The notes under the pieces were generated by a model. That model did no database searches. It saw nothing but the letters and a program-made list of their open reading frames with translations, and was not told where the DNA came from. Made by a program: the position numbers and the translations under genes. Shown piece after piece: positions 1 to 64,000 of a stretch of DNA of 64,000 nt (its first letter is position 1; each line of letters begins with the position of its first letter). Source of the stretch: Bradyrhizobium sp. Arg816 (GTDB lineage: Bacteria > Pseudomonadota > Alphaproteobacteria > Rhizobiales > Xanthobacteraceae); assembly GCF_029989365.1 (NCBI RefSeq), contig NZ_JAPRAQ010000018.1, positions 1-64,000 on the forward strand, in the 5' to 3' direction.

Positions 1-45
1 AACATGCTTGGCGATATCCAGACCGATTATGATAACCTCTGACAC
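1..45 (-). CDS. IS110-family transposase, N-terminal 15 codons (cut by window edge)
   Basis: Reading the complement from a GTG at 43-45 gives VSEVIIIGLDIAKHV, the N-terminus of IS110-family DEDD transposases. The Asp in GLDIAKH is the first acidic catalytic residue of the RuvC-like domain in that family. A purine-rich ribosome-binding site sits just upstream. Only 15 codons are inside the window, so completeness and activity cannot be judged. IS110 transposases carry out DNA insertion and excision through a RuvC-like mechanism; that is family knowledge, not seen here. Confidence 0.65.
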   Translation of the reverse strand, partial: MSEVIIIGLDIAKHV

Positions 46-122
46 GGACGCCTCCCTTAAGTGGTGCTCAACAACTCCACTTTGGCACATCGATGCCGTC
101 GGGCGGGGCGTCCACCCCATCA
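1..122 (-). mobile_element. Left-edge fragment of an IS110-family insertion sequence
   Basis: The sequence from the window edge to about base 122 looks like the 5' end of an IS110-type element read on the minus strand. It holds a short leader, a strong Shine-Dalgarno (AAGGGAGG, complement of bases 52-59) and the first codons of the transposase. The outer boundary near 122 is a guess. IS110 elements often lack terminal inverted repeats, so the end cannot be fixed from this window. The rest of the element lies to the left. Confidence 0.6.
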
Positions 123-431
123 TAAATGTCAGCTTCCGAGGCTTAAGCGGAAGTTGCCCTGCGCGGTCGGCATCGACTGCTTGTGACCCGTTGCGGACGT
201 CGGCCAACGATCGCCGCTACCTCCGGGGTAGCGGCCGCCGTGCGGCCGTGTCCAGCTGTTGCCGAGTAGTGTTCGGGGGGTGACGAAACAAAATCCGCCG
301 GGATGAAACCATTTTCCGGCCTTCACGAAGGCACGGTGAAACAGTCGGACGTTTAAAAGAAGCATTGGAAGCGGTGGGCAAAGGGGCACAGCATAAAGAA
401 CGACGATCGCCATGGGGCGGGGAGCGAAGCC
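46..431. other. Non-coding stretch between IS110 transposase and first complete gene
   Basis: Apart from the transposase leader, no convincing gene is seen in these 386 bases. The short open frames on both strands lack recognisable domains and good ribosome-binding sites. The region presumably holds the IS end and the promoter of the gene starting at 432, but no clear -35/-10 pair stands out. Confidence 0.4.
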
Positions 432-812
432 ATGTCACAGATTCGCAAAGCTTTTTTGGGTGCTCTCGCGACAGCATTGACGATCGGTGCCGTGCAATTC
501 GCTTCAGGTCACGACCTCGGAGACCGCTGGCAGGTGGGCTCTGAACAGCCAAGTCACATCGTCAATCGCGCCGGCAAGGCAGATCATCTTGCTGCCCTCA
601 AGCCGTTCGCAGTCCAGACGAAAACGGTTTCCCTGCGCTTGAACGATCAAGCCGATACATCGGTCCTGATGCGTATTCCATTTGCGCAGGCCCGCATCAC
701 CAAGACGCCGCTCTGGAATCAGAGCCGTAAGCCGACAGTCGCCTGCGAGCCCATGGTCAGCACGCTCACGGAAGTCGCAAGGCTCCTGCAGCCCGGCCGT
801 TGCGTGACCTGA
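432..812 (+). CDS. Small secreted hypothetical protein (126 aa)
   Basis: I do not recognise a named family. The product begins MSQIRKAFLGALATALTIGA, a typical Sec signal peptide with probable cleavage after about residue 26 (FASG/HD), so it should be periplasmic or extracellular. The mature part is about 100 residues, has two cysteines (in VACEP and GRCVT) that could form a disulfide, and has no membrane segment. A GGGGAG ribosome-binding site lies about 10 bases before the ATG. A hairpin follows the stop, suggesting a single-gene transcript. Function unknown. Confidence 0.6.
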   Translation: MSQIRKAFLGALATALTIGAVQFASGHDLGDRWQVGSEQPSHIVNRAGKADHLAALKPFAVQTKTVSLRLNDQADTSVLMRIPFAQARITKTPLWNQSRKPTVACEPMVSTLTEVARLLQPGRCVT

Positions 813-819
813 TCACTCA

Positions 820-844
820 ATCCGCTTTTCGGGGTGAAGCGGAT
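820..844 (+). terminator. Hairpin after the 432-812 gene
   Basis: Seven complementary bases (TCCGCTT at 821-827 and AAGCGGA at 837-843) form a stem around a 9-base loop, 8 bases past the stop codon. There is no long T run, so it is only a probable terminator. Confidence 0.4.
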
Positions 845-936
845 ATGTCTGTGAAGCTCCTTGATCTCGTGCTTTGACCCTCAACAGACCTTTCAATGTC
901 TGCAAGGTTCAGCAGAGGTTCGCTGTTGCCGATCTT

Positions 937-1018
937 GGGAATTTCCTGATGCCCAAATGTTTCGCGAAGCGAAAGGAAATTCCCGAGGTATAGTACCTTG
1001 CCACCTACTTCGAGGTGG
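937..1018 (+). promoter_or_regulatory. Structured leader with nested inverted repeats
   Basis: Upstream of the gene at 1038 there is a perfect 10-base inverted repeat (GGGAATTTCC at 937-946, GGAAATTCCC at 975-984). It encloses a second one (TTTCGC at 960-965, GCGAAA at 969-974). A further hairpin (CCACCT at 1001-1006, AGGTGG at 1013-1018) ends just before the ribosome-binding site. This could be an operator, an RNA leader structure, or a terminator of upstream transcription; the sequence alone does not decide. Confidence 0.35.
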
Positions 1019-1037
1019 AGTTGCGGAGGACATCGCT

Positions 1038-1310
1038 ATGAGATTTTCCTCGCTGTTCGTTGTGGGCTTAGCTGTCGCCATCTTGTCGAATGCATCCGCC
1101 AACGCCGCGACGAAAACTACGAGGCCGAACACTCCATCGACAGAGATATTTCACTCGGGTGCGCATGCCAAAGTGCTTGACCCGGATATAAGGGCGTTTG
1201 CACCACCCAAAGCTAGGACGTACGTGGAATGCAAACAAGGGCTATGGGCGCAAGGTGCGAACCCCAACTATCAATACGCGGTCTGTAGCAGTATGGGGTA
1301 CAAAAACTGA
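1038..1310 (+). CDS. Small secreted hypothetical protein (90 aa)
   Basis: The start at 1038 was chosen over longer in-frame starts because a GCGGAGGA ribosome-binding site lies 8 bases upstream and the product then opens with a clean signal peptide (MRFSSLFVVGLAVAILSNAS, cleavage near ANA/AT). The mature product is about 65 residues with two cysteines (VECKQ, AVCSSMG) in a region ending GANPNYQYAVCSSMGYKN. No family is recognised. It is the second small exported protein in a row, possibly envelope-associated. The upstream leader is strongly structured. Confidence 0.55.
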   Translation: MRFSSLFVVGLAVAILSNASANAATKTTRPNTPSTEIFHSGAHAKVLDPDIRAFAPPKARTYVECKQGLWAQGANPNYQYAVCSSMGYKN

Positions 1311-1329
1311 CCAATTCACGCACGCAGCA

Positions 1330-1354
1330 GAGGCCGCCCTCAGATGGTGGCCTC
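1330..1354 (+). terminator. GC-rich hairpin after the 1038-1310 gene
   Basis: GAGGCCGCC at 1330-1338 pairs with GGTGGCCTC at 1346-1354 (one G-T pair) around a 7-base loop, 20 bases beyond the stop codon. The T run is weak. The location, between a plus-strand gene and a convergent minus-strand gene, fits a terminator. Confidence 0.45.
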
Positions 1355-1387
1355 TCGGTCATATTGGGGTCTTATGAGGCCAGCAGG

Positions 1388-1430
1388 GAATGTCGCCTTC
1401 TGGCCCAACGCGGAAGTCCTGCGACATTCC
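1388..1430. repeat. Copy of a dispersed alphaproteobacterial intergenic repeat
   Basis: The minus-strand translation of this stretch contains SECRRTSALGQKATF. This matches the widely copied spurious-peptide motif (SALGQKRTF-like) that I associate with dispersed intergenic repeats in Bradyrhizobium and relatives. The DNA has a 9-base inverted repeat, GAATGTCGC at 1388-1396 and GCGACATTC at 1421-1429. It is annotated as a repeat rather than as coding sequence. The family assignment is from memory. Confidence 0.5.
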
Positions 1431-1497
1431 GATTTCGCACCGCCTTCAAGGAGTATAGCAGACGTCAAACGGCGTCCCCGATTTATGAGGACAGGCC

Positions 1498-2760
1498 CTA
1501 GCGTGCATTGGCGGGGGCGTGGAGCGGCCAGAGGTCGGCGCGCCAGCGGATCGCGATCGCCAGCATCGCGATGAAGCCCGCGGCGGCGTAGAGCGAACCC
1601 GTCGCGGAGTAGCCGATGATGTCGATCAGGCTGCCGGCCGCGAGCAATCCGAGCGGCAGGCCGTAGATCACCATCATGCGCACGCCCATGACGCGGCCGC
1701 GCAGGTGCGCGCTCGCCGTCCGCATCAGGATCACGGCAGCTGATATCATCGACATGCTCTGGGCGATGCCGGCGAGAACGAGGCAGGCCATCGCCACCGG
1801 CATGATCCTGATCTCGACGAACACCAGCAGCATGGCGTACCAGGCCAGCGTCGCGCCGATGAGAAGCCGGGCAATGCGCAGTCCGCTGACCAGGCTGAGC
1901 GTGATGGAGCCGATCAGCGAGCCCACGGCGAAGCTCGCCGAGAGATAGCCGAGGCCGGTCTGGTCGGTATGAAAGATGTCCCGCGCGATGTAGGGCAATA
2001 GTCCGCCGGTGAAGGGAAAGGCGGTGAGATTGGCCAGGAAGGCGACGCACAGCGCCGCGCGCATTCCCGGGCCGTTCCAGGCATAGACGATCCCTTCCTT
2101 GAGGTCGCCCAGCAATCGCGAGACCGCGTGGCTGTTCGCCGGAAGATCGCTCGTCGTGACGGTCCTTTTCGGCCGGGTCAGGCAGAGCATGAGAAGTGCG
2201 GCCGCGAGATACAGACAGGCGATCGCCACGTAAACGAGGCCGATGCCGAGGACGGCGAACAGACCTGCGCCCGTCAGCGCTCCGGCGATGCGGGCGCTGT
2301 CCTGGGTCGTGCGCGCAACGCTGATGGCGCCCACCAGTTGCTCGGGCGGCATGATCTCGGCAAGCAGTGCGCCGCGGACGCCGAGATCGGAGGGGCGGAT
2401 CAGGCCCATGAGCGCGACGATGATCATCACGCTCAGCGGCGACAAATGACCGGTCAGCGCCAGGACCATGATGGTCGACGAGAGCGCCGTATAGGCAAGG
2501 CGCATCACGACCAGGAGATCGCGATGACCCATCCGGTCGCCGATCATGCCGAGCACCGGCGCGACGAGTGTCCCGACGAACTGGAGCGAGGCAAGCACGG
2601 TCAGCAGCAACACCGAGCCGGTCTCGACCATGATGTACCAGCCGAGCACCAGCGTCTCCACTTCGAATGCCCACGAGGTGAGCAGATCGGACGGCCACTG
2701 GAAGCGATAGTTGCGGATGCGGAATGGCGCGAGTGCGGAAGGTCGTGCGGATGTGCTCAA
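1498..2760 (-). CDS. MFS transporter
   Basis: This is a 12-helix major facilitator permease of about 420 residues. Hydrophobic segments are regularly spaced from LVLGWYIMVETGSVLLLTV to the C-terminus. The loop between helices 2 and 3 carries the MFS motif-A-like GDRMGHRDLL, and a second such loop is RGRVMGVRMM. The overall pattern resembles the enterobactin-exporter/DHA3 type (DUF894), but the substrate cannot be predicted. The start is uncertain. I place it at a TTG at 2758-2760, just before the FRIRNYRFQW motif usual at the N-terminus. A frame open to an ATG at 2910 would add 50 atypical residues. Confidence 0.8.
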   Translation of the reverse strand: MSTSARPSALAPFRIRNYRFQWPSDLLTSWAFEVETLVLGWYIMVETGSVLLLTVLASLQFVGTLVAPVLGMIGDRMGHRDLLVVMRLAYTALSSTIMVLALTGHLSPLSVMIIVALMGLIRPSDLGVRGALLAEIMPPEQLVGAISVARTTQDSARIAGALTGAGLFAVLGIGLVYVAIACLYLAAALLMLCLTRPKRTVTTSDLPANSHAVSRLLGDLKEGIVYAWNGPGMRAALCVAFLANLTAFPFTGGLLPYIARDIFHTDQTGLGYLSASFAVGSLIGSITLSLVSGLRIARLLIGATLAWYAMLLVFVEIRIMPVAMACLVLAGIAQSMSMISAAVILMRTASAHLRGRVMGVRMMVIYGLPLGLLAAGSLIDIIGYSATGSLYAAAGFIAMLAIAIRWRADLWPLHAPANAR

Positions 2761-3054
2761 GATACGATGACGGGTTTCACGGCGATTCCCTGCCCTTATT
2801 TTTATTGTTCTGTTCGGCAGGGTAGCCCCGGCGATGCCCCTGTCAATTGGCGCTACCGCATGCCGCCATGCTTGCCGACGACGTGCGATGCGCCAGTGCG
2901 CCCGCGGCATCGCTTCGTTGCCCAGCCGATACGGAGAGGTAGATTAGCCGCCGCTTGCTCTTCCGGCGCGTAGAGCCCATTCTGGTCTGCGTCTTGGACC
3001 CATCCGGCAGGTCCAGGAACTCGCGCCATCGCGGCTTCCGCGAGGTCTTGACCC

Positions 3055-6000
3055 ATGAACTGCTCTTGCTGTGGTTTAGAGGTCCAGAGCGGCTTTGCCT
3101 TCTGCCCGAAGTGCGGCACGAAGCAGCCGAACGCGTGCCCCGGCTGCGGCTTTCCATGCGCGCCGGATTTCGCCTATTGCCCGAAATGCGGTGCCGTCGT
3201 CGCGGAGGTCCCCACAGGCGGGCAGGCATCGGCGCGGACGAGCCCGACGACGCTCCCGATCCGGTCCTCCTCTCCGCCGCTCGTGCCGGCGGAGGAGGCT
3301 CACACCGCATTTCGACCTCCGTCGGACCAGATCGACAGCGAGGCGAACCGCCGCACCATCACCGTGCTGTTTGCCGACCTCAGCGGCTTCACTGCGATGA
3401 GCGAGCGGCTCGACCCCGAGGTCATGCAGACGCTTCAAAACGAATTGTTCGAGGAGTTGACGGCCGCGGTGCAAAGCTTTGGCGGCTTCGTGGACAAATT
3501 CATCGGCGATGCGCTGCTGGCTCTGTTTGGTGCGCCGGCGGCGCACGAGGACGACCCGGAGCGGGCGGTGCGCGCTGCCCTCGACATGATCGGCCGGACG
3601 GCGCGCCTCAGCGAACGCGCGGAGGCGTATGCCGGTTCACCGCTGCTGCTCCATGTCGGCATCAACACCGGGCACGTCGTCGCGGGCGGGCTCGGTGCGG
3701 GTGTTTCCAAATCCTATTCGGTGACCGGCGACACGGTGAATACCGCCCAGCGACTACAGTCGATGGCGGCTCCGGGCGAGGTGCTGGTCGGGCCGTTGAC
3801 CCACCGTCTGACGCGGCATGCGTTTTCCTATGACTCGCTTGGCGAGGTCTCGCTGAAGGGCAAGATGGGAAGCGTGCTGGTCCACCGTCTGAAGGAGCCG
3901 CTCGACACGCCCCGTGCGGCGCGCGGTCTCGACACGCTGGGCCTCAATGCGCCGTTGATCGGGCGGGACGCCGAGCTCGCGCGCCTGATCGGCAGCCTTG
4001 ATCGCGCGTGCGGCGGCGCGGCTCAACTGGTGCGGCTGGTCGGCGAAGCCGGCATCGGGAAAACGCGCCTGGTCGGCGAATTCGTCGCGCGCATCCGCGA
4101 CCAGGATCGATTCGCCGGCGTGGCGATCCGGCACGCGGCGTGCTCGCCGCTCGGCGAACAATCCTACGGCACTCTCGCCGCCGTGCTGCGCAGCGCCTAT
4201 GGCATCGCGCGGAAGGCGGGCGCGGAAGAGGCGGAGGCGAAGGTCGCCGCCGCGCTGTCGGAGCTTGGCCTCGCGACCGACGAGGCCGACCGCCTGATGC
4301 CCCTCTATCTGCACGTGCTCGGCCTCGGCGACCCCAACGCCGTGCTCAGGCATGTCGAGCCCGAACAGCTCCGCCGGCAGATATTCTTCGCGATTCGCAC
4401 CGTCTTCGAGCGCCGCCTGGCACTGTCGCCACTGCTGATCATCGTCGAGGATCTGCACTGGGCCGACGCGGTGTCGCTTGAAGCGTTGCGGTTCCTGATG
4501 GACCGACTGGAGCGGACGCGGCTGATGCTGCTGTTTACGCATCGGCCGATGCTGGAGCTGGATCAGTTCGGTTCGAGCAGGATCAGTCACACGACGCTTC
4601 GGCTGCCCCCGCTTGGCGACGCCGACGGACAAGAGCTGCTCGCGGCCTATTTCAGTCACGGTTGGCGTGAACCGCCGGGAGGCCTGTTCGGTCGAATCCT
4701 CGATCGCGCCGGCGGCAATCCGCTTTTCCTCGAGGAGATCATACGCGGCCTCATCGAAGCCGGCACCCTGGAGCGCGACGGCGCGCAGTGGCGGATGAAA
4801 TCGGATGAAGCCTCCGCCGATATTCCGGCAAGCATTCAGGCGTTGCTGCTGGCGCGTCTCGACCGGTTGCCGCAGCAGGTGCGCCGCCTGGCACAGGAAG
4901 CCGCCGTGATCGGCCCGCGTTTTGATGCGGCTGCTCTCGGTGCGGCGGCAACCGAGCCGGCGAGGGTTGAAGCGGGGCTCGAGCTTCTGTGCGACGCGGA
5001 GATCATCGAGGAGATCGCGGGCGCGAACTCGATTTCGCTGCGGACCTACCGCTTCACGCAAACCATGCTTCAGGACGTGATCTATCAAAACCTGCTTCTG
5101 CAGCGCCGGATCGAGCTTCATGGACGGATTGGCGGGGTGCTCGAGAGGCTCTATGGCCATGAGCCCGAGCGCCTCGAAGATCTCATACTGCTCGGACATC
5201 ACTTCAGTCTGAGCGCGAGCAAGCCGAAAGGCGCGCGCTATCTGCGCGCGGCCGGCGATCGCGCACGCGCCAGCTATGCCAACGACGATGCCATCCGTCT
5301 CTACCAACAGGCCCTCGCCGTGCTGTTGACCGGCGGCGAACGGGAGCCGGAACGTCTGGTCCTGTACGAGCGGATTGCGGACCTCTGTGGCGCGGCTGGC
5401 CGCCGGAACACGGCGGAGGAGCACTATCAGAGCGCGTTGGAGGGGCACCGCGCCTTACAGGACGTGATCGGCGAAGCACGAATTCTTCGCAAGCTTGGCC
5501 GATTGCTGTGGGACGCCGGCAAGCGGATCAAGGCAGAGACGCATTACGCCGAGGCGGCCAACCTCCTTGGAGGGACCGACGCGCCCATCGAGTGGGCGCA
5601 TCTGTTGCAGGAGCGCGGCCGTCTCGCGTTTCGGACGGGCGATCACGTGGCCGCCGCAAAATGGGCAGACGAGGCGCTCGGCTATGCACGGTCCGTACCG
5701 GCGGACGTGGACGAGCAGGCCGGTCTCGAGGCGGCTCGCGCCATTGCGGAGGCCCTCAACACCAAGGGCGTTGCGCTGGCGCGGCTTGGACGACACGAGG
5801 AGGCGGTGCGCGAAGTGGAGCAAAGCGTTGCAGCCGCCGAAACCGCCGGCCTCCTCAACGTCGCCTGCCGCAGCTACACCAATCTCGGTGTGCTCTACAC
5901 GATTGTCGACCCGGCGAAAGCCATGGAGGTCTGCCGGCGCGGACTCGATGTCGCGCGCCGGATCGGGGATCTCGGCTTCCAGGCGCGCCTCCTTGCCAAT

Positions 6001-6375
6001 TTTGCCGTTGCCTGTTGCACCTTCACGGACAGATGTACCGAGGAAGGGGTGCCGGCTGCCGAAAGGGCGATCGAAATCGACCGTGCGCTCGATCAGCGCG
6101 AGCATCTCTCCGTGCCCTTGATCGTGCTCGGGCAAATCCATCAATGCCATTTCCGCCCCGATCTGGCCGCCCTCTGCTACAATGAGGCAATCGAGGTGGC
6201 GAACGAAACCGGCGAACCGCAGCAGCTCTTTCCATGCTATGATGGTCTCGCCACGCTGAGCCTTGATCGAGGCGACATGCCCGAGGCCGACCGATATTTC
6301 GCGCTGGCCCATGATGTCTGCACCCGCCACGGGCTTGATCCCGCCGGGCTGATCGTACTGCCATTTCTTGACTAG
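3055..6375 (+). CDS. Double zinc ribbon, class III adenylate/guanylate cyclase, AAA-type ATPase and TPR protein
   Basis: This 1106-residue cytoplasmic signalling protein has four parts. Residues 1-48 hold two zinc ribbons (CxxC pairs C3/C6, C17/C20, C28/C31, C42/C45). Residues 100-280 are a class III cyclase domain that looks active: metal Asp108 and Asp152, adenine-site Lys148, catalytic Asn229 and Arg233. Residues 300-520 are a STAND/AAA-like ATPase with P-loop GEAGIGKT (330-337) and Walker B LLIIVEDLHW (460-469). The rest is a helical TPR-like region. Such proteins are thought to couple cyclic nucleotide output to protein or ligand sensing, but the signal here is unknown. A redoxin gene follows 21 bases later and is probably co-transcribed. 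Confidence 0.9.
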   Translation: MNCSCCGLEVQSGFAFCPKCGTKQPNACPGCGFPCAPDFAYCPKCGAVVAEVPTGGQASARTSPTTLPIRSSSPPLVPAEEAHTAFRPPSDQIDSEANRRTITVLFADLSGFTAMSERLDPEVMQTLQNELFEELTAAVQSFGGFVDKFIGDALLALFGAPAAHEDDPERAVRAALDMIGRTARLSERAEAYAGSPLLLHVGINTGHVVAGGLGAGVSKSYSVTGDTVNTAQRLQSMAAPGEVLVGPLTHRLTRHAFSYDSLGEVSLKGKMGSVLVHRLKEPLDTPRAARGLDTLGLNAPLIGRDAELARLIGSLDRACGGAAQLVRLVGEAGIGKTRLVGEFVARIRDQDRFAGVAIRHAACSPLGEQSYGTLAAVLRSAYGIARKAGAEEAEAKVAAALSELGLATDEADRLMPLYLHVLGLGDPNAVLRHVEPEQLRRQIFFAIRTVFERRLALSPLLIIVEDLHWADAVSLEALRFLMDRLERTRLMLLFTHRPMLELDQFGSSRISHTTLRLPPLGDADGQELLAAYFSHGWREPPGGLFGRILDRAGGNPLFLEEIIRGLIEAGTLERDGAQWRMKSDEASADIPASIQALLLARLDRLPQQVRRLAQEAAVIGPRFDAAALGAAATEPARVEAGLELLCDAEIIEEIAGANSISLRTYRFTQTMLQDVIYQNLLLQRRIELHGRIGGVLERLYGHEPERLEDLILLGHHFSLSASKPKGARYLRAAGDRARASYANDDAIRLYQQALAVLLTGGEREPERLVLYERIADLCGAAGRRNTAEEHYQSALEGHRALQDVIGEARILRKLGRLLWDAGKRIKAETHYAEAANLLGGTDAPIEWAHLLQERGRLAFRTGDHVAAAKWADEALGYARSVPADVDEQAGLEAARAIAEALNTKGVALARLGRHEEAVREVEQSVAAAETAGLLNVACRSYTNLGVLYTIVDPAKAMEVCRRGLDVARRIGDLGFQARLLANFAVACCTFTDRCTEEGVPAAERAIEIDRALDQREHLSVPLIVLGQIHQCHFRPDLAALCYNEAIEVANETGEPQQLFPCYDGLATLSLDRGDMPEADRYFALAHDVCTRHGLDPAGLIVLPFLD

Positions 6376-6396
6376 GTCATATGAAGGAGTTCAACC

Positions 6397-7077
6397 ATGC
6401 CAGAACTTCATGTCGACGGACCGCTTCAACCGGGCGATCGCGCACCGAACATCGTGCTGGACGCCATCACACGCGATGGAACGATCGCGCTCCAGGATTT
6501 TCGCGGGCACAGCCCGATATTGATCGGCTTGTTTCGAGGGCTGCACTGCCCGTTCTGTCGGCGACATATCGCGGCACAGGCGCAACTTGACGCAGCGCTG
6601 CGCGACAAGGGCGTCGAGAGCCTCACGGTCGTGAATACGCCCATCGAACGCGCGCGGCTCTACTTCCGCTATCATCCCTTGCCCAATCTGCTCGCCGCGT
6701 CCGACCCCGAGCGGGTCTCGCACCGCGCGTTCGGCCTGCCCAATATCGAGTTTACGGAGAACGAAACCGAGTGGCCGCGCAAGGTCGGTATGGACGTCGT
6801 CAAGAGCATGCAGGTGGATGTGCCCGGCGAAACGTCGGGGCCGATGAATCGGTTGGCGGCTTCCGAGTACCTCAACAACAAGGACGGTTACGAGATGATG
6901 GAGGCCGATCAGCGCATGGCGGCAACCGGCCAGGGCCAGCTGTTCGGCCAGTTCCTGCTCGATCGCGAGGGGATCGTGCGCTGGACCTTTACCGAGGTTC
7001 CTGAAGGCGGCCACCGCATGTTCGGGGCTCCGAGCCCTCAGGAGTTGATGTCGGCCGCCTCGCAGGTGGCAAGCTAG
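6397..7077 (+). CDS. Peroxiredoxin-like (AhpC/TSA) redoxin with CxxC
   Basis: This 226-residue protein has a thioredoxin fold of the AhpC/TSA type. It opens with PGDRAPNIVLDAITRDG, the usual redoxin entry, and has an active-site-like GLHCPFCRRH with Cys51 and Cys54. A CxxC at this position suggests disulfide exchange or peroxide reduction rather than a classical 1-Cys peroxiredoxin. There is no signal peptide, so it should be cytoplasmic. The ATG follows a GAAGGAG ribosome-binding site. The gene lies 21 bases after the cyclase gene, so the two probably form one transcript. The physiological substrate is unknown. Confidence 0.8.
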   Translation: MPELHVDGPLQPGDRAPNIVLDAITRDGTIALQDFRGHSPILIGLFRGLHCPFCRRHIAAQAQLDAALRDKGVESLTVVNTPIERARLYFRYHPLPNLLAASDPERVSHRAFGLPNIEFTENETEWPRKVGMDVVKSMQVDVPGETSGPMNRLAASEYLNNKDGYEMMEADQRMAATGQGQLFGQFLLDREGIVRWTFTEVPEGGHRMFGAPSPQELMSAASQVAS

Positions 7078-7094
7078 GCATCGGCGCCTGGTGA

Positions 7095-7934
7095 TTAACC
7101 CGCCACCTTCGGCCGCTTCTCGGCGAGCGCCGCCGCCATCGCCGAGATCAGCGGGCGCATGAAATAGTGGTCTTCCGCCGGTGCGATGTCCGTGCGCAGG
7201 CCATGCGCGGCGAGCTCTCCCGACACCGCAGGGCCCACTGACGCAATCAGCGTCCGCTCCAACCCTGCGCGCAACTTCGCCTCACTGCCATGTGCCTTCG
7301 CGGCTTCCACGAGGCGGCGGACCTGGCCAAGATTGGTCAGCGCGATGGAATCGATCCGCCCCTCGGCCATGTCGTCGATGGCCGCGACGATGTTGGCATC
7401 CGCTGCCTTGGAATCGTAGGCATAAGGCAGCACGGTATCGACATCGGCGCCTTGCGCGGCAAGTGCGCCGGTCAGTACGCTGTGGTCCTTGTCCGGATAA
7501 AGCTGAAGGCCGACGCGTCGCCCGTTCAAGTCGAGCCTGCCCAGCATTTCGATCACGCCCTCGGTGGTCGGCTTCTCCGTGGTCTGCTGCGCATCGAGGG
7601 AGATCTCGCGCAACGCCTTGCCGGGCTTCGGGCCGCGGGTGAATTTTCGCGATTTGGCAAGCGCCGCGACCAGAGCCTGGTCGAGACCACGGCTCCGCGC
7701 GAGCTTCATGATCCGCCGCAGGCCTTCGCCCGTCATCAGCACGAGATCGTCAAAGGGCTGGTCGATGGCGCGGCGGATCCAGGCCTCGACCGGGGCGGGA
7801 TCGGGCGCGTCGTGAATGGTGAACATCGGGCACTGCACGACATCGGCGCCTTGCTCCGCCAGAAGCTTTGAAAACTGCGCCTCCTCGCGCGTCTCCAGGA
7901 TCAGGATGCGGTAGCCGTTCAAGCGGTCGGCCAT
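7095..7934 (-). CDS. hemD: Uroporphyrinogen-III synthase family protein
   Basis: The 279-residue product matches the HemD family, which closes and rearranges hydroxymethylbilane to uroporphyrinogen III in tetrapyrrole synthesis. Visible family features are the N-terminal [19 protein letters not shown], the central [14 protein letters not shown], and a second domain with [20 protein letters not shown] and a C-terminal [17 protein letters not shown]. The start at 7934 is preferred over an upstream ATG because a GGAG site precedes it and the extra 22 residues are atypical. The gene is not beside hemC, so it may be a stand-alone or second HemD-like enzyme. It converges on the redoxin gene. Confidence 0.8.
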
Positions 7935-8107
7935 GGGTGTGCTCCGGCGGTAAATTGCAATGGTCCGTTCATCCTGACTCCGCGCTTTATGTAGAAGCAA
8001 GTCTTCGGATCAAGTCTTGGGATTGGCGCGAGGGCGGTGTCGGTGATAGAGCAGGGCGCAAATCGCGGGTCACTCCGCAGTCGCTGCCCAAACCTTCATC
8101 AAGAGCC

Positions 8108-8971
8108 ATGCCCGATCATCAATATGTCCTGACCCTGTCCTGTCCGGATCGTCCCGGCATCGTCTCGGCGGTGTCGACCTTTCTGGCCCACAACGGACAG
8201 AACATTCTCGATGCCCAGCAGTTCGACGACGTCGAGACCAAGAAGTTCTTCATGCGCGTGGTGTTCACCGCGGCCGATCTCGCTGTGGAGCTGTCGGCGC
8301 TCCAGACCGGCTTTGCCGCGATCGCGGAGCGTTTCGGCATGGAGTGGCAGATGCGCGACCGTGCCGCGCATCGCAAGGTGATTCTGCTGGTGTCGAAGTC
8401 CGACCATTGCCTGGTCGACATCCTTTATCGCTGGCGCACCGGCGAGCTGCCGATGGTCCCGACCGCAATCGTCTCCAACCATCCGCGCGAGGTCTATGCC
8501 GGGCTCGATTTCGGCGGCATCCCGTTCCACCATCTGCCCGTGACCAAGGAGACCAAGCGCGAGCAGGAGGCGCAGATCCTCGATCTCGTCGCCAAGACCG
8601 GAACCGATCTCGTCGTGCTCGCGCGCTACATGCAGATCCTGTCGGATGATCTTTCTGCCAAGCTTTCCGGCCGCTGCATCAACATCCACCACTCGTTCCT
8701 GCCGGGCTTCAAGGGCGCAAAGCCCTATCACCAGGCCCATGAGCGCGGCGTCAAGCTGATCGGCGCCACTGCCCATTACGTCACGCGCGACCTCGACGAA
8801 GGTCCGATCGTCGATCAGGACGTCGAGCGCATCAGCCACCGCGACACCCCGGAGGATCTCGTCCGCAAGGGCCGCGATATCGAGCGGCGCGTGCTGGCCC
8901 GCGCGATCCGCTACCACCTCGACGACCGCGTCATTCTCAACGGCCGCAAGACCGTGGTGTTCATGGATTAG
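8108..8971 (+). CDS. purU: Formyltetrahydrofolate deformylase
   Basis: PurU hydrolyses 10-formyl-tetrahydrofolate to formate and tetrahydrofolate, balancing one-carbon pools and feeding formate to PurT. The 287-residue length is standard. Residues 1-85 form an ACT domain ([18 protein letters not shown]). Residues 90-287 are the formyltransferase fold, with the catalytic triad Asn192, His194 and Asp230 in [13 protein letters not shown] and THYVT-like [14 protein letters not shown]. The ATG at 8108 was chosen over longer starts because homologues begin [17 protein letters not shown]. It transcribes away from hemD. Confidence 0.95.
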
Positions 8972-9041
8972 CGAATAGTGAGTGGCGAGTAGCGAATGGA
9001 GAGGGGGCGATATTCGCCACTCCTATTCGCCATTCGCTCCC
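8971..9041. repeat. Short intergenic repeat of GCGAATA/GCGAGTA-like units
   Basis: Between the convergent purU and lipoprotein genes the DNA is built from imperfect 7-8-base units (GCGAATA, GTGAGTG, GCGAGTA, GCGAATG). The complementary units follow in the second half (ATTCGCCACTC, CTATTCGCCATTCGC). It can fold into a long imperfect hairpin and may serve as a two-way terminator. Similar stretches are frequent between Bradyrhizobium genes. Confidence 0.45.
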
Positions 9042-9326
9042 CTAGCGCACCGCGCCGCCCGACGTGGAGCCCGTCGCACCCTTCTGCGCCTGCTCTTCCT
9101 TCTCGCGATCCGCCGCCGGCAGCAGCCGCTTGCGTTCGCGCTCTTTCATGTAGGCGTCGTATTGCGGCGTGCCGGGCCGCGGCGGTGCGTCGGCCGGCAG
9201 GCCGCCGGCCCATTGCGGGACGTAGTCGCCCATGCCGGCGGACAGCTTTTCGTTGACGGTGCCGCAGCCGGACAGCCCCGCGGCGAGCGCAACGAGGGTG
9301 AGGACGGAGCGGAAGGACTTGAGCAT
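9042..9326 (-). CDS. Small lipoprotein, hypothetical (94 aa)
   Basis: The product starts MLKSFRSVLTLVALAAGLSGCG. LSGC is a good lipobox, so Cys21 is the likely lipidated residue and the protein should be membrane-anchored in the envelope. The remaining 73 residues are hydrophilic, with a proline-rich middle (DAPPRPGTPQYDAYMKERERKR) seen in small rhizobial lipoproteins of unknown role. There are no catalytic motifs. It is transcribed alone, converging on purU. Confidence 0.65.
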   Translation of the reverse strand: MLKSFRSVLTLVALAAGLSGCGTVNEKLSAGMGDYVPQWAGGLPADAPPRPGTPQYDAYMKERERKRLLPAADREKEEQAQKGATGSTSGGAVR

Positions 9327-9848
9327 TGTGCGCGCGCGAATTCGGTCAGGTTGGACGCCGGGTTAGGCTGGCGCGGGAAGAGTAGTCTTCAACAAGGTAA
9401 AATAGACTTATTCGAGGTAGGTAATTAGCTACCGATTTGTGCTGAGCCGAAGCCTCGCCGGTGTCCGAATTCTGCAAAAGAAAGACGAAATCCTCCATCC
9501 AAGCGGCTGGTCACTTCCTAGACTGTGGCAAGGCGCTCGCGACAAATTGGCTTGGTCGGCGGCGGGGCTTTTTCGTTGACAGGTCCATTTTATTTGTACA
9601 ATCGTACAAATGTTAGCGGCCGGGAAGGGGATGCTCGGGTTACCCCGACGTAACCACGGCATCGCTCCCGTCGTCGGCAATCGGGACGCGCGGCTTGCGC
9701 CGAATGGTCGCCAAACGTCCGATTGACAATAAGGGCGCGAAAGACGCCATGTGGCGCGACATCGCGCGTGCGTGAGCTAAGGTTGAGCCAAGGACCGGGC
9801 ACTCGGTCCGGCGCACAAGAGGTCAGGAATGAAGGGGAGGGACATCTG
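9327..9848. other. 522-base intergenic region upstream of the transporter operon
   Basis: No gene is supported here. A short minus-strand frame at about 9429-9680 has no domain and atypical composition. The region holds a promoter/operator-like palindrome (9576-9611, listed separately), a CGCCATGTGGCG palindrome at 9745-9756, and a small hairpin (GGACCG at 9792-9797, CGGTCC at 9804-9809) before the GAAGGGGAGGG ribosome-binding site of the next gene. Confidence 0.5.
9576..9611 (+). promoter_or_regulatory. Putative promoter with overlapping palindromic operator
   Basis: TTGACA at 9576-9581 and TACAAT at 9597-9602 look like -35 and -10 boxes with a short 15-base spacer. The -10 box lies inside a perfect 8-base inverted repeat, ATTTGTAC (9592-9599) and GTACAAAT (9604-9611), separated by AATC. 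A dimeric repressor (TetR-type or similar) binding here would block transcription of the operon beginning at 9849. The cognate regulator is not in the window. Confidence 0.45.
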
Positions 9849-11039
9849 ATGTTCGAACGGAAGACGTTTTCTTATAAGGTCTCTTGGACCGCAGCAGCGG
9901 CCGCCATCGCCGGCCTCGCGGCCATCGTGCCGGCCAAGGCCGAGGATACCGTCAAGGTCGGCCTGATCCTGCCGATGACCGGCGGCCAGGCCTCGACCGG
10001 CAAGCAGATCGAGAACGCGATCAAGCTCTACATGCAGCAGAAGGGCGACACCGTCGCCGGCAAGAAGATCGAGATCATCCTCAAGGACGACGCCGCGATT
10101 CCGGACAAGACCAAGACGGCCGCGCAGGAGCTGATCGTCAACGACAAGGTCAATTTCATCGCCGGCTTCGGCGTGACGCCAGCCGCGCTCGCGGCCGCGC
10201 CGCTCGCAACCCAGGCCAAGATCCCGGAAGTCGTGATGGCGGCCGGCACCTCCATCATCACCGAGCGCTCGCCCTACATCGTGCGCACCAGCTTCACGCT
10301 GGCGCAGTCCTCGACCATCATCGCCGACTGGGCGGTGAAGAACGGCATCAAGAAGGTGGCGACGCTCACCTCCGACTACGCGCCGGGCAACGACGCGCTG
10401 AACTTCTTCAAGCAGAATTTCACCGCCGGCGGCGGTGAGGTGGTCGAAGAGGTGAAGACCCCGCTCGCCAATCCCGATTTCGCGCCGTTCCTCCAGCGCA
10501 TGAAGGACGCCAAGCCCGACGCGATCTTCGTGTTCGTGCCGGCCGGCCAGGGCGGCAACTTCATGAAGCAATATGCCGAGCGCGGCCTCGACAAGGCCGG
10601 CATCAAGGTGATCGGACCGGGCGACGTCACCGACGACGACCTGCTCAACAACATGGGCGACGCCGTGCTCGGCACGGTCACCGCGCATCTGTATTCCGCG
10701 GCGCATCCCTCGCAGATGAACAAGGATTTTGTCGCAGCCTACAAGAAGGCCTACGGCACCCGTCCGGGCTTCATGGCGGTAAGCGGCTATGACGGCATCC
10801 ACCTCATCTACGAGGCGCTGAAGAAGACCAATGGCGACACCGATGGCACCAAGCTGGTCGAAGCCATGAAGGGCCAGAAGTGGGAAAGCCCGCGGGGCCC
10901 GATCTCGATCGACCCCGAGACGCGGGACATCGTGCAGAACATCTACATCCGCAAGGTCGAGAAAGTCGACGGCGAGCTCTACAATGTCGAGTTCGCGACC
11001 TTCGAAGCCGTCAAGGATCTCGGCAAGACCAAGAAGTGA
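9849..11039 (+). CDS. ABC transporter substrate-binding protein (branched-chain amino acid/amide type)
   Basis: This 396-residue periplasmic binding protein of the Leu/Ile/Val or HAAT type has a signal peptide ending near PAKA (about residue 31). It then reads EDTVKVGLILPMTGGQASTG, the standard opening of this family, with a type I periplasmic fold. It should capture the ligand for the LivHMGF-type importer encoded downstream. The ligand may not be an amino acid, since this family also binds amides, aromatic acids and other small molecules. The ATG at 9849 follows a strong GGGGAGGG site. The stop codon lies inside a stable hairpin. Confidence 0.9.
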   Translation: MFERKTFSYKVSWTAAAAAIAGLAAIVPAKAEDTVKVGLILPMTGGQASTGKQIENAIKLYMQQKGDTVAGKKIEIILKDDAAIPDKTKTAAQELIVNDKVNFIAGFGVTPAALAAAPLATQAKIPEVVMAAGTSIITERSPYIVRTSFTLAQSSTIIADWAVKNGIKKVATLTSDYAPGNDALNFFKQNFTAGGGEVVEEVKTPLANPDFAPFLQRMKDAKPDAIFVFVPAGQGGNFMKQYAERGLDKAGIKVIGPGDVTDDDLLNNMGDAVLGTVTAHLYSAAHPSQMNKDFVAAYKKAYGTRPGFMAVSGYDGIHLIYEALKKTNGDTDGTKLVEAMKGQKWESPRGPISIDPETRDIVQNIYIRKVEKVDGELYNVEFATFEAVKDLGKTKK

Positions 11040-11087
11040 CGCGCGAAAGCGCGTCATCCCCGAGCGCGCTTAGCGCGCATCGGGATC
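11038..11087 (+). promoter_or_regulatory. Two strong hairpins at the binding-protein/permease junction
   Basis: The first stem (GACGCGC at 11038-11044, GCGCGTC at 11049-11055) has a GAAA tetraloop and includes the end of the stop codon. The second (about 11058-11084) pairs CCCGA and GCGCGC with GCGCGC and TCGGG around TTA. Hairpins here commonly protect the upstream mRNA or partly terminate, giving more binding protein than permease. The role is inferred from position. Confidence 0.5.
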
Positions 11088-11103
11088 TCGACGTGATGGA
11101 AAT

Positions 11104-11142
11104 GGATTCGGGGTTCAGCGCTGCGCGCTGCCCCGGAATGAC
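11104..11142. repeat. Palindromic intergenic repeat (GTCATTCCGGGG family)
   Basis: This stretch reads GATTCGGGGTTC at the left and GCCCCGGAATGAC at the right, enclosing a GCGCTGCGCGC core. The right end is the reverse complement of the GTCATTCCGGGG that opens the repeat at 20382 upstream of ahcY. It is a probable member of a dispersed palindromic family. Confidence 0.5.
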
Positions 11143-11171
11143 GAGTGATTACCAGGGTTCACCCGCTTCCG

Positions 11172-12041
11172 ATGACCTCTATCCTCACCAACCTGTTCGA
11201 TGGCGTTGCCTACGGCATGCTGCTGTTCGTGCTCGCTTGCGGGCTTGCGGTCACGCTCGGCCTGATGAACTTCGTCAACCTCGCCCACGGCGCCTTCGCC
11301 ATGGCCGGCGGCTATGTCTGCATGGTCCTGGTCAACCGGATGGGCTGGCCGTTCTTCGCAGCACTGCCGCTCGCCTTCGTCTCGTCGGCTGCGATCGGCA
11401 TCGTGCTCGAGCGAATGCTCTACCGCCATCTCTATGCGCGCAGCCATCTCGACCAGGTGCTGTTCACGATCGGTCTCACGTTCATGTCGGTCGCGGCAGT
11501 CGACTACATCCAGGGATCGTCGCGGGTGTTCATCAACTTGCCGGCTGCGCTGCAGGGCCAGTTCGACGTGTTCGGCGTCGGCATCGGCCGCTACCGGTTG
11601 ATGATCATCGTGATCTGCGGCCTGCTCACCATCGGTCTCCAGATGGTGCTGGCCAAGACCCGCTTCGGCAGCCGCCTGCGCGCCGCGGTCGATGACCCGC
11701 GCGCTGCGAGTGGCCTCGGCATCAACGTGCCGCAGGTGTTCGCTTTCACGTTCGCATTTGGATGCGGCCTCGCAGGCCTTGGCGGCGCGCTGAGCGCCGA
11801 GATCCTCGGCCTCGATCCCTATTTCCCGCTGAAGTTCATGATCTACTTCCTGATCGTCGTCACCGTCGGCGGCTCGTCCTCGATCACCGGGCCGTTCCTG
11901 GCCTCGCTCCTGCTCGGCATAGGTGACGTCGCCGGCAAATATTACGTGCCGAAGATGGGCCCCTTCGTGATCTACACCATGATGATCGTGATCCTGATCT
12001 GGCGCCCGAACGGCCTGTTCGGCCGCACGGCCGCGCGTTGA
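11172..12041 (+). CDS. livH: Branched-chain amino acid-type ABC transporter permease LivH
   Basis: This 289-residue inner-membrane permease has about eight hydrophobic segments. It shows the LivH-specific opening LFDGVAYGMLLFVLACGLAVTLGLMNFVNLAHG, read as two adjoining motifs, and the cytoplasmic coupling loop near RAAVDDPRAASGLGIN. It forms the translocation path together with the LivM partner. An upstream in-frame ATG exists, but the start at 11172 matches family length. It is separated from the binding-protein gene by about 130 bases of hairpins and repeat, and is followed by livM after 8 bases. Confidence 0.9.
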   Translation: MTSILTNLFDGVAYGMLLFVLACGLAVTLGLMNFVNLAHGAFAMAGGYVCMVLVNRMGWPFFAALPLAFVSSAAIGIVLERMLYRHLYARSHLDQVLFTIGLTFMSVAAVDYIQGSSRVFINLPAALQGQFDVFGVGIGRYRLMIIVICGLLTIGLQMVLAKTRFGSRLRAAVDDPRAASGLGINVPQVFAFTFAFGCGLAGLGGALSAEILGLDPYFPLKFMIYFLIVVTVGGSSSITGPFLASLLLGIGDVAGKYYVPKMGPFVIYTMMIVILIWRPNGLFGRTAAR

Positions 12042-12049
12042 GGCCGCCG

Positions 12050-13078
12050 ATGAGCGCTTCCTCCGACGTCGGTTATCACGCCCAGCGCCAGGCGCGCTGG
12101 CACTATGGCGAAGTCGCCTTCTGGCTGGTCGTGCTGGCCTGCGGCTTCGCTTTTCCCACGCGCTATCTGATCATGACCGACATCCTGCGGCTGGCGCTGT
12201 TTGCGATGTCGCTCGATCTCATCCTCGGTTATGCCGGCATCGTCTCGCTCGGCCACGCCGCTTTCTTCGGCGTCGGCGCCTACGCCGCGGGGCTTCTCGC
12301 CTTGCATGGGATCATCAACGAGCCCGTGCTCGCGCTGATCGCAGCCGGCCTTGCCGCGATGGTGCTGGGTTTCGCCACCAGCTTCCTGGTGATCCGCGGC
12401 GTCGATCTGACCCGGCTGATGGTCACGCTCGGCATCGCGCTGCTGCTGGAGGCACTCGCTGAGCGCTTCTCCAACATCACCGGCGGCACCGACGGCCTTC
12501 AGGGCATCGAGATGCAGCCGATCTTCGGCGAGATCCCGGTCGACATGTTCGGCAAGACCGGCTTCTTCTACTCGCTTGCGGTGCTGTTCCTGTTGTTCCT
12601 GTTCGCTCGCCGCGTCGTGCATTCGCCGTTCGGCCTGTCGCTGCGCGCGATCAAGAACAATCCGCTGCGCGCAGCCGCCATCGGCATCCCCGTCAACCGC
12701 CGCCTGATCGCGATCTACACGCTCGCGGCGTTCTATGCCGGCATCGCGGGCGCGCTGTTCACCCAGACCACAGCGATCGCCTCCCTCGACGTGTTCGCCT
12801 TCGAGCGTTCGGCCGATTTGATGCTGGTGCTCGTCATCGGCGGGACCGGCTATCTCTATGGCGGACTGGTCGGCGCGGTGATCTTCCGCATGCTCCAGGA
12901 AGTGTTCTCAACCATCACCCCGCAATATTGGCAGTTCTGGATCGGTCTCGTGCTGGTCGTGATCGTGCTGGTCGGCCGCCAGCGCCTGCATCGCTGGGTG
13001 CTGTACGTGCCGAACCTGGTCATCAAGCAGGTTGCCGGACGCAAGGCCGTCGTTGCCGTGCCGGAGAGCGACGCATGA
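12050..13078 (+). CDS. livM: Branched-chain amino acid-type ABC transporter permease LivM
   Basis: This 342-residue membrane permease is the second half of the LivHM pore. It has an N-terminal extension, about ten hydrophobic segments, the LivM-typical LGYAGIVSLGHAAFFGVGAY, and the EAA-like loop SPFGLSLRAIKNNPLRAAAIG. The ATG at 12050 is preferred; a TTG at 12038 overlapping the livH stop is possible. The stop codon overlaps the start of livG (ATGA), showing translational coupling within the operon. Confidence 0.9.
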   Translation: MSASSDVGYHAQRQARWHYGEVAFWLVVLACGFAFPTRYLIMTDILRLALFAMSLDLILGYAGIVSLGHAAFFGVGAYAAGLLALHGIINEPVLALIAAGLAAMVLGFATSFLVIRGVDLTRLMVTLGIALLLEALAERFSNITGGTDGLQGIEMQPIFGEIPVDMFGKTGFFYSLAVLFLLFLFARRVVHSPFGLSLRAIKNNPLRAAAIGIPVNRRLIAIYTLAAFYAGIAGALFTQTTAIASLDVFAFERSADLMLVLVIGGTGYLYGGLVGAVIFRMLQEVFSTITPQYWQFWIGLVLVVIVLVGRQRLHRWVLYVPNLVIKQVAGRKAVVAVPESDA

Positions 13079-13830
13079 CCATCGCGCTCGAAACCCAAAA
13101 TCTCGAAAAGCAGTTCGGCGGCCTGCGCGTGACGCGGGACCTGTCGCTCAAGATCGAGCAGGGCGCGCGCCACGCGCTGATCGGCCCGAATGGCGCCGGC
13201 AAGACCACGGTCATCAACCAGCTCACCGGCGTGCTCAAGCCGAACTCGGGCCGGATCCTGCTCGAAGGCCAGGACATTACCGATCTGCCCGTGCACAAGC
13301 GCGTGCTGCGCGGCCTGTCGCGCACCTTCCAGATCAACCAGCTCTATCCCGACCTGACCCCGCTCGAGACCATCGGCCTCGCCGTCTCCGAGCGCCTCGG
13401 CCATGGCGGCGACTGGTGGCGGCGGATGGGCACGCGGAGCGACGTCAACGGCGAGATCGCCGATCTCCTGAGGCGCTTCCATCTGCTCGACGTCATGAAC
13501 GAAGAGACCGTGACGCTGCCTTACGGCAAGCAGCGCCTGCTTGAGATCGCGGTCGCGATCGCTGCCAAGCCGCGGGTGCTGCTGCTCGACGAGCCCGCCG
13601 CCGGCGTGCCCGAGAGCGAACGCCACGACATTCTCGCGGTCGTCGGCAGCCTGCCGCGCGACGTCACCGTGCTGCTGATCGAGCACGACATGGACCTCGT
13701 CTTTTCCTTCGCCGACCGCATCTCGGTATTGGTCTCGGGCGCGCTGCTCACCGAAGGTCCGCCCGACGTGGTCGCGCGCGACCCGCAGGTCAAGGCCGTC
13801 TATCTCGGCGAGGAGGTGGTCAATGTCTGA
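13075..13830 (+). CDS. livG: ABC transporter ATP-binding protein LivG
   Basis: This 251-residue ATPase subunit has Walker A GPNGAGKT, Walker B VLLLDEPAAG and a switch His in LLIEHDMDLV. The signature region is LPYGKQRLLEIA, the usual LivG variant of LSGGQ. It powers the importer as a heterodimer with LivF on the cytoplasmic face. Overlaps with the genes on both sides (4 bases with livM, 8 bases with livF) indicate one transcript and coupled translation. Confidence 0.92.
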   Translation: MTIALETQNLEKQFGGLRVTRDLSLKIEQGARHALIGPNGAGKTTVINQLTGVLKPNSGRILLEGQDITDLPVHKRVLRGLSRTFQINQLYPDLTPLETIGLAVSERLGHGGDWWRRMGTRSDVNGEIADLLRRFHLLDVMNEETVTLPYGKQRLLEIAVAIAAKPRVLLLDEPAAGVPESERHDILAVVGSLPRDVTVLLIEHDMDLVFSFADRISVLVSGALLTEGPPDVVARDPQVKAVYLGEEVVNV

Positions 13831-14539
13831 CCTGCTCGCGATCGACGCCCTGCGCGCCGGCTATGGCGAGGCGGTGGTGCTGCCCAACATGTCCCTGCGC
13901 CTCGCCGAGGGGCAGGTGCTTGCGCTGCTGGGCCGCAACGGGACCGGCAAGACCACGCTGATCAACTCCATCGTCGGCGTGACCCGCCGCTTCTCCGGCT
14001 CGGTCGCGCTGGCCGGCACCGATGTCACGAGCTTGCGGCCCGATCAGCGGGCGCGGGCCGGCATCGGCTGGGTGCCGCAGGAGCGCAACATCTTCCGCTC
14101 GCTGACGGTGGAAGAGAACATGACCGCGGTGGCGCAGCCCGGCCCCTGGACGGTCGAGAGGGTCTACGAGATGTTCCCGCGGCTGAAGGAGCGGCGGAGC
14201 AATTTCGGCAACCAGCTCTCCGGCGGCGAGCAGCAGATGCTGGCGATCGGCCGGGCGCTGACCCTCAACCCCAAGGTCCTGCTGCTGGACGAACCGACGG
14301 AGGGCCTCGCCCCCATCATCGTCGAGGAGCTGCTGAAGGCGATCGGCGCCATCACCCGGGCAGGCGGCATCTGCTCGATCATCGTCGAGCAGAACGCGCA
14401 AAAGATTCTGGGGCTCGCCGACCGTGTTGTGATATTGGAGCGCGGAGCGATCGTCCACGACGCCCCGAGCGCCGCGCTGAAGGCCGACCCGTCGGTCCTC
14501 GAGCGCCACCTCGGCGTCGCAGGGGCGGCGGCCCACTAG
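13823..14539 (+). CDS. livF: ABC transporter ATP-binding protein LivF
   Basis: This 238-residue second ATPase has Walker A GRNGTGKT, the canonical signature QLSGGEQQMLAIGRAL and Walker B VLLLDEPTEGLAP. Its start overlaps the end of livG. The short length is normal for LivF. The next gene, a methionine-synthase-like enzyme, begins only 20 bases downstream with its own GGGAGAG site, so the transporter and the enzyme probably share a transcript. Confidence 0.92.
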   Translation: MSDLLAIDALRAGYGEAVVLPNMSLRLAEGQVLALLGRNGTGKTTLINSIVGVTRRFSGSVALAGTDVTSLRPDQRARAGIGWVPQERNIFRSLTVEENMTAVAQPGPWTVERVYEMFPRLKERRSNFGNQLSGGEQQMLAIGRALTLNPKVLLLDEPTEGLAPIIVEELLKAIGAITRAGGICSIIVEQNAQKILGLADRVVILERGAIVHDAPSAALKADPSVLERHLGVAGAAAH

Positions 14540-14559
14540 AAATACGGGAGAGACAAGAA

Positions 14560-15678
14560 ATGCAGCGAACCAAAGCCCCCTTCCGCGCCGACGAGGTCGG
14601 CAGTCTCCTGCGTCCGGCCAAGATCAAGGAAGCCCGCGTCAGGCTCGAGAAGGGCGAGATCTCGGCCGACGATCTGCGCAAGATCGAGGACATGGAGATC
14701 GAGAAGGTCGTGCACAAGCAGGCCTCGATCGGCCTGAAGCTCGCGACCGACGGCGAATTCCGCCGCTCCTGGTGGCATTTCGATTTCCTGGCCAAGCTCA
14801 CCGGCTGCGAAATGTTTCATCCGGACACGGGCATCCAGTTCGCGGGTGTCGAGACGCGGCATGACGCGGTCCGCGTGATCGGCAAGCTCGATTTCCCCGA
14901 CGACCATCCGATGCTGGATCACTTCCGCTTCCTGAAGAAGTCCGCCGACCAGGCCCACGTCACCGCCAAGATGACGATTCCCTCGCCGGCCGTGCTGCAC
15001 TTCCGCGGCGGCCGCAAGGCGATCTCCAAGGACGTCTATCCCGATCTCGACGCCTTCTACGAAGACCTCGGCAAGACCTACCGCAAGGCTGTGAAGGCTT
15101 TCTACGACGCCGGCTGCCGCTATCTCCAGTTCGACGACACCGTGTGGGCCTATCTCTGCTCGCAGGACGAGTTGCAGAAGGCGCGCGAGCGCGGCGACAA
15201 TCCCGAGGGTCTCCAGCAGATCTATGCGCGCGTCATCAACTACGCGCTTGCCGAGAAGCCGGCCGACATGGTGGTGACGACGCATGTCTGCCGCGGCAAT
15301 TTCCGCTCGACCTGGATCTCTTCGGGCGGCTACGAGCCCGTGGCCGAGACCATGCTCGCCGGCACCAATTACGACGGCTACTTCCTCGAATACGACTCTG
15401 ACCGCGCCGGCGGCTTCGAGCCGCTGCGCTTCCTGCCCAAGGGCAACAAGATCGTCGTGGTCGGCGTCATCACCTCGAAGTTCGGCGAGCTCGAGAAAAA
15501 GGATGACATCAAGCGTCGTCTCGAAGAGGCCGCCAAATTCGCGCCGCTGGAGCAGCTCGCGCTGTCCCCGCAGTGCGGCTTTGCCTCGACCGAGGAAGGC
15601 AACATCCTCTCCGAGGAAGAGCAGTGGGCCAAGCTCGGCCTCGCGGTCGAGATCGCGAAGGAAGTGTGGGGCAATTGA
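14560..15678 (+). CDS. Cobalamin-independent methionine synthase C-terminal-domain family protein (short MetE-like)
   Basis: The 372-residue product has only the catalytic (C-terminal) barrel of MetE. It has the likely zinc ligands His242 and Cys244 (TTHVCRGN), Glu277 (YFLEYDSD) and Cys339 (LSPQCGFAS), and an N-terminal FRADEVGSLLRP typical of the family. Full MetE is about 750 residues; short homologues include archaeal MetE-like enzymes and epoxyalkane:CoM transferases. It probably moves a methyl or alkyl group to or from a thiol, but the donor and acceptor cannot be read from sequence. Its position at the end of a LivJHMGF operon suggests that it acts on the imported compound. Confidence 0.85.
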   Translation: MQRTKAPFRADEVGSLLRPAKIKEARVRLEKGEISADDLRKIEDMEIEKVVHKQASIGLKLATDGEFRRSWWHFDFLAKLTGCEMFHPDTGIQFAGVETRHDAVRVIGKLDFPDDHPMLDHFRFLKKSADQAHVTAKMTIPSPAVLHFRGGRKAISKDVYPDLDAFYEDLGKTYRKAVKAFYDAGCRYLQFDDTVWAYLCSQDELQKARERGDNPEGLQQIYARVINYALAEKPADMVVTTHVCRGNFRSTWISSGGYEPVAETMLAGTNYDGYFLEYDSDRAGGFEPLRFLPKGNKIVVVGVITSKFGELEKKDDIKRRLEEAAKFAPLEQLALSPQCGFASTEEGNILSEEEQWAKLGLAVEIAKEVWGN

Positions 15679-15730
15679 GCTCACGCGGTCCGGCGCGTGA
15701 GTGGCGGCGAGGCTTCACCACTCACTCACT

Positions 15731-15832
15731 GTCATTCCCCGCGAAAGCGGGGAATCCAGTACGCCGCGGCCCATCGATTCAACCACAACTGCCCCGGAGT
15801 ACTGGATCGCCCGGTCACGCCGGGCGATGACA
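15731..15832. repeat. Composite palindromic intergenic repeat
   Basis: The element opens with GTCATT and closes with ATGAC in inverted orientation. It contains ATTCCCCGC at 15734-15742 paired with GCGGGGAAT at 15747-15755 (GAAA loop), CCAGTA/TACTGG arms, and ATCGCCCGG at 15806-15814 paired with CCGGGCGAT at 15820-15828. This is the common Bradyrhizobium-type mosaic palindrome. It lies between convergent genes and may also terminate transcription. Confidence 0.65.
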
Positions 15833-15885
15833 CCTGAGTGTTGGGCGAACAGCGGGGTATTCAAAACCAGTCCGCAAACCCGCCC

Positions 15886-17592
15886 TCACTTTTCCGCCAG
15901 ATAGACCTCACCCAGCAGCGACGAGTTCGACCACGGCACCTGCTTGTTCTTCGTGCTCGAGACCACTTCCGCCCGCACCCGCGTGAGCATCTGCTGCACC
16001 TCCAGCCCCGGCGTGCCGAGATGGCGGGAGAGGGCGGCGGAGAACGGCGAGTTGGCGCCTTCGCCATCGAGCGCGACCTGGCCCGGCGCGGTGGCGAACG
16101 CGATCAGCGTGCCCGCGCCCAGCGTTGCACCGGCGCCCAGGCTGGTTGGCGCTGCGAGGCCCGAAGCGCCCTCGATGCCTCGGTTGGGGCCGGCGGCTGC
16201 GACCTGCTGCGCCATCGGATTGTTGCGGCAGGCATCGAAGATCAAAATGTTGGTGCGGACCTGGTCGTCGAGGCCGGCCATGATCGTGTCCATGTCGATC
16301 ATCGCCTCCGTCATGCCCGCGCCCGGCCTGAGCTCGACGTCGACGGGAATGAGATAGTTGCGGCCGTCGACCTGCACGCCGTGGCCGGCATAGTACACCA
16401 ACGCGACCTGCGCCCGCGCCGCCTCGCGCAGGAAGTCGCGCGTCACTTTCTGCATCGCTGCGCGGTCGAGATCGATGCCCTCCGACACCGTGAAGCCGAT
16501 GTCGCGCAGGCTCCTGGCGACGGCGCGCGCATCGTTGGCCGGATTGGGCAGCGCCTTGACATGCGCGTAGGCGCCATTGCCGATCACCAGTGCCAGGCGC
16601 TTGCCAGGCGTCGCCGGGGCAGGCGAGGGCCCAGGCGCCGCGCCCGTTTGCTGCGGGGCCGGCTGCGTCACCGGTGACGGCGCATCGCGCGGGATGGGTG
16701 TGAGCGCATCCGTCACCAGCGACAGCCGCACCTTGGCGGTGGTCTGGTTGGCCTTGCTGCCGGCATCGGACGCCACGACCGCCAGCGTCGCCTTGTAGTC
16801 GTCGCGCGCATGGGCGTAGTCGCCCTTCGCCTCATAGGCCAGCGCGCGGTGGATATAGCCGGAGATCAGCACGCTGTTCGGCGGCGTCATGATGTTGACG
16901 GGCGGTTTCTCCTTCGCAAGCCGGATCGCGTCGCTGCCATCGGCAATGGCGCGATCGAGATCGCCCCGCACGCGCCAGATCGCGGTGCGGTTGATCAGCG
17001 GCTGCGGCAGCGTCGGGTCGAGCCGGATCGCCTGGTTGATGTCGGCCAGTGCCCCATCGAGCTCGCCGAGCGCCTCCTTCGCGATGCCGCGGTTCTGGAA
17101 CGAGAACGTCGATTTCGGCTGCAGCTTGATCGTGGCATCGTAGTCGGCAATCGCTTTGGCGTAGTCGCCCTTGCCGCGCCAGGCGTTGCCGCGATTGTGG
17201 AAGATGGTGCCATCGGGCGGGCCGAGCTTCAGCGCATCGTCGAAATCGGCGATCGCGATGTCGTAGTCGCCCTTGTCGTAATAGGCCGATCCCCTGAGAT
17301 TGTAGACCGCCTGGCTCGGCTGGAGCCGGATCGCCTCGGTAGTGTCGGCGATCACCTTCGAATAGTCGCCCTTCTTGTTCCAGCCCACCGCGCGCCAGAA
17401 ATAGATCGTCGCGAGCTGCTCGCCGCGAAACACCTTCAGCGCGACGATCTTGTTGCAGGCATCGATCATCTGGTCCGGCGGCGTGGTGTCGGTCGTACAG
17501 AGCGGCCCGAGCTGGCTGCGCCCCTGCGCGAAGGCGGGCGCGGCCCACAGGGGTGCTGTGAGCAGGCAGAGCGCAACGAGCAGGCGGCGCAT
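15886..17592 (-). CDS. Exported TPR and caspase-like (peptidase C14) protein
   Basis: This 568-residue protein has a Sec signal peptide (cleavage near AFA/QG, residue 23). About five TPR units follow between residues 55 and 275 (repeated AIADYDxAIKLxP pattern), then a proline-rich linker (300-330) and a caspase-like domain (331-566) beginning KRLALVIGNGAYAHV. The catalytic dyad is visible as His404 in YYAGHGVQ and Cys455 in FDACRNNP. Bacterial orthocaspases usually cleave after Arg or Lys; specificity here is not known. The signal peptide implies a periplasmic or surface location. It is transcribed alone, divergently from the methyltransferase gene. Confidence 0.88.
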   Translation of the reverse strand: MRRLLVALCLLTAPLWAAPAFAQGRSQLGPLCTTDTTPPDQMIDACNKIVALKVFRGEQLATIYFWRAVGWNKKGDYSKVIADTTEAIRLQPSQAVYNLRGSAYYDKGDYDIAIADFDDALKLGPPDGTIFHNRGNAWRGKGDYAKAIADYDATIKLQPKSTFSFQNRGIAKEALGELDGALADINQAIRLDPTLPQPLINRTAIWRVRGDLDRAIADGSDAIRLAKEKPPVNIMTPPNSVLISGYIHRALAYEAKGDYAHARDDYKATLAVVASDAGSKANQTTAKVRLSLVTDALTPIPRDAPSPVTQPAPQQTGAAPGPSPAPATPGKRLALVIGNGAYAHVKALPNPANDARAVARSLRDIGFTVSEGIDLDRAAMQKVTRDFLREAARAQVALVYYAGHGVQVDGRNYLIPVDVELRPGAGMTEAMIDMDTIMAGLDDQVRTNILIFDACRNNPMAQQVAAAGPNRGIEGASGLAAPTSLGAGATLGAGTLIAFATAPGQVALDGEGANSPFSAALSRHLGTPGLEVQQMLTRVRAEVVSSTKNKQVPWSNSSLLGEVYLAEK

Positions 17593-17758
17593 GGCGGTGA
17601 TCCCTTTGAAGGAGAAGCGCTTGTTTGTTGCCCGGCGGTGCGCCGGGGTTCACGCGCTCGTCATTGGACGTGGGGTAAAGCGGGGGAGGGTATTCCCTCA
17701 GTGGGCAGATTTTGCTACGACGCTGGTCCCAACATTCCTGCCCACCGCGTTCCCACTC

Positions 17759-19114
17759 ATGAAGAACGACGAAATCCTCAGCCAAATCACGGAGTTCTGC
17801 CGCAAGGCGGACATGGCGGAATCGACGTTTGGCCGGCGCGCGGTGAACGATGGGAAGCTGGTCCATCGCCTGCGCGAGGGAAAGCGCATCACGATCGACA
17901 CGCTGGAGCGGATCCAGGCCTATATCGCCGCATCGACGACGGGCGGCCTGCCGCCGCCGCGGGGGCTCCAGGTGCCGCCGGAAAAACGCGATCCGCGCGG
18001 CAATTTCCGTTTCTTCGAGAACCGGCAAAAATACCTGCTGTTCGTCCATACCTGCAGCGAGAAGCGGGTGGTCGCCGAGCGCGTCGCGCTGGAGCTCGCC
18101 AGCATCCATCCGCGCCCGCCGGCGCTGCGCATCTTCGACGCAGGCGTCGGCGACGGCACGGTGCTGGCCCGGGTGCTACGCGCAACGCACCAGCGCTACC
18201 CGCACATGCCGTTCTACGTCGCCGGCAAGGAGCTCAGCCTCGAGGACCTCCGGCTGACGCTGGAGAGGGTCCCGGACCGCATTTTCGAGCATCCGGCGTC
18301 GGTGTTCGTCTTCACCAACATGTTCTACTCGGAGGCGCCCTGGCTCACGCCGGCATCGCCTGCGGCGGCGGCGGCCACCGTCTGGCACGAGGTTCCGCTA
18401 CGGGGCGCCTCGTCAGGCGAGTTCGAGCAGCAGATCTCCGAGTTGAGGCCGTTCCTGGAGCAGAACTGGCGCGCCGCCATCAGCCCACGCACGGCCATGC
18501 CGCTCTACGAACGGCCCGTCGTCCTGGTGCTGTACCGCGAGGACCAAAGGTTCCTGCTGGATTCGACCATTCCGCGGCCGGGCCAGACCGAGGCCAATTT
18601 CGACCTGGTCATTGCGTCCCAGCCCTACCGTGCCCTGTCCTCGGTCAATTTCCGGGCAAAGCGGATCATTGCACCGCTGGCGCGGGCGCTTCGGCCGGGC
18701 GGGCGGCTGATCGGAATCCACTCCCACGGTCACGATCCCGGCATGGAAATGATCCAGGCGATCTGGCCTGGAGAAAATCCTTTCGCGGTCAGCCGTCATG
18801 AGCTATTGCGCGCCGTGAAGTACGAGCTTGGGTCGTTGGGCCGGGACCTAAATTTTAATGCTTATGCGGACAACCGTTCGATCTTCAGGTATGATATGGA
18901 AGCGCTGCCCAACGAGGTGACGGGTACCATCGGAACCTCGACGGCCTTTGCAGCGTGGAATGCGGCGGTGTATGTGGCGCAGATCGAGGACGACCGATTG
19001 ACAGAAATGACTCAAAACGGCCGCACTCTGGATGCCGCCCGGGACGTGCTGCGGAAGTACAACGGGCTCTGGTTTCTCGACGAGTCCTACGTCATCTCGC
19101 GACGGCGTGATTGA
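17759..19114 (+). CDS. HTH-domain SAM-dependent methyltransferase-like protein, function unknown
   Basis: The 451-residue product starts with a helical segment (residues 1-60, with TFGRRAVNDGKLVHRLREGK) resembling HTH modules of rhizobial regulators. A class I methyltransferase-like fold follows, with motif I FDAGVGDGTVLARVL near residue 123 and a later ARALRPGGRLIGIHSHGHDP that matches the post-strand-5 region. The ATG at 17759 gives the shortest product with the complete HTH-like part. I cannot name a substrate. The gene stands directly before metK (62 bases), so it may be linked to SAM use. It could also be a nucleic-acid or small-molecule methyltransferase. Confidence 0.7.
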   Translation: MKNDEILSQITEFCRKADMAESTFGRRAVNDGKLVHRLREGKRITIDTLERIQAYIAASTTGGLPPPRGLQVPPEKRDPRGNFRFFENRQKYLLFVHTCSEKRVVAERVALELASIHPRPPALRIFDAGVGDGTVLARVLRATHQRYPHMPFYVAGKELSLEDLRLTLERVPDRIFEHPASVFVFTNMFYSEAPWLTPASPAAAAATVWHEVPLRGASSGEFEQQISELRPFLEQNWRAAISPRTAMPLYERPVVLVLYREDQRFLLDSTIPRPGQTEANFDLVIASQPYRALSSVNFRAKRIIAPLARALRPGGRLIGIHSHGHDPGMEMIQAIWPGENPFAVSRHELLRAVKYELGSLGRDLNFNAYADNRSIFRYDMEALPNEVTGTIGTSTAFAAWNAAVYVAQIEDDRLTEMTQNGRTLDAARDVLRKYNGLWFLDESYVISRRRD

Positions 19115-19176
19115 CATAATCCAAGGTTAAACATCGCAAACGCCCGCCAGGTTAATGGCGGAACAAGGGGTTACTG
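19111..19176 (+). promoter_or_regulatory. metK upstream region with TTGACA and a small hairpin
   Basis: A TTGACA at 19111-19116 overlaps the stop codon of the preceding gene but has no convincing -10 box at the right spacing. A CCGCC/GGCGG hairpin with an 8-base loop follows at about 19144-19161, before the start codon. I compared it from memory with SAM-II and SAM/SAH riboswitches and did not find their conserved cores. Confidence 0.25.
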
Positions 19177-20373
<1,197 letters not shown>

Positions 20374-20381
20374 GTACCAAC

Positions 20382-20473
20382 GTCATTCCGGGGCGCCGCG
20401 ACAGCGGCGAACCCGGGATCCTTACCATCATGTCGAGATTCCGGGCCGCCCCTCCAGGGCGACCCGGAACGAC
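20382..20473. repeat. Palindromic intergenic repeat between metK and ahcY
   Basis: The element begins GTCATTCCGGGG and ends CCCGGAACGAC, nearly exact inverted ends, with internal inverted segments (GCCGCGACAGCGGC and GGGCCGCCCCTCCAGGGCG). It belongs to the same kind of mosaic palindromes seen at 11104 and 15731. It occupies almost the whole leader of ahcY. Confidence 0.6.
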
Positions 20474-20497
20474 CAATTCAACAACAGGACCTCCGCT

Positions 20498-21919
20498 ATG
20501 AATGCGAAGCCCGGCTTCACCGACTACATCGTCAAGGACATTTCGCTCGCCGACTTCGGCCGCAAGGAACTCTCGCTGGCCGAGACCGAGATGCCCGGCC
20601 TGATGGCCACCCGCGAGGAGTTCGGCCCGAAGCAGCCGCTGAAGGGCGCGCGCATCGCCGGCTCGCTGCACATGACGATCCAGACCGGCGTGCTGATCGA
20701 GACGCTGGCGGCACTCGGCGCCGACATTCGCTGGGTCTCCTGCAACATCTATTCGACGCAGGACCACGCCGCGGCTGCGATCGCGGCCGCCGGCATTCCG
20801 GTGTTCGCGGTCAAGGGCGAGACGCTGGCCGAATACTGGGACTACACCGCAAAACTGTTCGACTGGCACGGCGGCGGTCACCCGAACATGATCCTCGATG
20901 ACGGCGGCGACGCCACCATGTACGTCCATCTCGGTCTGCGCGCCGAGAACGGCGACACCGCCTTCCTCGACAAGCCCGGCTCCGAGGAAGAGGAAGTCTT
21001 CTTCGCGCTCCTGAAGAAGCAGCTCAAGGAGAAGCCGAAGGGCTACTTCGCCGAGATCGCCAAGAGCATCAAGGGCGTTTCCGAAGAGACCACCACGGGC
21101 GTGCATCGTCTCTATGACATGCAGAAGGCCGGCACGCTTCTGTGGCCGGCGATCAACGTCAACGACAGCGTCACCAAGTCGAAGTTCGACAACCTCTATG
21201 GTTGCCGTGAATCGCTGGTCGACGGCATCCGTCGCGGCACCGACGTGATGATGTCGGGCAAGGTCGCGATGGTCGCGGGCTTCGGCGACGTCGGCAAGGG
21301 CTCGGCCGCGTCGCTGCGCCAGGCCGGCTGCCGCGTGATGGTGTCGGAAGTCGATCCGATCTGCGCGCTCCAGGCCGCGATGGAAGGCTACGAGGTCGTG
21401 ACCATGGAAGACGCCGCGCCCCGCGCCGACATCTTCGTCACCGCGACCGGCAACAAGGACATCATCACGATCGAGCACATGCGCGCGATGAAGGATCGCG
21501 CCATCGTCTGCAACATCGGCCACTTCGACAACGAGATCCAGATCGCGGGTCTGCGTAACCTGAAGTGGACCAACATCAAGCCGCAGGTCGACGAGATCGA
21601 ATTCCCCGACAAGCACCGCATCATCATGCTGTCGGAAGGCCGCCTCGTGAACCTCGGCAACGCGATGGGCCATCCGTCCTTCGTGATGTCGGCCTCCTTC
21701 ACCAACCAGACGCTGGCGCAGATCGAGCTGTTCGCCAACAACAAGGACGGCAAGTACAAGAAGGAAGTCTACGTGCTGCCGAAGTCGCTGGACGAAAAGG
21801 TCGCGCGTCTGCACCTCGCCAAGATCGGCGTCAAGCTCACCGAGCTGCGCAAGGACCAGGCCGACTACATCGGCGTGAAGCAAGAAGGTCCGTACAAGTC
21901 GGACCACTACCGCTACTGA
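20498..21919 (+). CDS. ahcY: Adenosylhomocysteinase
   Basis: AhcY (SahH) splits S-adenosylhomocysteine into adenosine and homocysteine, relieving product inhibition of methyltransferases. The 473-residue product has the substrate-domain motifs [15 protein letters not shown] and [15 protein letters not shown], the NAD-binding [18 protein letters not shown], and the C-terminal KSDHYRY that reaches the partner subunit's NAD site. The internal insertion near residues 150-185 ([14 protein letters not shown]) is normal for the longer bacterial form. The gene ends at a strong terminator. Confidence 0.97.
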
Positions 21920-21941
21920 GATCGCAGCCAGCTGCGACACG

Positions 21942-21973
21942 AAGGCCCCGGAGCGATCCGGGGCCTTTTTTTG
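21942..21973 (+). terminator. Rho-independent terminator after ahcY
   Basis: AGGCCCCGG and CCGGGGCCT form a 9-base-pair stem with a 6-base loop followed by seven T residues. It ends the metK-ahcY stretch. Confidence 0.9.
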
Positions 21974-22082
21974 TAGACTTATTGTGCTACGCTCGGAGGT
22001 AGAGCCAAAACAAGCCCGCCACTTCTGAAGCGGGTGGCCGCGTTTCCCACGTTCATTGTCAAATGCATATGGAGGGAATGCG

Positions 22083-22474
22083 ATGTCCAGCGAAGCCAAC
22101 GTTCAGTTGCTCAAAGAAGCCTATCGTCGGTGGAACGACAGCAAAGGCGGGAGCGTCGACTATTGGTTCGACAGCGTCATCGGCCCGCAGATCAAATTCG
22201 ACTCGCTTCCGCAGGGGGCTCGGGCGGTGCCCTTTGCCAAGTGTTATGCGACGGTCTGCTGGCTGACTGGAGCATGCAGCACTACACCATGAATGAATAC
22301 GTCGCGCAGGGCGACGCTGTTTTCGCGCGCGGCTCATGTGCCTGGACCAACAAAAGGACCGGGAAGATCGCTGAGACCCCGAAGGTCGATTTCTGGCGTT
22401 TCAAGGATGGCAAGGCAGTGGAATTCTACGAGTATTTCGACACAGCCCTTGTCTACGGCGCTGCCACCGCCTGA
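22083..22474 (+). pseudogene. SnoaL/NTF2-like protein, broken by internal deletion and frameshift
   Basis: Translation from the ATG at 22083 (GGAGG site upstream) gives an NTF2-like N-terminus, MSSEANVQLLKEAYRRWNDS through VPFAKCYAT, then runs into unrelated residues and stops at 22292. From about 22250 another frame continues the family with LADWSMQHYTMNEYVAQGDA through DFWRFKDGKAVEFYEYFDT to the stop at 22474. The segment joining the two halves, about nine codons in intact relatives as I remember them, is missing, so a deletion that is not a multiple of three disrupted the gene. It lies upstream of the flavin monooxygenase gene. Confidence 0.75.
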
Positions 22475-22523
22475 CGGTTGCAATTCGGCACGGCGTCGCC
22501 CATCCTGTGCCGGGGAGAACGCC

Positions 22524-23990
22524 ATGGCTAAAGCCGCAGAACATTTCGACGTCCTGATCGTTGGTGCCGGCCTGTCCGGCATCGGCGCGGGCTATCATCT
22601 TCAGAGCAAGTGCACGGACAAGAGCTACGTCATCCTCGAAGGCCGCGACTGTATCGGCGGCACCTGGGACCTGTTCCGCTATCCCGGCGTCCGCTCCGAC
22701 AGCGACATGTTCACGCTCGGCTACTCCTTCAAGCCGTGGACCGATCCGAAGGCGATCGCGGACGGGCCGCAGATCCTGAACTACGTGCGCGAGACAGCAG
22801 CCGAGAACGGCATCGAGAAGCACATCCGCTTCCGTCATCGCGTCAAGCGCGCGGCGTGGTCGACGCCGGACGCGCGCTGGACCGTCGAGGCCGAGCGCAT
22901 TACGGGCGAGGGCGCAACCGAGCTCGTGCGCTTCACCTGCAATTTCCTGTTCATGTGCTCGGGCTATTACAAATACGAGGCGGGCTATACGCCGGAGTTC
23001 ACGGGCGCGCCGGATTTCGCCGGCCGCATCGTGCATCCGCAGAAATGGACCGAGGACATCGACTACGCGGGAAAACGCGTCGTCGTGATCGGTTCGGGCG
23101 CAACCGCAGTGACGCTGGTGCCGGAGCTCGCCAAGAAGGCGGCGCAAGTCACCATGCTCCAGCGCTCGCCGACCTATGTGGTGTCGCGTCCTGCGCAGGA
23201 CCCCGTCGCGAACAAATTGCGCCGCAATCTACCGACACGGCTTGCCTATCATGTCATCCGCTGGCGCAACGTAATGTGGGGGATGTTCTTCTTCCAGCTC
23301 AGCCGGCGCCGGCCCGCCAAGGTCAAGGAGCTGGTGCTCAAGGGCGTGCAGATGGCGCTCGGCCCCGACTACGACGTCGCGACCCATTTCACGCCGCGCT
23401 ACAATCCCTGGGACCAGCGGCTCTGCCTCGTGCCCGACGGCGATCTGTTCGAGGCGATTCGCGAGCAGCGCGCCACCGTCGTCACCAACGAGATCGACAC
23501 CTTTACGCGCGACGGCATTCGCCTGAAGGACGGCCGCGAGCTTGCGGCCGACATCATCGTCACGGCGACGGGGCTCGTGCTCCAGGTCGTCGGTGGTCTC
23601 GAGGTCAGCGTCGACGGCCGCGCCGTCGATTTCGCCAACACGCTGACCTACAAGGGCATGATGTATGCCGACGTGCCGAACATGGCGTCGGCCTTCGGCT
23701 ACACCAACGCGTCCTGGACGCTGAAATGCGATCTCACCTGCGAATATGTCTGCCGGCTCATCAACTACATGGACCGGCATAATTTCCGGCAATGCATGCC
23801 GCACAATGACGACCCTGAAATCACCGCGCAGCCGTCGCTCGATTTCACCTCGGGCTATGTGCAGCGCTCGGTCGCGAAGATGCCAAAGCAGGGCTCGAAG
23901 CAGCCATGGCGGCTGTACCAGAAGTACGCGCTCGACATCGTCACGTTACGATTCGGCCGGATCGACGACGGCGTGATGCAGTATTCCTGA
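22524..23990 (+). CDS. FAD-dependent Baeyer-Villiger-type monooxygenase
   Basis: This 488-residue flavoprotein uses FAD and NADPH to insert oxygen into ketones or oxygenate heteroatoms. It has the FAD-binding VGAGLSGIGAG (residues 13-23), the NADPH-binding IGSGATAV (189-196) and the BVMO fingerprint FAGRIVHPQKW (Phe165, Gly167, His171, Trp175). The usual Pro/Asp after Trp is Thr176. The order and length resemble EthA-like enzymes. The ATG at 22524 follows GGGGAG. It is downstream of a decayed SnoaL-like gene and tail to tail with an MFS gene. Substrate unknown. Confidence 0.88.
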   Translation: MAKAAEHFDVLIVGAGLSGIGAGYHLQSKCTDKSYVILEGRDCIGGTWDLFRYPGVRSDSDMFTLGYSFKPWTDPKAIADGPQILNYVRETAAENGIEKHIRFRHRVKRAAWSTPDARWTVEAERITGEGATELVRFTCNFLFMCSGYYKYEAGYTPEFTGAPDFAGRIVHPQKWTEDIDYAGKRVVVIGSGATAVTLVPELAKKAAQVTMLQRSPTYVVSRPAQDPVANKLRRNLPTRLAYHVIRWRNVMWGMFFFQLSRRRPAKVKELVLKGVQMALGPDYDVATHFTPRYNPWDQRLCLVPDGDLFEAIREQRATVVTNEIDTFTRDGIRLKDGRELAADIIVTATGLVLQVVGGLEVSVDGRAVDFANTLTYKGMMYADVPNMASAFGYTNASWTLKCDLTCEYVCRLINYMDRHNFRQCMPHNDDPEITAQPSLDFTSGYVQRSVAKMPKQGSKQPWRLYQKYALDIVTLRFGRIDDGVMQYS

Positions 23991-24007
23991 TCACGCCGCC
24001 ACCTGCT

Positions 24008-25249
24008 TTATGCCTTGCGCGCGGCGAGCGCGAGCCCAAGATCGATCGCAAGCGCGAGCACCACGGCGGCGCCGCCAAGTCCGAACAGGACCAGATAGTC
24101 GCCGCCGGTCTGCGCGTAAATCCAGGAGAAGCCGTAGGCTGCCGCCGCCTGGAATAGCGCGAAGCTCGTGGTGGCGTGGCTCCATGTCGCGCGCTGCTGC
24201 TCGGTCGAATGCGGGACGAGCTCGTGAATGCGCCCGAGCACGAGTGGCACGATACCCGGGGTGAAGCCGCCGACCACGACGCTCGACACGATCAGCGAGA
24301 GAGGTGCGATGCTGACGGTCGGCAGCAGCACGGCGGCCGCCTCGATCAGGAACGCGGCGCGCAAGGCCGGTCCAAATCCCGCGCGGTCACCGAGATGGCC
24401 GGTGACGAGCGGGCCGACGATGGCGCCGAGACCGTACAGCACCCAGTAGCGCGAGCCCGCGGCAATGCCCTGGCCGAGGCCACGCGCCACGAAGTCGACG
24501 ATGAAGACCATGTGCGGCACCAGGGCCACCGCGTTGAGGCCATACTGGAGCAGAAGCGCGCGGACGGCGGGCGAGGCGTGATGGGACGTCGCGTGATGCG
24601 AAGGCGCGGTATCGCTCCTGGCCTCCGCGGGCCAGTTCCACCAGCTCGCGAGCGTGAGCACGGCGGAGAGCACGCCGAGGCCATACCAGCTCTGCTGCAA
24701 GCCCTGTTGCAGGAGCAACGGCACCAGCGTGCCCGACGCGGCGACGCCGAGGCCGACGCCGGCAAAGATCACGCCGCCGACGATGCCGCGCCTCGCGGCC
24801 GATACGTGCGGCAGAATGACGGAGGCCGCCAGCACCATGATGATTCCGCCGGTCAGGCCCGACAGGAGACGCCAGGCGAAAAACCAGGTGAATGACACCG
24901 GGGTAGAGCTCGCGAAGAAGGAGAGGGTGGCAAGCAGCATCATCGCCCGCAGCGCGCGGACGGCGCCGATGCGAGTGGCCAAGGCGCGTGCCGCGAGCGC
25001 GCCGGCGAGGTAACCGGCGAGGTTGGCAGCGCCGAGATAAACGACGTCGGATGCGCTGAACCACTTTGCGGCGATCAGCGCCGGGATCAGCGGCGTGTAG
25101 GAAAAGCGGGCGAGGCCAAGCCCGACCAGTGATGCGGACAATCCCGCCACGGCGTACCGCCAAGCCTGACGCGAAGTCGATTCCGATTCCGATCCCGGCC
25201 GCTGATGCGGCCGGGCGTGGTGCCCAGTGTTTGCATTGAGTTCAGTCAT
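24008..25249 (-). CDS. MFS transporter, YbfB/YjiJ type
   Basis: This 413-residue permease has twelve predicted helices. The opening AVAGLSASLVGLGLARFSYTPLIPALI is the hallmark of the YbfB/YjiJ (DUF1228) family, whose substrates are mostly undefined. The start at 25249 is preferred because an AGGAGG ribosome-binding site precedes it; an open frame continues 32 codons further. The N-terminal ~25 residues are hydrophilic and His-rich, and a HHATSHHAS stretch occurs in the middle cytoplasmic loop. It is the last gene of a three-gene operon with the tautomerase and SDR genes. Confidence 0.85.
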   Translation of the reverse strand: MTELNANTGHHARPHQRPGSESESTSRQAWRYAVAGLSASLVGLGLARFSYTPLIPALIAAKWFSASDVVYLGAANLAGYLAGALAARALATRIGAVRALRAMMLLATLSFFASSTPVSFTWFFAWRLLSGLTGGIIMVLAASVILPHVSAARRGIVGGVIFAGVGLGVAASGTLVPLLLQQGLQQSWYGLGVLSAVLTLASWWNWPAEARSDTAPSHHATSHHASPAVRALLLQYGLNAVALVPHMVFIVDFVARGLGQGIAAGSRYWVLYGLGAIVGPLVTGHLGDRAGFGPALRAAFLIEAAAVLLPTVSIAPLSLIVSSVVVGGFTPGIVPLVLGRIHELVPHSTEQQRATWSHATTSFALFQAAAAYGFSWIYAQTGGDYLVLFGLGGAAVVLALAIDLGLALAARKA

Positions 25250-25281
25250 GTCATCCTCCTGCGCACACAATGGTGCGCGGA

Positions 25282-25518
25282 TCATCCTGTCTTTGCGGCG
25301 CGGCGGCGCCGGAAGTCCTGCACGGGCAGGCCGCCCCAGCCCCAATTGTCGGTGTCGACTTCCTCGATCACGACGAAGGTGGACTCGAGCGGCTTGCCAA
25401 GCACGTCGAGCAGCAACTGGCTCGATCCCTTGATCAGCGCGGCCTTCTCCTCCGCCGTGAGCGACGCTGCTCCCGGCGTCGTTCCTTCGCGGGTCACTTG
25501 AATGGTGACGATCGGCAA
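25282..25518 (-). CDS. 4-oxalocrotonate tautomerase family protein
   Basis: This 78-residue tautomerase-superfamily protein has the N-terminal catalytic proline exposed after removal of the initiator Met (MPIVTIQVTREG), and the family pattern LTAEEKAALIKGSSQLLLDVLGKP. The later Trp-rich NWGWGG segment matches the 4-OT subgroup in which a C-terminal aromatic closes the active site. Such enzymes interconvert keto and enol forms. It sits 15 bases after the SDR gene and 32 bases before the MFS gene, so all three are probably co-transcribed and serve one small-molecule pathway. Confidence 0.88.
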   Translation of the reverse strand: MPIVTIQVTREGTTPGAASLTAEEKAALIKGSSQLLLDVLGKPLESTFVVIEEVDTDNWGWGGLPVQDFRRRRAAKTG

Positions 25519-25533
25519 GGTGTTTCTCCGCGC

Positions 25534-26244
25534 TCAGTGGCCGGCGCTCTGGCCGCCGTCAACGTGCAGGATCTCACCGGTGACGAAGCTTGCCTGCTCG
25601 AGATAGAGCACGGCGCCGACGATGTCGGACATCTCGCCCATGTGGCCGACCGGATGCAGCGCGCCGAGCTGGGCATGCGTCGCAACGGGATGCATCGGCG
25701 ACTTGATGATGCCGGGCGCCACCGCGTTCACGCGGATGCCGCGCCTGGCGTATTCGATCGCGAGCGACTTGGTCGCGGCGTTCAGCCCGCCCTTGCTCAG
25801 CGAGGCCAGCACCGACGGCACGTTCGAATTGGCCTGATCGGCCAGCGTCGTCGTGATCTGGACGACGTGACCCGAAACCTGCTTCTCCATCTCCGCAATG
25901 GCGAGCTGCGTGATGTGGAAAAAGCCCGCAACGTTGGTGCCCATCACCGTCGCATAGTCCTCGGCCGTGTACTGCGTGAACGGCTTTGCGACGAAGATGC
26001 CGGCATTGTTGACCAGCGTGTCGACGCGGCCGAAGCGCGCGACGGCATGCGAGACCACGCGTTCCGCGGTGGCCCGGTCGGCGATATCGCCGGGAACGGC
26101 GAGGATGTCATCGTCGCCCGACGGCTTGATGGACCGCGCCGTTGCGACGACGCGATAGTTGCGATCACGAAAACCCTGGACCAGGGCGGCGCCGATGCCC
26201 TGCGATGCACCGGTGATGATGGCGACCTTCTGCTCGATACCCAT
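25534..26244 (-). CDS. Short-chain dehydrogenase/reductase with atypical active site
   Basis: This 236-residue Rossmann protein has TGASQGIGAAL (NAD(P) binding), NNAGIF and a standard C-terminal PGIIKSPMHP and LHVDGGQSAGH. The classical catalytic Ser and Tyr are not in place: the usual S-x(n)-YxxxK region reads QITTTLADQANSNVPSVLAS followed by LSKGG, so the position four before Lys is Ala instead of Tyr. I recall a subfamily with this VLASLxKGGLNAATKSLAIEYA pattern, so this is probably lineage-wide rather than a mutation. It is first in the operon with the tautomerase and MFS genes, divergent from LysR. Confidence 0.85.
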   Translation of the reverse strand: MGIEQKVAIITGASQGIGAALVQGFRDRNYRVVATARSIKPSGDDDILAVPGDIADRATAERVVSHAVARFGRVDTLVNNAGIFVAKPFTQYTAEDYATVMGTNVAGFFHITQLAIAEMEKQVSGHVVQITTTLADQANSNVPSVLASLSKGGLNAATKSLAIEYARRGIRVNAVAPGIIKSPMHPVATHAQLGALHPVGHMGEMSDIVGAVLYLEQASFVTGEILHVDGGQSAGH

Positions 26245-26457
26245 GATGGACTCCTGTTGTTGGCTTTCAGAACCTGCGCCAGCAGCGGCTGGCTTGCCTA
26301 CTGAGGTACGCCGCGGCGGCCCGGCTGCGAATACACGTTGTCCGGCAGACACTGTTACGTGGCGCGAACGAATGCCGGTCCGGCCTTTGGCGACGGTTGT
26401 CGCGGCGGGGGCGAACGCCTAGCTTGTCACCGGAATTTGATGGGGCGACGGGCAGGC

Positions 26458-27381
26458 ATGGATCGTCTGGATGCGATGAAGGTGTTCGTCCTTGCGGTGG
26501 ACGAGGGCAGCTTGGCCGCCGCGGGGCGCAAGCTCGGCCGCTCGCCGGCGGCGGTCAGCCGCGCCATCGCTTTCCTGGAGGAGCGGGTCGGCGTCGAGCT
26601 GCTGCACCGGACGACACGATCGATCAAGCTGAGCGAGGAGGGCGAGCGCTACGTTGCGATCTGCCGCCGCGTGCTCACCGAGCTGGAAGAGGCCGACGAC
26701 ATCGCGGCCGGACCGCGCACGGCACCCCGCGGCCAGCTCACGATCACGGCGCCGGTGGTCTCGGGCGAGATGGTGCTGCGGCCGATCCTCGATGCATTTC
26801 TCGATGCCTATCCGACGGTGTCGGCAAAGCTCCTGCTGTTCGACCGTTCGGTCAATCTGATCGAGGAGGGCGTCGACATCGCGCTTCGCATCGGACCTCT
26901 CGCGGATTCGGCGATGGTGGCGATGCGGGTCGGCGAGATCAGTCGCGTCGTCGTCGCAGCGCCGCGCTACCTGAAGCAGCACCCGCGCATCGCTGAACCC
27001 GGCGATCTCGCCAAGCACCAGATCGTGGCGATGGCGCATCTTCCCAATTCCTGGACCTTTGCGCCACAGGCCGGCTCATCGGCAGCCAGGACAGTCCAGT
27101 TCACGCCGCGGCTCGTCGTCAACAGCACCTATGCGGCGGTGGCGTCAGCGGTCGCCGGGCGCGGCGTGGCGCGGATGTATTCGTATCAGGTGGCCGAGCA
27201 GGTCGGGCGCGGCGAGCTCGAGATCGTGCTGGCCGGCGATGAGGATCCGGAGATGCCCGCGCATTTGATCTGCCCGCAGGGCCGGCTCGCGGTGCCCAAA
27301 GTACGGGCCTTCACCGACTTCGCCGTGCCCCGGCTGAAGAAGCACTTTGCGCAGCTCAAGAAGAGCCTCGGTGCACGCTAG
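26458..27381 (+). CDS. LysR-family transcriptional regulator
   Basis: This 307-residue LysR regulator has an N-terminal winged helix-turn-helix (MDRLDAMKVFVLAVDEGSLA, then KLGRSPAAVSRAIAFLEER) and an effector-binding domain of the CrgA/DmlR type (RGQLTITAPVVSGEMVLRPIL). It is transcribed divergently from the SDR-tautomerase-MFS operon with a 213-base gap, the usual arrangement for a regulator of its neighbour. I see no certain T-N11-A box in that gap. The inducer is probably a substrate or product of the operon. Confidence 0.9.
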   Translation: MDRLDAMKVFVLAVDEGSLAAAGRKLGRSPAAVSRAIAFLEERVGVELLHRTTRSIKLSEEGERYVAICRRVLTELEEADDIAAGPRTAPRGQLTITAPVVSGEMVLRPILDAFLDAYPTVSAKLLLFDRSVNLIEEGVDIALRIGPLADSAMVAMRVGEISRVVVAAPRYLKQHPRIAEPGDLAKHQIVAMAHLPNSWTFAPQAGSSAARTVQFTPRLVVNSTYAAVASAVAGRGVARMYSYQVAEQVGRGELEIVLAGDEDPEMPAHLICPQGRLAVPKVRAFTDFAVPRLKKHFAQLKKSLGAR

Positions 27382-27534
27382 ACATTGCGGCCGCGCGGCG
27401 ACCGCCAATGCGTTGTTTTGCGTATACGGCCGCCGGGCTGAATCGGCGATGGTTCCCGAACGGTTAACGCCGATTTAACGGATGAGTCCTAGCCTGTCTC
27501 GGCCGGGGTAACTCGCAAGGCCGAGGTGAGCCCA

Positions 27535-27690
27535 ATGGAAGCCCAGAAGATCGCGGTCGACGCTGTCGTCGCGCTGACCGATTGCGACCGCAGCGCTGTC
27601 GTCGCCTTTATCCGCCATCTCTATCTCGCCGGGGTTACCGACCCAAAGCGCCTCACCTTCAAAGGCCTGCAGGCGCTGTCGCGGGTCTGA
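27535..27690 (+). CDS. Small hypothetical protein (51 aa)
   Basis: An ATG with an upstream GAGG-containing purine stretch opens a 51-codon frame beginning MEAQKIAVDAVVALTDCDRS and ending LTFKGLQALSRV. The amphipathic helices, sensible composition and high GC at third positions suggest a real gene, but no family is recognised. The minus-strand frame over the same bases looks like a shadow. It lies between the LysR gene and a convergent secreted-protein gene. Confidence 0.45.
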   Translation: MEAQKIAVDAVVALTDCDRSAVVAFIRHLYLAGVTDPKRLTFKGLQALSRV

Positions 27691-27711
27691 GCGGCACGCG
27701 CGCAATCGAAC

Positions 27712-28320
27712 CTACTTAGCCCCGACGGGCGGATCGCTGATCCGGATCGAGGTGACGCGGTCCTCCCGCACCTCGAATGAGAACGGCCATGGCTCATAAG
27801 TCCAGAGATCGGTCTTCTCCAGTCCGCTCGGCCCGACGTGGAAGGGGCCGCCGAACTGCGCCTTGAGCTTCTCGATGCTGTCGCCGAGATTGATCTGGTT
27901 GAAGCTGTAGGCGGCGATCGGCGCCGGCCCGCTGACCTGAAGTGCGACGACGCGGTTCGCCTTCACGACCTGGTCGGTCTTGCCGAGGAAGTAGACATAG
28001 GCCGTCGCGTTGTTCGGTTGCGGCAGCCTGCGGTGCGGTTCGCCGAGCGCGGCCTTGAGCGAGGCCTCCGAGATGCCGACGCCAAGCGCGCCCATGCGCT
28101 GGCAGGCAAGGCTGAGCACGTCGGGATCGGGCGGGGTGATGCGCTTACCGGCTTCGACCTTGCAGGCGAATGTCTGCCCGACCCGTAGCCACTGGCCGCG
28201 CAGCTCCGGATCCGGAGGCTTGCCGCCTTGGGGTGACGGCGAAGTGCCTTGGCCGTTTACGGGTGCGAATATTCCAAGCAGAGCCAGCGCGAGCGCGGAG
28301 CCCGCCAACGACCGCCACAT
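27712..28320 (-). CDS. Secreted hypothetical protein (202 aa)
   Basis: The product starts with a signal peptide (MWRSLAGSALALALLGIFAP, cleavage near VNGQ/G). The mature part has two cysteines (TFACKV, SLACQRM) and repeated short beta-like segments such as SLKAALGEPHRRL and SIEKLKAQFGGPFHV, a layout of SmpA/OmlA-like or lipocalin-like proteins, though I cannot assign a family. A GTG at 28347 would add nine residues. No other gene appears to share its transcript. Confidence 0.65.
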   Translation of the reverse strand: MWRSLAGSALALALLGIFAPVNGQGTSPSPQGGKPPDPELRGQWLRVGQTFACKVEAGKRITPPDPDVLSLACQRMGALGVGISEASLKAALGEPHRRLPQPNNATAYVYFLGKTDQVVKANRVVALQVSGPAPIAAYSFNQINLGDSIEKLKAQFGGPFHVGPSGLEKTDLWTYEPWPFSFEVREDRVTSIRISDPPVGAK

Positions 28321-28553
28321 CCCCAAGACACACCCCGATTTTCCCACCCTGGAACCAGGATAGCATGCCGCAAACCGGCCGCAACGCCGGGATTGGCGGC
28401 GGGTCAGCTACGATTTCAAATTGTGCGCGGCACGGCTCGGGACGTCCCAATCACAACCTGCGGAACAGCCTCAGGATGCACGCCAATATCTTGCAGCTCG
28501 GGCCGGGTCGGAGTAGATCACGTCCCCGGCTGGGTCACTCGGGATTTGGGGAA

Positions 28554-29483
28554 ATGCTGAAACAGCTTTTTGCGCCGCAACTTGTCATCCTCTATGTGCT
28601 CGCGGCTTCGACCATTTACGTTCACTTCCGCGGCAAGCAGCGACTGCGCTTCGCGCGCCAGCTCGGCGATCACTCGACCTATCTCGCGCCCTACAACGTG
28701 CTGATGTATGCGGGCTCGGCCGTGCCCAACAAGCCGGTGATCCCGGTCGAGCAGTTTCCGGAGCTGAAGCCGCTCAGCGAGAATTGGGAGACCATTCGCG
28801 ACGAGGCCGTGCGCCTGTTCGACGAAGGCTTCATTCGGGCCGCCGCGAAGAACAACGACTGGGGCTTCTACTCGTTCTTCAAGAGCGGCTGGAAGCGCTT
28901 TTACCTGAAATGGTACGACGACTTCCTGCCCTCGGCGCGCACGCTGTGCCCGAAGACGGTGGAGCTGCTCAACGCGATCCCGAGCGTGCACGGCGCGATG
29001 TTCGCGATGCTGCCGCCGGGCGGCAAGCTGGGCGCGCACCGCGATCCCTTCGCCGGCTCGCTGCGTTATCACCTCGGCCTCGTCACGCCGAACTCGAACA
29101 AGTGCCGCATCCTCGTCGACGGCGTCGAATGCGTCTGGCGCGACGGCGAGGCCTTCATGTTCGACGAGACCTTCATCCACAGCGCGGAGAATGCGACCGA
29201 CGTCAACCGCATCATCCTGTTCTGCGACGTCGAGCGCCCGATGAAGTACGGCTTCATGACCGCGATCAACCGCTGGGTCAGCCATCACATCGTCAAGGCC
29301 TCGGCGACCCAGAACGTGGACGGCGAGAGCGTCGGCGTCCTCAACAAGGTGTTCGGCAAGCTCTACGAGATCCATCTCGGCAGCCGCAAGGTCAAGGAGT
29401 GGAACCGCAACGTCTACTACACGCTGAAATACTCGCTGACGGCGCTGATCCTCGGTCTCATCGTGATGTCGGCGCTGCGCTAA
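28554..29483 (+). CDS. lpxO: Aspartyl/asparaginyl beta-hydroxylase domain protein, LpxO-like lipid A hydroxylase
   Basis: This 309-residue Fe(II)/2-oxoglutarate dioxygenase has an N-terminal membrane anchor (PQLVILYVLAASTIYVHF) and a C-terminal one (SLTALILGLIVMSAL). The iron ligands are His and Asp in GAHRDPFAGSLRYHLGL and the distal His in FDETFIHSAEN. LpxO adds a 2-hydroxyl to an acyl chain of lipid A at the inner membrane. The two anchors and the motif set fit LpxO rather than a soluble Asp-hydroxylase, but the substrate is inferred. A strong terminator follows. The surface-polysaccharide region begins a few kilobases downstream. Confidence 0.8.
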   Translation: MLKQLFAPQLVILYVLAASTIYVHFRGKQRLRFARQLGDHSTYLAPYNVLMYAGSAVPNKPVIPVEQFPELKPLSENWETIRDEAVRLFDEGFIRAAAKNNDWGFYSFFKSGWKRFYLKWYDDFLPSARTLCPKTVELLNAIPSVHGAMFAMLPPGGKLGAHRDPFAGSLRYHLGLVTPNSNKCRILVDGVECVWRDGEAFMFDETFIHSAENATDVNRIILFCDVERPMKYGFMTAINRWVSHHIVKASATQNVDGESVGVLNKVFGKLYEIHLGSRKVKEWNRNVYYTLKYSLTALILGLIVMSALR

Positions 29484-29494
29484 TCCGCCCTACG

Positions 29495-29525
29495 AAAAAC
29501 CCCGGAGCAGGCTCCGGGTTTTTTT
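29495..29525. terminator. Rho-independent terminator between convergent lpxO and mosA
   Basis: AAAACCCCGGAGC and GCTCCGGGTTTTTTT form a GC-rich stem with a short loop and a T run on the plus strand. The A run on the other side makes it usable from the minus strand as well, so it probably ends both lpxO and mosA. Confidence 0.9.
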
Positions 29526-29543
29526 GCGGACGTTGCTGCGGCC

Positions 29544-30371
29544 TCACACCGGCTTGGCGCCGGTGTTGATGATCGACCCCACATGCTGCCCGCGCAGCGC
29601 CGCCGCGATCCGGCCGGGAACGAGGCCGTTGACCACCTGCACGCGCGCGATGTGTCGTGCGTTGGCCATCACTTCGAGCAGCGCGGGATCGAACGGCAGT
29701 GTGCCCTTCAGCTTCGCAAGATCGGCAAAGCTCGTCTCTTTCAGCAGCTCGGCCTTCTTGCCATCCGCGCCATTCGGATCGGTCGTGTAGACGCCGTCAA
29801 CGTCCTCCACGATCGTGAGCCCGGCAGCGCCAAGCGCGTCGGCGAGCAGGAAGGCGCCGGTATCGGCCCGATGCAGCGGGATGCGCGCGGTCGGGAATTC
29901 ATGATGGTGGTAGGGCGGGAACGCGCTGCCGACGACAGCGCGCGCCGCCTGGAGGTGAATGGCGAGCTGGCTCGCGATGGTCGGGTGCTCGACATAGGAG
30001 ACACCCTCCGGTGCGAGCAGGCTTGCCAGGATGTGGCCGTTCTGGCCGGCCTCGCTGGCGGCGAGCGGTGCGAGCGAACCCACGGGAAGGCCGAGATCGA
30101 GGCCGACGCTGTAGAGATGGCGCGCGCGGATGCCGGCGCCGGTCAGGATGAGCAGGCGATGCTCCGGCAAGAGCGACCGCAGCTCGTCGACGAGCGGGAG
30201 GATCGCTTCGTGACCGCGGTCCATGATGCGGCCGCCGATCTTGATGACCTGCAGCCAGGGCAGCAGCTTGATCGGGCGGTTGCCGGCAACGGGGCGGGTG
30301 AGATCGCTGTCGAGCAGAGTCTGGCGCGCGAGCGGCGAGGCGACGTGCTTGATCTGGTTGGTATCAGCCAT
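29544..30371 (-). CDS. mosA: Molybdenum storage protein, alpha subunit
   Basis: This 275-residue amino-acid-kinase-fold protein closely resembles the Azotobacter vinelandii MoSto alpha subunit (276 aa). It has the opening [32 protein letters not shown], and the diagnostic triple His at residues 155-157 in [10 protein letters not shown] that binds polyoxomolybdate. MoSto is an alpha3-beta3 cage that stores more than a hundred Mo atoms as oxide clusters, with ATP driving loading; this is family knowledge. The gene follows mosB by 13 bases on the same strand. It would buffer molybdate for nitrogenase or molybdopterin enzymes. Confidence 0.93.
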
Positions 30372-30384
30372 GACGGTGCTCTCT

Positions 30385-31197
30385 TCAGCTCGCGGTGATG
30401 ATGGTGCCGACATGCTCGCCCGCAAGCGCGCGGGTGAGATTGCCGGGGACGAGGCCGTTGATGATCTGCACCTGCCGGACATGGCGCGCCGAGGTGAGGA
30501 GATCGAGCACCGGGAATTCGAGGATCGAATCCTGCAGGCCCTTGGCCTTCATCTCCGCCACCGAGATCTTCGGGATGAAGGTGGCGTTCTTCGACGTCTT
30601 CGGGTTCGCGGTGTAGAGGCCGTTCTCGTCCTTCACATAGATCATCGCTTTGCAGCCGAACTGCTCGGCGACGAGGAAGCATCCGGCGTCGGTCCGGTAG
30701 GGCGGGATCACGCCCTCGGCCGCGGGCCGCATCCACAGGCTATAGGGCGGCATGCCGCTGAAGATCACCGCACTCACCTCGGCAAGGAACAGCGGCACGG
30801 ACGACAGCCCGGCGCTGGAGACGGCGGAGATACCGTGCTTGGCCAGCAGCTGCCCGAGCATCGCGGCGTTCTGATCGGCGACGGAAGCCCCGAGTTGCGA
30901 CAGCACGCCGGCCGGCAGCCGGAGCCCGGCGGCGATCGAATACAGATGCCGCGCACGGGTGCCGGCGCCGGTTCCGATCAGGAGCTTGTGCGCCTTGCGG
31001 GCGGCGACGATCTCCTCGACGATTGGATAGACCGCGGCACGGCCGCGATCGATCATGCTCTGGCCGCCGATCTTGATGACGGTTGCATCGGGGAGGATGC
31101 GGAAGTCCGCTGCCTTCTCCGCTGCGGCCACAAGCTGTGGGTCGGTGAGCGAGCGCTGCATCAGCAGCCCCTCGAGCTCCGTGATCGTGTTCGACAT
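30385..31197 (-). CDS. mosB: Molybdenum storage protein, beta subunit
   Basis: This 270-residue product has the same length as the A. vinelandii MoSto beta subunit and shares its characteristic stretches: [53 protein letters not shown] and a C-terminal [14 protein letters not shown]. It carries the kinase-fold ATP site but lacks the triple His of the alpha partner. It is the promoter-proximal gene of a two-gene operon with mosA. The start at 31197 gives exact family length; a second ATG nine bases upstream is possible. No molybdate-responsive operator was recognised upstream. Confidence 0.93.
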
Positions 31198-31316
31198 CCG
31201 AGACATCCTCTCGTTTTCTGATGCAGTCTCTGCGGCGGACCCTTCAGCCTCGACCGCGAATCTTGCCGCACACTTCAGTCCATGGCAACAAGGTGGCCGC
31301 GATTTAGCGGCCAAAC

Positions 31317-31787
31317 ATGGAGCAGGCAATGGCCCCGTTGCCACTTGCGAACACCGAGATCGTGCAATTCTTCCGCGAGTGGTTGGATACCTTCTCAGGC
31401 TATGTCCGCGAGGTCGACTACGCCTCGGCGCGGCCGCTGTTTCACCCGGACGTGCTCGCTTTCGGCACGCATAACGACGTCATCCCGGGGCTCGACCAGT
31501 GGGTTACGACGCAATGGAATAACGTCTGGCCGAAGACGACCGACTTCCGCTTCGTCCTCGACCAGGTCTCGATCCTGGCGTCCCCCGACGGCACGATGGC
31601 GACGGTGGTCGCGCCGTGGACGAGCAAGGGCTACCATCCCGATGGCAGCGCGTTTCCGCGCCCCGGCCGAGCGACGATGGTGTTTTCAAAAGATGGCGAT
31701 GGCTGGCTGTGCGTGCATTCGCACATGTCGCTCAATCGCGGGGTGCCGCAGGCAAGCCATGCCAATCGGCCGGTGAAGGCCTGGTAG
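31317..31787 (+). CDS. NTF2/SnoaL-like domain protein (156 aa)
   Basis: A compact alpha+beta protein of the NTF2-like superfamily (DUF4440/SnoaL type). It has IVQFFREWLDTFSGYVREVD, a central DFRFVLDQVSILASPDGTMA and the C-terminal strand CVHSHMSLNRGVP. No enzyme residues can be assigned. A second ATG at 31329 with a GGAG site is an alternative start. It is divergent from mosB with a 119-base gap and ends at a symmetrical terminator facing the FAH-family gene. Confidence 0.75.
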   Translation: MEQAMAPLPLANTEIVQFFREWLDTFSGYVREVDYASARPLFHPDVLAFGTHNDVIPGLDQWVTTQWNNVWPKTTDFRFVLDQVSILASPDGTMATVVAPWTSKGYHPDGSAFPRPGRATMVFSKDGDGWLCVHSHMSLNRGVPQASHANRPVKAW

Positions 31788-31794
31788 AAATGCA

Positions 31795-31823
31795 AAAGGC
31801 CCCGGACATGTCCGGGGCCTTTC
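31795..31823. terminator. Bidirectional terminator
   Basis: AAAAGGCCCCGGACA and TGTCCGGGGCCTTT form a near-perfect stem of more than ten pairs with A-rich and T-rich flanks. It is placed between the convergent NTF2-like and FAH-family genes. Confidence 0.88.
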
Positions 31824-31844
31824 GATTTCCAGATGTCGTTCAGC

Positions 31845-32546
31845 CTATTCCGGCTGGCCGACGCTCACCTTCAGCGTGCCGACGCCGTCGACGCCGCATT
31901 CGAGCTTGTCGCCCGGCTGGAGCTGCGACACGCCGGCCGGCGTGCCCGTCATGATGATGTCGCCGGCGGCGAGCTTCACCTGCTGGGAGAGCTGCCAGAT
32001 GATCTCGGGCACGTTCCAGATCAGCTCGGTGAGATCGCCCTTCTGGGCTTCCTTGCCGTTGACCGTCAGCCAGATCCTGCCTTTGGCGGGATGGCCGATC
32101 TTCGAGGCCGGCTGCACTGCGGAGCAGGGAGCCGAGCCGTCGAACGACTTGCCGATCTCCCAGGGGCGCTCCTTCTTGCGCGAGGCGATCTGGAGGTCGC
32201 GGCGGGTGAGGTCGATGCCGACGGCGTAGCCGTAGACATGCTCGAGCGCCTTGTCGGCGGGGATGTTGAGGCCGCCGCTCTTCATCGCGACGATCAGCTC
32301 GACCTCGTGATGCAGATCCTTGGTTAGCGGCGGATAGGGAATGGTGGCGCCGTCGGGCACCAGCATGTCGGCGTGCTTGGCGAAGAAGAACGGCGGGGCG
32401 CGCTCGTCGTTGCCCATCTCGCGGATGTGCTCGAGATAGTTGCGGCCGACGCACCAGATGCGGCGCACCGGATAACGACCGCTCTCCCCGACGACAGGAA
32501 GCGAAGCCTGGGGCGGAAGCGGAATGACGTAGGAGGCGGCGTTCAT
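31845..32546 (-). CDS. Fumarylacetoacetate hydrolase family protein
   Basis: This 233-residue FAH-fold enzyme shows the opening RIWCVGRNYLEHIREMG, the metal ligands of the family in HHEVELIVAM and VYGYAVGIDLTRRDLQ, and GDIIMTGTPAGV near the C-terminus. FAH-superfamily members hydrolyse C-C bonds of acylpyruvates or decarboxylate oxaloacetate, and this short form is closest to acylpyruvase/maleylpyruvate-type members. The exact substrate is not predictable. It precedes the MsbA-like gene on the same strand but is 38 bases downstream of it, so the two may be co-transcribed. Confidence 0.88.
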   Translation of the reverse strand: MNAASYVIPLPPQASLPVVGESGRYPVRRIWCVGRNYLEHIREMGNDERAPPFFFAKHADMLVPDGATIPYPPLTKDLHHEVELIVAMKSGGLNIPADKALEHVYGYAVGIDLTRRDLQIASRKKERPWEIGKSFDGSAPCSAVQPASKIGHPAKGRIWLTVNGKEAQKGDLTELIWNVPEIIWQLSQQVKLAAGDIIMTGTPAGVSQLQPGDKLECGVDGVGTLKVSVGQPE

Positions 32547-32584
32547 GGAGCGATCTCGCTGCTCTTGGTGGGGTGAAGGAAACT

Positions 32585-34387
32585 CTATGCGGTTGCGCTG
32601 ATCGGCGCCAGAGCGCCGGCGTCGTGGTGTTGCAGGCGGAAGAACGAGGCGTAGCGGCCCGAGCGGCGGAGCAATTCGTCGTGCCGGCCCTGCTCGACGA
32701 TCTCGCCGCCCTCGACCACCAGGATCGCATCGGCGTGCATGATGGTGTGCAGGCGGTGCGCGATCACGATGGTGGTGCGGTTCTGGCAGAGATGCTCGAT
32801 CGCCTCCTGCACCTGCCGCTCGGACTCGGAATCGAGCGCGGCGGTGGCCTCGTCCAGCAGGATGATCGGCGCGTTCTTGATCAGCGCGCGTGCGACCGCG
32901 ATGCGCTGGCGCTGGCCGCCCGAGAGCTGCGTGCCGTGCTCGCCGACCGGCGTGTCGTAGCCGAGCGGGAAGCTCATGATGAAATCATGCGCGCAGGCGG
33001 CTTTCGCGGCATCAACGATTTGCTCTTCGGTCGCGCCGGGTTTGCCGAAGGCGATGTTGCTGCGGATGGTGTCGCGGAACAGATAGACGTCCTGGCCGAC
33101 ATAGGCGGTCTGCGCGCGCAGCGATTTGCGCGAGACCGCGCCGATCGACTGGCCGTCGATCACGATGTCGCCTTGCGTCACCTCGTAGAAGCGCAGCAGC
33201 AGCCCCAGCACGGTCGATTTGCCGCCGCCGGAGGGGCCGACCAGCGCGGTGACTTTTCCGGGCTCGGCAACGAAGGACATGCGGTTGAGGACGGTCTCGC
33301 CGGTCCGGTAGGAGAAGCTGACGTCGCGCAGCTCGATCTTCGCTTCGGACAGCTTCAGCGCCGGCTTGTCGTCGTCGGAATGTTCGCTCGCCGGGCTGTC
33401 GACCACTTCGAGCAGCATGCGGGCGCCGACGAGCTGGCTGTTGAGGTCGATGTTGAGCCGCGCCAGCCGCTTGGCCGGCTCGGTTGCCATCAGGAACGCG
33501 GTCATGAAGGAGAAGAACGCGCCGGGCGTGGCGTTGAGCGCGACCACGCTGTAGCCGCCGTAGAGCAGGCAGCCGGCGACCGCGAAGCCACCGAGCATCT
33601 CCATCAGCGGGTTGGAACGGTTGGCGACGCGGGCCATCTTGTTGGCGTTGCGCTCGACGATCGCGATGTTCTCGTCGATGCGCTTCTGCATCGTGTCTTC
33701 GAGCGTGAATGCCTTCACCGTGCGGATGCCCTGGAGCGATTCCTGCATCGTCTCCAAAATGTCGGCGGTGCCGGTGAACTGGTTGAAGGCGAGGCCCTTG
33801 ATGCGCTTGACCAGCTTGCGCAGCACCAGCATTGCCGGCGGCACCACGACGAGGCCGATGAACGACATCACCGGGTCTTGCCACACCATCACGCCGATCA
33901 TGGCGAGCAGCATCATCAGATCCCGGCCGACGGCGTTGACCAGCATGTTGAGGACATCGGTGATGGCCTTGGCGCCGGCGGTCAGGCGCGCCAGGAATTC
34001 AGACGAATGCCGTTCGGAGAAGAAGCCGACGCTCTCGCGCATCAGCTTTGCGAACAGCTGGCGCTGGTTGGTGGCGAGGATCGCGTTGCTGATCTTGGTC
34101 AGGATCACCATGTGGCCGTAGGTCGCCACGCCCTTGATGAACAGCAGGATCACCGTGAGCCCTGAGAACATCGCGATGCCCGGGACGTTCTTGTCGACAT
34201 AGGCCTGGTTGATGACCTGGCCGAGCACGTAGGTCGCGCCCGCGGTCGATCCGGCGGCAAGCGCCATCAGCGCGAAGGCGACGAGGTAACGCCGCCAGTA
34301 GATGACCCCCTGTTCCGTGACCAGGCGGCGAATCAGGATTGCCGCCGTATAGGGATCGTCGGTGATTTTCTTTGGAAACTGGGCCAT
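32585..34387 (-). CDS. MsbA-like lipid A/LPS ABC exporter (fused permease-ATPase)
   Basis: This 600-residue half-transporter has six membrane helices (residues 35-310) and an ATPase domain with Walker A GPSGGGKS (384-391), signature LSGGQ (488-492), Walker B Asp512-Glu513 and switch His544. The family includes MsbA (lipid A-core flipping) and related multidrug exporters. The surface-polysaccharide genes beginning directly upstream support the lipid role. The start at 34387 was chosen by family length; the frame is open to 34480. It is first or alone in its transcript with the FAH-family gene downstream. Confidence 0.88.
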   Translation of the reverse strand: MAQFPKKITDDPYTAAILIRRLVTEQGVIYWRRYLVAFALMALAAGSTAGATYVLGQVINQAYVDKNVPGIAMFSGLTVILLFIKGVATYGHMVILTKISNAILATNQRQLFAKLMRESVGFFSERHSSEFLARLTAGAKAITDVLNMLVNAVGRDLMMLLAMIGVMVWQDPVMSFIGLVVVPPAMLVLRKLVKRIKGLAFNQFTGTADILETMQESLQGIRTVKAFTLEDTMQKRIDENIAIVERNANKMARVANRSNPLMEMLGGFAVAGCLLYGGYSVVALNATPGAFFSFMTAFLMATEPAKRLARLNIDLNSQLVGARMLLEVVDSPASEHSDDDKPALKLSEAKIELRDVSFSYRTGETVLNRMSFVAEPGKVTALVGPSGGGKSTVLGLLLRFYEVTQGDIVIDGQSIGAVSRKSLRAQTAYVGQDVYLFRDTIRSNIAFGKPGATEEQIVDAAKAACAHDFIMSFPLGYDTPVGEHGTQLSGGQRQRIAVARALIKNAPIILLDEATAALDSESERQVQEAIEHLCQNRTTIVIAHRLHTIMHADAILVVEGGEIVEQGRHDELLRRSGRYASFFRLQHHDAGALAPISATA

Positions 34388-34505
34388 CCGGTGTCCATTG
34401 ACGGGGCAAGGAAAAGCCTGCCCGCGCGTCAGGGATCGAAGGGCCTCTGTGCCCGCTAAAGCCGCGCTTTTCAAGCCCAATTAAGGGCTTGCGCTGGGAT
34501 GGAAT

Positions 34506-35519
34506 CTAGGCCGAGACGGCGTGGCGGAGCTCGCCATGGCGCTCGCGGAACAGCTTGTCCTCCCAGGCCAGCGCGTGGGCCGCGATGGTCTCGAGGTCGT
34601 CGTATTGCGGCTTCCAGTCGAGCAGGCCGCGGATGCGGCTGGTGTCGGCAACCATGGTCATGATGTCGCCGGGCCGGCGCGGGGCGTATTGCACGGCGAA
34701 GCTGCGCCCCGAAACCCGACGCACCGCGTCGATGGTCTCCAGCACCGAATAGCCGCGGCCATAGCCGCAATTCAGCGTCGTCGAGGCCCCGCCATTGCGC
34801 AGGTAAGCGAGTGCCGAGCGATGCGCCTGCGAGAGGTCGGAGACGTGGATGAAGTCGCGGATGCAGCTGCCGTCCTGGGTCGGGTAGTCGGTGCCGAACA
34901 CGTCGATCTTGGCGCGCTGGCCGGTCGCGGCCTCGACCGCGATCTTGAGCAGATGCGTGGCGCCGACGGTGGCCAGCCCGATACGCGCCTGCGGATCGGC
35001 ACCGGCGACGTTGAAGTAGCGCAGGGTCACGTATTGCATGCTGTAGGCGGCGGCGACGTCGTGCAGCATGATCTCGGTCATCAGCTTCGACGAGCCGTAG
35101 GGCGACAGCGGCCGCGTCGGCGCATGCTCCGGCACCGGCACCAGGTCCGGATTGCCGTAGACCGCGGCGGTCGAGGAGAAGATGAAACGGCTGATGCCGC
35201 GCTTGACGGCGACATTGAGCAGGTTGCGCGCGGTCATGAAATTGTTGCGGTAGTAGCCGAGCGGATCGCGCATCGACTCCGGCACGACGACGGAGCCCGC
35301 GAAATGGATGATGCTCTCGATGTTGTGCTGGGCGATCACGCCTTCGACCAGGTTCTCGTCGCCGGCGTCGCCAATGAACAGCGGCACGCCCTCGGGCAGA
35401 TAGGCCGAGAAACCGGTCGAGAGATCGTCGATCACGACGACGTCCTCGCCGGCTTCCGCCAGCGCCAGGACCGTGTGACTTCCGATATAGCCGGCGCCGC
35501 CGGTGACTAGCACAGTCAT
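34506..35519 (-). CDS. galE: UDP-glucose 4-epimerase
   Basis: This 337-residue SDR-type epimerase interconverts UDP-glucose and UDP-galactose with bound NAD. Motifs are VTGGAGYIGSHTVLAL at the N-terminus, FSSTAAVYGNP with the catalytic Ser/Thr, and YGSSKLMTE with the catalytic Tyr and Lys. The length is standard for GalE. It supplies galactose donors for LPS or exopolysaccharide and heads a minus-strand unit that leads into the MsbA-like gene, 118 bases away. It is divergent from the LpcC-like glycosyltransferase. Confidence 0.93.
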   Translation of the reverse strand: MTVLVTGGAGYIGSHTVLALAEAGEDVVVIDDLSTGFSAYLPEGVPLFIGDAGDENLVEGVIAQHNIESIIHFAGSVVVPESMRDPLGYYRNNFMTARNLLNVAVKRGISRFIFSSTAAVYGNPDLVPVPEHAPTRPLSPYGSSKLMTEIMLHDVAAAYSMQYVTLRYFNVAGADPQARIGLATVGATHLLKIAVEAATGQRAKIDVFGTDYPTQDGSCIRDFIHVSDLSQAHRSALAYLRNGGASTTLNCGYGRGYSVLETIDAVRRVSGRSFAVQYAPRRPGDIMTMVADTSRIRGLLDWKPQYDDLETIAAHALAWEDKLFRERHGELRHAVSA

Positions 35520-35645
35520 GATCTCACCCGTCTTCGATCAACGCGCCACGTTAACGTTTGCGCGGTGAAGAGGGGGTTTCGGCAGCCCTGAACTGGTCAC
35601 TATGCTTAATGTTGCGTATAGGGGGCTTCCGTAACGGAGCATGAC

Positions 35646-36683
35646 GTGGCGAATTCCCCCGGCGATCTCGAAGTGATCGTGCCAAATCTGCACAGGCGCT
35701 ATTCCGGGGTCACCGCGACCAACCGGATGGTGGCGCCACGGCTGGCAAAGCTCTATCGCGCGGCGTGGTTCGGCTCAGATGCGCCGGAGGGGATTTCGCG
35801 ACTGAGCGCTGCCGATTTCCTCAAACTATGGGGCCGCAAGACGCCATTGATCTGGCACGCGCGGCGCAACAACGAGATGATCGCGGGCGTGCTCCTGCGC
35901 GCGCTCGGCTGGCCATTGAAACTCGTGTTCACGTCGGCCGCACAGCGGCATCACAGCTGGATCACGCGCTGGCTGATCCGGCGCATGGACGCGATCATCG
36001 CGACTTCAGACATCTCGGCCTCGTTCCTGAAGGTGAAGGCGACGGTGATCCCGCACGGCGTCGACACTGACGTTTATGCGCCGCCGAACGATCGCGCCGC
36101 GGCCTTTGCGGAAGCCGCGCTGCCGGGCCGCTATGCGATCGGCTGCTTCGGCCGCGTGCGCGCGCAGAAGGGCACCGATGTGTTCGTCGACGCGATGTGC
36201 CGGCTGCTGCCGCGCTATCCTGACTTCACTGCAATCATCGTCGGACAGGTCACGCCGGAGCAGACTCCCTTTGCGAACGATCTGAAGAGGCGGATCGAGG
36301 CCGCCGGCCTGCAGTCGCGCATCGTCATCACCGGTGAACTGCCGATCGGAGCGGTGCAGCGCTGGTATCAGCGGCTGACGATCTACGTCTTCACCTCGCG
36401 CAACGAAGGTTTTGGTTTGACGCTGATCGAGGCGATGGCGGCCGGCAGCGCGCTCGTCGCCGCGCGCGCCGGTGCGGCCGCGCTCGTGGTCGAGGACGGC
36501 TCGACGGGTGTGCTGATCCCGACTGGTGACGCTGATGCGTTGGCCGCCGCGCTCGAACCGCTGATGCGCGACCCGGACACCGCGCTCGCCATGGGCGCGC
36601 GGGGGCGGGCACGGGTGCTGGCGAAGTTCAGCCTCGATGCCGAAGCGGCGCGGATCGGTGACGTTTATCGTCCGCTGCTCTGA
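35646..36683 (+). CDS. Glycosyltransferase family 4, LpcC-like LPS core mannosyltransferase
   Basis: This 345-residue GT-B glycosyltransferase has HGVDTDVYAPP, the donor-binding RVRAQKGTDVFVDAM and the EX7E-type ENEGFGLTLIEAMAAG-like segment (SRNEGFGLTLIEAMAAGSAL). The N-terminal VIVPNLHRRYSGVTATNR resembles LpcC of rhizobia, which transfers mannose to Kdo in the LPS core. Start is a GTG at 35646 with GGAG upstream. It is transcribed divergently from galE. The sugar specificity is by family resemblance only. Confidence 0.85.
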   Translation: MANSPGDLEVIVPNLHRRYSGVTATNRMVAPRLAKLYRAAWFGSDAPEGISRLSAADFLKLWGRKTPLIWHARRNNEMIAGVLLRALGWPLKLVFTSAAQRHHSWITRWLIRRMDAIIATSDISASFLKVKATVIPHGVDTDVYAPPNDRAAAFAEAALPGRYAIGCFGRVRAQKGTDVFVDAMCRLLPRYPDFTAIIVGQVTPEQTPFANDLKRRIEAAGLQSRIVITGELPIGAVQRWYQRLTIYVFTSRNEGFGLTLIEAMAAGSALVAARAGAAALVVEDGSTGVLIPTGDADALAAALEPLMRDPDTALAMGARGRARVLAKFSLDAEAARIGDVYRPLL

Positions 36684-36902
36684 ACTGCCGTTTTCGCGAC
36701 CGCAAACAAAAATCTCGAAAACAACCCTATGCAAAGTAGCCGGTGCCAGCGGAATCAACGGGTTGACGGCCGGTGCGATGCGTTGCGGATTTTACGAGGC
36801 CGTTTGACACGTCGGGCAAAACAGCGGCACGATGTCATCATCGGCCGCAGTTGCGATACCCGGATCATCCATCCAGGTTCCTTCAAACCGTCGCGGTCGA
36901 CT

Positions 36903-37301
36903 TCACATTGGGCAGCGCACATACGGCATTTGCACTGGCACCGGCTCCTTGGAGCTGAGTGTGATATTATTCTCTCCGGAGAATGTCAGGTCGAATGCGA
37001 CGTCTGAAATCGAGACGCCGTCCGAGCACGACGCGATTATTCGCATATTCGGCCCGTCATCGCGCAACGATTTGACCGTGCATTTTTCAAATGTGCCGGT
37101 GACTTGCCTTCCCTGGACGATTAAACCGCCCGCGTGGAGATCAGCATCTTTCTTGAAGGCAAGCCTGTTGTTCTCTTTGGTGAATATTTGGCCACAGGCC
37201 GAGGCGTCGATTGTCCAAGCTCCGTTCAAATCCGCAGCCTGTATCGATGCCGATTGCGTCACGAGAAGTGCCAGCGTCACCAAAGGATTGAAAGTCCTCA
37301 T
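36903..37301 (-). CDS. Secreted hypothetical protein (132 aa)
   Basis: The product has a signal peptide (MRTFNPLVTLALLVTQSASI, cleavage near QAA/D). The mature domain begins LNGAWTIDASACGQIF and contains four cysteines (in SACGQ, EKCTV, ASCSD and VRCPM), likely two disulfides. The beta-rich pattern with GTFEKCTVKSL resembles small lipocalin-like secreted proteins, but no family is certain. The surrounding DNA is noticeably less GC-rich than the LPS genes on either side. Confidence 0.6.
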   Translation of the reverse strand: MRTFNPLVTLALLVTQSASIQAADLNGAWTIDASACGQIFTKENNRLAFKKDADLHAGGLIVQGRQVTGTFEKCTVKSLRDDGPNMRIIASCSDGVSISDVAFDLTFSGENNITLSSKEPVPVQMPYVRCPM

Positions 37302-37523
37302 GAAACTCTCCGACTAAATGGTCAATACTGCCAAATCATCCTCTTCGACGCCGATGGAGGCGCAGCAAGACGCGCCCCTTCGTATCGGTCTTGAGCAGTA
37401 TTTGGGTGCGGCGAACTGGCGAAGCTGTTGTTGATCTAAGTCAATAGGCTCTGCAGAGCGCTCGTCTGCTTGAGGCAAAGCGCAGCGTAGCGCGATGACG
37501 AGTGCGATCTGTCAGAGCTGGAA

Positions 37524-37549
37524 AGGCCGCCGCATTTGTCCGGCGGCCT
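37524..37549 (-). terminator. GC-rich hairpin downstream of the 37584-37883 gene
   Basis: AGGCCGCC at 37524-37531 and GGCGGCCT at 37542-37549 form an 8-base-pair stem with a 10-base loop, about 35 bases past the stop codon of the minus-strand gene. There is no strong T run. The rest of the 37302-37523 gap shows no gene. Confidence 0.5.
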
Positions 37550-37583
37550 CCGCGCTTGAGTGGCTTGCGGGGCGGCGCCCCAG

Positions 37584-37883
37584 CTAGAGATCGATGCTAA
37601 CGGCGATGTTGCGGCCCTGTAGTTGGGAAATCTTCATTCCGTCAGCCTGCACTTGCGCGAACTCCGGGTCGTTTGCCACGGCTTCCTGCACTTTGCCGTA
37701 AACTTCCCAATTGGAATAGCGCGTCGCAACCAGCAACTCTCCTGCCCACTGGCCAGTGTGGAAGCGGGAGAGCCGAAGAAATTCGGCGCCGTGTTTCTCA
37801 AAGATTTTCTTCGCCTGCCTGACGATCTTGATCATTTCCTCGGGCTTGTCGGTCTTGAAGCGAGTGAATTGAACGATCGGCAT
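37584..37883 (-). CDS. Small hypothetical protein, possible dimeric alpha-beta barrel (99 aa)
   Basis: The product opens MPIVQFTRFKTDKPEEMIKI and contains EVYGKVQEAVANDPEFAQVQ. This is the beta-alpha-beta pattern with a paired helix typical of ferredoxin-like dimeric barrels (NIPSNAP/EthD/monooxygenase ABM-like). No catalytic role is assigned. A GGAGG site 6 bases before the ATG fixes the start at 37883. It is one of two isolated small genes in a lower-GC pocket inside the LPS region. Confidence 0.65.
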   Translation of the reverse strand: MPIVQFTRFKTDKPEEMIKIVRQAKKIFEKHGAEFLRLSRFHTGQWAGELLVATRYSNWEVYGKVQEAVANDPEFAQVQADGMKISQLQGRNIAVSIDL

Positions 37884-38137
37884 GGGGCTACCTCCATAAC
37901 TGTGTAAAATGTCCAAGAGGCATGTATCGAGCGACGTTTGAGGAGCGAACCTCTTGTTCGAATCTCGATGAAGATTCGTCTTTGTCGACGTGATCTTGGT
38001 TCAGCCTTCACAAGCGGCAGCGACGCAGCCTTATCCCGCGAATGAACTGACAACGTCACTGACTAAAGCTGGCGGACGGAAAGACCTGCTGTTGGATTCG
38101 CTGCCAGTTGCCCGACCAACGCATGGCGTCAATGAGT

Positions 38138-39187
38138 TCACACTCCGAGCACCCGCTGCGCGATCGCCACGACCTCGGAAGCCGCGATATCCCGCATGCA
38201 GCGGTGGTCGTTCATCTTGCAGATCGTGCTCTGGCAGGGCTGGCATGAGAGCACGCTCTTGTCCTGGACCACGGTCGCGGCGAGGCCGTTGAGGGGGGCC
38301 CAGAGATAGGGGCTGGTCGGGCCGAAGATGCCCATGGTGGGTGTGCCGAGCGCGGCTGCGATATGCATCAGGCCGGAATCATTGGAGATGGCGACGCCGG
38401 CCGCGGCCATCGCCAGCACGCCGTTGCGCAGATCGGTGCCGGTGAGGTCCCGCACGCCCGGACCGCCGGCGGCGACGATCTCCTGGGCGAGGCCCTTTTC
38501 GGCGGGGCCGCCAACCACCCAGACCTCCAGCCCGCGCTCGGCCAGCAAGCGGGCAGCCTCCGGATAATAGGTCCAGCGCTTTGAGGCGCCGACTGAGCCG
38601 GGAGCCAGCGCGACCGCCGCCCCGGCGCTGAGGCCATTGGCCTGCCGCCAGCGGACGATGTCCTCGGCCGGGACCCGCAATTGCGGCACCGGCCATTCCG
38701 CGGGCAGGGGGGCGCCATCGGGTTGGGCCAGGGCGGCGTTCTTGTCGATGAAGCGGGGCAGCTTCTTCTCGCCCCAGCGCCAGCGGTTGAGCAGGCCGAA
38801 CCGGAACTCGCCGACGAAGCCGACCCTTTCCGGAATCCCGGCCAGCGCGGGCGCGATGGCCGCCTTCCAGGTCCGGGGCAGCACCAGAGCTGTCCCGTAA
38901 TTCCGCTCGCGCAGGAGCTTCGCCAGGCCAAGCTGGCGGCCTACGGCGAGCCGGCTGCGCGGCAGGTCCCACACGATGCCATCGCGCACACCAGGCATGT
39001 AATCGACCAGGGGGGCGCAGAGGGAGGTGGTCAGGAGATCGACTGGCCGGTTGGGCCAGCGCTCGTTCAGGACCCGGACAACGGTGTGATTCCGGACGAA
39101 ATCGCCGATCCACATATAGGGGACGATCAGGATCGGGCGTGTGTCGCTCCGATCTGCATCTCGACCAAATTGCGAATCTTGATTCAT
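38138..39187 (-). CDS. waaF: ADP-heptose:LPS heptosyltransferase II (glycosyltransferase family 9)
   Basis: This 349-residue GT9 enzyme has PILIVPYMWIGDFVRNHTVV at the N-terminus, the ADP-heptose-binding LAPGSVGASKRW and the NDSGLMHIAAALGTPTMGIFG motif. It also has the C-terminal Cys-rich CQPCQSTICKMNDHRCM typical of WaaF. It adds heptose to the LPS inner core at the inner membrane. The hldD and hldE genes that make its ADP-heptose donor start 174 bases away on the opposite strand, so the pathway is clustered and possibly served by a divergent promoter. Confidence 0.9.
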   Translation of the reverse strand: MNQDSQFGRDADRSDTRPILIVPYMWIGDFVRNHTVVRVLNERWPNRPVDLLTTSLCAPLVDYMPGVRDGIVWDLPRSRLAVGRQLGLAKLLRERNYGTALVLPRTWKAAIAPALAGIPERVGFVGEFRFGLLNRWRWGEKKLPRFIDKNAALAQPDGAPLPAEWPVPQLRVPAEDIVRWRQANGLSAGAAVALAPGSVGASKRWTYYPEAARLLAERGLEVWVVGGPAEKGLAQEIVAAGGPGVRDLTGTDLRNGVLAMAAAGVAISNDSGLMHIAAALGTPTMGIFGPTSPYLWAPLNGLAATVVQDKSVLSCQPCQSTICKMNDHRCMRDIAASEVVAIAQRVLGV

Positions 39188-39361
39188 TCGTTAATAGGAC
39201 CGGGAACGTGCTGATGTTGCGGTTCGGTTACCCGCTCCGGACCTGCAGGTAAAGCCGGGACAGCGCCGATCCCAAAACCGCTTACACTTTGGCGGATCAT
39301 GCGCTAGGGCAGGACCGGGCCGTGAAAATCGGGCAGGGCAAAACCTGGCAGGGTAGGTGGA

Positions 39362-40342
39362 ATGTTGCTGGTGACCGGTGGGGCCGGTTTTATCGGATCG
39401 AATGTCGTCGCTGCGCTGAACGAGGTCGGTCGCAGCGATGTCGTCGTCTGCGATCTCCTCGGGACCGAGGGCAAGTGGCGAAACCTCGCCAAGCGCCAGC
39501 TTGTGGATATCGTCCCGCCGGCCGAGCTGCTCGACTGGCTGAAGGGCCGCAAGCTCGACGCCGTGATCCATCTCGGGGCGATTTCCGAGACCACCGCGAC
39601 CGACGGCGACCTCGTGATCGAGACCAATTTTCGCCTGTCGATGCGCCTGCTGGACTGGTGCACGGCGGATGCGGTGCCGTTGATCTACGCCTCGTCGGCC
39701 GCGACCTATGGCGATGGTGCCGACGGCTTTGACGACGACGCCTCACCGCCCGCATTGAAGAAACTGCGGCCGATGAATCTCTACGGCTGGAGCAAGCACC
39801 TGTTCGATCTCGCCGTCGCCGAGCGCGTCGCGCGCGGCGAGAAGCTGCCGCCGCAATGGGCCGGACTGAAATTCTTCAACGTGTTCGGCCCCAACGAATA
39901 CCACAAGGGCTCGATGATGAGCGTGCTGGCGCGCCGCTTCGATGATGTGAGGGCGGGCCGTGTCGTGCAGCTGTTCAAGTCGCACCGCGAGGGCATCGCC
40001 GACGGCGATCAGCGCCGCGATTTCATCTATGTCGACGACGTTGTCCGCGTCGTCATGTGGCTGCTGGCGACGCCGTCGGTGTCCGGTCTCTTCAACGTCG
40101 GCACCGGCAAGGCGCGCAGCTTCAGGGACCTGATGCTCGCTGCCTATGCGGCGCTCGGCACCAGGCCCAACATCGAATATGTCGACATGCCCGAGCAGAT
40201 CCGCGGCAGCTATCAATACTTCACCCAGAGCGAGGTCGATCGCCTGCACCGCGCCGGCTATAACGGCGGCTTCACGACGCTCGAGGATGCGGTGAAAGCC
40301 TATGTCGGCGATTATCTCGACCGGCCAGACCGCTTCCGCTGA
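39362..40342 (+). CDS. hldD: ADP-L-glycero-D-manno-heptose 6-epimerase
   Basis: HldD epimerises ADP-D-glycero-D-manno-heptose at C6, giving the donor used by heptosyltransferases. The 326-residue SDR has [25 protein letters not shown] and the catalytic Tyr-Lys in [10 protein letters not shown]. It also has the HldD-specific [15 protein letters not shown] near residue 175. Length and motifs are complete. It is followed after 13 bases by hldE, the preceding enzymes of the pathway. Confidence 0.94.
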
Positions 40343-40355
40343 GGCTTCAAGGACC

Positions 40356-41840
40356 ATGCCGACCCCCATTCTCGATTTCGACGCTCTCGCGCAAGCCATC
40401 TCAGGCCGTACGGTGCTGTGCATCGGCGACATCATGCTGGACGAGTTCGTCTATGGCGAGGTGTCGCGGATCTCGCCGGAAGCGCCGGCGCCCGTGATCG
40501 CCGCCCAGCGCAGCGATATCCATATCGGCGGCGCCGGAAACGTCGCGCGCAATATCGCGTCCCTCGGGGCGCGCTGCATCTTCGTCGGCCTCGTCGGCGA
40601 GGACGATGCGGGCAAGCGGCTCGAAGCGGCACTTGCGGAGCATGTCGGCATCGAAAGCGCGCTGGTGTGCGATCCGTCGCGGCCGACCACGCGAAAAGTC
40701 CGCTTCGTCTCCGAGCATTTTTCCACGCATATGCTGCGCGCGGATTGGGAGCAGGCGGTGCCTGCCTCCGACGACATCGAGACCAGGCTGATCGACGCAA
40801 TCCTGCCACAGATCGCGCACGCCGACATCGTGCTGCTCTCCGACTACGCCAAGGGCGTGCTGACCGCGCGCGTGATCCGCCACACCATCGACGCCGCGCG
40901 AACGCTCGGCAAGCCCGTGATCGTCGATCCCAAGAGCCTGAACTGGGCGATCTATCGCGGCGCCACGCTGCTCACGCCCAATCGCAAGGAATTTTCGGAG
41001 GCGACCCGCAGCCGCGCCGACACGCCGCAGAGCATCGTCGATGCCAGCGAGGACGTGATGCGGCTCGCCGATTGCGAGGCGATCCTGGTCACGCAAGGCG
41101 AGCAGGGCATGACGCTGGTGCCGCGCAATGGCGAGGCCGTTCACGTTCCGGCTGTCCCTGTGAAGGTGCGCGACGTCTCCGGCGCCGGTGACACCGTCGC
41201 CGCTGCGCTTGCGGTGTCGCTCGCGGCGGGCGCGGACTGGGACACGGCGTTGCGGATGGCGAATGCGGCCGCTGCCGTCGCTGTCGGCAAGCAAGGCACG
41301 GCCAGCGTGAGCGCGGCCGAGCTGCGGCGGAAGATCCTGCCGCATGCTTATCTCGCGGCTGAGGAGAAGATCGTGCTCGAGCCTGATACGCTCGACGCGC
41401 AGCTCGCGGAATGGCGCCGGCAGGACCTGCGCGTCGGCTTCACGAATGGCTGCTTCGACATCCTGCATCCCGGCCACGTCAAGGTGTTGACCGCGGCGCG
41501 CAGAGCCTGCGATCGCCTGATCGTCGGCCTCAACAGCGATGCCTCGGTGCGGCGGCTGAAGGGCGCCGATCGCCCGGTTCAGGACGAGCGGGCGCGTGCG
41601 GAAGTGCTCGCGGCGCTCGAAGCCGTCGATCTCGTCGTCATCTTCGAGGAGGATACGCCGATCGATTTGATCACCCGGATCAAGCCGAGCGCGCTCGTGA
41701 AGGGCGGCGACTACACCCGCGAGCAGGTGGTTGGCCATGAGGTCGTCGAAGCCGCCGGCGGAATCGTCCTGCTGGTCGACATCCTCCAGGGCTTCAGCAC
41801 GACCGCGCTGGTCCATCGCGCGCGGGGAGGGGGCAAGTGA
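40356..41840 (+). CDS. hldE: Bifunctional heptose-7-phosphate kinase / heptose-1-phosphate adenylyltransferase
   Basis: The 494-residue product fuses a PfkB/ribokinase-type kinase (residues 1-320) to a cytidylyltransferase-fold domain (350-494). The kinase has [28 protein letters not shown] and the catalytic [13 protein letters not shown]. The adenylyltransferase has [16 protein letters not shown] and [13 protein letters not shown]. Both HldE activities appear intact. It makes ADP-heptose for hldD and waaF. The ATG at 40356 lies 13 bases after hldD, and the stop overlaps the GTG start of the next gene. Confidence 0.95.
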
Positions 41841-43129
41841 CGGACCAAGCGACGACGCTCGCCCGGGAGACGACCGCCCAGATGTGGCGGCGCTTTCGCA
41901 GCCCGGCGGCGTGGTGCGAGACGGCCGACCTGTTCGCGATCCTGACCGTGGCCTCGCTGCCCTGGTCGACCTCGCTCGCGGCGATCTTCAACGCTCTGTT
42001 CCTGGTCTGCATGGTGCCGTTTCTCGACGTCCGCGCATTCCTGCAATCGCTGAAGCGCCCGATCGCGGCCGCGCCGATCGCGCTGGTCCTGCTCGCGCTG
42101 GTGGGCACGGTGTGGTCGGATGCGGCCTGGGGCGCGCGCTTCTATGCGGTCAACCCGACCGTCAAGCTGCTCGTGCTGCCCGTGCTGCTCTATCATTTCG
42201 AGCGCTCGTCGCGCGGGCACTGGATCTTCATCGCGTTCCTGGTGTCCTGCGCGCTGCTCTCGGTGATGTCGTGGCTGGTGGCCTTCTATCCCAACCTGAC
42301 GCTCAAGCCCGATCACCTCGAGCGCGGCATCTTCGTCAAGAACTACATCGACCAGAGCCAGGAATTCGCGCTGTGCGCGGTCGCGCTCGCCTATCCCATC
42401 GTGATGCTGCTGCGCCAGAAGCGCTATTGGTTCGCGGGACTATTGATCGCGCTGGCTCTGAGCTTCTTCGTCAACATGGCCTTCGTGGTGGTGTCGCGCA
42501 CCGCGCTGGTCACCGTTCCGATCATGTTCGGCGTGTTCGCACTGCTGCACCTGCGCTGGCGCAGCATCGCGATCATCTCGGCCGCTCTGCTCGCCGGCGC
42601 CGCTCTCGCCTGGCAGGCCTCGCCGCAATTGCGCAAGACCGCCGACACCTTCGCCAGCGACTACACGCGCTATGTCGAAAAGGGCGAGCCGACCTCGCTG
42701 GGCTTGCGGCTCGAATTCTGGCGGAAATCGCTCGGCTTCTTCGCGGAGGCGCCGATCAAGGGGCACGGCACCGGTTCGACGCGTGGATTGTTCGAGCAGG
42801 TCAAGACCGGCAGCGGCTACCAGGCCTCCGCCGAGGTGATCGGCAATCCGCATAACCAGACGCTAAATGTCGCCGTGCAATGGGGCGTCATCGGCATCGC
42901 CGTTCTCTACGCGATCTGGGTCCTGCATCTCCTGTTGTTCCGCGGCGACGGGCTGGTCCATTGGATTGGCCTGCTGGTGGTGGTGCAGAACGTCTTCACC
43001 TCGCTGTTCAACTCCCATCTGTTCGACTTCCACGAGGGCTGGATGTATGTCATCGGCGTCGGCGTTGCCGGCGGCATGGTGATCCGGGCCCGACACGCCG
43101 AGGCGAAGGTGGGGGAAGCTGGTTCCTGA
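41837..43129 (+). CDS. O-antigen ligase family membrane protein
   Basis: This 430-residue protein of the Wzy/WaaL superfamily has about eleven membrane helices and a large periplasmic loop ending in [15 protein letters not shown], where the His is the family's functional residue. WaaL transfers O-antigen from undecaprenyl pyrophosphate to lipid A-core. Wzy polymerases look similar, so the exact role is not certain; the adjacency to core-heptose genes favours ligase. Translation starts at GTG 41837, overlapping the hldE stop (GTGA). Confidence 0.85.
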
Positions 43130-43174
43130 ACGGCCGCGCGGCTGGCAAGCCTTGTACTGGCAAGTCTTGTCGAG

Positions 43175-45142
43175 ATGGGCTATCAGCGCAGTCAGGTTGC
43201 ACCTAACTGGGATTTCATCGGTCGGCGGATGACGCGTCTTTCGCATCTCACCTTGCGCAATTTCCTGATCGCGCTCCACGACCTGCTGGCGACCACGGCG
43301 GCGCTGTTCGCAGCGTTCTACCTGCGTTTCGAGGGGGGCCACGGCTTCTTCGACCGCCTGCCGCTGCTATTCCAGATCCTGCCCTACTTCCTCGCCTTCA
43401 GCATGGTCGTGTTCTTCGTCTTCAACCTGACCACGACGAAATGGCGCTTCATCTCGCTGCCTGACGCTCTGAACATCATCCGCGTCGCGACCGTGCTGAC
43501 GGTTGCCCTCCTGGCGCTCGACTACATCTTCGTCGCCCCCAACGTCCGCGGCGCCTTCTTCATCGGCAAGGTGACGATCGTCCTCTACTGGTTCCTTGAG
43601 ATAACGTTCCTCACCGCGTTGCGCATAGCCTACCGGCACTTCCGCTATACGCGCGTGCGGCGTCGTGCCAAGGGCCAGAATGCCGCGCCGACACTGCTGA
43701 TCGGCCGCGCCGCGGATGCCGAGGTGCTGCTGCGCGGCATTGAGAGCGGCGCGATCAAGCGCATCTGGCCGGTCGGTGTCTTGTCGCCGTCGAGTGCAGA
43801 TAGCGGCCAGTTGATCCGCAATGTGCCGGTGCTGGGCGGTATTGACGACATTGAGGACGTCATTAGTGATTTCGCCAAACGCGACAAGCCGATCGCACGC
43901 CTGGTGATGACGCCGTCCGCGTTCGAGCCGGACGCTCATCCGGAATCGATCCTGATGCGCGCGCGCAAGTTAGGGGTGATCGTCAATCGCATGCCCTCGC
44001 TGGAGAGCGGCGACGAGCCGCGCCTCACGGCCGTCGCGGTCGAGGACCTCCTGCTGCGGCCGAGCGAGACAATTGACTATGCGCGCCTCGAATCCTTGAT
44101 CAGGGGCAAGGCGGTGATCGTCACCGGCGGCGGCGGCTCAATCGGCTCCGAGATCTGCGAGCGCGTCGTCGCCTTCGGCGCCTCGCGCCTCCTGATCGTG
44201 GAAAATTCCGAGCCGGCGCTCTACGCGGTCACGGAAGCGCTCGCTGCGCACGGCACGGCGGCCGCGATCGAGGGGCGGATCGCCGACATTCGCGACCGCG
44301 AGCGCATCATCCGCCTGATGGCGGAGTTCAAGCCGGACATCGTGTTCCATGCCGCCGCGCTCAAGCACGTGCCGATCCTGGAGCGCGACTGGAGCGAGGG
44401 CGTCAAGACCAACATCTTCGGCTCGATCAACGTTGCCGATGCGGCGCGCGGCGCCGGCGCCGAAGCCATGGTGATGATCTCGACCGACAAGGCGATCGAG
44501 CCGGTGTCGATGCTCGGCCTCACCAAGCGCTTCGCCGAGATGTACTGCCAGGCGCTCGACCACGATCTCGCCGCAGGTACCGGTAGTGTCAGGTCGCCGA
44601 TGCGATTGATCTCGGTCCGGTTCGGCAACGTGCTGGCATCGAACGGCTCGGTGGTGCCGAAGTTCAAGGCCCAGATCGAGGCCGGCGGCCCCGTGACGGT
44701 GACGCATCCCGACATGGTCCGCTACTTCATGACCATCCGCGAAGCCTGCGATCTCGTCATCACGGCGGCAACGCATGCGCTCGGAACGCAGCGTCCCGAC
44801 GTCTCGGTCTACGTGCTCAACATGGGCCAACCGGTGAAGATCGTCGATCTCGCCGAGCGCATGATCCGCCTCTCGGGCCTCCAGCCCGGCTACGACATCG
44901 AGATCGTGTTCACGGGCATGCGGCCGGGCGAGCGCCTGCACGAGATCCTGTTCGCCTCCGAGGAGCCGACCCGCGAGATCGGTGTCGCCGGCATTATGGC
45001 CGCGCAGCCGAACGAGCCGCCGATGCAGACGCTGCGCAAATGGATCGCGGCGCTGGAGCAGGCGATCGCGCGGGACGATCGGGCCACGATCAAGACCATC
45101 CTGAAGGATGCGGTTCCGGAATTCGGGTCGACCGCGGCTTGA
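43175..45142 (+). CDS. Membrane-anchored NDP-sugar 4,6-dehydratase/epimerase (CapD/PglF/WbpM type)
   Basis: This 655-residue protein has about four N-terminal membrane helices (residues 28-150), a CoA-binding-like Rossmann domain (170-250), then a catalytic SDR domain. The second domain has TGGGGSIGSE (317-326), HAAALKHVPILE and STDKAIEPVSMLGLTKR. The residue four before Lys451 is Leu447, where PglF-type inverting 4,6-dehydratases have Met instead of Tyr. It would turn UDP-HexNAc into a 4-keto-6-deoxy sugar, the first step to bacillosamine- or QuiNAc-like sugars. A start at residue 19 (43229) is possible. Confidence 0.88.
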   Translation: MGYQRSQVAPNWDFIGRRMTRLSHLTLRNFLIALHDLLATTAALFAAFYLRFEGGHGFFDRLPLLFQILPYFLAFSMVVFFVFNLTTTKWRFISLPDALNIIRVATVLTVALLALDYIFVAPNVRGAFFIGKVTIVLYWFLEITFLTALRIAYRHFRYTRVRRRAKGQNAAPTLLIGRAADAEVLLRGIESGAIKRIWPVGVLSPSSADSGQLIRNVPVLGGIDDIEDVISDFAKRDKPIARLVMTPSAFEPDAHPESILMRARKLGVIVNRMPSLESGDEPRLTAVAVEDLLLRPSETIDYARLESLIRGKAVIVTGGGGSIGSEICERVVAFGASRLLIVENSEPALYAVTEALAAHGTAAAIEGRIADIRDRERIIRLMAEFKPDIVFHAAALKHVPILERDWSEGVKTNIFGSINVADAARGAGAEAMVMISTDKAIEPVSMLGLTKRFAEMYCQALDHDLAAGTGSVRSPMRLISVRFGNVLASNGSVVPKFKAQIEAGGPVTVTHPDMVRYFMTIREACDLVITAATHALGTQRPDVSVYVLNMGQPVKIVDLAERMIRLSGLQPGYDIEIVFTGMRPGERLHEILFASEEPTREIGVAGIMAAQPNEPPMQTLRKWIAALEQAIARDDRATIKTILKDAVPEFGSTAA

Positions 45143-45144
45143 CC

Positions 45145-46365
45145 ATGCATTCTCAAGGCAAGATCGTCGTCGCGAGCCAGCATTACCCGCCTGATCCGAG
45201 CACGACCGCGGCGATCATGGCCGAGATCGCCTGCCGCGTCGCCGTCGACCACGAGGTCATCGTGCTGTCGGGCTCGCCCGGCGAATTGCCGGCCTCGCAA
45301 ACCGGCCCGGGCAAGCCGCGCGTGATTGCCATCAAGAACCGGATGGCGGGAAAGACCGCGCTGGTGCGGCGTGGATGGTCCGAGCTGCTGTTTGCGGCGC
45401 GCACGTTCTTCGCGCTGATCCGGGAGCTTAGGGCAGGTGACGTCGTGCTCACTGTCACCGCGCCGTTCATGCTGCCATATGCGGTCGCGGCGGCAGCAAG
45501 GCTGAGGGGGGCGCGCTCGGCGCTGATCATGCACGACCTCTTCCCCGATGTTCTCGTGATGGCAGAAATCCTGAAGCCCGGCTCGTTCGTGACGCTGACG
45601 ATGCGCGCGGCCAACAGCCTGATGTTCCGCGCGCTCAATGCCGTCATCACCATCGGCCGCGATGCGGAGCCGCCGCTCTTGAGCTATTCCGGCATGAGGC
45701 GGAACAAGATCCGCTTTATCCCGAACTGGGCGACGCTCGTACCCGCGGCACGTCCCCTGGCGCCGGACAATCCGTTCCGTAAAGCGCTGTCCGCGCGATT
45801 CATTGTCGGCCTGTCGGGCAATCTCGGCTTCACCCATGATCCGGAGATCGTGTTCGAGGCGGCACGCCTTTTGAAAAACGAACCGGACATCCACTTCCTG
45901 CTATCCGGCTGGGGCATCGGCTTCGAGCGGCTGAAGCAGTTGCAGGCTGAAGCGAACTTGCCGAATGTGTCCTTCGTGGCGCGGGTCGCGGATGCCGAGC
46001 TCGAGGCGTTCCTGGCGGCTGCCAATCTCTGGATCATTCCGTACCGGAAGGACGTGGCGGGGGTGTCGGTGCCGAGCCGCTTCTACAATCTGCTGGCAGT
46101 CGGCCGTCCCGTGGCGCTGGTCTCCGAGCCGGAGGCCGAGGCTGCGTTGACGGTGGTGGAGAACGGGCTCGGCTGGGTCGTGACGCCGGGCCGCACTGAT
46201 CAGCTCGCCGACGCAATCCGCGCGGCATCTCGTTGCGACGCCGCCGCTATGGCCGAACGCGCAGTGAAGGCGGCAGCGAAATTCGACCGGACAACGGCGA
46301 TGAACGCCTATGCCGGGCTGATCGACGAATTGTTGCGCAACCCCGATCTGGCGGAGCAACGATGA
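45145..46365 (+). CDS. Glycosyltransferase (WcaI-like, GT-B fold)
   Basis: This 406-residue GT4-type transferase resembles WcaI of colanic acid synthesis. It opens KIVVASQHYPPDPSTTAAIMAEI, has SALIMHDLFPDVLVMAEIL, then an NWATLVPAARPLAP-type hinge and a donor domain ending GVSVPSRFYNLLAVGRPVAL. It should add one sugar to an undecaprenyl-linked intermediate on the cytoplasmic face. The start at 45145 is 2 bases after the CapD-like stop. Its own stop overlaps the ATG of a decayed epimerase gene. Confidence 0.85.
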   Translation: MHSQGKIVVASQHYPPDPSTTAAIMAEIACRVAVDHEVIVLSGSPGELPASQTGPGKPRVIAIKNRMAGKTALVRRGWSELLFAARTFFALIRELRAGDVVLTVTAPFMLPYAVAAAARLRGARSALIMHDLFPDVLVMAEILKPGSFVTLTMRAANSLMFRALNAVITIGRDAEPPLLSYSGMRRNKIRFIPNWATLVPAARPLAPDNPFRKALSARFIVGLSGNLGFTHDPEIVFEAARLLKNEPDIHFLLSGWGIGFERLKQLQAEANLPNVSFVARVADAELEAFLAAANLWIIPYRKDVAGVSVPSRFYNLLAVGRPVALVSEPEAEAALTVVENGLGWVVTPGRTDQLADAIRAASRCDAAAMAERAVKAAAKFDRTTAMNAYAGLIDELLRNPDLAEQR

Positions 46366-46585
46366 GCGAGCGAAAACCGGTCGTGCTGGTGACAGGGGCG
46401 AGCGGCTTCGTCGGCCGTCATGTCGCGCCTGAGCTAGCGCGCGAGGGATGGTCGGTCCGCCCCGCGGTGCGCAGCCCGGAGGGATCGACGACGAGGTCGT
46501 GATCGAATCGATCGGCCCCGATACCGATTGGGAGGCGGCGCTCGAAGGCGTCGACGCCGTGGTCCATCTCGCCGCGCGCGGCTGA
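46362..46585 (+). pseudogene. NAD-dependent epimerase, frameshifted and truncated remnant
   Basis: The ATG overlaps the previous stop (ATGA) and yields MSERKPVVLVTGASGFVGRH, a clean SDR-epimerase N-terminus, then AVRSPEG. The frame then ends at 46502. Shifting one frame at about 46480-46484 continues the family as IDDEVVIESIGPDTDWEAAL and VVHLAARG, then a stop at 46583-46585. So there is a single-base loss plus loss of roughly 250 downstream codons. The next gene ends on the opposite strand 10 bases further on, so the remainder was deleted or replaced. Confidence 0.8.
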
Positions 46586-46595
46586 CGCTGTCGGC

Positions 46596-47624
46596 TCAGA
46601 ACGCCTGAGGGCGGGAGAAGCGGCGCAGCACGAATCCGATCGCGATCGCGCCCGCGACAAACGCGAGCCATGTGACCCAGGTCGAGCTTGCGCTGACGGT
46701 GATGATGGCAAGCACAGCCAGCAATAGATTGAGCGCGAACACATCGCCGATCACGCGGCGGACCGTGAAGCCGTTGTCGGTCGCACGCTGGTAGAAGTGC
46801 GAGCGGTGTGCCGACCAAAATTGTTCGCGCCGCGCGATGCGCCGAAACAACGTGACGGTGGAATCCACGAGGTAATAGGCCGGCAGCAGCAGTGCCGCGG
46901 CGGGCTGCCCTTGCCAGGCGAGCTCCAGCAGGCACCAGCCGAGCAAGAGTCCGATCGGCAGGCTGCCGACGTCGCCCAAAAACACTTTTGCGACCGGACG
47001 GTTGAACGGCGCAAAGCCGAGCACGGCGCCGCACAGCGCCGTGGCGATCAGCGCGGCGGATGGAGAGAGGTCACCCCACCATCCGAGCAACCCGAGCGTG
47101 GCCGTTACAGGGACCACCTCCGCCACCGTCATGAGGTCGAGCCCGTCCATGAAATTGACGAGGTTCACGAACCAGACGCCGCCGATGAGAATGAGGGTGC
47201 GTTCAACCGCAAGCGGCAGAGCCGGAACGATCCGCAGCGCCTCCGGTGTCGCGAAGACGACGGCGGCCACAGCGCCCGCCTGCAACAGGAGCCGGAGCAC
47301 GACCGGCAGAGGCCTGACGTCGTCGACGAGCCCAACCAGCGCGATCAGCAGGGCGGAGCCGATCAGAGGCAGCGGAATCGCGCCATGGATCCAGGCCGCC
47401 CAGGGCGCAGCGACCAGCAGGGTCGCCGCGATAACCGCGATACCCGCGCCCTGTGGCGTCGGAATGCGATGCGAGGACCGAGCGTTTGGACGCGCCAGCG
47501 CATAACGTTGCAGCAGCGGCATGCTCCACCGGGTGATGCACGCCGAAATCGGTGCAGCCAGCACGGCCGGCGCAAGCGCGAACAGCACCAGCCCGGCTGC
47601 AACGCCCGGACTCGAGGCGTACAT
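46596..47624 (-). CDS. Polyprenyl-phosphate sugar-1-phosphate transferase (WecA/WbpL family, glycosyltransferase family 4 in the MraY sense)
   Basis: This 342-residue membrane protein has about ten helices and the superfamily motifs: GLVDDVRPLP, VNFMDGLDLM (metal-binding Asp), KVFLGDVGSLPIG and the cytoplasmic HRSHFYQRA (HHH-like). It starts a repeat unit by loading a HexNAc-1-phosphate onto undecaprenyl phosphate. The start at 47624 lies only 2 bases after the preceding minus-strand gene, so they form an operon. It faces the decayed epimerase across a short gap. Confidence 0.88.
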   Translation of the reverse strand: MYASSPGVAAGLVLFALAPAVLAAPISACITRWSMPLLQRYALARPNARSSHRIPTPQGAGIAVIAATLLVAAPWAAWIHGAIPLPLIGSALLIALVGLVDDVRPLPVVLRLLLQAGAVAAVVFATPEALRIVPALPLAVERTLILIGGVWFVNLVNFMDGLDLMTVAEVVPVTATLGLLGWWGDLSPSAALIATALCGAVLGFAPFNRPVAKVFLGDVGSLPIGLLLGWCLLELAWQGQPAAALLLPAYYLVDSTVTLFRRIARREQFWSAHRSHFYQRATDNGFTVRRVIGDVFALNLLLAVLAIITVSASSTWVTWLAFVAGAIAIGFVLRRFSRPQAF

Positions 47625-47626
47625 CG

Positions 47627-48625
47627 TCACTCCGGCACTCCGAGCGGCGCCGACCCTTTCGCGGCCTTCTCCGCGCTGAGGATCCAGACCAGGCCGCCGA
47701 TCGCGCCGACGATGAAGAGCACGGCGCCGAACAGCAGCGAGACGTTGACGCCTTCGTTGGCGGAAAGCCCGGCGAAACCGAAGGCCAGGCCCATCGTCGC
47801 CTCGCGCACGCCCCAGCCGGCGATCGAGATCGGCATCAGGGTGATCAGCATGATCGGCGGAATGAGGAGGAATGTCTGGCCGAAGCTGACGGGTGCGGCG
47901 ATCGACTGCACCACGCACCACGCAATGACGACGGCGAGCACGTGAACGAGAAGCGACAGAATTGCGACGATCGGTCCGCGCTTGGCGTTGAAGATCACGC
48001 GGTTGGCAATCACGGCGCAGGCGTGGATGTGATGGGTGGCCCACCAGGTCTTCAGCCACGACCATTTCAGCGCGCCGAAGATCAGGAAACCGACGCCGCC
48101 TGCGAGCGCGGCGAAGTCGACGAGCAGCAGCGCCGAGCGTCCGTGCGGATCGGTGATGAGCTCGTAGCTCCAGGGCAGGCTCGCGACGACGACGATCGCC
48201 AGCGCGACGAGGCCAATCGCGCGGTCGACGAAGATCGAGTAGGTGGCCGCACGCCATCCGGCGCCGGCGCGCGCGACCAGCCATAGCCGGACCGCATCGC
48301 CGCCGATCGCGGAGGGCAGCGTCTGGTTGAAGAACGCGCCGATGACGTTGTAGCGCATGGCGCGGCCGAGCTCGAGCGGCGCGCCGCATTCGGCGCTGAT
48401 CTCGCGCCAGCGGACCACGCCGACGAAGATTTGCAGGAACGTGACCGCGATCGCCATGGCGATCCAGAGCAGGCTGGTCGCGGTCAGGCGCGAGAACAGT
48501 TCGGACAGATCGACCTTGCGCAGCGCCAGGTAGAGCAGCGCTCCGGAAATCAGGATTTTGGCCGTCGACAGCAGGATTCGGCGCATCTCGCCCGCATGAA
48601 CAGGGTTTGCGAAGATTTGAGGCAA
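47627..48625 (-). CDS. YbhN/lysylphosphatidylglycerol synthase-type integral membrane protein
   Basis: This 332-residue protein with about eight hydrophobic helices belongs to the LPG_synthase_TM (UPF0104/YbhN) family. It has LLYLALRKVDLSELFSRL, GAFFNQTLPSAIGGDAVRLW and a later MPISIAGWGVREATMGLAFG. Family members act as lipid flippases or accompany polysaccharide assembly; the role here is unproven. A start at residue 14 (48586) is possible. The downstream WecA-like gene begins 2 bases later, suggesting co-expression with the first step of lipid-linked glycan synthesis. Confidence 0.85.
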   Translation of the reverse strand: MPQIFANPVHAGEMRRILLSTAKILISGALLYLALRKVDLSELFSRLTATSLLWIAMAIAVTFLQIFVGVVRWREISAECGAPLELGRAMRYNVIGAFFNQTLPSAIGGDAVRLWLVARAGAGWRAATYSIFVDRAIGLVALAIVVVASLPWSYELITDPHGRSALLLVDFAALAGGVGFLIFGALKWSWLKTWWATHHIHACAVIANRVIFNAKRGPIVAILSLLVHVLAVVIAWCVVQSIAAPVSFGQTFLLIPPIMLITLMPISIAGWGVREATMGLAFGFAGLSANEGVNVSLLFGAVLFIVGAIGGLVWILSAEKAAKGSAPLGVPE

Positions 48626-48807
48626 CCCGACGCGAGGCGTCGAATTCGGCCGCTTTGGTATGGTCTTGGCGCCGATCTTGCAATAGCGCTTATCTGGAGC
48701 GGTGACGAATAGCGGCGAGGCTATTGCGACGGCCTCGATACCGCGGCTAAACAGGCGCCGCGGGGCCGGCTTGGGGATCGCGTGGCAACAGATCGCTTGG
48801 GAACAGG

Positions 48808-49797
48808 ATGACGGATCAGGCGATTTTGGTCACGGGAGCCGCCGGGTTCATCGGCTTTCACGTCGCCCGGCAGCTTCTGGCTGAGGGCCGGCCCGTGATC
48901 GGGCTCGACAATCTCAACAGCTATTACGATCCGGCGCTGAAACAGGCGCGCCTGGCGCTGCTTCGGAACGATTCCCGCTTCGCCTTCGTCGAGGCCGATC
49001 TTGCCGACCGCGAGACCATCGCGGCGCTGTTTGCGCGACATCGATTTGACAAAGTCGTGCATCTCGCGGCCCAGGCAGGCGTGCGCTACTCGATCGACCA
49101 TCCGCACACTTACGCCGATTCCAACCTCCAGGGCTTTCTCAACGTGCTGGAGGGCTGCCGCAACAACTCTTGTCGTCATCTCGTCTACGCCTCGTCATCC
49201 TCCGTTTATGGCGCCAACACTAAACTGCCATTTGCCGTGCAGGACCGGACCGACCATCCCGTGAGCTTCTATGCCGCGACCAAGAAGGCGAACGAATTGA
49301 TGGCGCAGTCCTACAGCCATCTCTACCGGCTGCCAGTCACGGGCCTGCGCTTCTTCACCATCTATGGCCCGTGGGGCCGGCCCGATATGGCCCTGTTTCT
49401 GTTCGTGAACGCCATCATGGCGGATCGTCCGATCCGGCTCTTTAACCATGGCAAAATGCGTCGCGACTTCACCTATATTGACGACGTCACCCGTGTAGTA
49501 TCCAAGCTCATCGATCGGGTGCCCGCGGATGACCCGGCTGCCGCAAATGCGCCGTCTAAGGTCTACAATGTCGGCAACCGCCGTCCGGAAGAGCTGATGC
49601 ATGTCGTCGGACTTCTGGAGCAGGAGCTGGGTCGGATGGCAATCAAAGAATTGCTGCCAATGCAGCCGGGAGACGTCTTGGAAACGTTCGCGGATGTCGA
49701 GGATCTGACGCGTGACACCGGCTTTGCACCGTCAACGCCGATCGCGCTCGGGGTTCGTAATTTTGTCACCTGGTATCGGGACTACTTCAAGGTTTGA
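48808..49797 (+). CDS. NAD-dependent epimerase, UDP-glucuronate 4-epimerase-like
   Basis: This 329-residue SDR epimerase has ILVTGAAGFIGFHVARQLL, LAAQAGVRYSIDHPHTYADSN, SSSSVYGAN and the Tyr-Lys pair in SFYAATKKANELMA. The AGVRYSI motif and FTIYGPWGRPDMA are typical of UDP-glucuronate to UDP-galacturonate epimerases such as rhizobial LpsL. Galacturonate donors decorate rhizobial LPS. It is followed after one base by manC, so the two are almost certainly co-transcribed. Substrate is by resemblance. Confidence 0.9.
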   Translation: MTDQAILVTGAAGFIGFHVARQLLAEGRPVIGLDNLNSYYDPALKQARLALLRNDSRFAFVEADLADRETIAALFARHRFDKVVHLAAQAGVRYSIDHPHTYADSNLQGFLNVLEGCRNNSCRHLVYASSSSVYGANTKLPFAVQDRTDHPVSFYAATKKANELMAQSYSHLYRLPVTGLRFFTIYGPWGRPDMALFLFVNAIMADRPIRLFNHGKMRRDFTYIDDVTRVVSKLIDRVPADDPAAANAPSKVYNVGNRRPEELMHVVGLLEQELGRMAIKELLPMQPGDVLETFADVEDLTRDTGFAPSTPIALGVRNFVTWYRDYFKV

Positions 49798-49798
49798 A

Positions 49799-51217
49799 AT
49801 GACGATGGACAAACGCATTATCCCCCTGATCATGTGCGGCGGTGCCGGCACGCGGCTTTGGCCGGCTTCGCGCGAGGTGCGCCCAAAGCAGTTCCTGCCG
49901 CTGTTCGGCACGCGCTCGACCTTCCAGGACACGCTGCTGCGCGTCTCCGACGCTTCGCTGTTCGATCGTCCGATCGTCATCACCAATGCCTCCTATCGCT
50001 TCATGGTGCTGGAGCAGCTCGCCGAGATCGGCATCGAGGCCGACGTGATCCTCGAGCCGATGCGGCGCGATTCCGGCCCCGCGATCGCCGCGGGTGCGGT
50101 GTTCGCGCAGAACCGCGCCAGTGACGCGATCGTGCTCGCGCTCGCCGCCGATCACGTGGTGCAGGACAATGCGGCCTTCGTCGCTGCGTGCCGCGAGGGC
50201 CTCATCGCCGCGAGTGCCGGGCGCATCGTCACCTTCGGCGTCAAGCCGGAGCGGCCGGCGACCGAATACGGCTATATCAGCCCGGGCGAGGTGATCACCG
50301 GTGAGGTGCACGCCGTCGCGCGCTTCGTCGAAAAGCCTGATGCCGTGAAGGCGGCCGACTACGTCAGCTCGGGCTATCTCTGGAACAGCGGCAACTTCAT
50401 GTTTCCGGCCACTGTCCTGCTCGACGAATACCGCAAGGTGGATGCGGCGAGCGTCGAGGCGGTGTCCAATGCAGTGAGCAATGCCGGCCGCGATCTCGGC
50501 TTCGTGACGCTGGAGCCCGAGGCGTTCGGCGCGGCGAAGGCGATCTCGATCGACTACGCGGTGATGGAGAAGACCTCGCGCGCAGCGGTCGTGCCGGTGT
50601 CCTGCGGCTGGTCCGACGTCGGCTCCTGGCGTGCCGTGTGGGAATTGTCCGACAAGGACACGCAAGGCAACTCGGCGCACGGCACCGCCGTGTTCGAGGA
50701 TTCGCGCAACTGCAACGTCACGAGCGATCATGCGCTGGTCGCGCTTGAAGGCGTCGACGATCTCGTCGTGGTCGCCACCGCGGATGCGGTGCTGGTCTCG
50801 CGCCAGAAGGATGCCAACGGCCTGAAGCGCCTCGTGACGAAGCTGAAGGTGGTCGCACCGAAGGTCACCGAGGAGCATCTCAAGGTGCACCGGCCCTGGG
50901 GCAGCTACCAGTCCGTCGACAATGGCGAGCGCCATCAGGTCAAGCGCATCGTGGTCAAGCCGGGCGGCCGGCTGTCGCTCCAGAAGCACCATCATCGTGC
51001 CGAGCACTGGATCGTCGTCCGCGGCGCCGCCCGGGTGACCGTCAACGAAACCGTCAAGACCGTGCACGAGAACGAATCCATCTACATCCCGATGGGCGCG
51101 GTGCACCGGATGGAGAACCCCGGCAAGATCGTGCTGGAACTCATCGAGGTCCAGACCGGGAGCTATCTCGGGGAAGACGACATCATCCGGATTGAAGACG
51201 ACTATCAAAGGTCGTAA
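49799..51217 (+). CDS. manC: Mannose-1-phosphate guanylyltransferase / mannose-6-phosphate isomerase
   Basis: The 472-residue product has an N-terminal pyrophosphorylase domain with CGGAGTRLWPASREVRPKQF and FVEKPD, and a C-terminal type II PMI cupin domain with RPWGSYQSVD and LSLQKHHHRAEHWIVV metal ligands. It makes GDP-mannose, the donor for mannosyltransferases such as the LpcC-like enzyme. ATG codons at 49799 and 49805 are both possible; the first follows the epimerase stop by one base. A terminator lies 26 bases downstream. Confidence 0.93.
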   Translation: MTMDKRIIPLIMCGGAGTRLWPASREVRPKQFLPLFGTRSTFQDTLLRVSDASLFDRPIVITNASYRFMVLEQLAEIGIEADVILEPMRRDSGPAIAAGAVFAQNRASDAIVLALAADHVVQDNAAFVAACREGLIAASAGRIVTFGVKPERPATEYGYISPGEVITGEVHAVARFVEKPDAVKAADYVSSGYLWNSGNFMFPATVLLDEYRKVDAASVEAVSNAVSNAGRDLGFVTLEPEAFGAAKAISIDYAVMEKTSRAAVVPVSCGWSDVGSWRAVWELSDKDTQGNSAHGTAVFEDSRNCNVTSDHALVALEGVDDLVVVATADAVLVSRQKDANGLKRLVTKLKVVAPKVTEEHLKVHRPWGSYQSVDNGERHQVKRIVVKPGGRLSLQKHHHRAEHWIVVRGAARVTVNETVKTVHENESIYIPMGAVHRMENPGKIVLELIEVQTGSYLGEDDIIRIEDDYQRS

Positions 51218-51243
51218 CCAGCCAACTCCGAATCACGTGACCC

Positions 51244-51267
51244 GGGCCGACAAGGCGGCCTGTTTTT
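51244..51267 (+). terminator. Terminator after manC
   Basis: GGCCG at 51245-51249 and CGGCC at 51256-51260 form a short stem with a 6-base loop followed by TGTTTTTC. It lies 26 bases past the manC stop. Confidence 0.6.
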
Positions 51268-51400
51268 CGGCTTAAGGCCCGGGGAACGTGTAACTTTTTG
51301 AATCAAATCGTGTCCGGACCGTCAGGTCGGCATTCGCCACAAATGTGGCGCCCGTGCTAGAAGCGGCCCGGGGATTTGCGTTGAATCGGGGTTTGCTCAG

Positions 51401-52405
51401 ATGAGTTCCAAAGGGTTTGCACCGGCAAAGGCCGGCTTGCGCGTGGGCGTCATTGGCGCGGGCGTGATGGGCAGCAACCATGCGCGCGTGCTTAGCGGTC
51501 TTCCAGGCGTCAGCCTCGTCGGTGTGGTCGATCCGTCGCCAGCGCATCTGACGCGCACCACCGAGCTTGCCAGCTGCCAGGGTTTCGAGGCGCTCGAGCA
51601 GCTCCTCGCCGAAGGTGTCGACGCCGTCACCATCGCGGCGCCGACCCATCTGCATCACGAGGTCGCGCTCGCGTGCATCGCCAAGAACATCCACGTGCTG
51701 GTCGAGAAGCCGATCGCCTCCACGGTCGCCGAAGGTCGCGAGATCGTCGCCGCCGCGCAAAAGGCCGGCGTCACGCTGATGATCGGCCATGTCGAGCGCT
51801 TCAATCCGGCGGTCGCCGCCGTCAAGCAGGCGATCGCGGGCGAGGACATTCTCTCCATCGCGATCACCCGCGTCGGTCCTTTCCCGCCGCGCATGTCCAA
51901 TGTCGGCGTGGTCATCGACCTCGCCGTGCACGACATCGATCTGATCCGCTGGTTCACCGAATCCGACATCGTCGAGGTGCAGCCGCAATTGTCGAGCGCG
52001 GTCGCCGAGCGCGAGGACATCGCGCTGTTGCAGTTCCGCACCGCCAACGGCGTGCTCGCGCACATCAACACCAACTGGCTGACGCCGTTCAAGGCGCGCA
52101 GCGTCACGGTCGCGACCCGCGGCAAATACGTGATGGGCGATCTGTTGACGCGCCAGGTCACCGAGTGCTTCGGCTTCAAGCCGGACGGCAGCTATTCGAT
52201 GCGGCATCTGCCGGTCGGCCATGACGAGCCGCTCCGTGCCGAGCTGATTGCATTCCTCAAGGCCGTCCGCGATGGCGAGACGCCCGCGGTCACCGGCGAC
52301 GAGGGCGTCGCCAGCCTCGAGATCGCCACGCAGTGCCTGGAAACGCCGTCGCGGCCTGCGGCCAAGGCACCCGCCCGCTCAGGCCCGCGCCGCGTCGCCG
52401 GCTGA
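51401..52405 (+). CDS. Gfo/Idh/MocA family oxidoreductase
   Basis: This 334-residue dehydrogenase has the NAD(P)-binding GVIGAGVMGSNHARVL and the family's EKPIAST Lys-Pro motif. The C-terminal alpha/beta domain carries the usual His-containing IDLAVHDIDLIRWF. Family members oxidise sugars or sugar nucleotides, for example the UDP-GlcNAcA 3-dehydrogenase WbpB. The next gene, 9 bases downstream, is a DegT aminotransferase, so the pair may convert a C3 hydroxyl to an amino group. No acetyltransferase is adjacent. Confidence 0.9.
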   Translation: MSSKGFAPAKAGLRVGVIGAGVMGSNHARVLSGLPGVSLVGVVDPSPAHLTRTTELASCQGFEALEQLLAEGVDAVTIAAPTHLHHEVALACIAKNIHVLVEKPIASTVAEGREIVAAAQKAGVTLMIGHVERFNPAVAAVKQAIAGEDILSIAITRVGPFPPRMSNVGVVIDLAVHDIDLIRWFTESDIVEVQPQLSSAVAEREDIALLQFRTANGVLAHINTNWLTPFKARSVTVATRGKYVMGDLLTRQVTECFGFKPDGSYSMRHLPVGHDEPLRAELIAFLKAVRDGETPAVTGDEGVASLEIATQCLETPSRPAAKAPARSGPRRVAG

Positions 52406-52414
52406 TCCCTTTCC

Positions 52415-53596
52415 ATGTCGACTTCTCAAACTTCGCAAGGCGCCATGAACCAGCATCTGCGTTCCGAACCCATTCCCTTCATCGACGTCGCCTCGCAGCG
52501 CCGCCGGCTTGGCGCCTCGCTCGATGCCGCCGTCAAGCGCGTCCTCGACCATTGCCAGTTCGTCAACGGCCCTGAAGTCGCCGAGCTCGAGAAGCAGCTT
52601 GCGGCCTATAGCGGCGCCAAGCACGTGATCGGCTGCGCCAGCGGCACCGATGCCATCCTGATGGTCATGATGGCGAAGAATGTCGGCCCCGGCGATGCCG
52701 TGCTGTGCCCGTCCTTCACCTTCATCGCAACCGCATCGCCGGTGGCGCGGACCGGCGCGACGCCTGTTTACGTCGACGTCGATGAAGCCACCTTCAACAT
52801 GAGTCCGGAGTCGCTGAAGCGCGGCATCGCGACCGCCCGCAAGGCCGGCCTGAAGCCGGTCGCGGTGATTCCAGTCGATTTGTTCGGGCAGCCTGCCGAC
52901 CACGACGCAATTGCCGAGATCGCCAGGGCCGTAGGCCTGTTCGTGCTCGATGACGCCGCCCAGGGTTTTGGCGCGAGCTACAAGGGCCGCAAGCTCGGCA
53001 CCTTCGGGCTCGCCACCGCGACCAGCTTCTTCCCGGCCAAACCGCTCGGCTGCTTTGGCGACGGCGGCGCGATCTTCACCGATGACGACGAGCTCGCGGC
53101 GACGCTGCGCAGCATCCGCGTGCACGGGCAGGGCGTCGACAAATACGACAACGTCCGCCTCGGCCTGACCGGCCGGCTCGACACCATGCAGGCCGCGATC
53201 CTGATCGAGAAGCTGAAGATTTTTGACGACGAGATCGCCGCCCGCAACAAGGTCGCGGAGCGCTATGCGCGCGGCCTGTCGAACGTCGTCACCGTGCCGC
53301 GTCTGGCGCCGGGCAACACCTCGGTCTGGGCGCAGTACACCATCCGTCTCCCTGAGGGCACCGACCGCGACGGCTTTGCCGCCGCGCTGAAGGCCCAGGG
53401 CGTGCCGACCGCGATCTATTACGGCAAGTCGATGCACCAGCAGACCGCCTACAAGCAGTATCCGGTCGCCGACGGCGGCCTGCCGGGCTGCGAGAGCCTG
53501 TCGCAGGACGTCATCAGCCTGCCGATGCACGCCTACCTGACCGAAGCCGACCAGGAGCGAATCATCGCCGCCGTCCGCGGCGCGATCGCGGGCTGA
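52415..53596 (+). CDS. DegT/DnrJ/EryC1/StrS family sugar aminotransferase
   Basis: This 393-residue PLP-dependent sugar transaminase has PFIDVASQRRRLGASLDAAV at the N-terminus, GCASGTDAILM, the PLP-binding DDAAQGFGASYKGRKLG and the Schiff-base Lys in FFPAKPLGCFGDGGAIF. It probably aminates a keto-sugar nucleotide supplied by the preceding Gfo/Idh enzyme, as WbpE does with WbpB. A start at 52445 (MNQHLRSEP) is equally plausible. It is the last gene before a run of palindromic repeats. Confidence 0.92.
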   Translation: MSTSQTSQGAMNQHLRSEPIPFIDVASQRRRLGASLDAAVKRVLDHCQFVNGPEVAELEKQLAAYSGAKHVIGCASGTDAILMVMMAKNVGPGDAVLCPSFTFIATASPVARTGATPVYVDVDEATFNMSPESLKRGIATARKAGLKPVAVIPVDLFGQPADHDAIAEIARAVGLFVLDDAAQGFGASYKGRKLGTFGLATATSFFPAKPLGCFGDGGAIFTDDDELAATLRSIRVHGQGVDKYDNVRLGLTGRLDTMQAAILIEKLKIFDDEIAARNKVAERYARGLSNVVTVPRLAPGNTSVWAQYTIRLPEGTDRDGFAAALKAQGVPTAIYYGKSMHQQTAYKQYPVADGGLPGCESLSQDVISLPMHAYLTEADQERIIAAVRGAIAG

Positions 53597-53610
53597 TTTT
53601 CGCCTTTCTT

Positions 53611-53812
53611 CCCCTCTCCCCCTGTGGGAGAGGGTGGCATAGGCGGCCTTCGGCCGCCGTCCCTTAAGAACGCCGATGCTTTGCATCGGCTATGGCGATA
53701 GCGGCGAGACGGGTGAGGGGTATCTCTCCACGCGGAATGCAGAAAGATACCCCTCACCCCAACGAGTTTGCGTCTACCGGCGGTGCTGCCCTCTCCCGCA
53801 AGGGGAGAGGGC
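53611..53812. repeat. Composite intergenic element of five perfect hairpins
   Basis: Five stems follow one another: CCCTCTCCC/GGGAGAGGG (53612-53634), GGCGGCC/GGCCGCC (53642-53658), GCCGATGC/GCATCGGC (53672-53690), a 15-base stem GGGTGAGGGGTATCT/AGATACCCCTCACCC (53711-53759) and GCCCTCTCCC/GGGAGAGGGC (53788-53812). The first and last share the CCCTCTCCC arm, so a larger cruciform is also possible. Elements of this sort are dispersed in Bradyrhizobium genomes. It may act as a terminator between the aminotransferase gene and murJ. Confidence 0.7.
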
Positions 53813-53873
53813 GCAGCAATGCGCATCGCAAGATGCAATCGACCTCTGTTCGATTCATCTCTAAAACAGGCGC

Positions 53874-55400
53874 ATGCTCGGACGCATTTTCACCGTCGGT
53901 GGTTACACGCTGCTCTCGCGGCTGACGGGATTTGCCCGCGACATCATGCTCGCGGCGATCCTCGGCGCCGGCCCCGTGGCCGACGCCTTTTTCGTGGCGC
54001 TGCGGCTGCCCAATCATTTCCGCGCGATCTTTGCCGAAGGCGCCTTCAACGCCGCCTGGGTGCCGGCCTATGCCCACGTCCATGGCGAGCGCGGGGAGGG
54101 GGCGGCAAAACTGTTCGCCGACCGCATCTTCACGCTGCTGCTGGCCTCTCAGGTGGTACTGCTGATCGTTGCCTGGCTGTTCATGCCGCAGGCCATGAGC
54201 ATTCTGGCGCCCGGCTTTAGTGAGGACGCCGAGCAGCGCAAGCTCGCGATCGAGCTGACCCGGATCACCTTTCCCTATCTGCTGCTGATCACGCTGGTGA
54301 CGCTCTATGGCGGCATGCTCAACGTGATGCAGCGCTTTGCGAGCGCCGCCGCCGCATCGATCTTCCTCAACATCTCCATGATGATGACGCTGGCGCTCGC
54401 CGCCTGGTTTCCCAGTGCAGGGCATGCCGCTGCCTGGGGCGTCCTGATTTCCGGCTTCCTGCAATATTTCCTGCTCGCGGGCGATCTCGCGCGCCATGGC
54501 GGCTTGCCGCGCTTTGCGCCGCTCAAGCTCGACGAGGACGTGCGTGGATTCTTCAAAGCGCTCGGCCCGGCGACGCTGGGCTCGATGGGCACGCAGGTCG
54601 CGCTGTTCGCCGACACCATCATCGCGACGTTCCTGCCGGCTGGCGCGCTCTCGGCGCTCTACTACGCCGATCGCCTCAACCAGCTGCCGATCGGCGTCAT
54701 CGGTATCGCCATCGGCACGGTGCTGCTGCCGGAGATGTCGCGGCGGATTACGGCGAATGACCATGACGGCGCGATGAAGGCCCAGCGCCGCGCCTTCGAT
54801 TTCACGCTGCTGTTCTCGGTGCCGTTCGTGGCGGCCTTCATCACCGTGCCCGACGCGATCATGCGTGCGCTGTTCGCCCGCGGGGCGTTCTCGAAGGCCG
54901 ATGCCGCCGCCGCCGGCGCGACGCTCGCGGCCTATGCCATCGGCCTGATCCCCTTCGTGCTGATCCGCAGCGCGGTCGCAACCTTCTATGCGCGCAAGGA
55001 TACGGCGACGCCGGTCCGCGCCTCGCTGACGGGCATCGCGGTCAACGTCACCCTGAAGGTTGCCTTGATGGGATCGCTTGCACAGATTGGCCTCGCGCTG
55101 GCAACAGCCGTCGGTGTCTGGACCAATCTGCTGCTGGTGCTGTTCTTCGCGGTGCGGCGCGGCTTTCTCGTGCTGGACCGCGCCTGGCTGATGTCGCTCG
55201 CCAAATTCCTGCTGACCGGACTGATCCTCGCCGCCACGTTCTGGCTGATCGCGCGCTTCAGCGGTTCTGCGCTTGGCTCGATGCACTTCAAGGACGAGGC
55301 AACGCTGGTCCTGCTCGCCGTCGGGGGCACGATCGTCTATGCGGTCGCGATCCTCATCCTGTTCGGCCGCAGCTGGCTAGTCTCGCTGGTGCGCGGCTAG
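53874..55400 (+). CDS. murJ: Lipid II flippase MurJ (MviN)
   Basis: This 508-residue MOP-superfamily protein has about fourteen membrane helices. The N-terminal GGYTLLSRLTGFARDIMLAAILG is diagnostic for MviN/MurJ. It also shows FNAAWVPAYA, a central GTQVALFADTIIATFL and later YYADRLNQLPIGVIGIAIGTVLLP. MurJ flips lipid II across the inner membrane for peptidoglycan synthesis and is usually essential. The ATG at 53874 follows the hairpin element, so the gene probably has its own promoter. It ends the polysaccharide region. Confidence 0.94.
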   Translation: MLGRIFTVGGYTLLSRLTGFARDIMLAAILGAGPVADAFFVALRLPNHFRAIFAEGAFNAAWVPAYAHVHGERGEGAAKLFADRIFTLLLASQVVLLIVAWLFMPQAMSILAPGFSEDAEQRKLAIELTRITFPYLLLITLVTLYGGMLNVMQRFASAAAASIFLNISMMMTLALAAWFPSAGHAAAWGVLISGFLQYFLLAGDLARHGGLPRFAPLKLDEDVRGFFKALGPATLGSMGTQVALFADTIIATFLPAGALSALYYADRLNQLPIGVIGIAIGTVLLPEMSRRITANDHDGAMKAQRRAFDFTLLFSVPFVAAFITVPDAIMRALFARGAFSKADAAAAGATLAAYAIGLIPFVLIRSAVATFYARKDTATPVRASLTGIAVNVTLKVALMGSLAQIGLALATAVGVWTNLLLVLFFAVRRGFLVLDRAWLMSLAKFLLTGLILAATFWLIARFSGSALGSMHFKDEATLVLLAVGGTIVYAVAILILFGRSWLVSLVRG

Positions 55401-55479
55401 GCGTGTGCCGATAAGTAAGCGCCAAACTCGCGAATGAAGATTGGACTTCATTGCTCCCAAGAGAAAATGAGATGGCCTT

Positions 55480-55692
55480 ATGGACGCGAAATCAGCCGCA
55501 AGATTTAAACAGCACGCAGAGCGGATCATTGAGGAGTTGTCCTTGGCGCTCACACTCGCCAAAAAAGCCTCTTCAACAGACGAGTTTCTGAAATTGAAGG
55601 CCTCGGTGGGCGATATCATCGCTCGGGTAGACACTATGCTTCTGGACAATATCTATAAAGATCATCCCGATCTGGATGGCATGAAACGCTGA
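55480..55692 (+). CDS. Small helical hypothetical protein (70 aa)
   Basis: The product is almost wholly helical (MDAKSAARFKQHAERIIEEL through KASVGDIIARVDTMLLDNIY), with no membrane segment, signal peptide or cysteine. No family is recognised. The DNA around it is visibly less GC-rich than murJ. A GAGATGGCC stretch upstream offers only a weak ribosome-binding site. It is immediately followed by the first copy of an 82-base repeat. Confidence 0.55.
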   Translation: MDAKSAARFKQHAERIIEELSLALTLAKKASSTDEFLKLKASVGDIIARVDTMLLDNIYKDHPDLDGMKR

Positions 55693-56042
55693 CTTGCTTG
55701 GGTCAATAGCCGCCCTCTCAAAGCGGTCGCAAACGTCCGCTTTGGAATGCTCCTCGCGTAGGGGGATGAAGCGTCGCGTCGAATCACGGCATCGGCTGGT
55801 ACAGCCAGAATCGTCAATCTTGGTACTTTTTTATAGCCAGACGTGACGCATCTACTCGCTACGACCATGGATCGGAACGAGCCCGATCCATCGGGCTTAG
55901 CGGGAGTTCCGGTCGGTGCAGACAACGAGATCGCCGACACGGAGACAGGAGTTCCACACTGCCTGGCATTTTGTGGAAAGCCGGCGCGTGCGCGCTCCCT
56001 CACATTTCCACCGAAGAGACAAATGACCAAGGAGGAAATCTC
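55693..56042. other. Intergenic region of 350 bases: repeat copy and oxidoreductase leader
   Basis: No gene is supported. The first 90 bases hold the repeat at 55704-55784. The rest has only short frames, one of which (55843-56046) overlaps the next gene's start and has no domain. TATAG-like sequence near 55831-55835 could be a -10 box but no matching -35 was found. A strong AAGGAGGAAA ribosome-binding site precedes the gene at 56043. Confidence 0.4.
55704..55784 (+). repeat. 81-base direct repeat, copy 1
   Basis: This stretch (CCGCCCTCTCAAAGCGGTCG, then AACGTCCGCTTTGGAATGCT, then CCTCGCGTAGGGGG and GCGTCGAAT) is about 85-90 per cent identical, by eye, to 57037-57118 in the same orientation. 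The two copies bracket one oxidoreductase gene. AGCGGACGTTTGCGACCGCTTT-like arms give each copy a palindromic core around AAGCGG/CCGCTT. Confidence 0.7.
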
Positions 56043-56960
56043 ATGAAGGCGATCGTTGTAACGGAGCAAGCCGCGGGAACGGCCGGCATGAAGCTGGTGC
56101 ATCGGCCCGAGCCGCAGGCGGCGATAAACGATGTCGTCGTCCAGGTTCATGCGTCGAGATTTATCCCGACTGAGCTTGCGTGGCCCTCGAGCTGGGCCGA
56201 TCGTCTTGATCGCGACCGAACGCCGTCGATCCCTGGGCACGAGCTGGCCGGAGTGGTCTCTGCCCTTGGATATGGAACGACGGGGCTGTCGGTGGGACAA
56301 CGGGTGTTCGGCCTCGCGGACTGGTATCGCGACGGCACGCTGGCCGAGTACGTGGCAATCGAGGCGCGCAACCTTGCGCCGTTGCCGGGCGACGTCGACT
56401 TTACCGTGGGCGCGAGCCTGCCGATCTCGGGCCTCACCGCGTGGCAAGGGCTGTTCCAGCATGGTCGCCTTCAGGCGGGGCAGAGCGTGCTGGCACACGG
56501 CGCGGCAGGCGCAGTCGGGTCTATGGTGACGCAACTCGCACGCGCGGCCGGAGCCTATGTCATCGGCTCCGGACGTGCCGCCGATCGTCAGACAGTGCTC
56601 GATCTCGGTGCGAAGGAGTTCGTCGACCTCGACAACGACGCACTGGAGGACATCGGCGAAGTCGATCTGGTGTTCGATGTCATCGGTGGTGACATCCAGA
56701 CGCGGTCCACAGCACTCATTCGAGCCGGGGGAACACTGGTGTCCATCGTCGGGCCGGCGGAGGCGCGGCCTTCCAACGGGCTGGCGATCGACTTCGTCGT
56801 CGAGGCTGATCGTGCCCAACTGAGCGAGATCGTCCAGCGGGTGCGGGACGGACGACTGCGGATGAACATCGGCAACGTCGCGACCCTCGACGATGCCGTC
56901 GCCGCCTTAAATTCGACCGAGCGACGCAAGGGGAATACGATTATCCGCGTTCGTCCCTGA
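56043..56960 (+). CDS. NADP-dependent quinone-oxidoreductase-like zinc-free alcohol dehydrogenase family protein
   Basis: This 305-residue MDR protein has a GroES-like N-terminal domain (MKAIVVTEQAAGTAGMKLVH, SIPGHELAGVVSALG) and a Rossmann domain with the nucleotide-binding AHGAAGAVGSMVTQLARAAG. The Cys/His zinc ligands of alcohol dehydrogenases are absent, so it belongs with the zeta-crystallin/quinone reductase group that reduces quinones or enals with NADPH. The ATG follows an AAGGAGGAAA site. It stands alone between two copies of an 82-base repeat, which suggests that the unit may have moved or duplicated as a block. Confidence 0.88.
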   Translation: MKAIVVTEQAAGTAGMKLVHRPEPQAAINDVVVQVHASRFIPTELAWPSSWADRLDRDRTPSIPGHELAGVVSALGYGTTGLSVGQRVFGLADWYRDGTLAEYVAIEARNLAPLPGDVDFTVGASLPISGLTAWQGLFQHGRLQAGQSVLAHGAAGAVGSMVTQLARAAGAYVIGSGRAADRQTVLDLGAKEFVDLDNDALEDIGEVDLVFDVIGGDIQTRSTALIRAGGTLVSIVGPAEARPSNGLAIDFVVEADRAQLSEIVQRVRDGRLRMNIGNVATLDDAVAALNSTERRKGNTIIRVRP

Positions 56961-57036
56961 GCGACGCACGTCGGTCGATTCGCGCAGCCGGCCGGCTCGT
57001 CCAGGTCGGCCGTCTGTTGAGAATGTCCCAGGGGGC

Positions 57037-57118
57037 CAATGGCCGCCCTCTCAGAGCGGTCGAAAACGTCCGCTTTGGAATGCCCCTCGCGCAGGGGGCG
57101 TGAACCGTTGCGTCGAAT
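57037..57118 (+). repeat. 82-base direct repeat, copy 2
   Basis: The second copy reads CCGCCCTCTCAGAGCGGTCG, then AACGTCCGCTTTGGAATGCC, then CCTCGCGCAGGGGG and GCGTCGAAT, with about ten mismatches to the copy at 55704-55784. It follows the oxidoreductase gene by 76 bases. Confidence 0.7.
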
Positions 57119-57213
57119 GAGCGAATTCGCCGGAGCGAGGGACTCGCCTCCAGGATGCAGCCAGCCTCCGCACATCCCTTGATTTTGCACGATTGCCGTG
57201 GTACAGGCCTCTC

Positions 57214-57291
57214 ATGATCAAATCAGTGCGCAACATCAACTCGATGGACATGACCCGCTTCGGCTGGGCCGTGGAAGGAGTCGCGCGCTAG
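57214..57291 (+). CDS. 25-codon ORF upstream of a terminator and DUF1127 gene (possible leader peptide)
   Basis: The ATG at 57214 opens a 25-codon frame, MIKSVRNINSMDMTRFGWAV then EGVAR, ended by TAG at 57289-57291. A TTGATT (57179-57184), 17-base spacer, TACAGG (57202-57207) upstream would place the transcript start at or near the ATG, i.e. a leaderless message. A strong terminator follows at 57319, and the DUF1127 gene follows that, in the same reading frame with no other stop between. This could be an attenuator leader peptide, a tiny stand-alone gene, or the amber-interrupted front of a longer protein. No family is recognised. Confidence 0.35.
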   Translation: MIKSVRNINSMDMTRFGWAVEGVAR

Positions 57292-57318
57292 GAATTCGAC
57301 GACGACATCTTTTCCACC

Positions 57319-57351
57319 AGGCCCCGCCGGCATCGGACGGGGCCTTTTGTT
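57319..57351 (+). terminator. Rho-independent terminator between the 25-codon ORF and DUF1127 gene
   Basis: AGGCCCCG at 57319-57326 and CGGGGCCT at 57338-57345 form an 8-base-pair stem followed by TTTTGTTT. It lies 28 bases after the TAG of the short ORF and 40 bases before the DUF1127 start, the position expected of an attenuator. Confidence 0.8.
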
Positions 57352-57390
57352 TGGCCACGCTCCCTGTCGGCACAACAGCAGGAGCATCCG

Positions 57391-57666
57391 ATGCCACCTC
57401 AATTGACGAACAGCACAAGCGAGCCGGAGGTCGACGCCGAGCGGCTCCGCCTCGACTTTTCCATCGCCTTGAGCCTGCTCAAGCGATACTGGCGCGCGTT
57501 TCGGGAGCGGCGCCGGAGCCCCACCGTCTGCTTGCACGACCTGAGTGACAGGGAGCTGATAGATATCGGTTTGACGCGCGGCGAGATCGACTACCTCACG
57601 CCTCAACGCGCCATCGATACGCTGAGAGATCGCGCCACGGATCTTTGGAGGCGGGGCGTGATATAG
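57391..57666 (+). CDS. DUF1127 domain protein (91 aa)
   Basis: This small basic protein has the DUF1127 (YjiS-like) motif LSDRELIDIGLTRGEIDYL at residues 50-68, preceded by a helical stretch with LLKRYWRAFRERRRSP. Some DUF1127 proteins in alphaproteobacteria bind RNA or influence phosphate and carbon metabolism; the role here is unknown. An AGGAG site precedes the ATG. The gene sits just after a terminator, so expression may depend on read-through. A second DUF1127 gene lies at 62430-62702. Confidence 0.8.
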   Translation: MPPQLTNSTSEPEVDAERLRLDFSIALSLLKRYWRAFRERRRSPTVCLHDLSDRELIDIGLTRGEIDYLTPQRAIDTLRDRATDLWRRGVI

Positions 57667-57722
57667 GTGATCAACCGTCAGAAGCGGAGATACGCTTTGC
57701 GAACAAGCGGCAGTCAGCACGA

Positions 57723-57932
57723 CTACTTCTTGGGAGTGCACCGCGGGACGAGTTCGGCAACTATCGTGCCATCGACCGGACCGTTCTTCACAGGGAAATG
57801 ACCGGGCTGCGGCGTTTTCGTCGCATCCCGCTCTGACAGGCGAGGCACCGGGCGAGTCTTCGCGGCCTGCGCCTGCCCAAAGCCGTTTGCCTTGCCACTT
57901 TTTCCACGGCAATATGCCCGCAAAACAACCAT
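57723..57932 (-). CDS. Small basic hypothetical protein (69 aa), doubtful
   Basis: A minus-strand frame from an ATG at 57932 encodes a basic product (MVVLRAYCRGKSGKANGFGQ through VAELVPRCTPKK). The composition is plausible and I have a vague memory of similar rhizobial peptides, but there is no domain and no clear ribosome-binding site. The plus-strand frame here is no better. It fills the gap between the DUF1127 gene and the molybdenum hydroxylase gene. Confidence 0.3.
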   Translation of the reverse strand: MVVLRAYCRGKSGKANGFGQAQAAKTRPVPRLSERDATKTPQPGHFPVKNGPVDGTIVAELVPRCTPKK

Positions 57933-57949
57933 GAGGACGGGATAAGAAA

Positions 57950-60259
57950 ATGGCGGCTCCCATCAAGTTCGGCGTTGGCCAAAGCGTGCTGCGCAAGGAG
58001 GATGACGCGCTTATCCGCGGCAAGGGCCGCTATACCGACGATTACGCGCCGCAGGCCGCACTTCGCTGCCTGATGCTGCGCTCGCCGCACGCGCATGCCA
58101 AATACACCATCGATGCGAGCCGGGCCCGCACGCTGCCGGGCGTTGCGCTGATCCTGACCGCCGATGACGTCAAGGATCTCGGCAATCTGCCCTGCCTGTT
58201 CAATCTCGAGACCGATCCGTTCACCGGCCCGCCTTACCCGATCCTCGCCAAGGACGAGGTGCGCCATGTCGGCGATTCCATCGCCTTCGTGGTCGCCGAG
58301 ACCATTGACCAGGCCCGCGACGCGATCGAGGCGATCGAGGTCAAATGGAGCCCGCTGCCGGCGGTGACCGGCGTCGTCAACGCCGTCAAGAAGGGCGCCC
58401 CGCAGGTCTGGCCGGACAAGGCCGGCAACGTGCTGTTCGACGTCTCGATCGGCGACAAGGCCGCGACCGAGGCTGCCTTTGCCAAAGCGCATGCGGTTGC
58501 CGAAATCAACATCGTCAATCCGCGCGTGGTCGCGAGCTTCATGGAGGCGCGCGCGGCGGTTTGCGAATACGACGCCAAGCGCGATCATCTGACGCTGACG
58601 GTCGGCAGCCAGGGCAGCCATCGCCTGCGCGACATCCTCTGCCAGAACGTGCTCAACATCTCCACCGAGAAAATGCGGGTGATCTGCCCCGACGTCGGCG
58701 GTGGGTTCGGCACGAAGCTGTTTCCGTACCGCGAATACGCCTTGATGGCGGTCGCCGCGCGGCAGCTCAAGAAAGCAGTGAAATGGGCGGCCGACCGCAC
58801 CGAGCATTTCATGGGCGACGCGCAGGGCCGCGATAACGTCACCACCGCCAAGATGGCGCTGGCCGAGGACGGCAAATTCCTCGCGATGGATTGCGACCTG
58901 ATGGGCGACATGGGCGCGTATCTGTCGACGTTCGGCCCCTACATTCCGCATGGCGGCGCCGGCATGCTGCCGGGCCTCTACGACATCCAGGCCTTCCACT
59001 GCCGGGTGCGCACCATCTTCACCAACAGCGTGCCGGTCGACGCCTATCGCGGCGCGGGCCGTCCCGAAGCGGCCTATGTGATCGAACGTCTGGTGGACGC
59101 GTGCGCGCGAAAACTCGATATGACGCCGGACGCCATCCGCCGCAAGAACTTCATCCCGCCGAAGGCGCTGCCGTACAAGACGGCCACGGGCAAGGTCTAT
59201 GATTCCGGCGATTTCGCCGCGCATCTCAAGCGCGCGATGGAGATCGGCGAGTGGAAGGAGTTTCCCAAGCGCGCCAAGGCGGCCAAGAAGAATGGCCTGA
59301 TCCGCGGCATTGGCCTTGCGAGCTATGTCGAGATCTGCGGCGTGATGGGCGAGGAGACCGCCAATGTGCGGCTCGATCCCAGCGGCGACGTCACCGTCCT
59401 GATCGGCACACAGTCGAGCGGGCAGGGCCACCAGACGGCTTATGCGCAGATCGTCGCCGAGCAGTTCGGCCTGCCCCCGGAGCGCGTGCACGTGCGCCAG
59501 GGCGACACCGACGAGATCGCCACGGGGCTCGGCACCGGCGGCTCGGCCTCGATCCCGTCAGGCGGCGTCAGCGTCGAGCGCGCCACGCGTGAGCTCGGGC
59601 AGAAGCTGAAGGAGATCGCGGCGCAGGCGCTGGAAGCCAGTGCCGGCGACCTCGAGCTCTCCGACGGCGTCGTGCGGATTGCCGGTACCGACCGTTCGAT
59701 GTCGTTCGCCGATCTCGCCAAGCGCGGGAGCACCGATCCATCGAAGCTTAACGGCAGTGCGACCTTTGCCAGCGCCGACGGCACCTATCCGAACGGCACG
59801 CATCTGGCGGAAGTCGAGATCGATCCGGCGACCGGCATCATCAAGATCGTCAACTACGTGATCGTCGACGATTTCGGCAAGACGCTCAATCCGCTGCTTT
59901 TGGCGGGCCAGGTGCATGGCGGCGCCATGCAGGGCATCGGTCAGGCGCTGATGGAGCAGGTGGTCTACGGCGCCACCGACGGGCAACTGATCACCGCGAC
60001 CTTCATGGACTACGCACTGCCGCGCGCGGCGGATGGTCCGGACTTCGTGTTCGAGACCAGCAACGTTCCCTGCACGACCAATCCGCTGGGCGTGAAGGGG
60101 GCGGGCGAGGCCGGCGCGATCGGCTCCTGTCCGGCCGTCGTCAACGCCATCGTCGACGGGCTCTGGCGCGAATACAAGATCGACCACATCGACATGCCGG
60201 CCACCCCGGAGCGGGTGTGGATCGCCGTCAACGAGCACCACCGCCGTCACAGCCTTTAA
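57950..60259 (+). CDS. Xanthine dehydrogenase/CO dehydrogenase-type molybdopterin-binding large subunit
   Basis: The 769-residue product is the large (molybdenum) subunit of a xanthine-oxidase-family hydroxylase. It has VLRKEDDALIRGKGRYTDDY at the N-terminus, GGGFGTKLFPYREYAL in the first Mo-cofactor region, TQSSGQGHQTAYAQI in the second, and the catalytic Glu720 in GVKGAGEAGAIGSCPAV. The CoxL active-site Cys loop (AYRCSFR) is replaced by AYRGAGRPEA, so it is not a form I CO dehydrogenase. The FAD (medium) and 2Fe-2S (small) subunit genes are not adjacent, which is unusual. The next gene encodes a class II cytochrome c, a possible electron acceptor. Confidence 0.9.
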   Translation: MAAPIKFGVGQSVLRKEDDALIRGKGRYTDDYAPQAALRCLMLRSPHAHAKYTIDASRARTLPGVALILTADDVKDLGNLPCLFNLETDPFTGPPYPILAKDEVRHVGDSIAFVVAETIDQARDAIEAIEVKWSPLPAVTGVVNAVKKGAPQVWPDKAGNVLFDVSIGDKAATEAAFAKAHAVAEINIVNPRVVASFMEARAAVCEYDAKRDHLTLTVGSQGSHRLRDILCQNVLNISTEKMRVICPDVGGGFGTKLFPYREYALMAVAARQLKKAVKWAADRTEHFMGDAQGRDNVTTAKMALAEDGKFLAMDCDLMGDMGAYLSTFGPYIPHGGAGMLPGLYDIQAFHCRVRTIFTNSVPVDAYRGAGRPEAAYVIERLVDACARKLDMTPDAIRRKNFIPPKALPYKTATGKVYDSGDFAAHLKRAMEIGEWKEFPKRAKAAKKNGLIRGIGLASYVEICGVMGEETANVRLDPSGDVTVLIGTQSSGQGHQTAYAQIVAEQFGLPPERVHVRQGDTDEIATGLGTGGSASIPSGGVSVERATRELGQKLKEIAAQALEASAGDLELSDGVVRIAGTDRSMSFADLAKRGSTDPSKLNGSATFASADGTYPNGTHLAEVEIDPATGIIKIVNYVIVDDFGKTLNPLLLAGQVHGGAMQGIGQALMEQVVYGATDGQLITATFMDYALPRAADGPDFVFETSNVPCTTNPLGVKGAGEAGAIGSCPAVVNAIVDGLWREYKIDHIDMPATPERVWIAVNEHHRRHSL

Positions 60260-60356
60260 GCCCAGATCTCCGCGGCGGGAATAAATGCCCGCCGCCGGGT
60301 TCTATCCATGAATGGCTCTTCCCCCCAACCGTCTTGCGAGCCGGAGAAACAAGCCG

Positions 60357-60806
60357 ATGAAACGGACGATGATAGTCGCGTGCACCCTGCTTCTGGGTGC
60401 GGGTGCCGTGATGGCGCAGCAGGAGATTGCAGTTCAACAGGACAATCTGATGCGCTCGCAGGCCAAGAGCATGTACGGCGTGATCCTCAAGATGACGAAG
60501 GGCGAATTGCCCTACAACCAGAAGGCCGTGGACGAGGCGATCGCCAGTCTCGAGGCCGACGTCGCCAAGATAGCAAAGACCTTCGAGGTCAATCCCAAGC
60601 AGGACGTTGTGAACGCGACCTACGGTTCCTCGTCGAAAGTCTGGCAGAACAAGGCCGATTTCGACTCCAAGATCCCGCCGGTGCAGAAGGCGATCGCGGC
60701 GGTCAAGGGCAAGGTCAAGGACCTCGCGAGCCTGAAGGCGGCCTATACCAGCATCAACGACCGCTGCACCGACTGCCATGAGACGTATCGCCTCAAGCTG
60801 AAGTAG
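60357..60806 (+). CDS. Class II cytochrome c (c'/c556 type)
   Basis: This 149-residue periplasmic protein has a signal peptide ending at about residue 20 (AGAVMA/QQ) and a four-helix-bundle pattern. The C-terminal haem-binding motif CTDCHETYR (CxxCH) marks the cytochrome c prime/c556 class. The ATG at 60357 was chosen over an upstream start because the product then begins with the signal peptide. It lies 97 bases after the molybdenum hydroxylase gene and may carry electrons to or from that enzyme, though the hydroxylase has no visible export signal. Two hairpins follow. Confidence 0.88.
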   Translation: MKRTMIVACTLLLGAGAVMAQQEIAVQQDNLMRSQAKSMYGVILKMTKGELPYNQKAVDEAIASLEADVAKIAKTFEVNPKQDVVNATYGSSSKVWQNKADFDSKIPPVQKAIAAVKGKVKDLASLKAAYTSINDRCTDCHETYRLKLK

Positions 60807-60821
60807 CGGTTGCAGGTCGTA

Positions 60822-60872
60822 GATGGGGTAAAGGGCGGCTTGGCCGGAAGCCGAGGCGCCCGTTACCCCATC
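60822..60872 (+). terminator. Long stem-loop after the cytochrome gene
   Basis: GATGGGGTAA and AGGGCG pair with CGCCC and GTTACCCCATC around a second inner GGCTTGGCCGGAAGCC hairpin. It starts 15 bases past the cytochrome stop codon. It lacks a T run, so it may stabilise the 3' end rather than terminate. Confidence 0.5.
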
Positions 60873-60888
60873 TCCTGGGATCAAGAAA

Positions 60889-60917
60889 CGGCGGTTGCGG
60901 AAGCAGCCGCCTTTTTT
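60889..60917 (+). terminator. Rho-independent terminator
   Basis: GGCGGTTGC and GCAGCCGCC form a 9-base-pair stem (one G-T) capped by a GGAA tetraloop and followed by TTTTTT. Confidence 0.88.
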
Positions 60918-61111
60918 GCGTCGGTGCGCAGCGCAGCGGGGAATACTGTTCGCAAGCCCTGACGGATCACGGTGAGAGCGGTTATCTTTGCTCCAGCCGC
61001 CGCGACACTGGTGTAGGCTTTCGATGCCGGCGCATCTCGCTCCTGACCGCCTCATGACATCAGGAGTTCCAATTCGCGGCGAGAATCTGAATCCAAACAG
61101 CGAGGCAGGCC

Positions 61112-62395
61112 ATGGTCAAACCGTTCCCGTCGAAGACGCACATCGGCAACCATATGCTGCATCCTGAAACGCTGATGCTGACCTATGGCTATGATCCGCA
61201 ATTGTCGGAAGGCGCCATCAAGCCGCCGGTGTTCCTGACCTCCACCTTCGTGTTCAAGACGGCCGATGACGGGCAGGACTTCTTCGATTTCGTCGCCGGC
61301 CGGCGCGAGCCACCGGAAGGGATGGGCGCGGGACTGGTCTATTCGCGCTTCAATCACCCCAACAGCGAAATCGTCGAGGACAGGCTCGCGATCTACGAGC
61401 GCACCGAGAGCTGTGCGCTGTTCTCATCCGGCATGGCGGCGATCGCAACCACGATCCTGGCGTTCGTGCGACCCGGCGACGTCATCCTGCACTCCCAGCC
61501 GCTCTATGGCGGGACGGAAACCCTGCTGACGAACACGCTTGCGCGTCTGTCGATCGGCGCCGTCGGCTTCGCCGATGGCGTTGATGAAGCGGCGGTCAGC
61601 CAGGCCTCGGAGGAGGCCATGCGCAAGGGCCGGGTCTCGATGATTCTGATCGAAACTCCGGCCAACCCGACCAACGGGCTGGTCGACGTCGCGATGATGC
61701 GCCGTGTCGCCGAAGCCATTGGAAAGACCCAGGGACATGTTCCGATCATCGCCTGCGACAATACGCTGCTCGGTCCGGTGTTTCAGCGGCCGATCGAGCA
61801 TGGTGCGGACATTTCCCTGTACTCGCTCACGAAATATGTCGGCGGTCATTCGGACCTGATCGCGGGTGCCGCGCTCGGCGCGAAGGCGATCGTGAAGGGC
61901 ATCAAAGCGCTCCGGGGCGCCATCGGCACCCAGCTCGATCCGCATTCCTGCTGGATGATCAACCGGTCGCTCGAGACGCTGAGCCTGCGGATGGAGAAGG
62001 CCGACAGTAACGCGCGCCTCGTGGCGGACTATTTGCGCGATCACCCCAAGGTGGCGAAGGTTCACTATCTCGGCCATCTCGAGCAGGTTTCGCCGGCCGG
62101 AATGGTGTTCGCGCGGCAATGCCTGGGGGCGGGCTCCACCTTCTCGTTCGACATCGTCGGCGGCAAGGAGGCGGCGGTGAAATTCCTCAACGCGCTGCAA
62201 ATCCTCAAGCTGGCGGTGAGTCTTGGTGGAACGGAGTCGCTTGCGAGCCTGCCTGCAACCATGACCCATTCCGGCGTTCCCGCCGACATTCGCCGCAAAA
62301 TCGGCGTGCTCGATTCCACGATCCGGCTGTCGATCGGCATTGAAAACCCGTCGGACCTGATCGCCGATCTCGCGCAAGCGCTGAACGCGGCGTGA
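61112..62395 (+). CDS. Cys/Met metabolism PLP-dependent enzyme, methionine gamma-lyase-like
   Basis: This 427-residue trans-sulfuration-family enzyme has [20 protein letters not shown] at the N-terminus, [18 protein letters not shown] and [12 protein letters not shown]. The PLP-linked Lys is in [18 protein letters not shown]. The family includes methionine gamma-lyase, cystathionine gamma-synthase and O-acetylhomoserine sulfhydrylase. The overall pattern ([31 protein letters not shown]) is closest to cystathionine gamma-synthase/methionine gamma-lyase hybrids. It would cleave or form a C-S bond of methionine or homocysteine. It is transcribed alone and converges on a DUF1127 gene. Confidence 0.88.
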
Positions 62396-62429
62396 AGGCG
62401 CAGACCCGACATTGCCGGGGCGCGCCCAA

Positions 62430-62702
62430 TCAACGCAATGAGGTCGGCCGTGCCGCCCCGCGCGAATGGCGCACGATGTCTCGTGGGTCGAGATCGCGGC
62501 TGGAGGCAACGTAATCGATCTCGCCGCGCGTCGTGCCGATGTCCATCAGCTCCCGGTCACTCAAGCCGGACAACGTGCCGCGCAATCTCTGGCGATCGCG
62601 ACGTGCCTGAAGGACATCCCAGCACTTCCAGATCAGGCTGTGGACATGCCGGATCGATACGGACGCCCGTTCCGGCCACATTGTACCTTGGATCATGGTC
62701 AT
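62430..62702 (-). CDS. DUF1127 domain protein (90 aa)
   Basis: This second DUF1127 protein has LSDRELMDIGTTRGEIDYVA in its central part, preceded by a basic helix (CWDVLQARRDRQRLRGTLSG). It differs from the copy at 57391-57666 outside the motif, so the two are old paralogues. The start at 62702 or a second ATG six bases later is possible. It converges on the PLP-enzyme gene and is divergent from the winged-helix regulator. Role unknown. Confidence 0.75.
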   Translation of the reverse strand: MTMIQGTMWPERASVSIRHVHSLIWKCWDVLQARRDRQRLRGTLSGLSDRELMDIGTTRGEIDYVASSRDLDPRDIVRHSRGAARPTSLR

Positions 62703-62872
62703 TGCAGTGCCTCCGGAGGGTGTTTTTCACCCCGAGAAGGTGCCCGAAGACCGCCGCGCGTGCTTGACCGGCAGCTTACATTTTCCCTACCGACAGCTTA
62801 TTCTTGCGACGTCCAGCGGGCCAAAACGCCCACCCGGGTCGCCCCGGAGGGCTCATCCAAGGGATTCGCATC

Positions 62873-64000
62873 TTGCGCTATCTCTTTGAGGAGTATGCAT
62901 TCGACGCCGGTCGGCGAGAGCTGCATCGCGGAGCGGATCGGATCTCCGTTGCGCCGCAGGTGTTCGACCTCCTCGATTACCTGATCCGCAACCGGGAGCG
63001 CGTCGTCGGCAAGGATGAACTCATCGATGCCATTTGGCAGGGGCGCTGCGTGTCCGATGCTGCGCTGACGACCCGCCTCAACAGTGCGCGATGCGCGATC
63101 GGGGATTCCGGCGAAGAGCAGCGGCTGATCAGAACACTGCCACGCAGAGGCTTCCGCTTCGTGGGTCAGGTCCGGGAAACGCTTGCCGCCGAGGGCGCAA
63201 CGGTCGCCGACGGCGGAGCCGGGACGCCGAAACCCGCGCTCGCGCTTCCCGACAAACCCTCGATCGCGGTGCTTCCGTTCGCCAACCTGTGCCCGGATCC
63301 GGAGCAGGACTATTTTGCCGACGGTATGGTCGAGGACATCATTTCGGGACTGTCGCGTTCGAAGTCTCTTTTCGTCATCGCGCGACATTCGACTCTGGCC
63401 TACAAGGGCAGGGCGATCGACGTCAAACAGATCGGTCAGGAGCTGGGCGTTCGCTACGTGCTCGAAGGCAGTGTGCGCAAGGCCGGCAATCGAGTCCGAA
63501 TCGCCGGTCAGTTGATCGACGCGGCGACCGGCCTGCATCTCTGGACGGACCGGTTTGACAGTGAGATCGAGGATATTTTCGACCTGCAGGATCGGCTGAC
63601 GAGCAGCGTCATCGGAGCAATCTCCCCGCGACTGGAGCGCGCCGAAATCGAGCGCGCCCAACGCAAACCCACCGACAACCTGCAGGCCTACGACTATTAT
63701 CTCCGGGCGTTCGCCGCCTTCTTCAGATTCACGGAGGAGGCAAGCATCGAGGCCATGGAGCTCGCAAAGACGGCCCGCTGCATCGATCCGGAATTTGCGC
63801 GCGCATATGCGCTCGGCGCCCGTTGCCATGTCCTGAGGAACGTTTTCGACTGGGTCACTGATGCGGCCCACGAATGCAGTGAAGCCGCGCGGCTGGCGAG
63901 ACGAGCGGTCGAGCTTGACCCGAATGATCCGTCGGTGCTTGCGATGGCCGGACACGCGCTCTCACAGGTGGCAGGCGAGGTCGAGGAAGGCGATGCTCTT
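62873..64000 (+). CDS. Winged-helix transcriptional regulator with TolB-like and TPR domains (cut by window end)
   Basis: The visible 376 codons encode an OmpR/CadC-type winged helix (residues 1-100, DAGRRELHRGADRISVAPQV, DELIDAIWQGR, LPRRGFRFVG). A periplasmic-type or TolB-like beta domain follows (PSIAVLPFANLCPDPEQDYFADG, VRYVLEGSVRKAGNRVRIA), then the start of a TPR region. Proteins of this layout are often labelled adenylate cyclase in databases, but no cyclase domain is seen here. No membrane segment is evident before the TolB-like part. The start is a TTG at 62873; no in-frame ATG fits the domain start. The right edge cuts the gene. Confidence 0.85.
   Translation, partial: MRYLFEEYAFDAGRRELHRGADRISVAPQVFDLLDYLIRNRERVVGKDELIDAIWQGRCVSDAALTTRLNSARCAIGDSGEEQRLIRTLPRRGFRFVGQVRETLAAEGATVADGGAGTPKPALALPDKPSIAVLPFANLCPDPEQDYFADGMVEDIISGLSRSKSLFVIARHSTLAYKGRAIDVKQIGQELGVRYVLEGSVRKAGNRVRIAGQLIDAATGLHLWTDRFDSEIEDIFDLQDRLTSSVIGAISPRLERAEIERAQRKPTDNLQAYDYYLRAFAAFFRFTEEASIEAMELAKTARCIDPEFARAYALGARCHVLRNVFDWVTDAAHECSEAARLARRAVELDPNDPSVLAMAGHALSQVAGEVEEGDAL

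Follow-up and report, generated by a model that had tools for sequence, protein, structure and literature searches.

A Bradyrhizobium gene pair predicted to encode molybdenum storage protein, and a class of relatives without its cluster ligands

Described storage systems and the gene pair in the window

All of the experiments on molybdenum storage protein (MoSto) that we found in the literature were done with Azotobacter vinelandii, for which structures have been deposited (PDB 2ogx, 4f6t and 6gu5). The octamolybdates in MoSto are covalently bound to one histidine and one glutamate, according to a passage in PMC6294228. A 2019 study of the A. vinelandii system (PMC6448029) likewise writes the region as mosBA. 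Its passages state that MoSto was without known homologues in protein databases, and that the literature disagrees on whether its expression depends on molybdenum. The statement on homologues contrasts with the use of K00947 as mosAB in a passage of a rhizosphere study (PMC13188454). It also contrasts with RefSeq, where the name 'molybdenum storage protein subunit alpha' was given on the two Azospirillum plasmids that were examined.

The TOBE-domain proteins Mop and Tub have a fold different from that of MoSto. They share with it a storage role for molybdenum or tungsten, as passages in PMC3440940 and PMC3627308 describe (see also PMC11980592 and PMC12585683). Mop binds molybdenum as molybdate, and not as clusters (a passage in PMC3627308). 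The passages of PMC4999443 that were searched contained nothing on molybdenum storage.

The window, a stretch of 64,000 nucleotides from Bradyrhizobium sp. Arg816, had been predicted to carry a two-subunit MoSto operon. Two adjacent genes with intact reading frames were found on its minus strand, mosB followed by mosA (Table 1). They fill the predicted span exactly, beginning with the mosB ATG at 31197 and ending with the mosA stop codon at 29544. This order, and sizes of about 270 and 276 codons, are those of the A. vinelandii pair.

Table 1. Features of the mosBA locus (positions in the window; Av, A. vinelandii)
Feature	Position	Strand	Basis
mosB, MoSto beta subunit, 270 aa, first gene	30385..31197	-	PDB 2ogx_B, B1 branch
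mosA, MoSto alpha subunit, 275 aa, second gene	29544..30371	-	PDB 2ogx_A, A1 branch
mosB-mosA gap, 13 bp, with Shine-Dalgarno-like AGAGAG ahead of the mosA ATG	30372..30384	-	sequence reading
MosA His155-His156-His157 codons (Av alpha His156-158), polyoxomolybdate ligand region	29901..29909	-	
MosA His139 codon (Av alpha His140)	29955..29957	-	
MosA Glu128 codon (Av alpha Glu129)	29988..29990	-	
MosB Lys42 codon (Av beta Lys42)	31072..31074	-	
Divergent intergenic region to SnoaL-like gene, 119 bp, presumed mosB promoter	31198..31316		
Terminator-like hairpin between mosA and convergent Asp/Asn hydroxylase gene	29501..29518	both	7 pairs, T tail on both strands

The A. vinelandii MosA entry has 276 residues, one more than the window protein, and the two MosB proteins are of equal length. 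Both pairs aligned without gaps, with 233 of 270 residues identical in MosB (86%) and 217 of 271 in MosA (80%), in agreement with the claimed likeness in length and over long stretches. When PDB chains were searched by phmmer, MosB matched 2ogx_B over its full length (E 4.8e-151), and residues 3-274 of MosA matched 4-275 of 2ogx_A (E 4.7e-142). The cross matches between alpha and beta lay at about 1e-50 to 1e-54. A search of the whole 9.7-Mb genome with the alpha protein gave mosB and mosA and no further match at E <= 0.001.

AA_kinase was the sole Pfam family seen in both proteins. This domain is common to MoSto and the amino-acid kinases, including UMP kinase (PyrH), and RefSeq labels the beta subunit in Azospirillum accordingly: 'uridine kinase' in seven of ten MosB-matching plasmid records and 'uridine monophosphate kinase' in one. 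The pair might then encode a UMP kinase or another enzyme of this kind, and a comparison placing both proteins there was what the original prediction had named as telling against it. In that comparison MoSto led by over 100 orders of magnitude: the best UMP kinase chains in the PDB gave E values of only 1.2e-4 (alpha) and 8.8e-6 (beta). The scores of alpha and beta were 51.2 and 54.4 bits with the pyrH_arch model (cut-off 158.05), and 18.8 and 31.8 bits with pyrH_bact (cut-off 243.9). We give the kinase reading next to no chance.

The NCBIfam enzyme cut-offs were missed by far. None was reached among the matches listed (25 of 26 for alpha), and an identity as UMP or other amino-acid kinase is disfavored.

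For the residue comparison, Glu129, His140 and His156-158 of A. vinelandii alpha were taken to be the cluster-site residues, and Lys45 of alpha and Lys42 of beta the nucleotide-site lysines. The window MosA agreed with its counterpart at all ten alpha positions examined (those six, including Lys45, together with His130, Gln136, His168 and Glu190, in A. vinelandii numbering). The predicted cluster of alpha histidines 155-157 was thus present. Both nucleotide-site lysines were kept, and MosB also kept Lys189. The titles of two PDB entries name the variants H156A (6h6w) and Kb42S (6ris), which shows that the depositors had singled out two of these residues.

Over both genes, dN/dS was 0.04-0.23 against 11 orthologous loci (Nei-Gojobori), showing purifying selection on each. 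In a quick tree of 76 rows, which was unrooted and had SH-aLRT as its only branch support, the window MosA fell in the canonical alpha branch A1 with A. vinelandii MosA (support 100) and the window MosB in the canonical beta branch B1 with A. vinelandii MosB (99). Each subunit grouped with its A. vinelandii counterpart and was separated both from the other subunit and from the class II sequences (described below). The A. vinelandii proteins sat among alphaproteobacterial sequences.

The full-length PDB matches, the distance to UMP kinases and the low dN/dS all favor the predicted MoSto operon. Judged by sequence, the two genes are intact, conserved orthologues of those of A. vinelandii, and metal binding is predicted for their products. 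No evidence against this identity was found. The pair very probably encodes the molybdenum storage protein of this Bradyrhizobium; its assembly, metal binding, pumping and the enzymes fed we infer from the same likeness. By homology to the solved structures, and given the behavior of the A. vinelandii protein described in PMC6448029, three alpha and three beta subunits would form a closed cage, into which ATP hydrolysis would drive molybdate (and tungstate). Alpha residues around Glu128, His139 and His155-157 would hold the polyoxometalate clusters, and the metal would be released as the pH rises. The protein may thereby act as a cytoplasmic buffer, which would supply FeMo-co synthesis while nitrogen is being fixed and molybdopterin enzymes at other times, and would also take up stray tungstate.

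Host genome, surroundings and regulation

A nifD gene scoring over its cut-off was found on a contig other than that of the window, and NifE, NifN and NifB, also over their cut-offs, were encoded in the same cluster. The nifD search produced no vnfD- or anfD-like match in the genome: its second match (320 bits) was a protein that scored 641 bits as NifE (cut-off 505), and the only other match was a weak one within the same cluster. NodC and one ModA were over their cut-offs, and the best ModE-like match was partial (53 bits). By this gene content the host is predicted to be a nodulating diazotroph with a Mo-nitrogenase.

The window locus thus resembles A. vinelandii MoSto in gene order, lengths, identity, ligands and lysines, but it belongs to a Bradyrhizobium genome that has nif and nod genes and gave no vnfD or anfD match in the nifD search. 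The pair appears to be an ordinary member of the MoSto family in an uncommon host. With an intact copy alongside nod and nif genes in one strain, a possible nodule role is open to testing.

Upstream, mosB is divergent from a SnoaL-like gene. Downstream, mosA converges on an aspartyl/asparaginyl hydroxylase gene, followed by an FAA hydrolase and a LysR regulator. No known metal gene was seen among the neighbors scanned. The order of SnoaL-like gene, mosBA and hydroxylase gene recurred in ten related Bradyrhizobium loci (L066-L075), and an eleventh (L120) had the same setting around a mosA remnant. In two others (L079 and L082), the SnoaL-like gene had mosBA on its opposite flank, a sign either of separate insertions or of a rearrangement.

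A search upstream for ModE or molybdate-responsive sites had been proposed, and it yielded no support for either. A regex for TATA-type palindromes detected no ModE-like box in about 250-300 bp upstream of mosB, and Rfam at E 0.1 over 29000-32000 gave no riboswitch above threshold before mosB, its one match being below the gathering score and outside mosBA. No site was found in a sigma-70 consensus scan of 29300-31500. Terminator-like sites numbered three in the scanned region, against 1.1 expected. Applied to other loci, ahead of mosB or its class II counterpart, the palindrome scan gave a few isolated matches (L041, L093, L097, L181 and L182). The best was in L181, a Nitrococcus MAG, in which a ModE-box-like palindrome lies about 110 bp ahead of mosB.

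No match to the pair was found in the phage collection, and plasmid matches occurred in Azospirillum only. The ten plasmids with mosB matches include NZ_CP007798.1 and NC_013859.1; the beta subunit was named uridine or UMP kinase on eight of them, so that MosB goes under the name of uridine kinase in most matching plasmid records.

Metal genes beside mosBA in relatives, distribution and possible roles

In relatives, canonical mosBA adjoins different molybdenum or tungsten genes. A gene for a ModE-like regulator followed mosBA in L096 and L103, and a truncated homologue was present in L094. The L096 protein has an HTH plus TOBE; that of L103 has a Mop domain over the cut-off and missed the ModE equivalog cut-off. 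Two actinobacterial loci and one Methylococcus MAG encoded ModB over its cut-off near a canonical pair, and the MAG had a Mop-domain protein nearby as well.

Genes resembling tupA and tupB were located near canonical mosBA in five Bradyrhizobium loci, and also in a sixth locus where no more than a mosA remnant is left. These may point to protection from tungstate as the main job of the protein, which would then be a combined Mo/W sink with the molybdenum reserve secondary. The genome of the window encodes two TupA-like proteins with 67 and 61% identity to the one in L116. They fit such a role, as does the tungsten sensitivity of an A. vinelandii mosBA deletion (a passage in PMC6448029). On the other hand, the L116 TupA-like protein scored 228.7 bits against an equivalog cut-off of 400, which leaves its metal unsure, no tup gene adjoins the window pair, and other mosBA loci adjoin ModE-like or ModB genes. 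We consider tungstate protection unlikely as the main job; storage of molybdenum, with uptake of stray tungstate, is the reading preferred here.

A Rhodopseudomonas locus (L092, genome G744) carried on one strand mosB, mosA, a gene for a small secreted protein, a NifA-type activator gene, a NifH-family gene, anfD and anfG, which places mosBA just upstream of an Fe-only nitrogenase run. The last two were over their cut-offs, and the activator scored 479.5 bits against the nifA cut-off of 528.85. The small secreted protein (L092:5980-6504, minus strand) belongs to no Pfam family, and its gene adjoins mosBA in the Rhodopseudomonas loci L092, L093, L195 and L200. In the window's own genome, a protein 51% identical to the L092 copy is encoded directly upstream of modA (L219:5454-5969, minus strand). 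This protein is probably molybdenum-related.

The distribution was estimated in four samples, which were draws and not censuses. Of the 195 genomes in the genus sample, 45 matched: 38 had a canonical alpha that covered 240 residues or more, three had fragments and five had a divergent pair, one genome (G043) having both a canonical and a divergent pair. In the family sample there were matches in 31 of 198 genomes, in 10 of 47 genera. The class draw (1/385) and the phylum draw (1/398), with at most six first-look candidates scored per genome, each gave the window's own genome as the sole match.

Among the 38 canonical carriers of the genus, 27 had nifD over the cut-off, compared with 99 of the 157 others (odds ratio 1.4, p 0.45). 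These others include the three fragment carriers and four genomes whose only pairs are class II. In the family, the proportions were 19 of 31 carriers (counting the class II genomes G611 and G637 and a partial match in G755) and 30 of 167 others (p 2e-6). Both Fisher tests counted genomes as independent, with no kinship correction. The nifD matches of G156 and of G175, a carrier, were below the cut-off and were counted as absent. Carriage in the genus is therefore patchy and not tied to nifD, and there is no one-to-one correspondence between molybdenum storage and nitrogen fixation.

These counts bear on the claimed link of stored molybdenum with nitrogenase or with molybdopterin enzymes such as the 57950 hydroxylase. 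The window protein at 57950-60259 (plus strand) is a large subunit of the xanthine-dehydrogenase/CO-dehydrogenase type with both molybdopterin-binding (MoCoBD) domains. The claim gained from these domains and from nifD in the genome; against it are the 27 kb between the two loci and the lack of association between mosBA and nifD in the genus. The link is plausible. A role specific to nitrogenase is opposed by the 11 of 38 genus carriers with no nifD over the cut-off.

The protein could instead serve mainly molybdopterin enzymes, such as the one at 57950, and not nitrogenase. The lack of association with nifD in the genus, the 12 of 31 family carriers with no nifD over the cut-off, and the MoCoBD domains argue in this direction, whereas the family-level association (kinship uncorrected), the Rhodopseudomonas locus with mosBA beside NifH-family, anfD and anfG genes, and the donation of molybdenum by A. 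vinelandii MoSto to FeMo-co synthesis in vitro (a passage in PMC6448029) argue in the other. We hold this possibility to be less likely than not, and a buffer that would supply both kinds of enzyme remains our preferred interpretation.

Fragments of mosA were present in three of the 195 genus genomes, G077 (L121), G110 (L120) and G138 (L119), and mosB was split between two frames in G769 (L122) and G673. Either the genes are decaying in some relatives, and can therefore be lost, or the assemblies are in error. Such remnants would also fit a pair that is a functionless relic in the present strain. But the window frames are intact, their dN/dS against orthologues is low, and the proteins of G177 are 100% (alpha) and 99.6% (beta) identical to those of the window. 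A relic is very improbable.

Class II MoSto-like pairs in other genomes

The divergent Bradyrhizobium pairs, which lie outside the window, were 40-42% identical to the window MosA and 52-56% to MosB. They belong to a second class, here called class II, whose beta subunits were 52-58% identical to the window MosB overall. A scan of 84,980 named genomes gave 283 relatives. The best 80, ranked by likeness to class II beta, were followed up and the other 203 left out, so that canonical pairs are under-represented; 53 of the 80 were class II. These came from eleven phyla (Acidobacteriota, Actinomycetota, Bacteroidota, Chloroflexota, Cyanobacteriota, Gemmatimonadota, Myxococcota, Planctomycetota, Pseudomonadota, Thermomicrobiota and Verrucomicrobiota), although many of the genomes are metagenome-assembled, so that individual phylum assignments may be in error. 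Fifty of the 53 loci had the beta and alpha partners together.

The class II loci are L036-L040, L105 and 53 of the named L126-L205, with four places listed under two identifiers (L036/L128, L038/L126, L039/L130 and L105/L127). A downstream protein in L104 matched the two class II subunits equally well (247 and 241 bits) and was left out.

Like A. vinelandii MoSto, class II consists of adjacent beta and alpha genes. MoSto was the best PDB match of both subunit profiles, at 1e-88 for alpha (best other 1.6e-15) and 7.3e-111 for beta (best other 1.2e-11). The predicted model of the class II alpha (pLDDT 83.9) also resembled MoSto (Z 32.5) more closely than UMP kinases (Z 24.2). Class II thus consists of MoSto relatives, with MoSto as best match ahead of the UMP kinases.

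The cluster-ligand residues of canonical alpha were absent from class II. The residue table was limited to alpha proteins of at least 230 aa and had 101 rows including A. vinelandii (105 for beta). In it, all 50 class II alpha sequences were without Glu129, His140 and every one of His156-158. In these sequences position 129 was always P and position 158 always W; position 140 was F (47), L (2) or I (1), position 156 was S, A or E, and position 157 was L or I. Lys45 of alpha and Lys42 of beta were kept.

In the unrooted tree, canonical alpha, canonical beta, class II alpha and class II beta each formed one branch. The two betas joined with a support of 100, leaving class II alpha outside them, on a branch of its own that was weakly supported (73). 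Given the four single branches and the joined betas, the alpha/beta duplication would, most simply, have preceded the split between canonical and class II pairs, on a tree that is unrooted and supports class II alpha at 73. The name 'alpha' for this subunit is in doubt, resting as it does on gene order and the tree. Its profile was closer to MoSto beta (1e-88) than to alpha (8.4e-76), BLAST leaned likewise to beta, and its fold barely separated the two MoSto subunits (Z 32.5 against 32.4); this subunit resembles MoSto beta at least as well as it does alpha.

Class II pairs often lie near molybdate-transporter genes. Of the 53 named class II loci, 21, spread over eight phyla, had a ModB-like gene (tblastn at 1e-8) in the surrounding DNA, compared with 4 of the 27 named canonical loci (Fisher p 0.04, with unequal lengths of flanking DNA and no correction for kinship) and 5 of all 87 canonical loci. 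With one or two modB per genome, we estimate that about 1% or less would have one nearby by chance. Fifteen of 17 class II ModB candidates were over the equivalog cut-off (14 of 16 from the 21, plus that of L037); those of L176 and L179 were below.

In the Bradyrhizobium locus L037, genes for ModA, ModB, a ModC-like ATPase and a WD40-repeat protein precede the class II pair on one strand. The ABC ATPase scored 259.3 against the ModC cut-off of 285.05. Related orders recurred in L036 and L038-L040.

These findings may be interpreted as MoSto being one branch of an older and wider two-subunit family that handles oxometalates, in which the cluster-binding histidines of canonical pairs, present only in part in an actinobacterial side branch, were a later gain. 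We regard the chances for and against this as evenly balanced. If it is true, class II would use another chemistry to load molybdate or tungstate, or would pass the metal on in place of storing it as clusters.

No published description of class II was found in the open-access papers covered by the search, subscription papers being beyond it, and the main text of a survey of molybdenum utilization (PMC6147048) mentions none of storage, MoSto, MosA or Mop. A sister class that has no cluster ligands and lies beside molybdate transporters is the more novel matter reached from the window locus.

Seven alphas of the canonical type kept His140 but were without Glu129, His156 and His157, and six of them were also without Lys45. 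They came from Pseudonocardiales and other Actinomycetota, a Chloroflexi MAG and a Nitrococcus MAG.

The WD40-repeat protein of L037 (8319-10475, minus strand) and its homologues are encoded between the transporter genes and the class II pair, and the copy in L040 has 13 repeat stretches.
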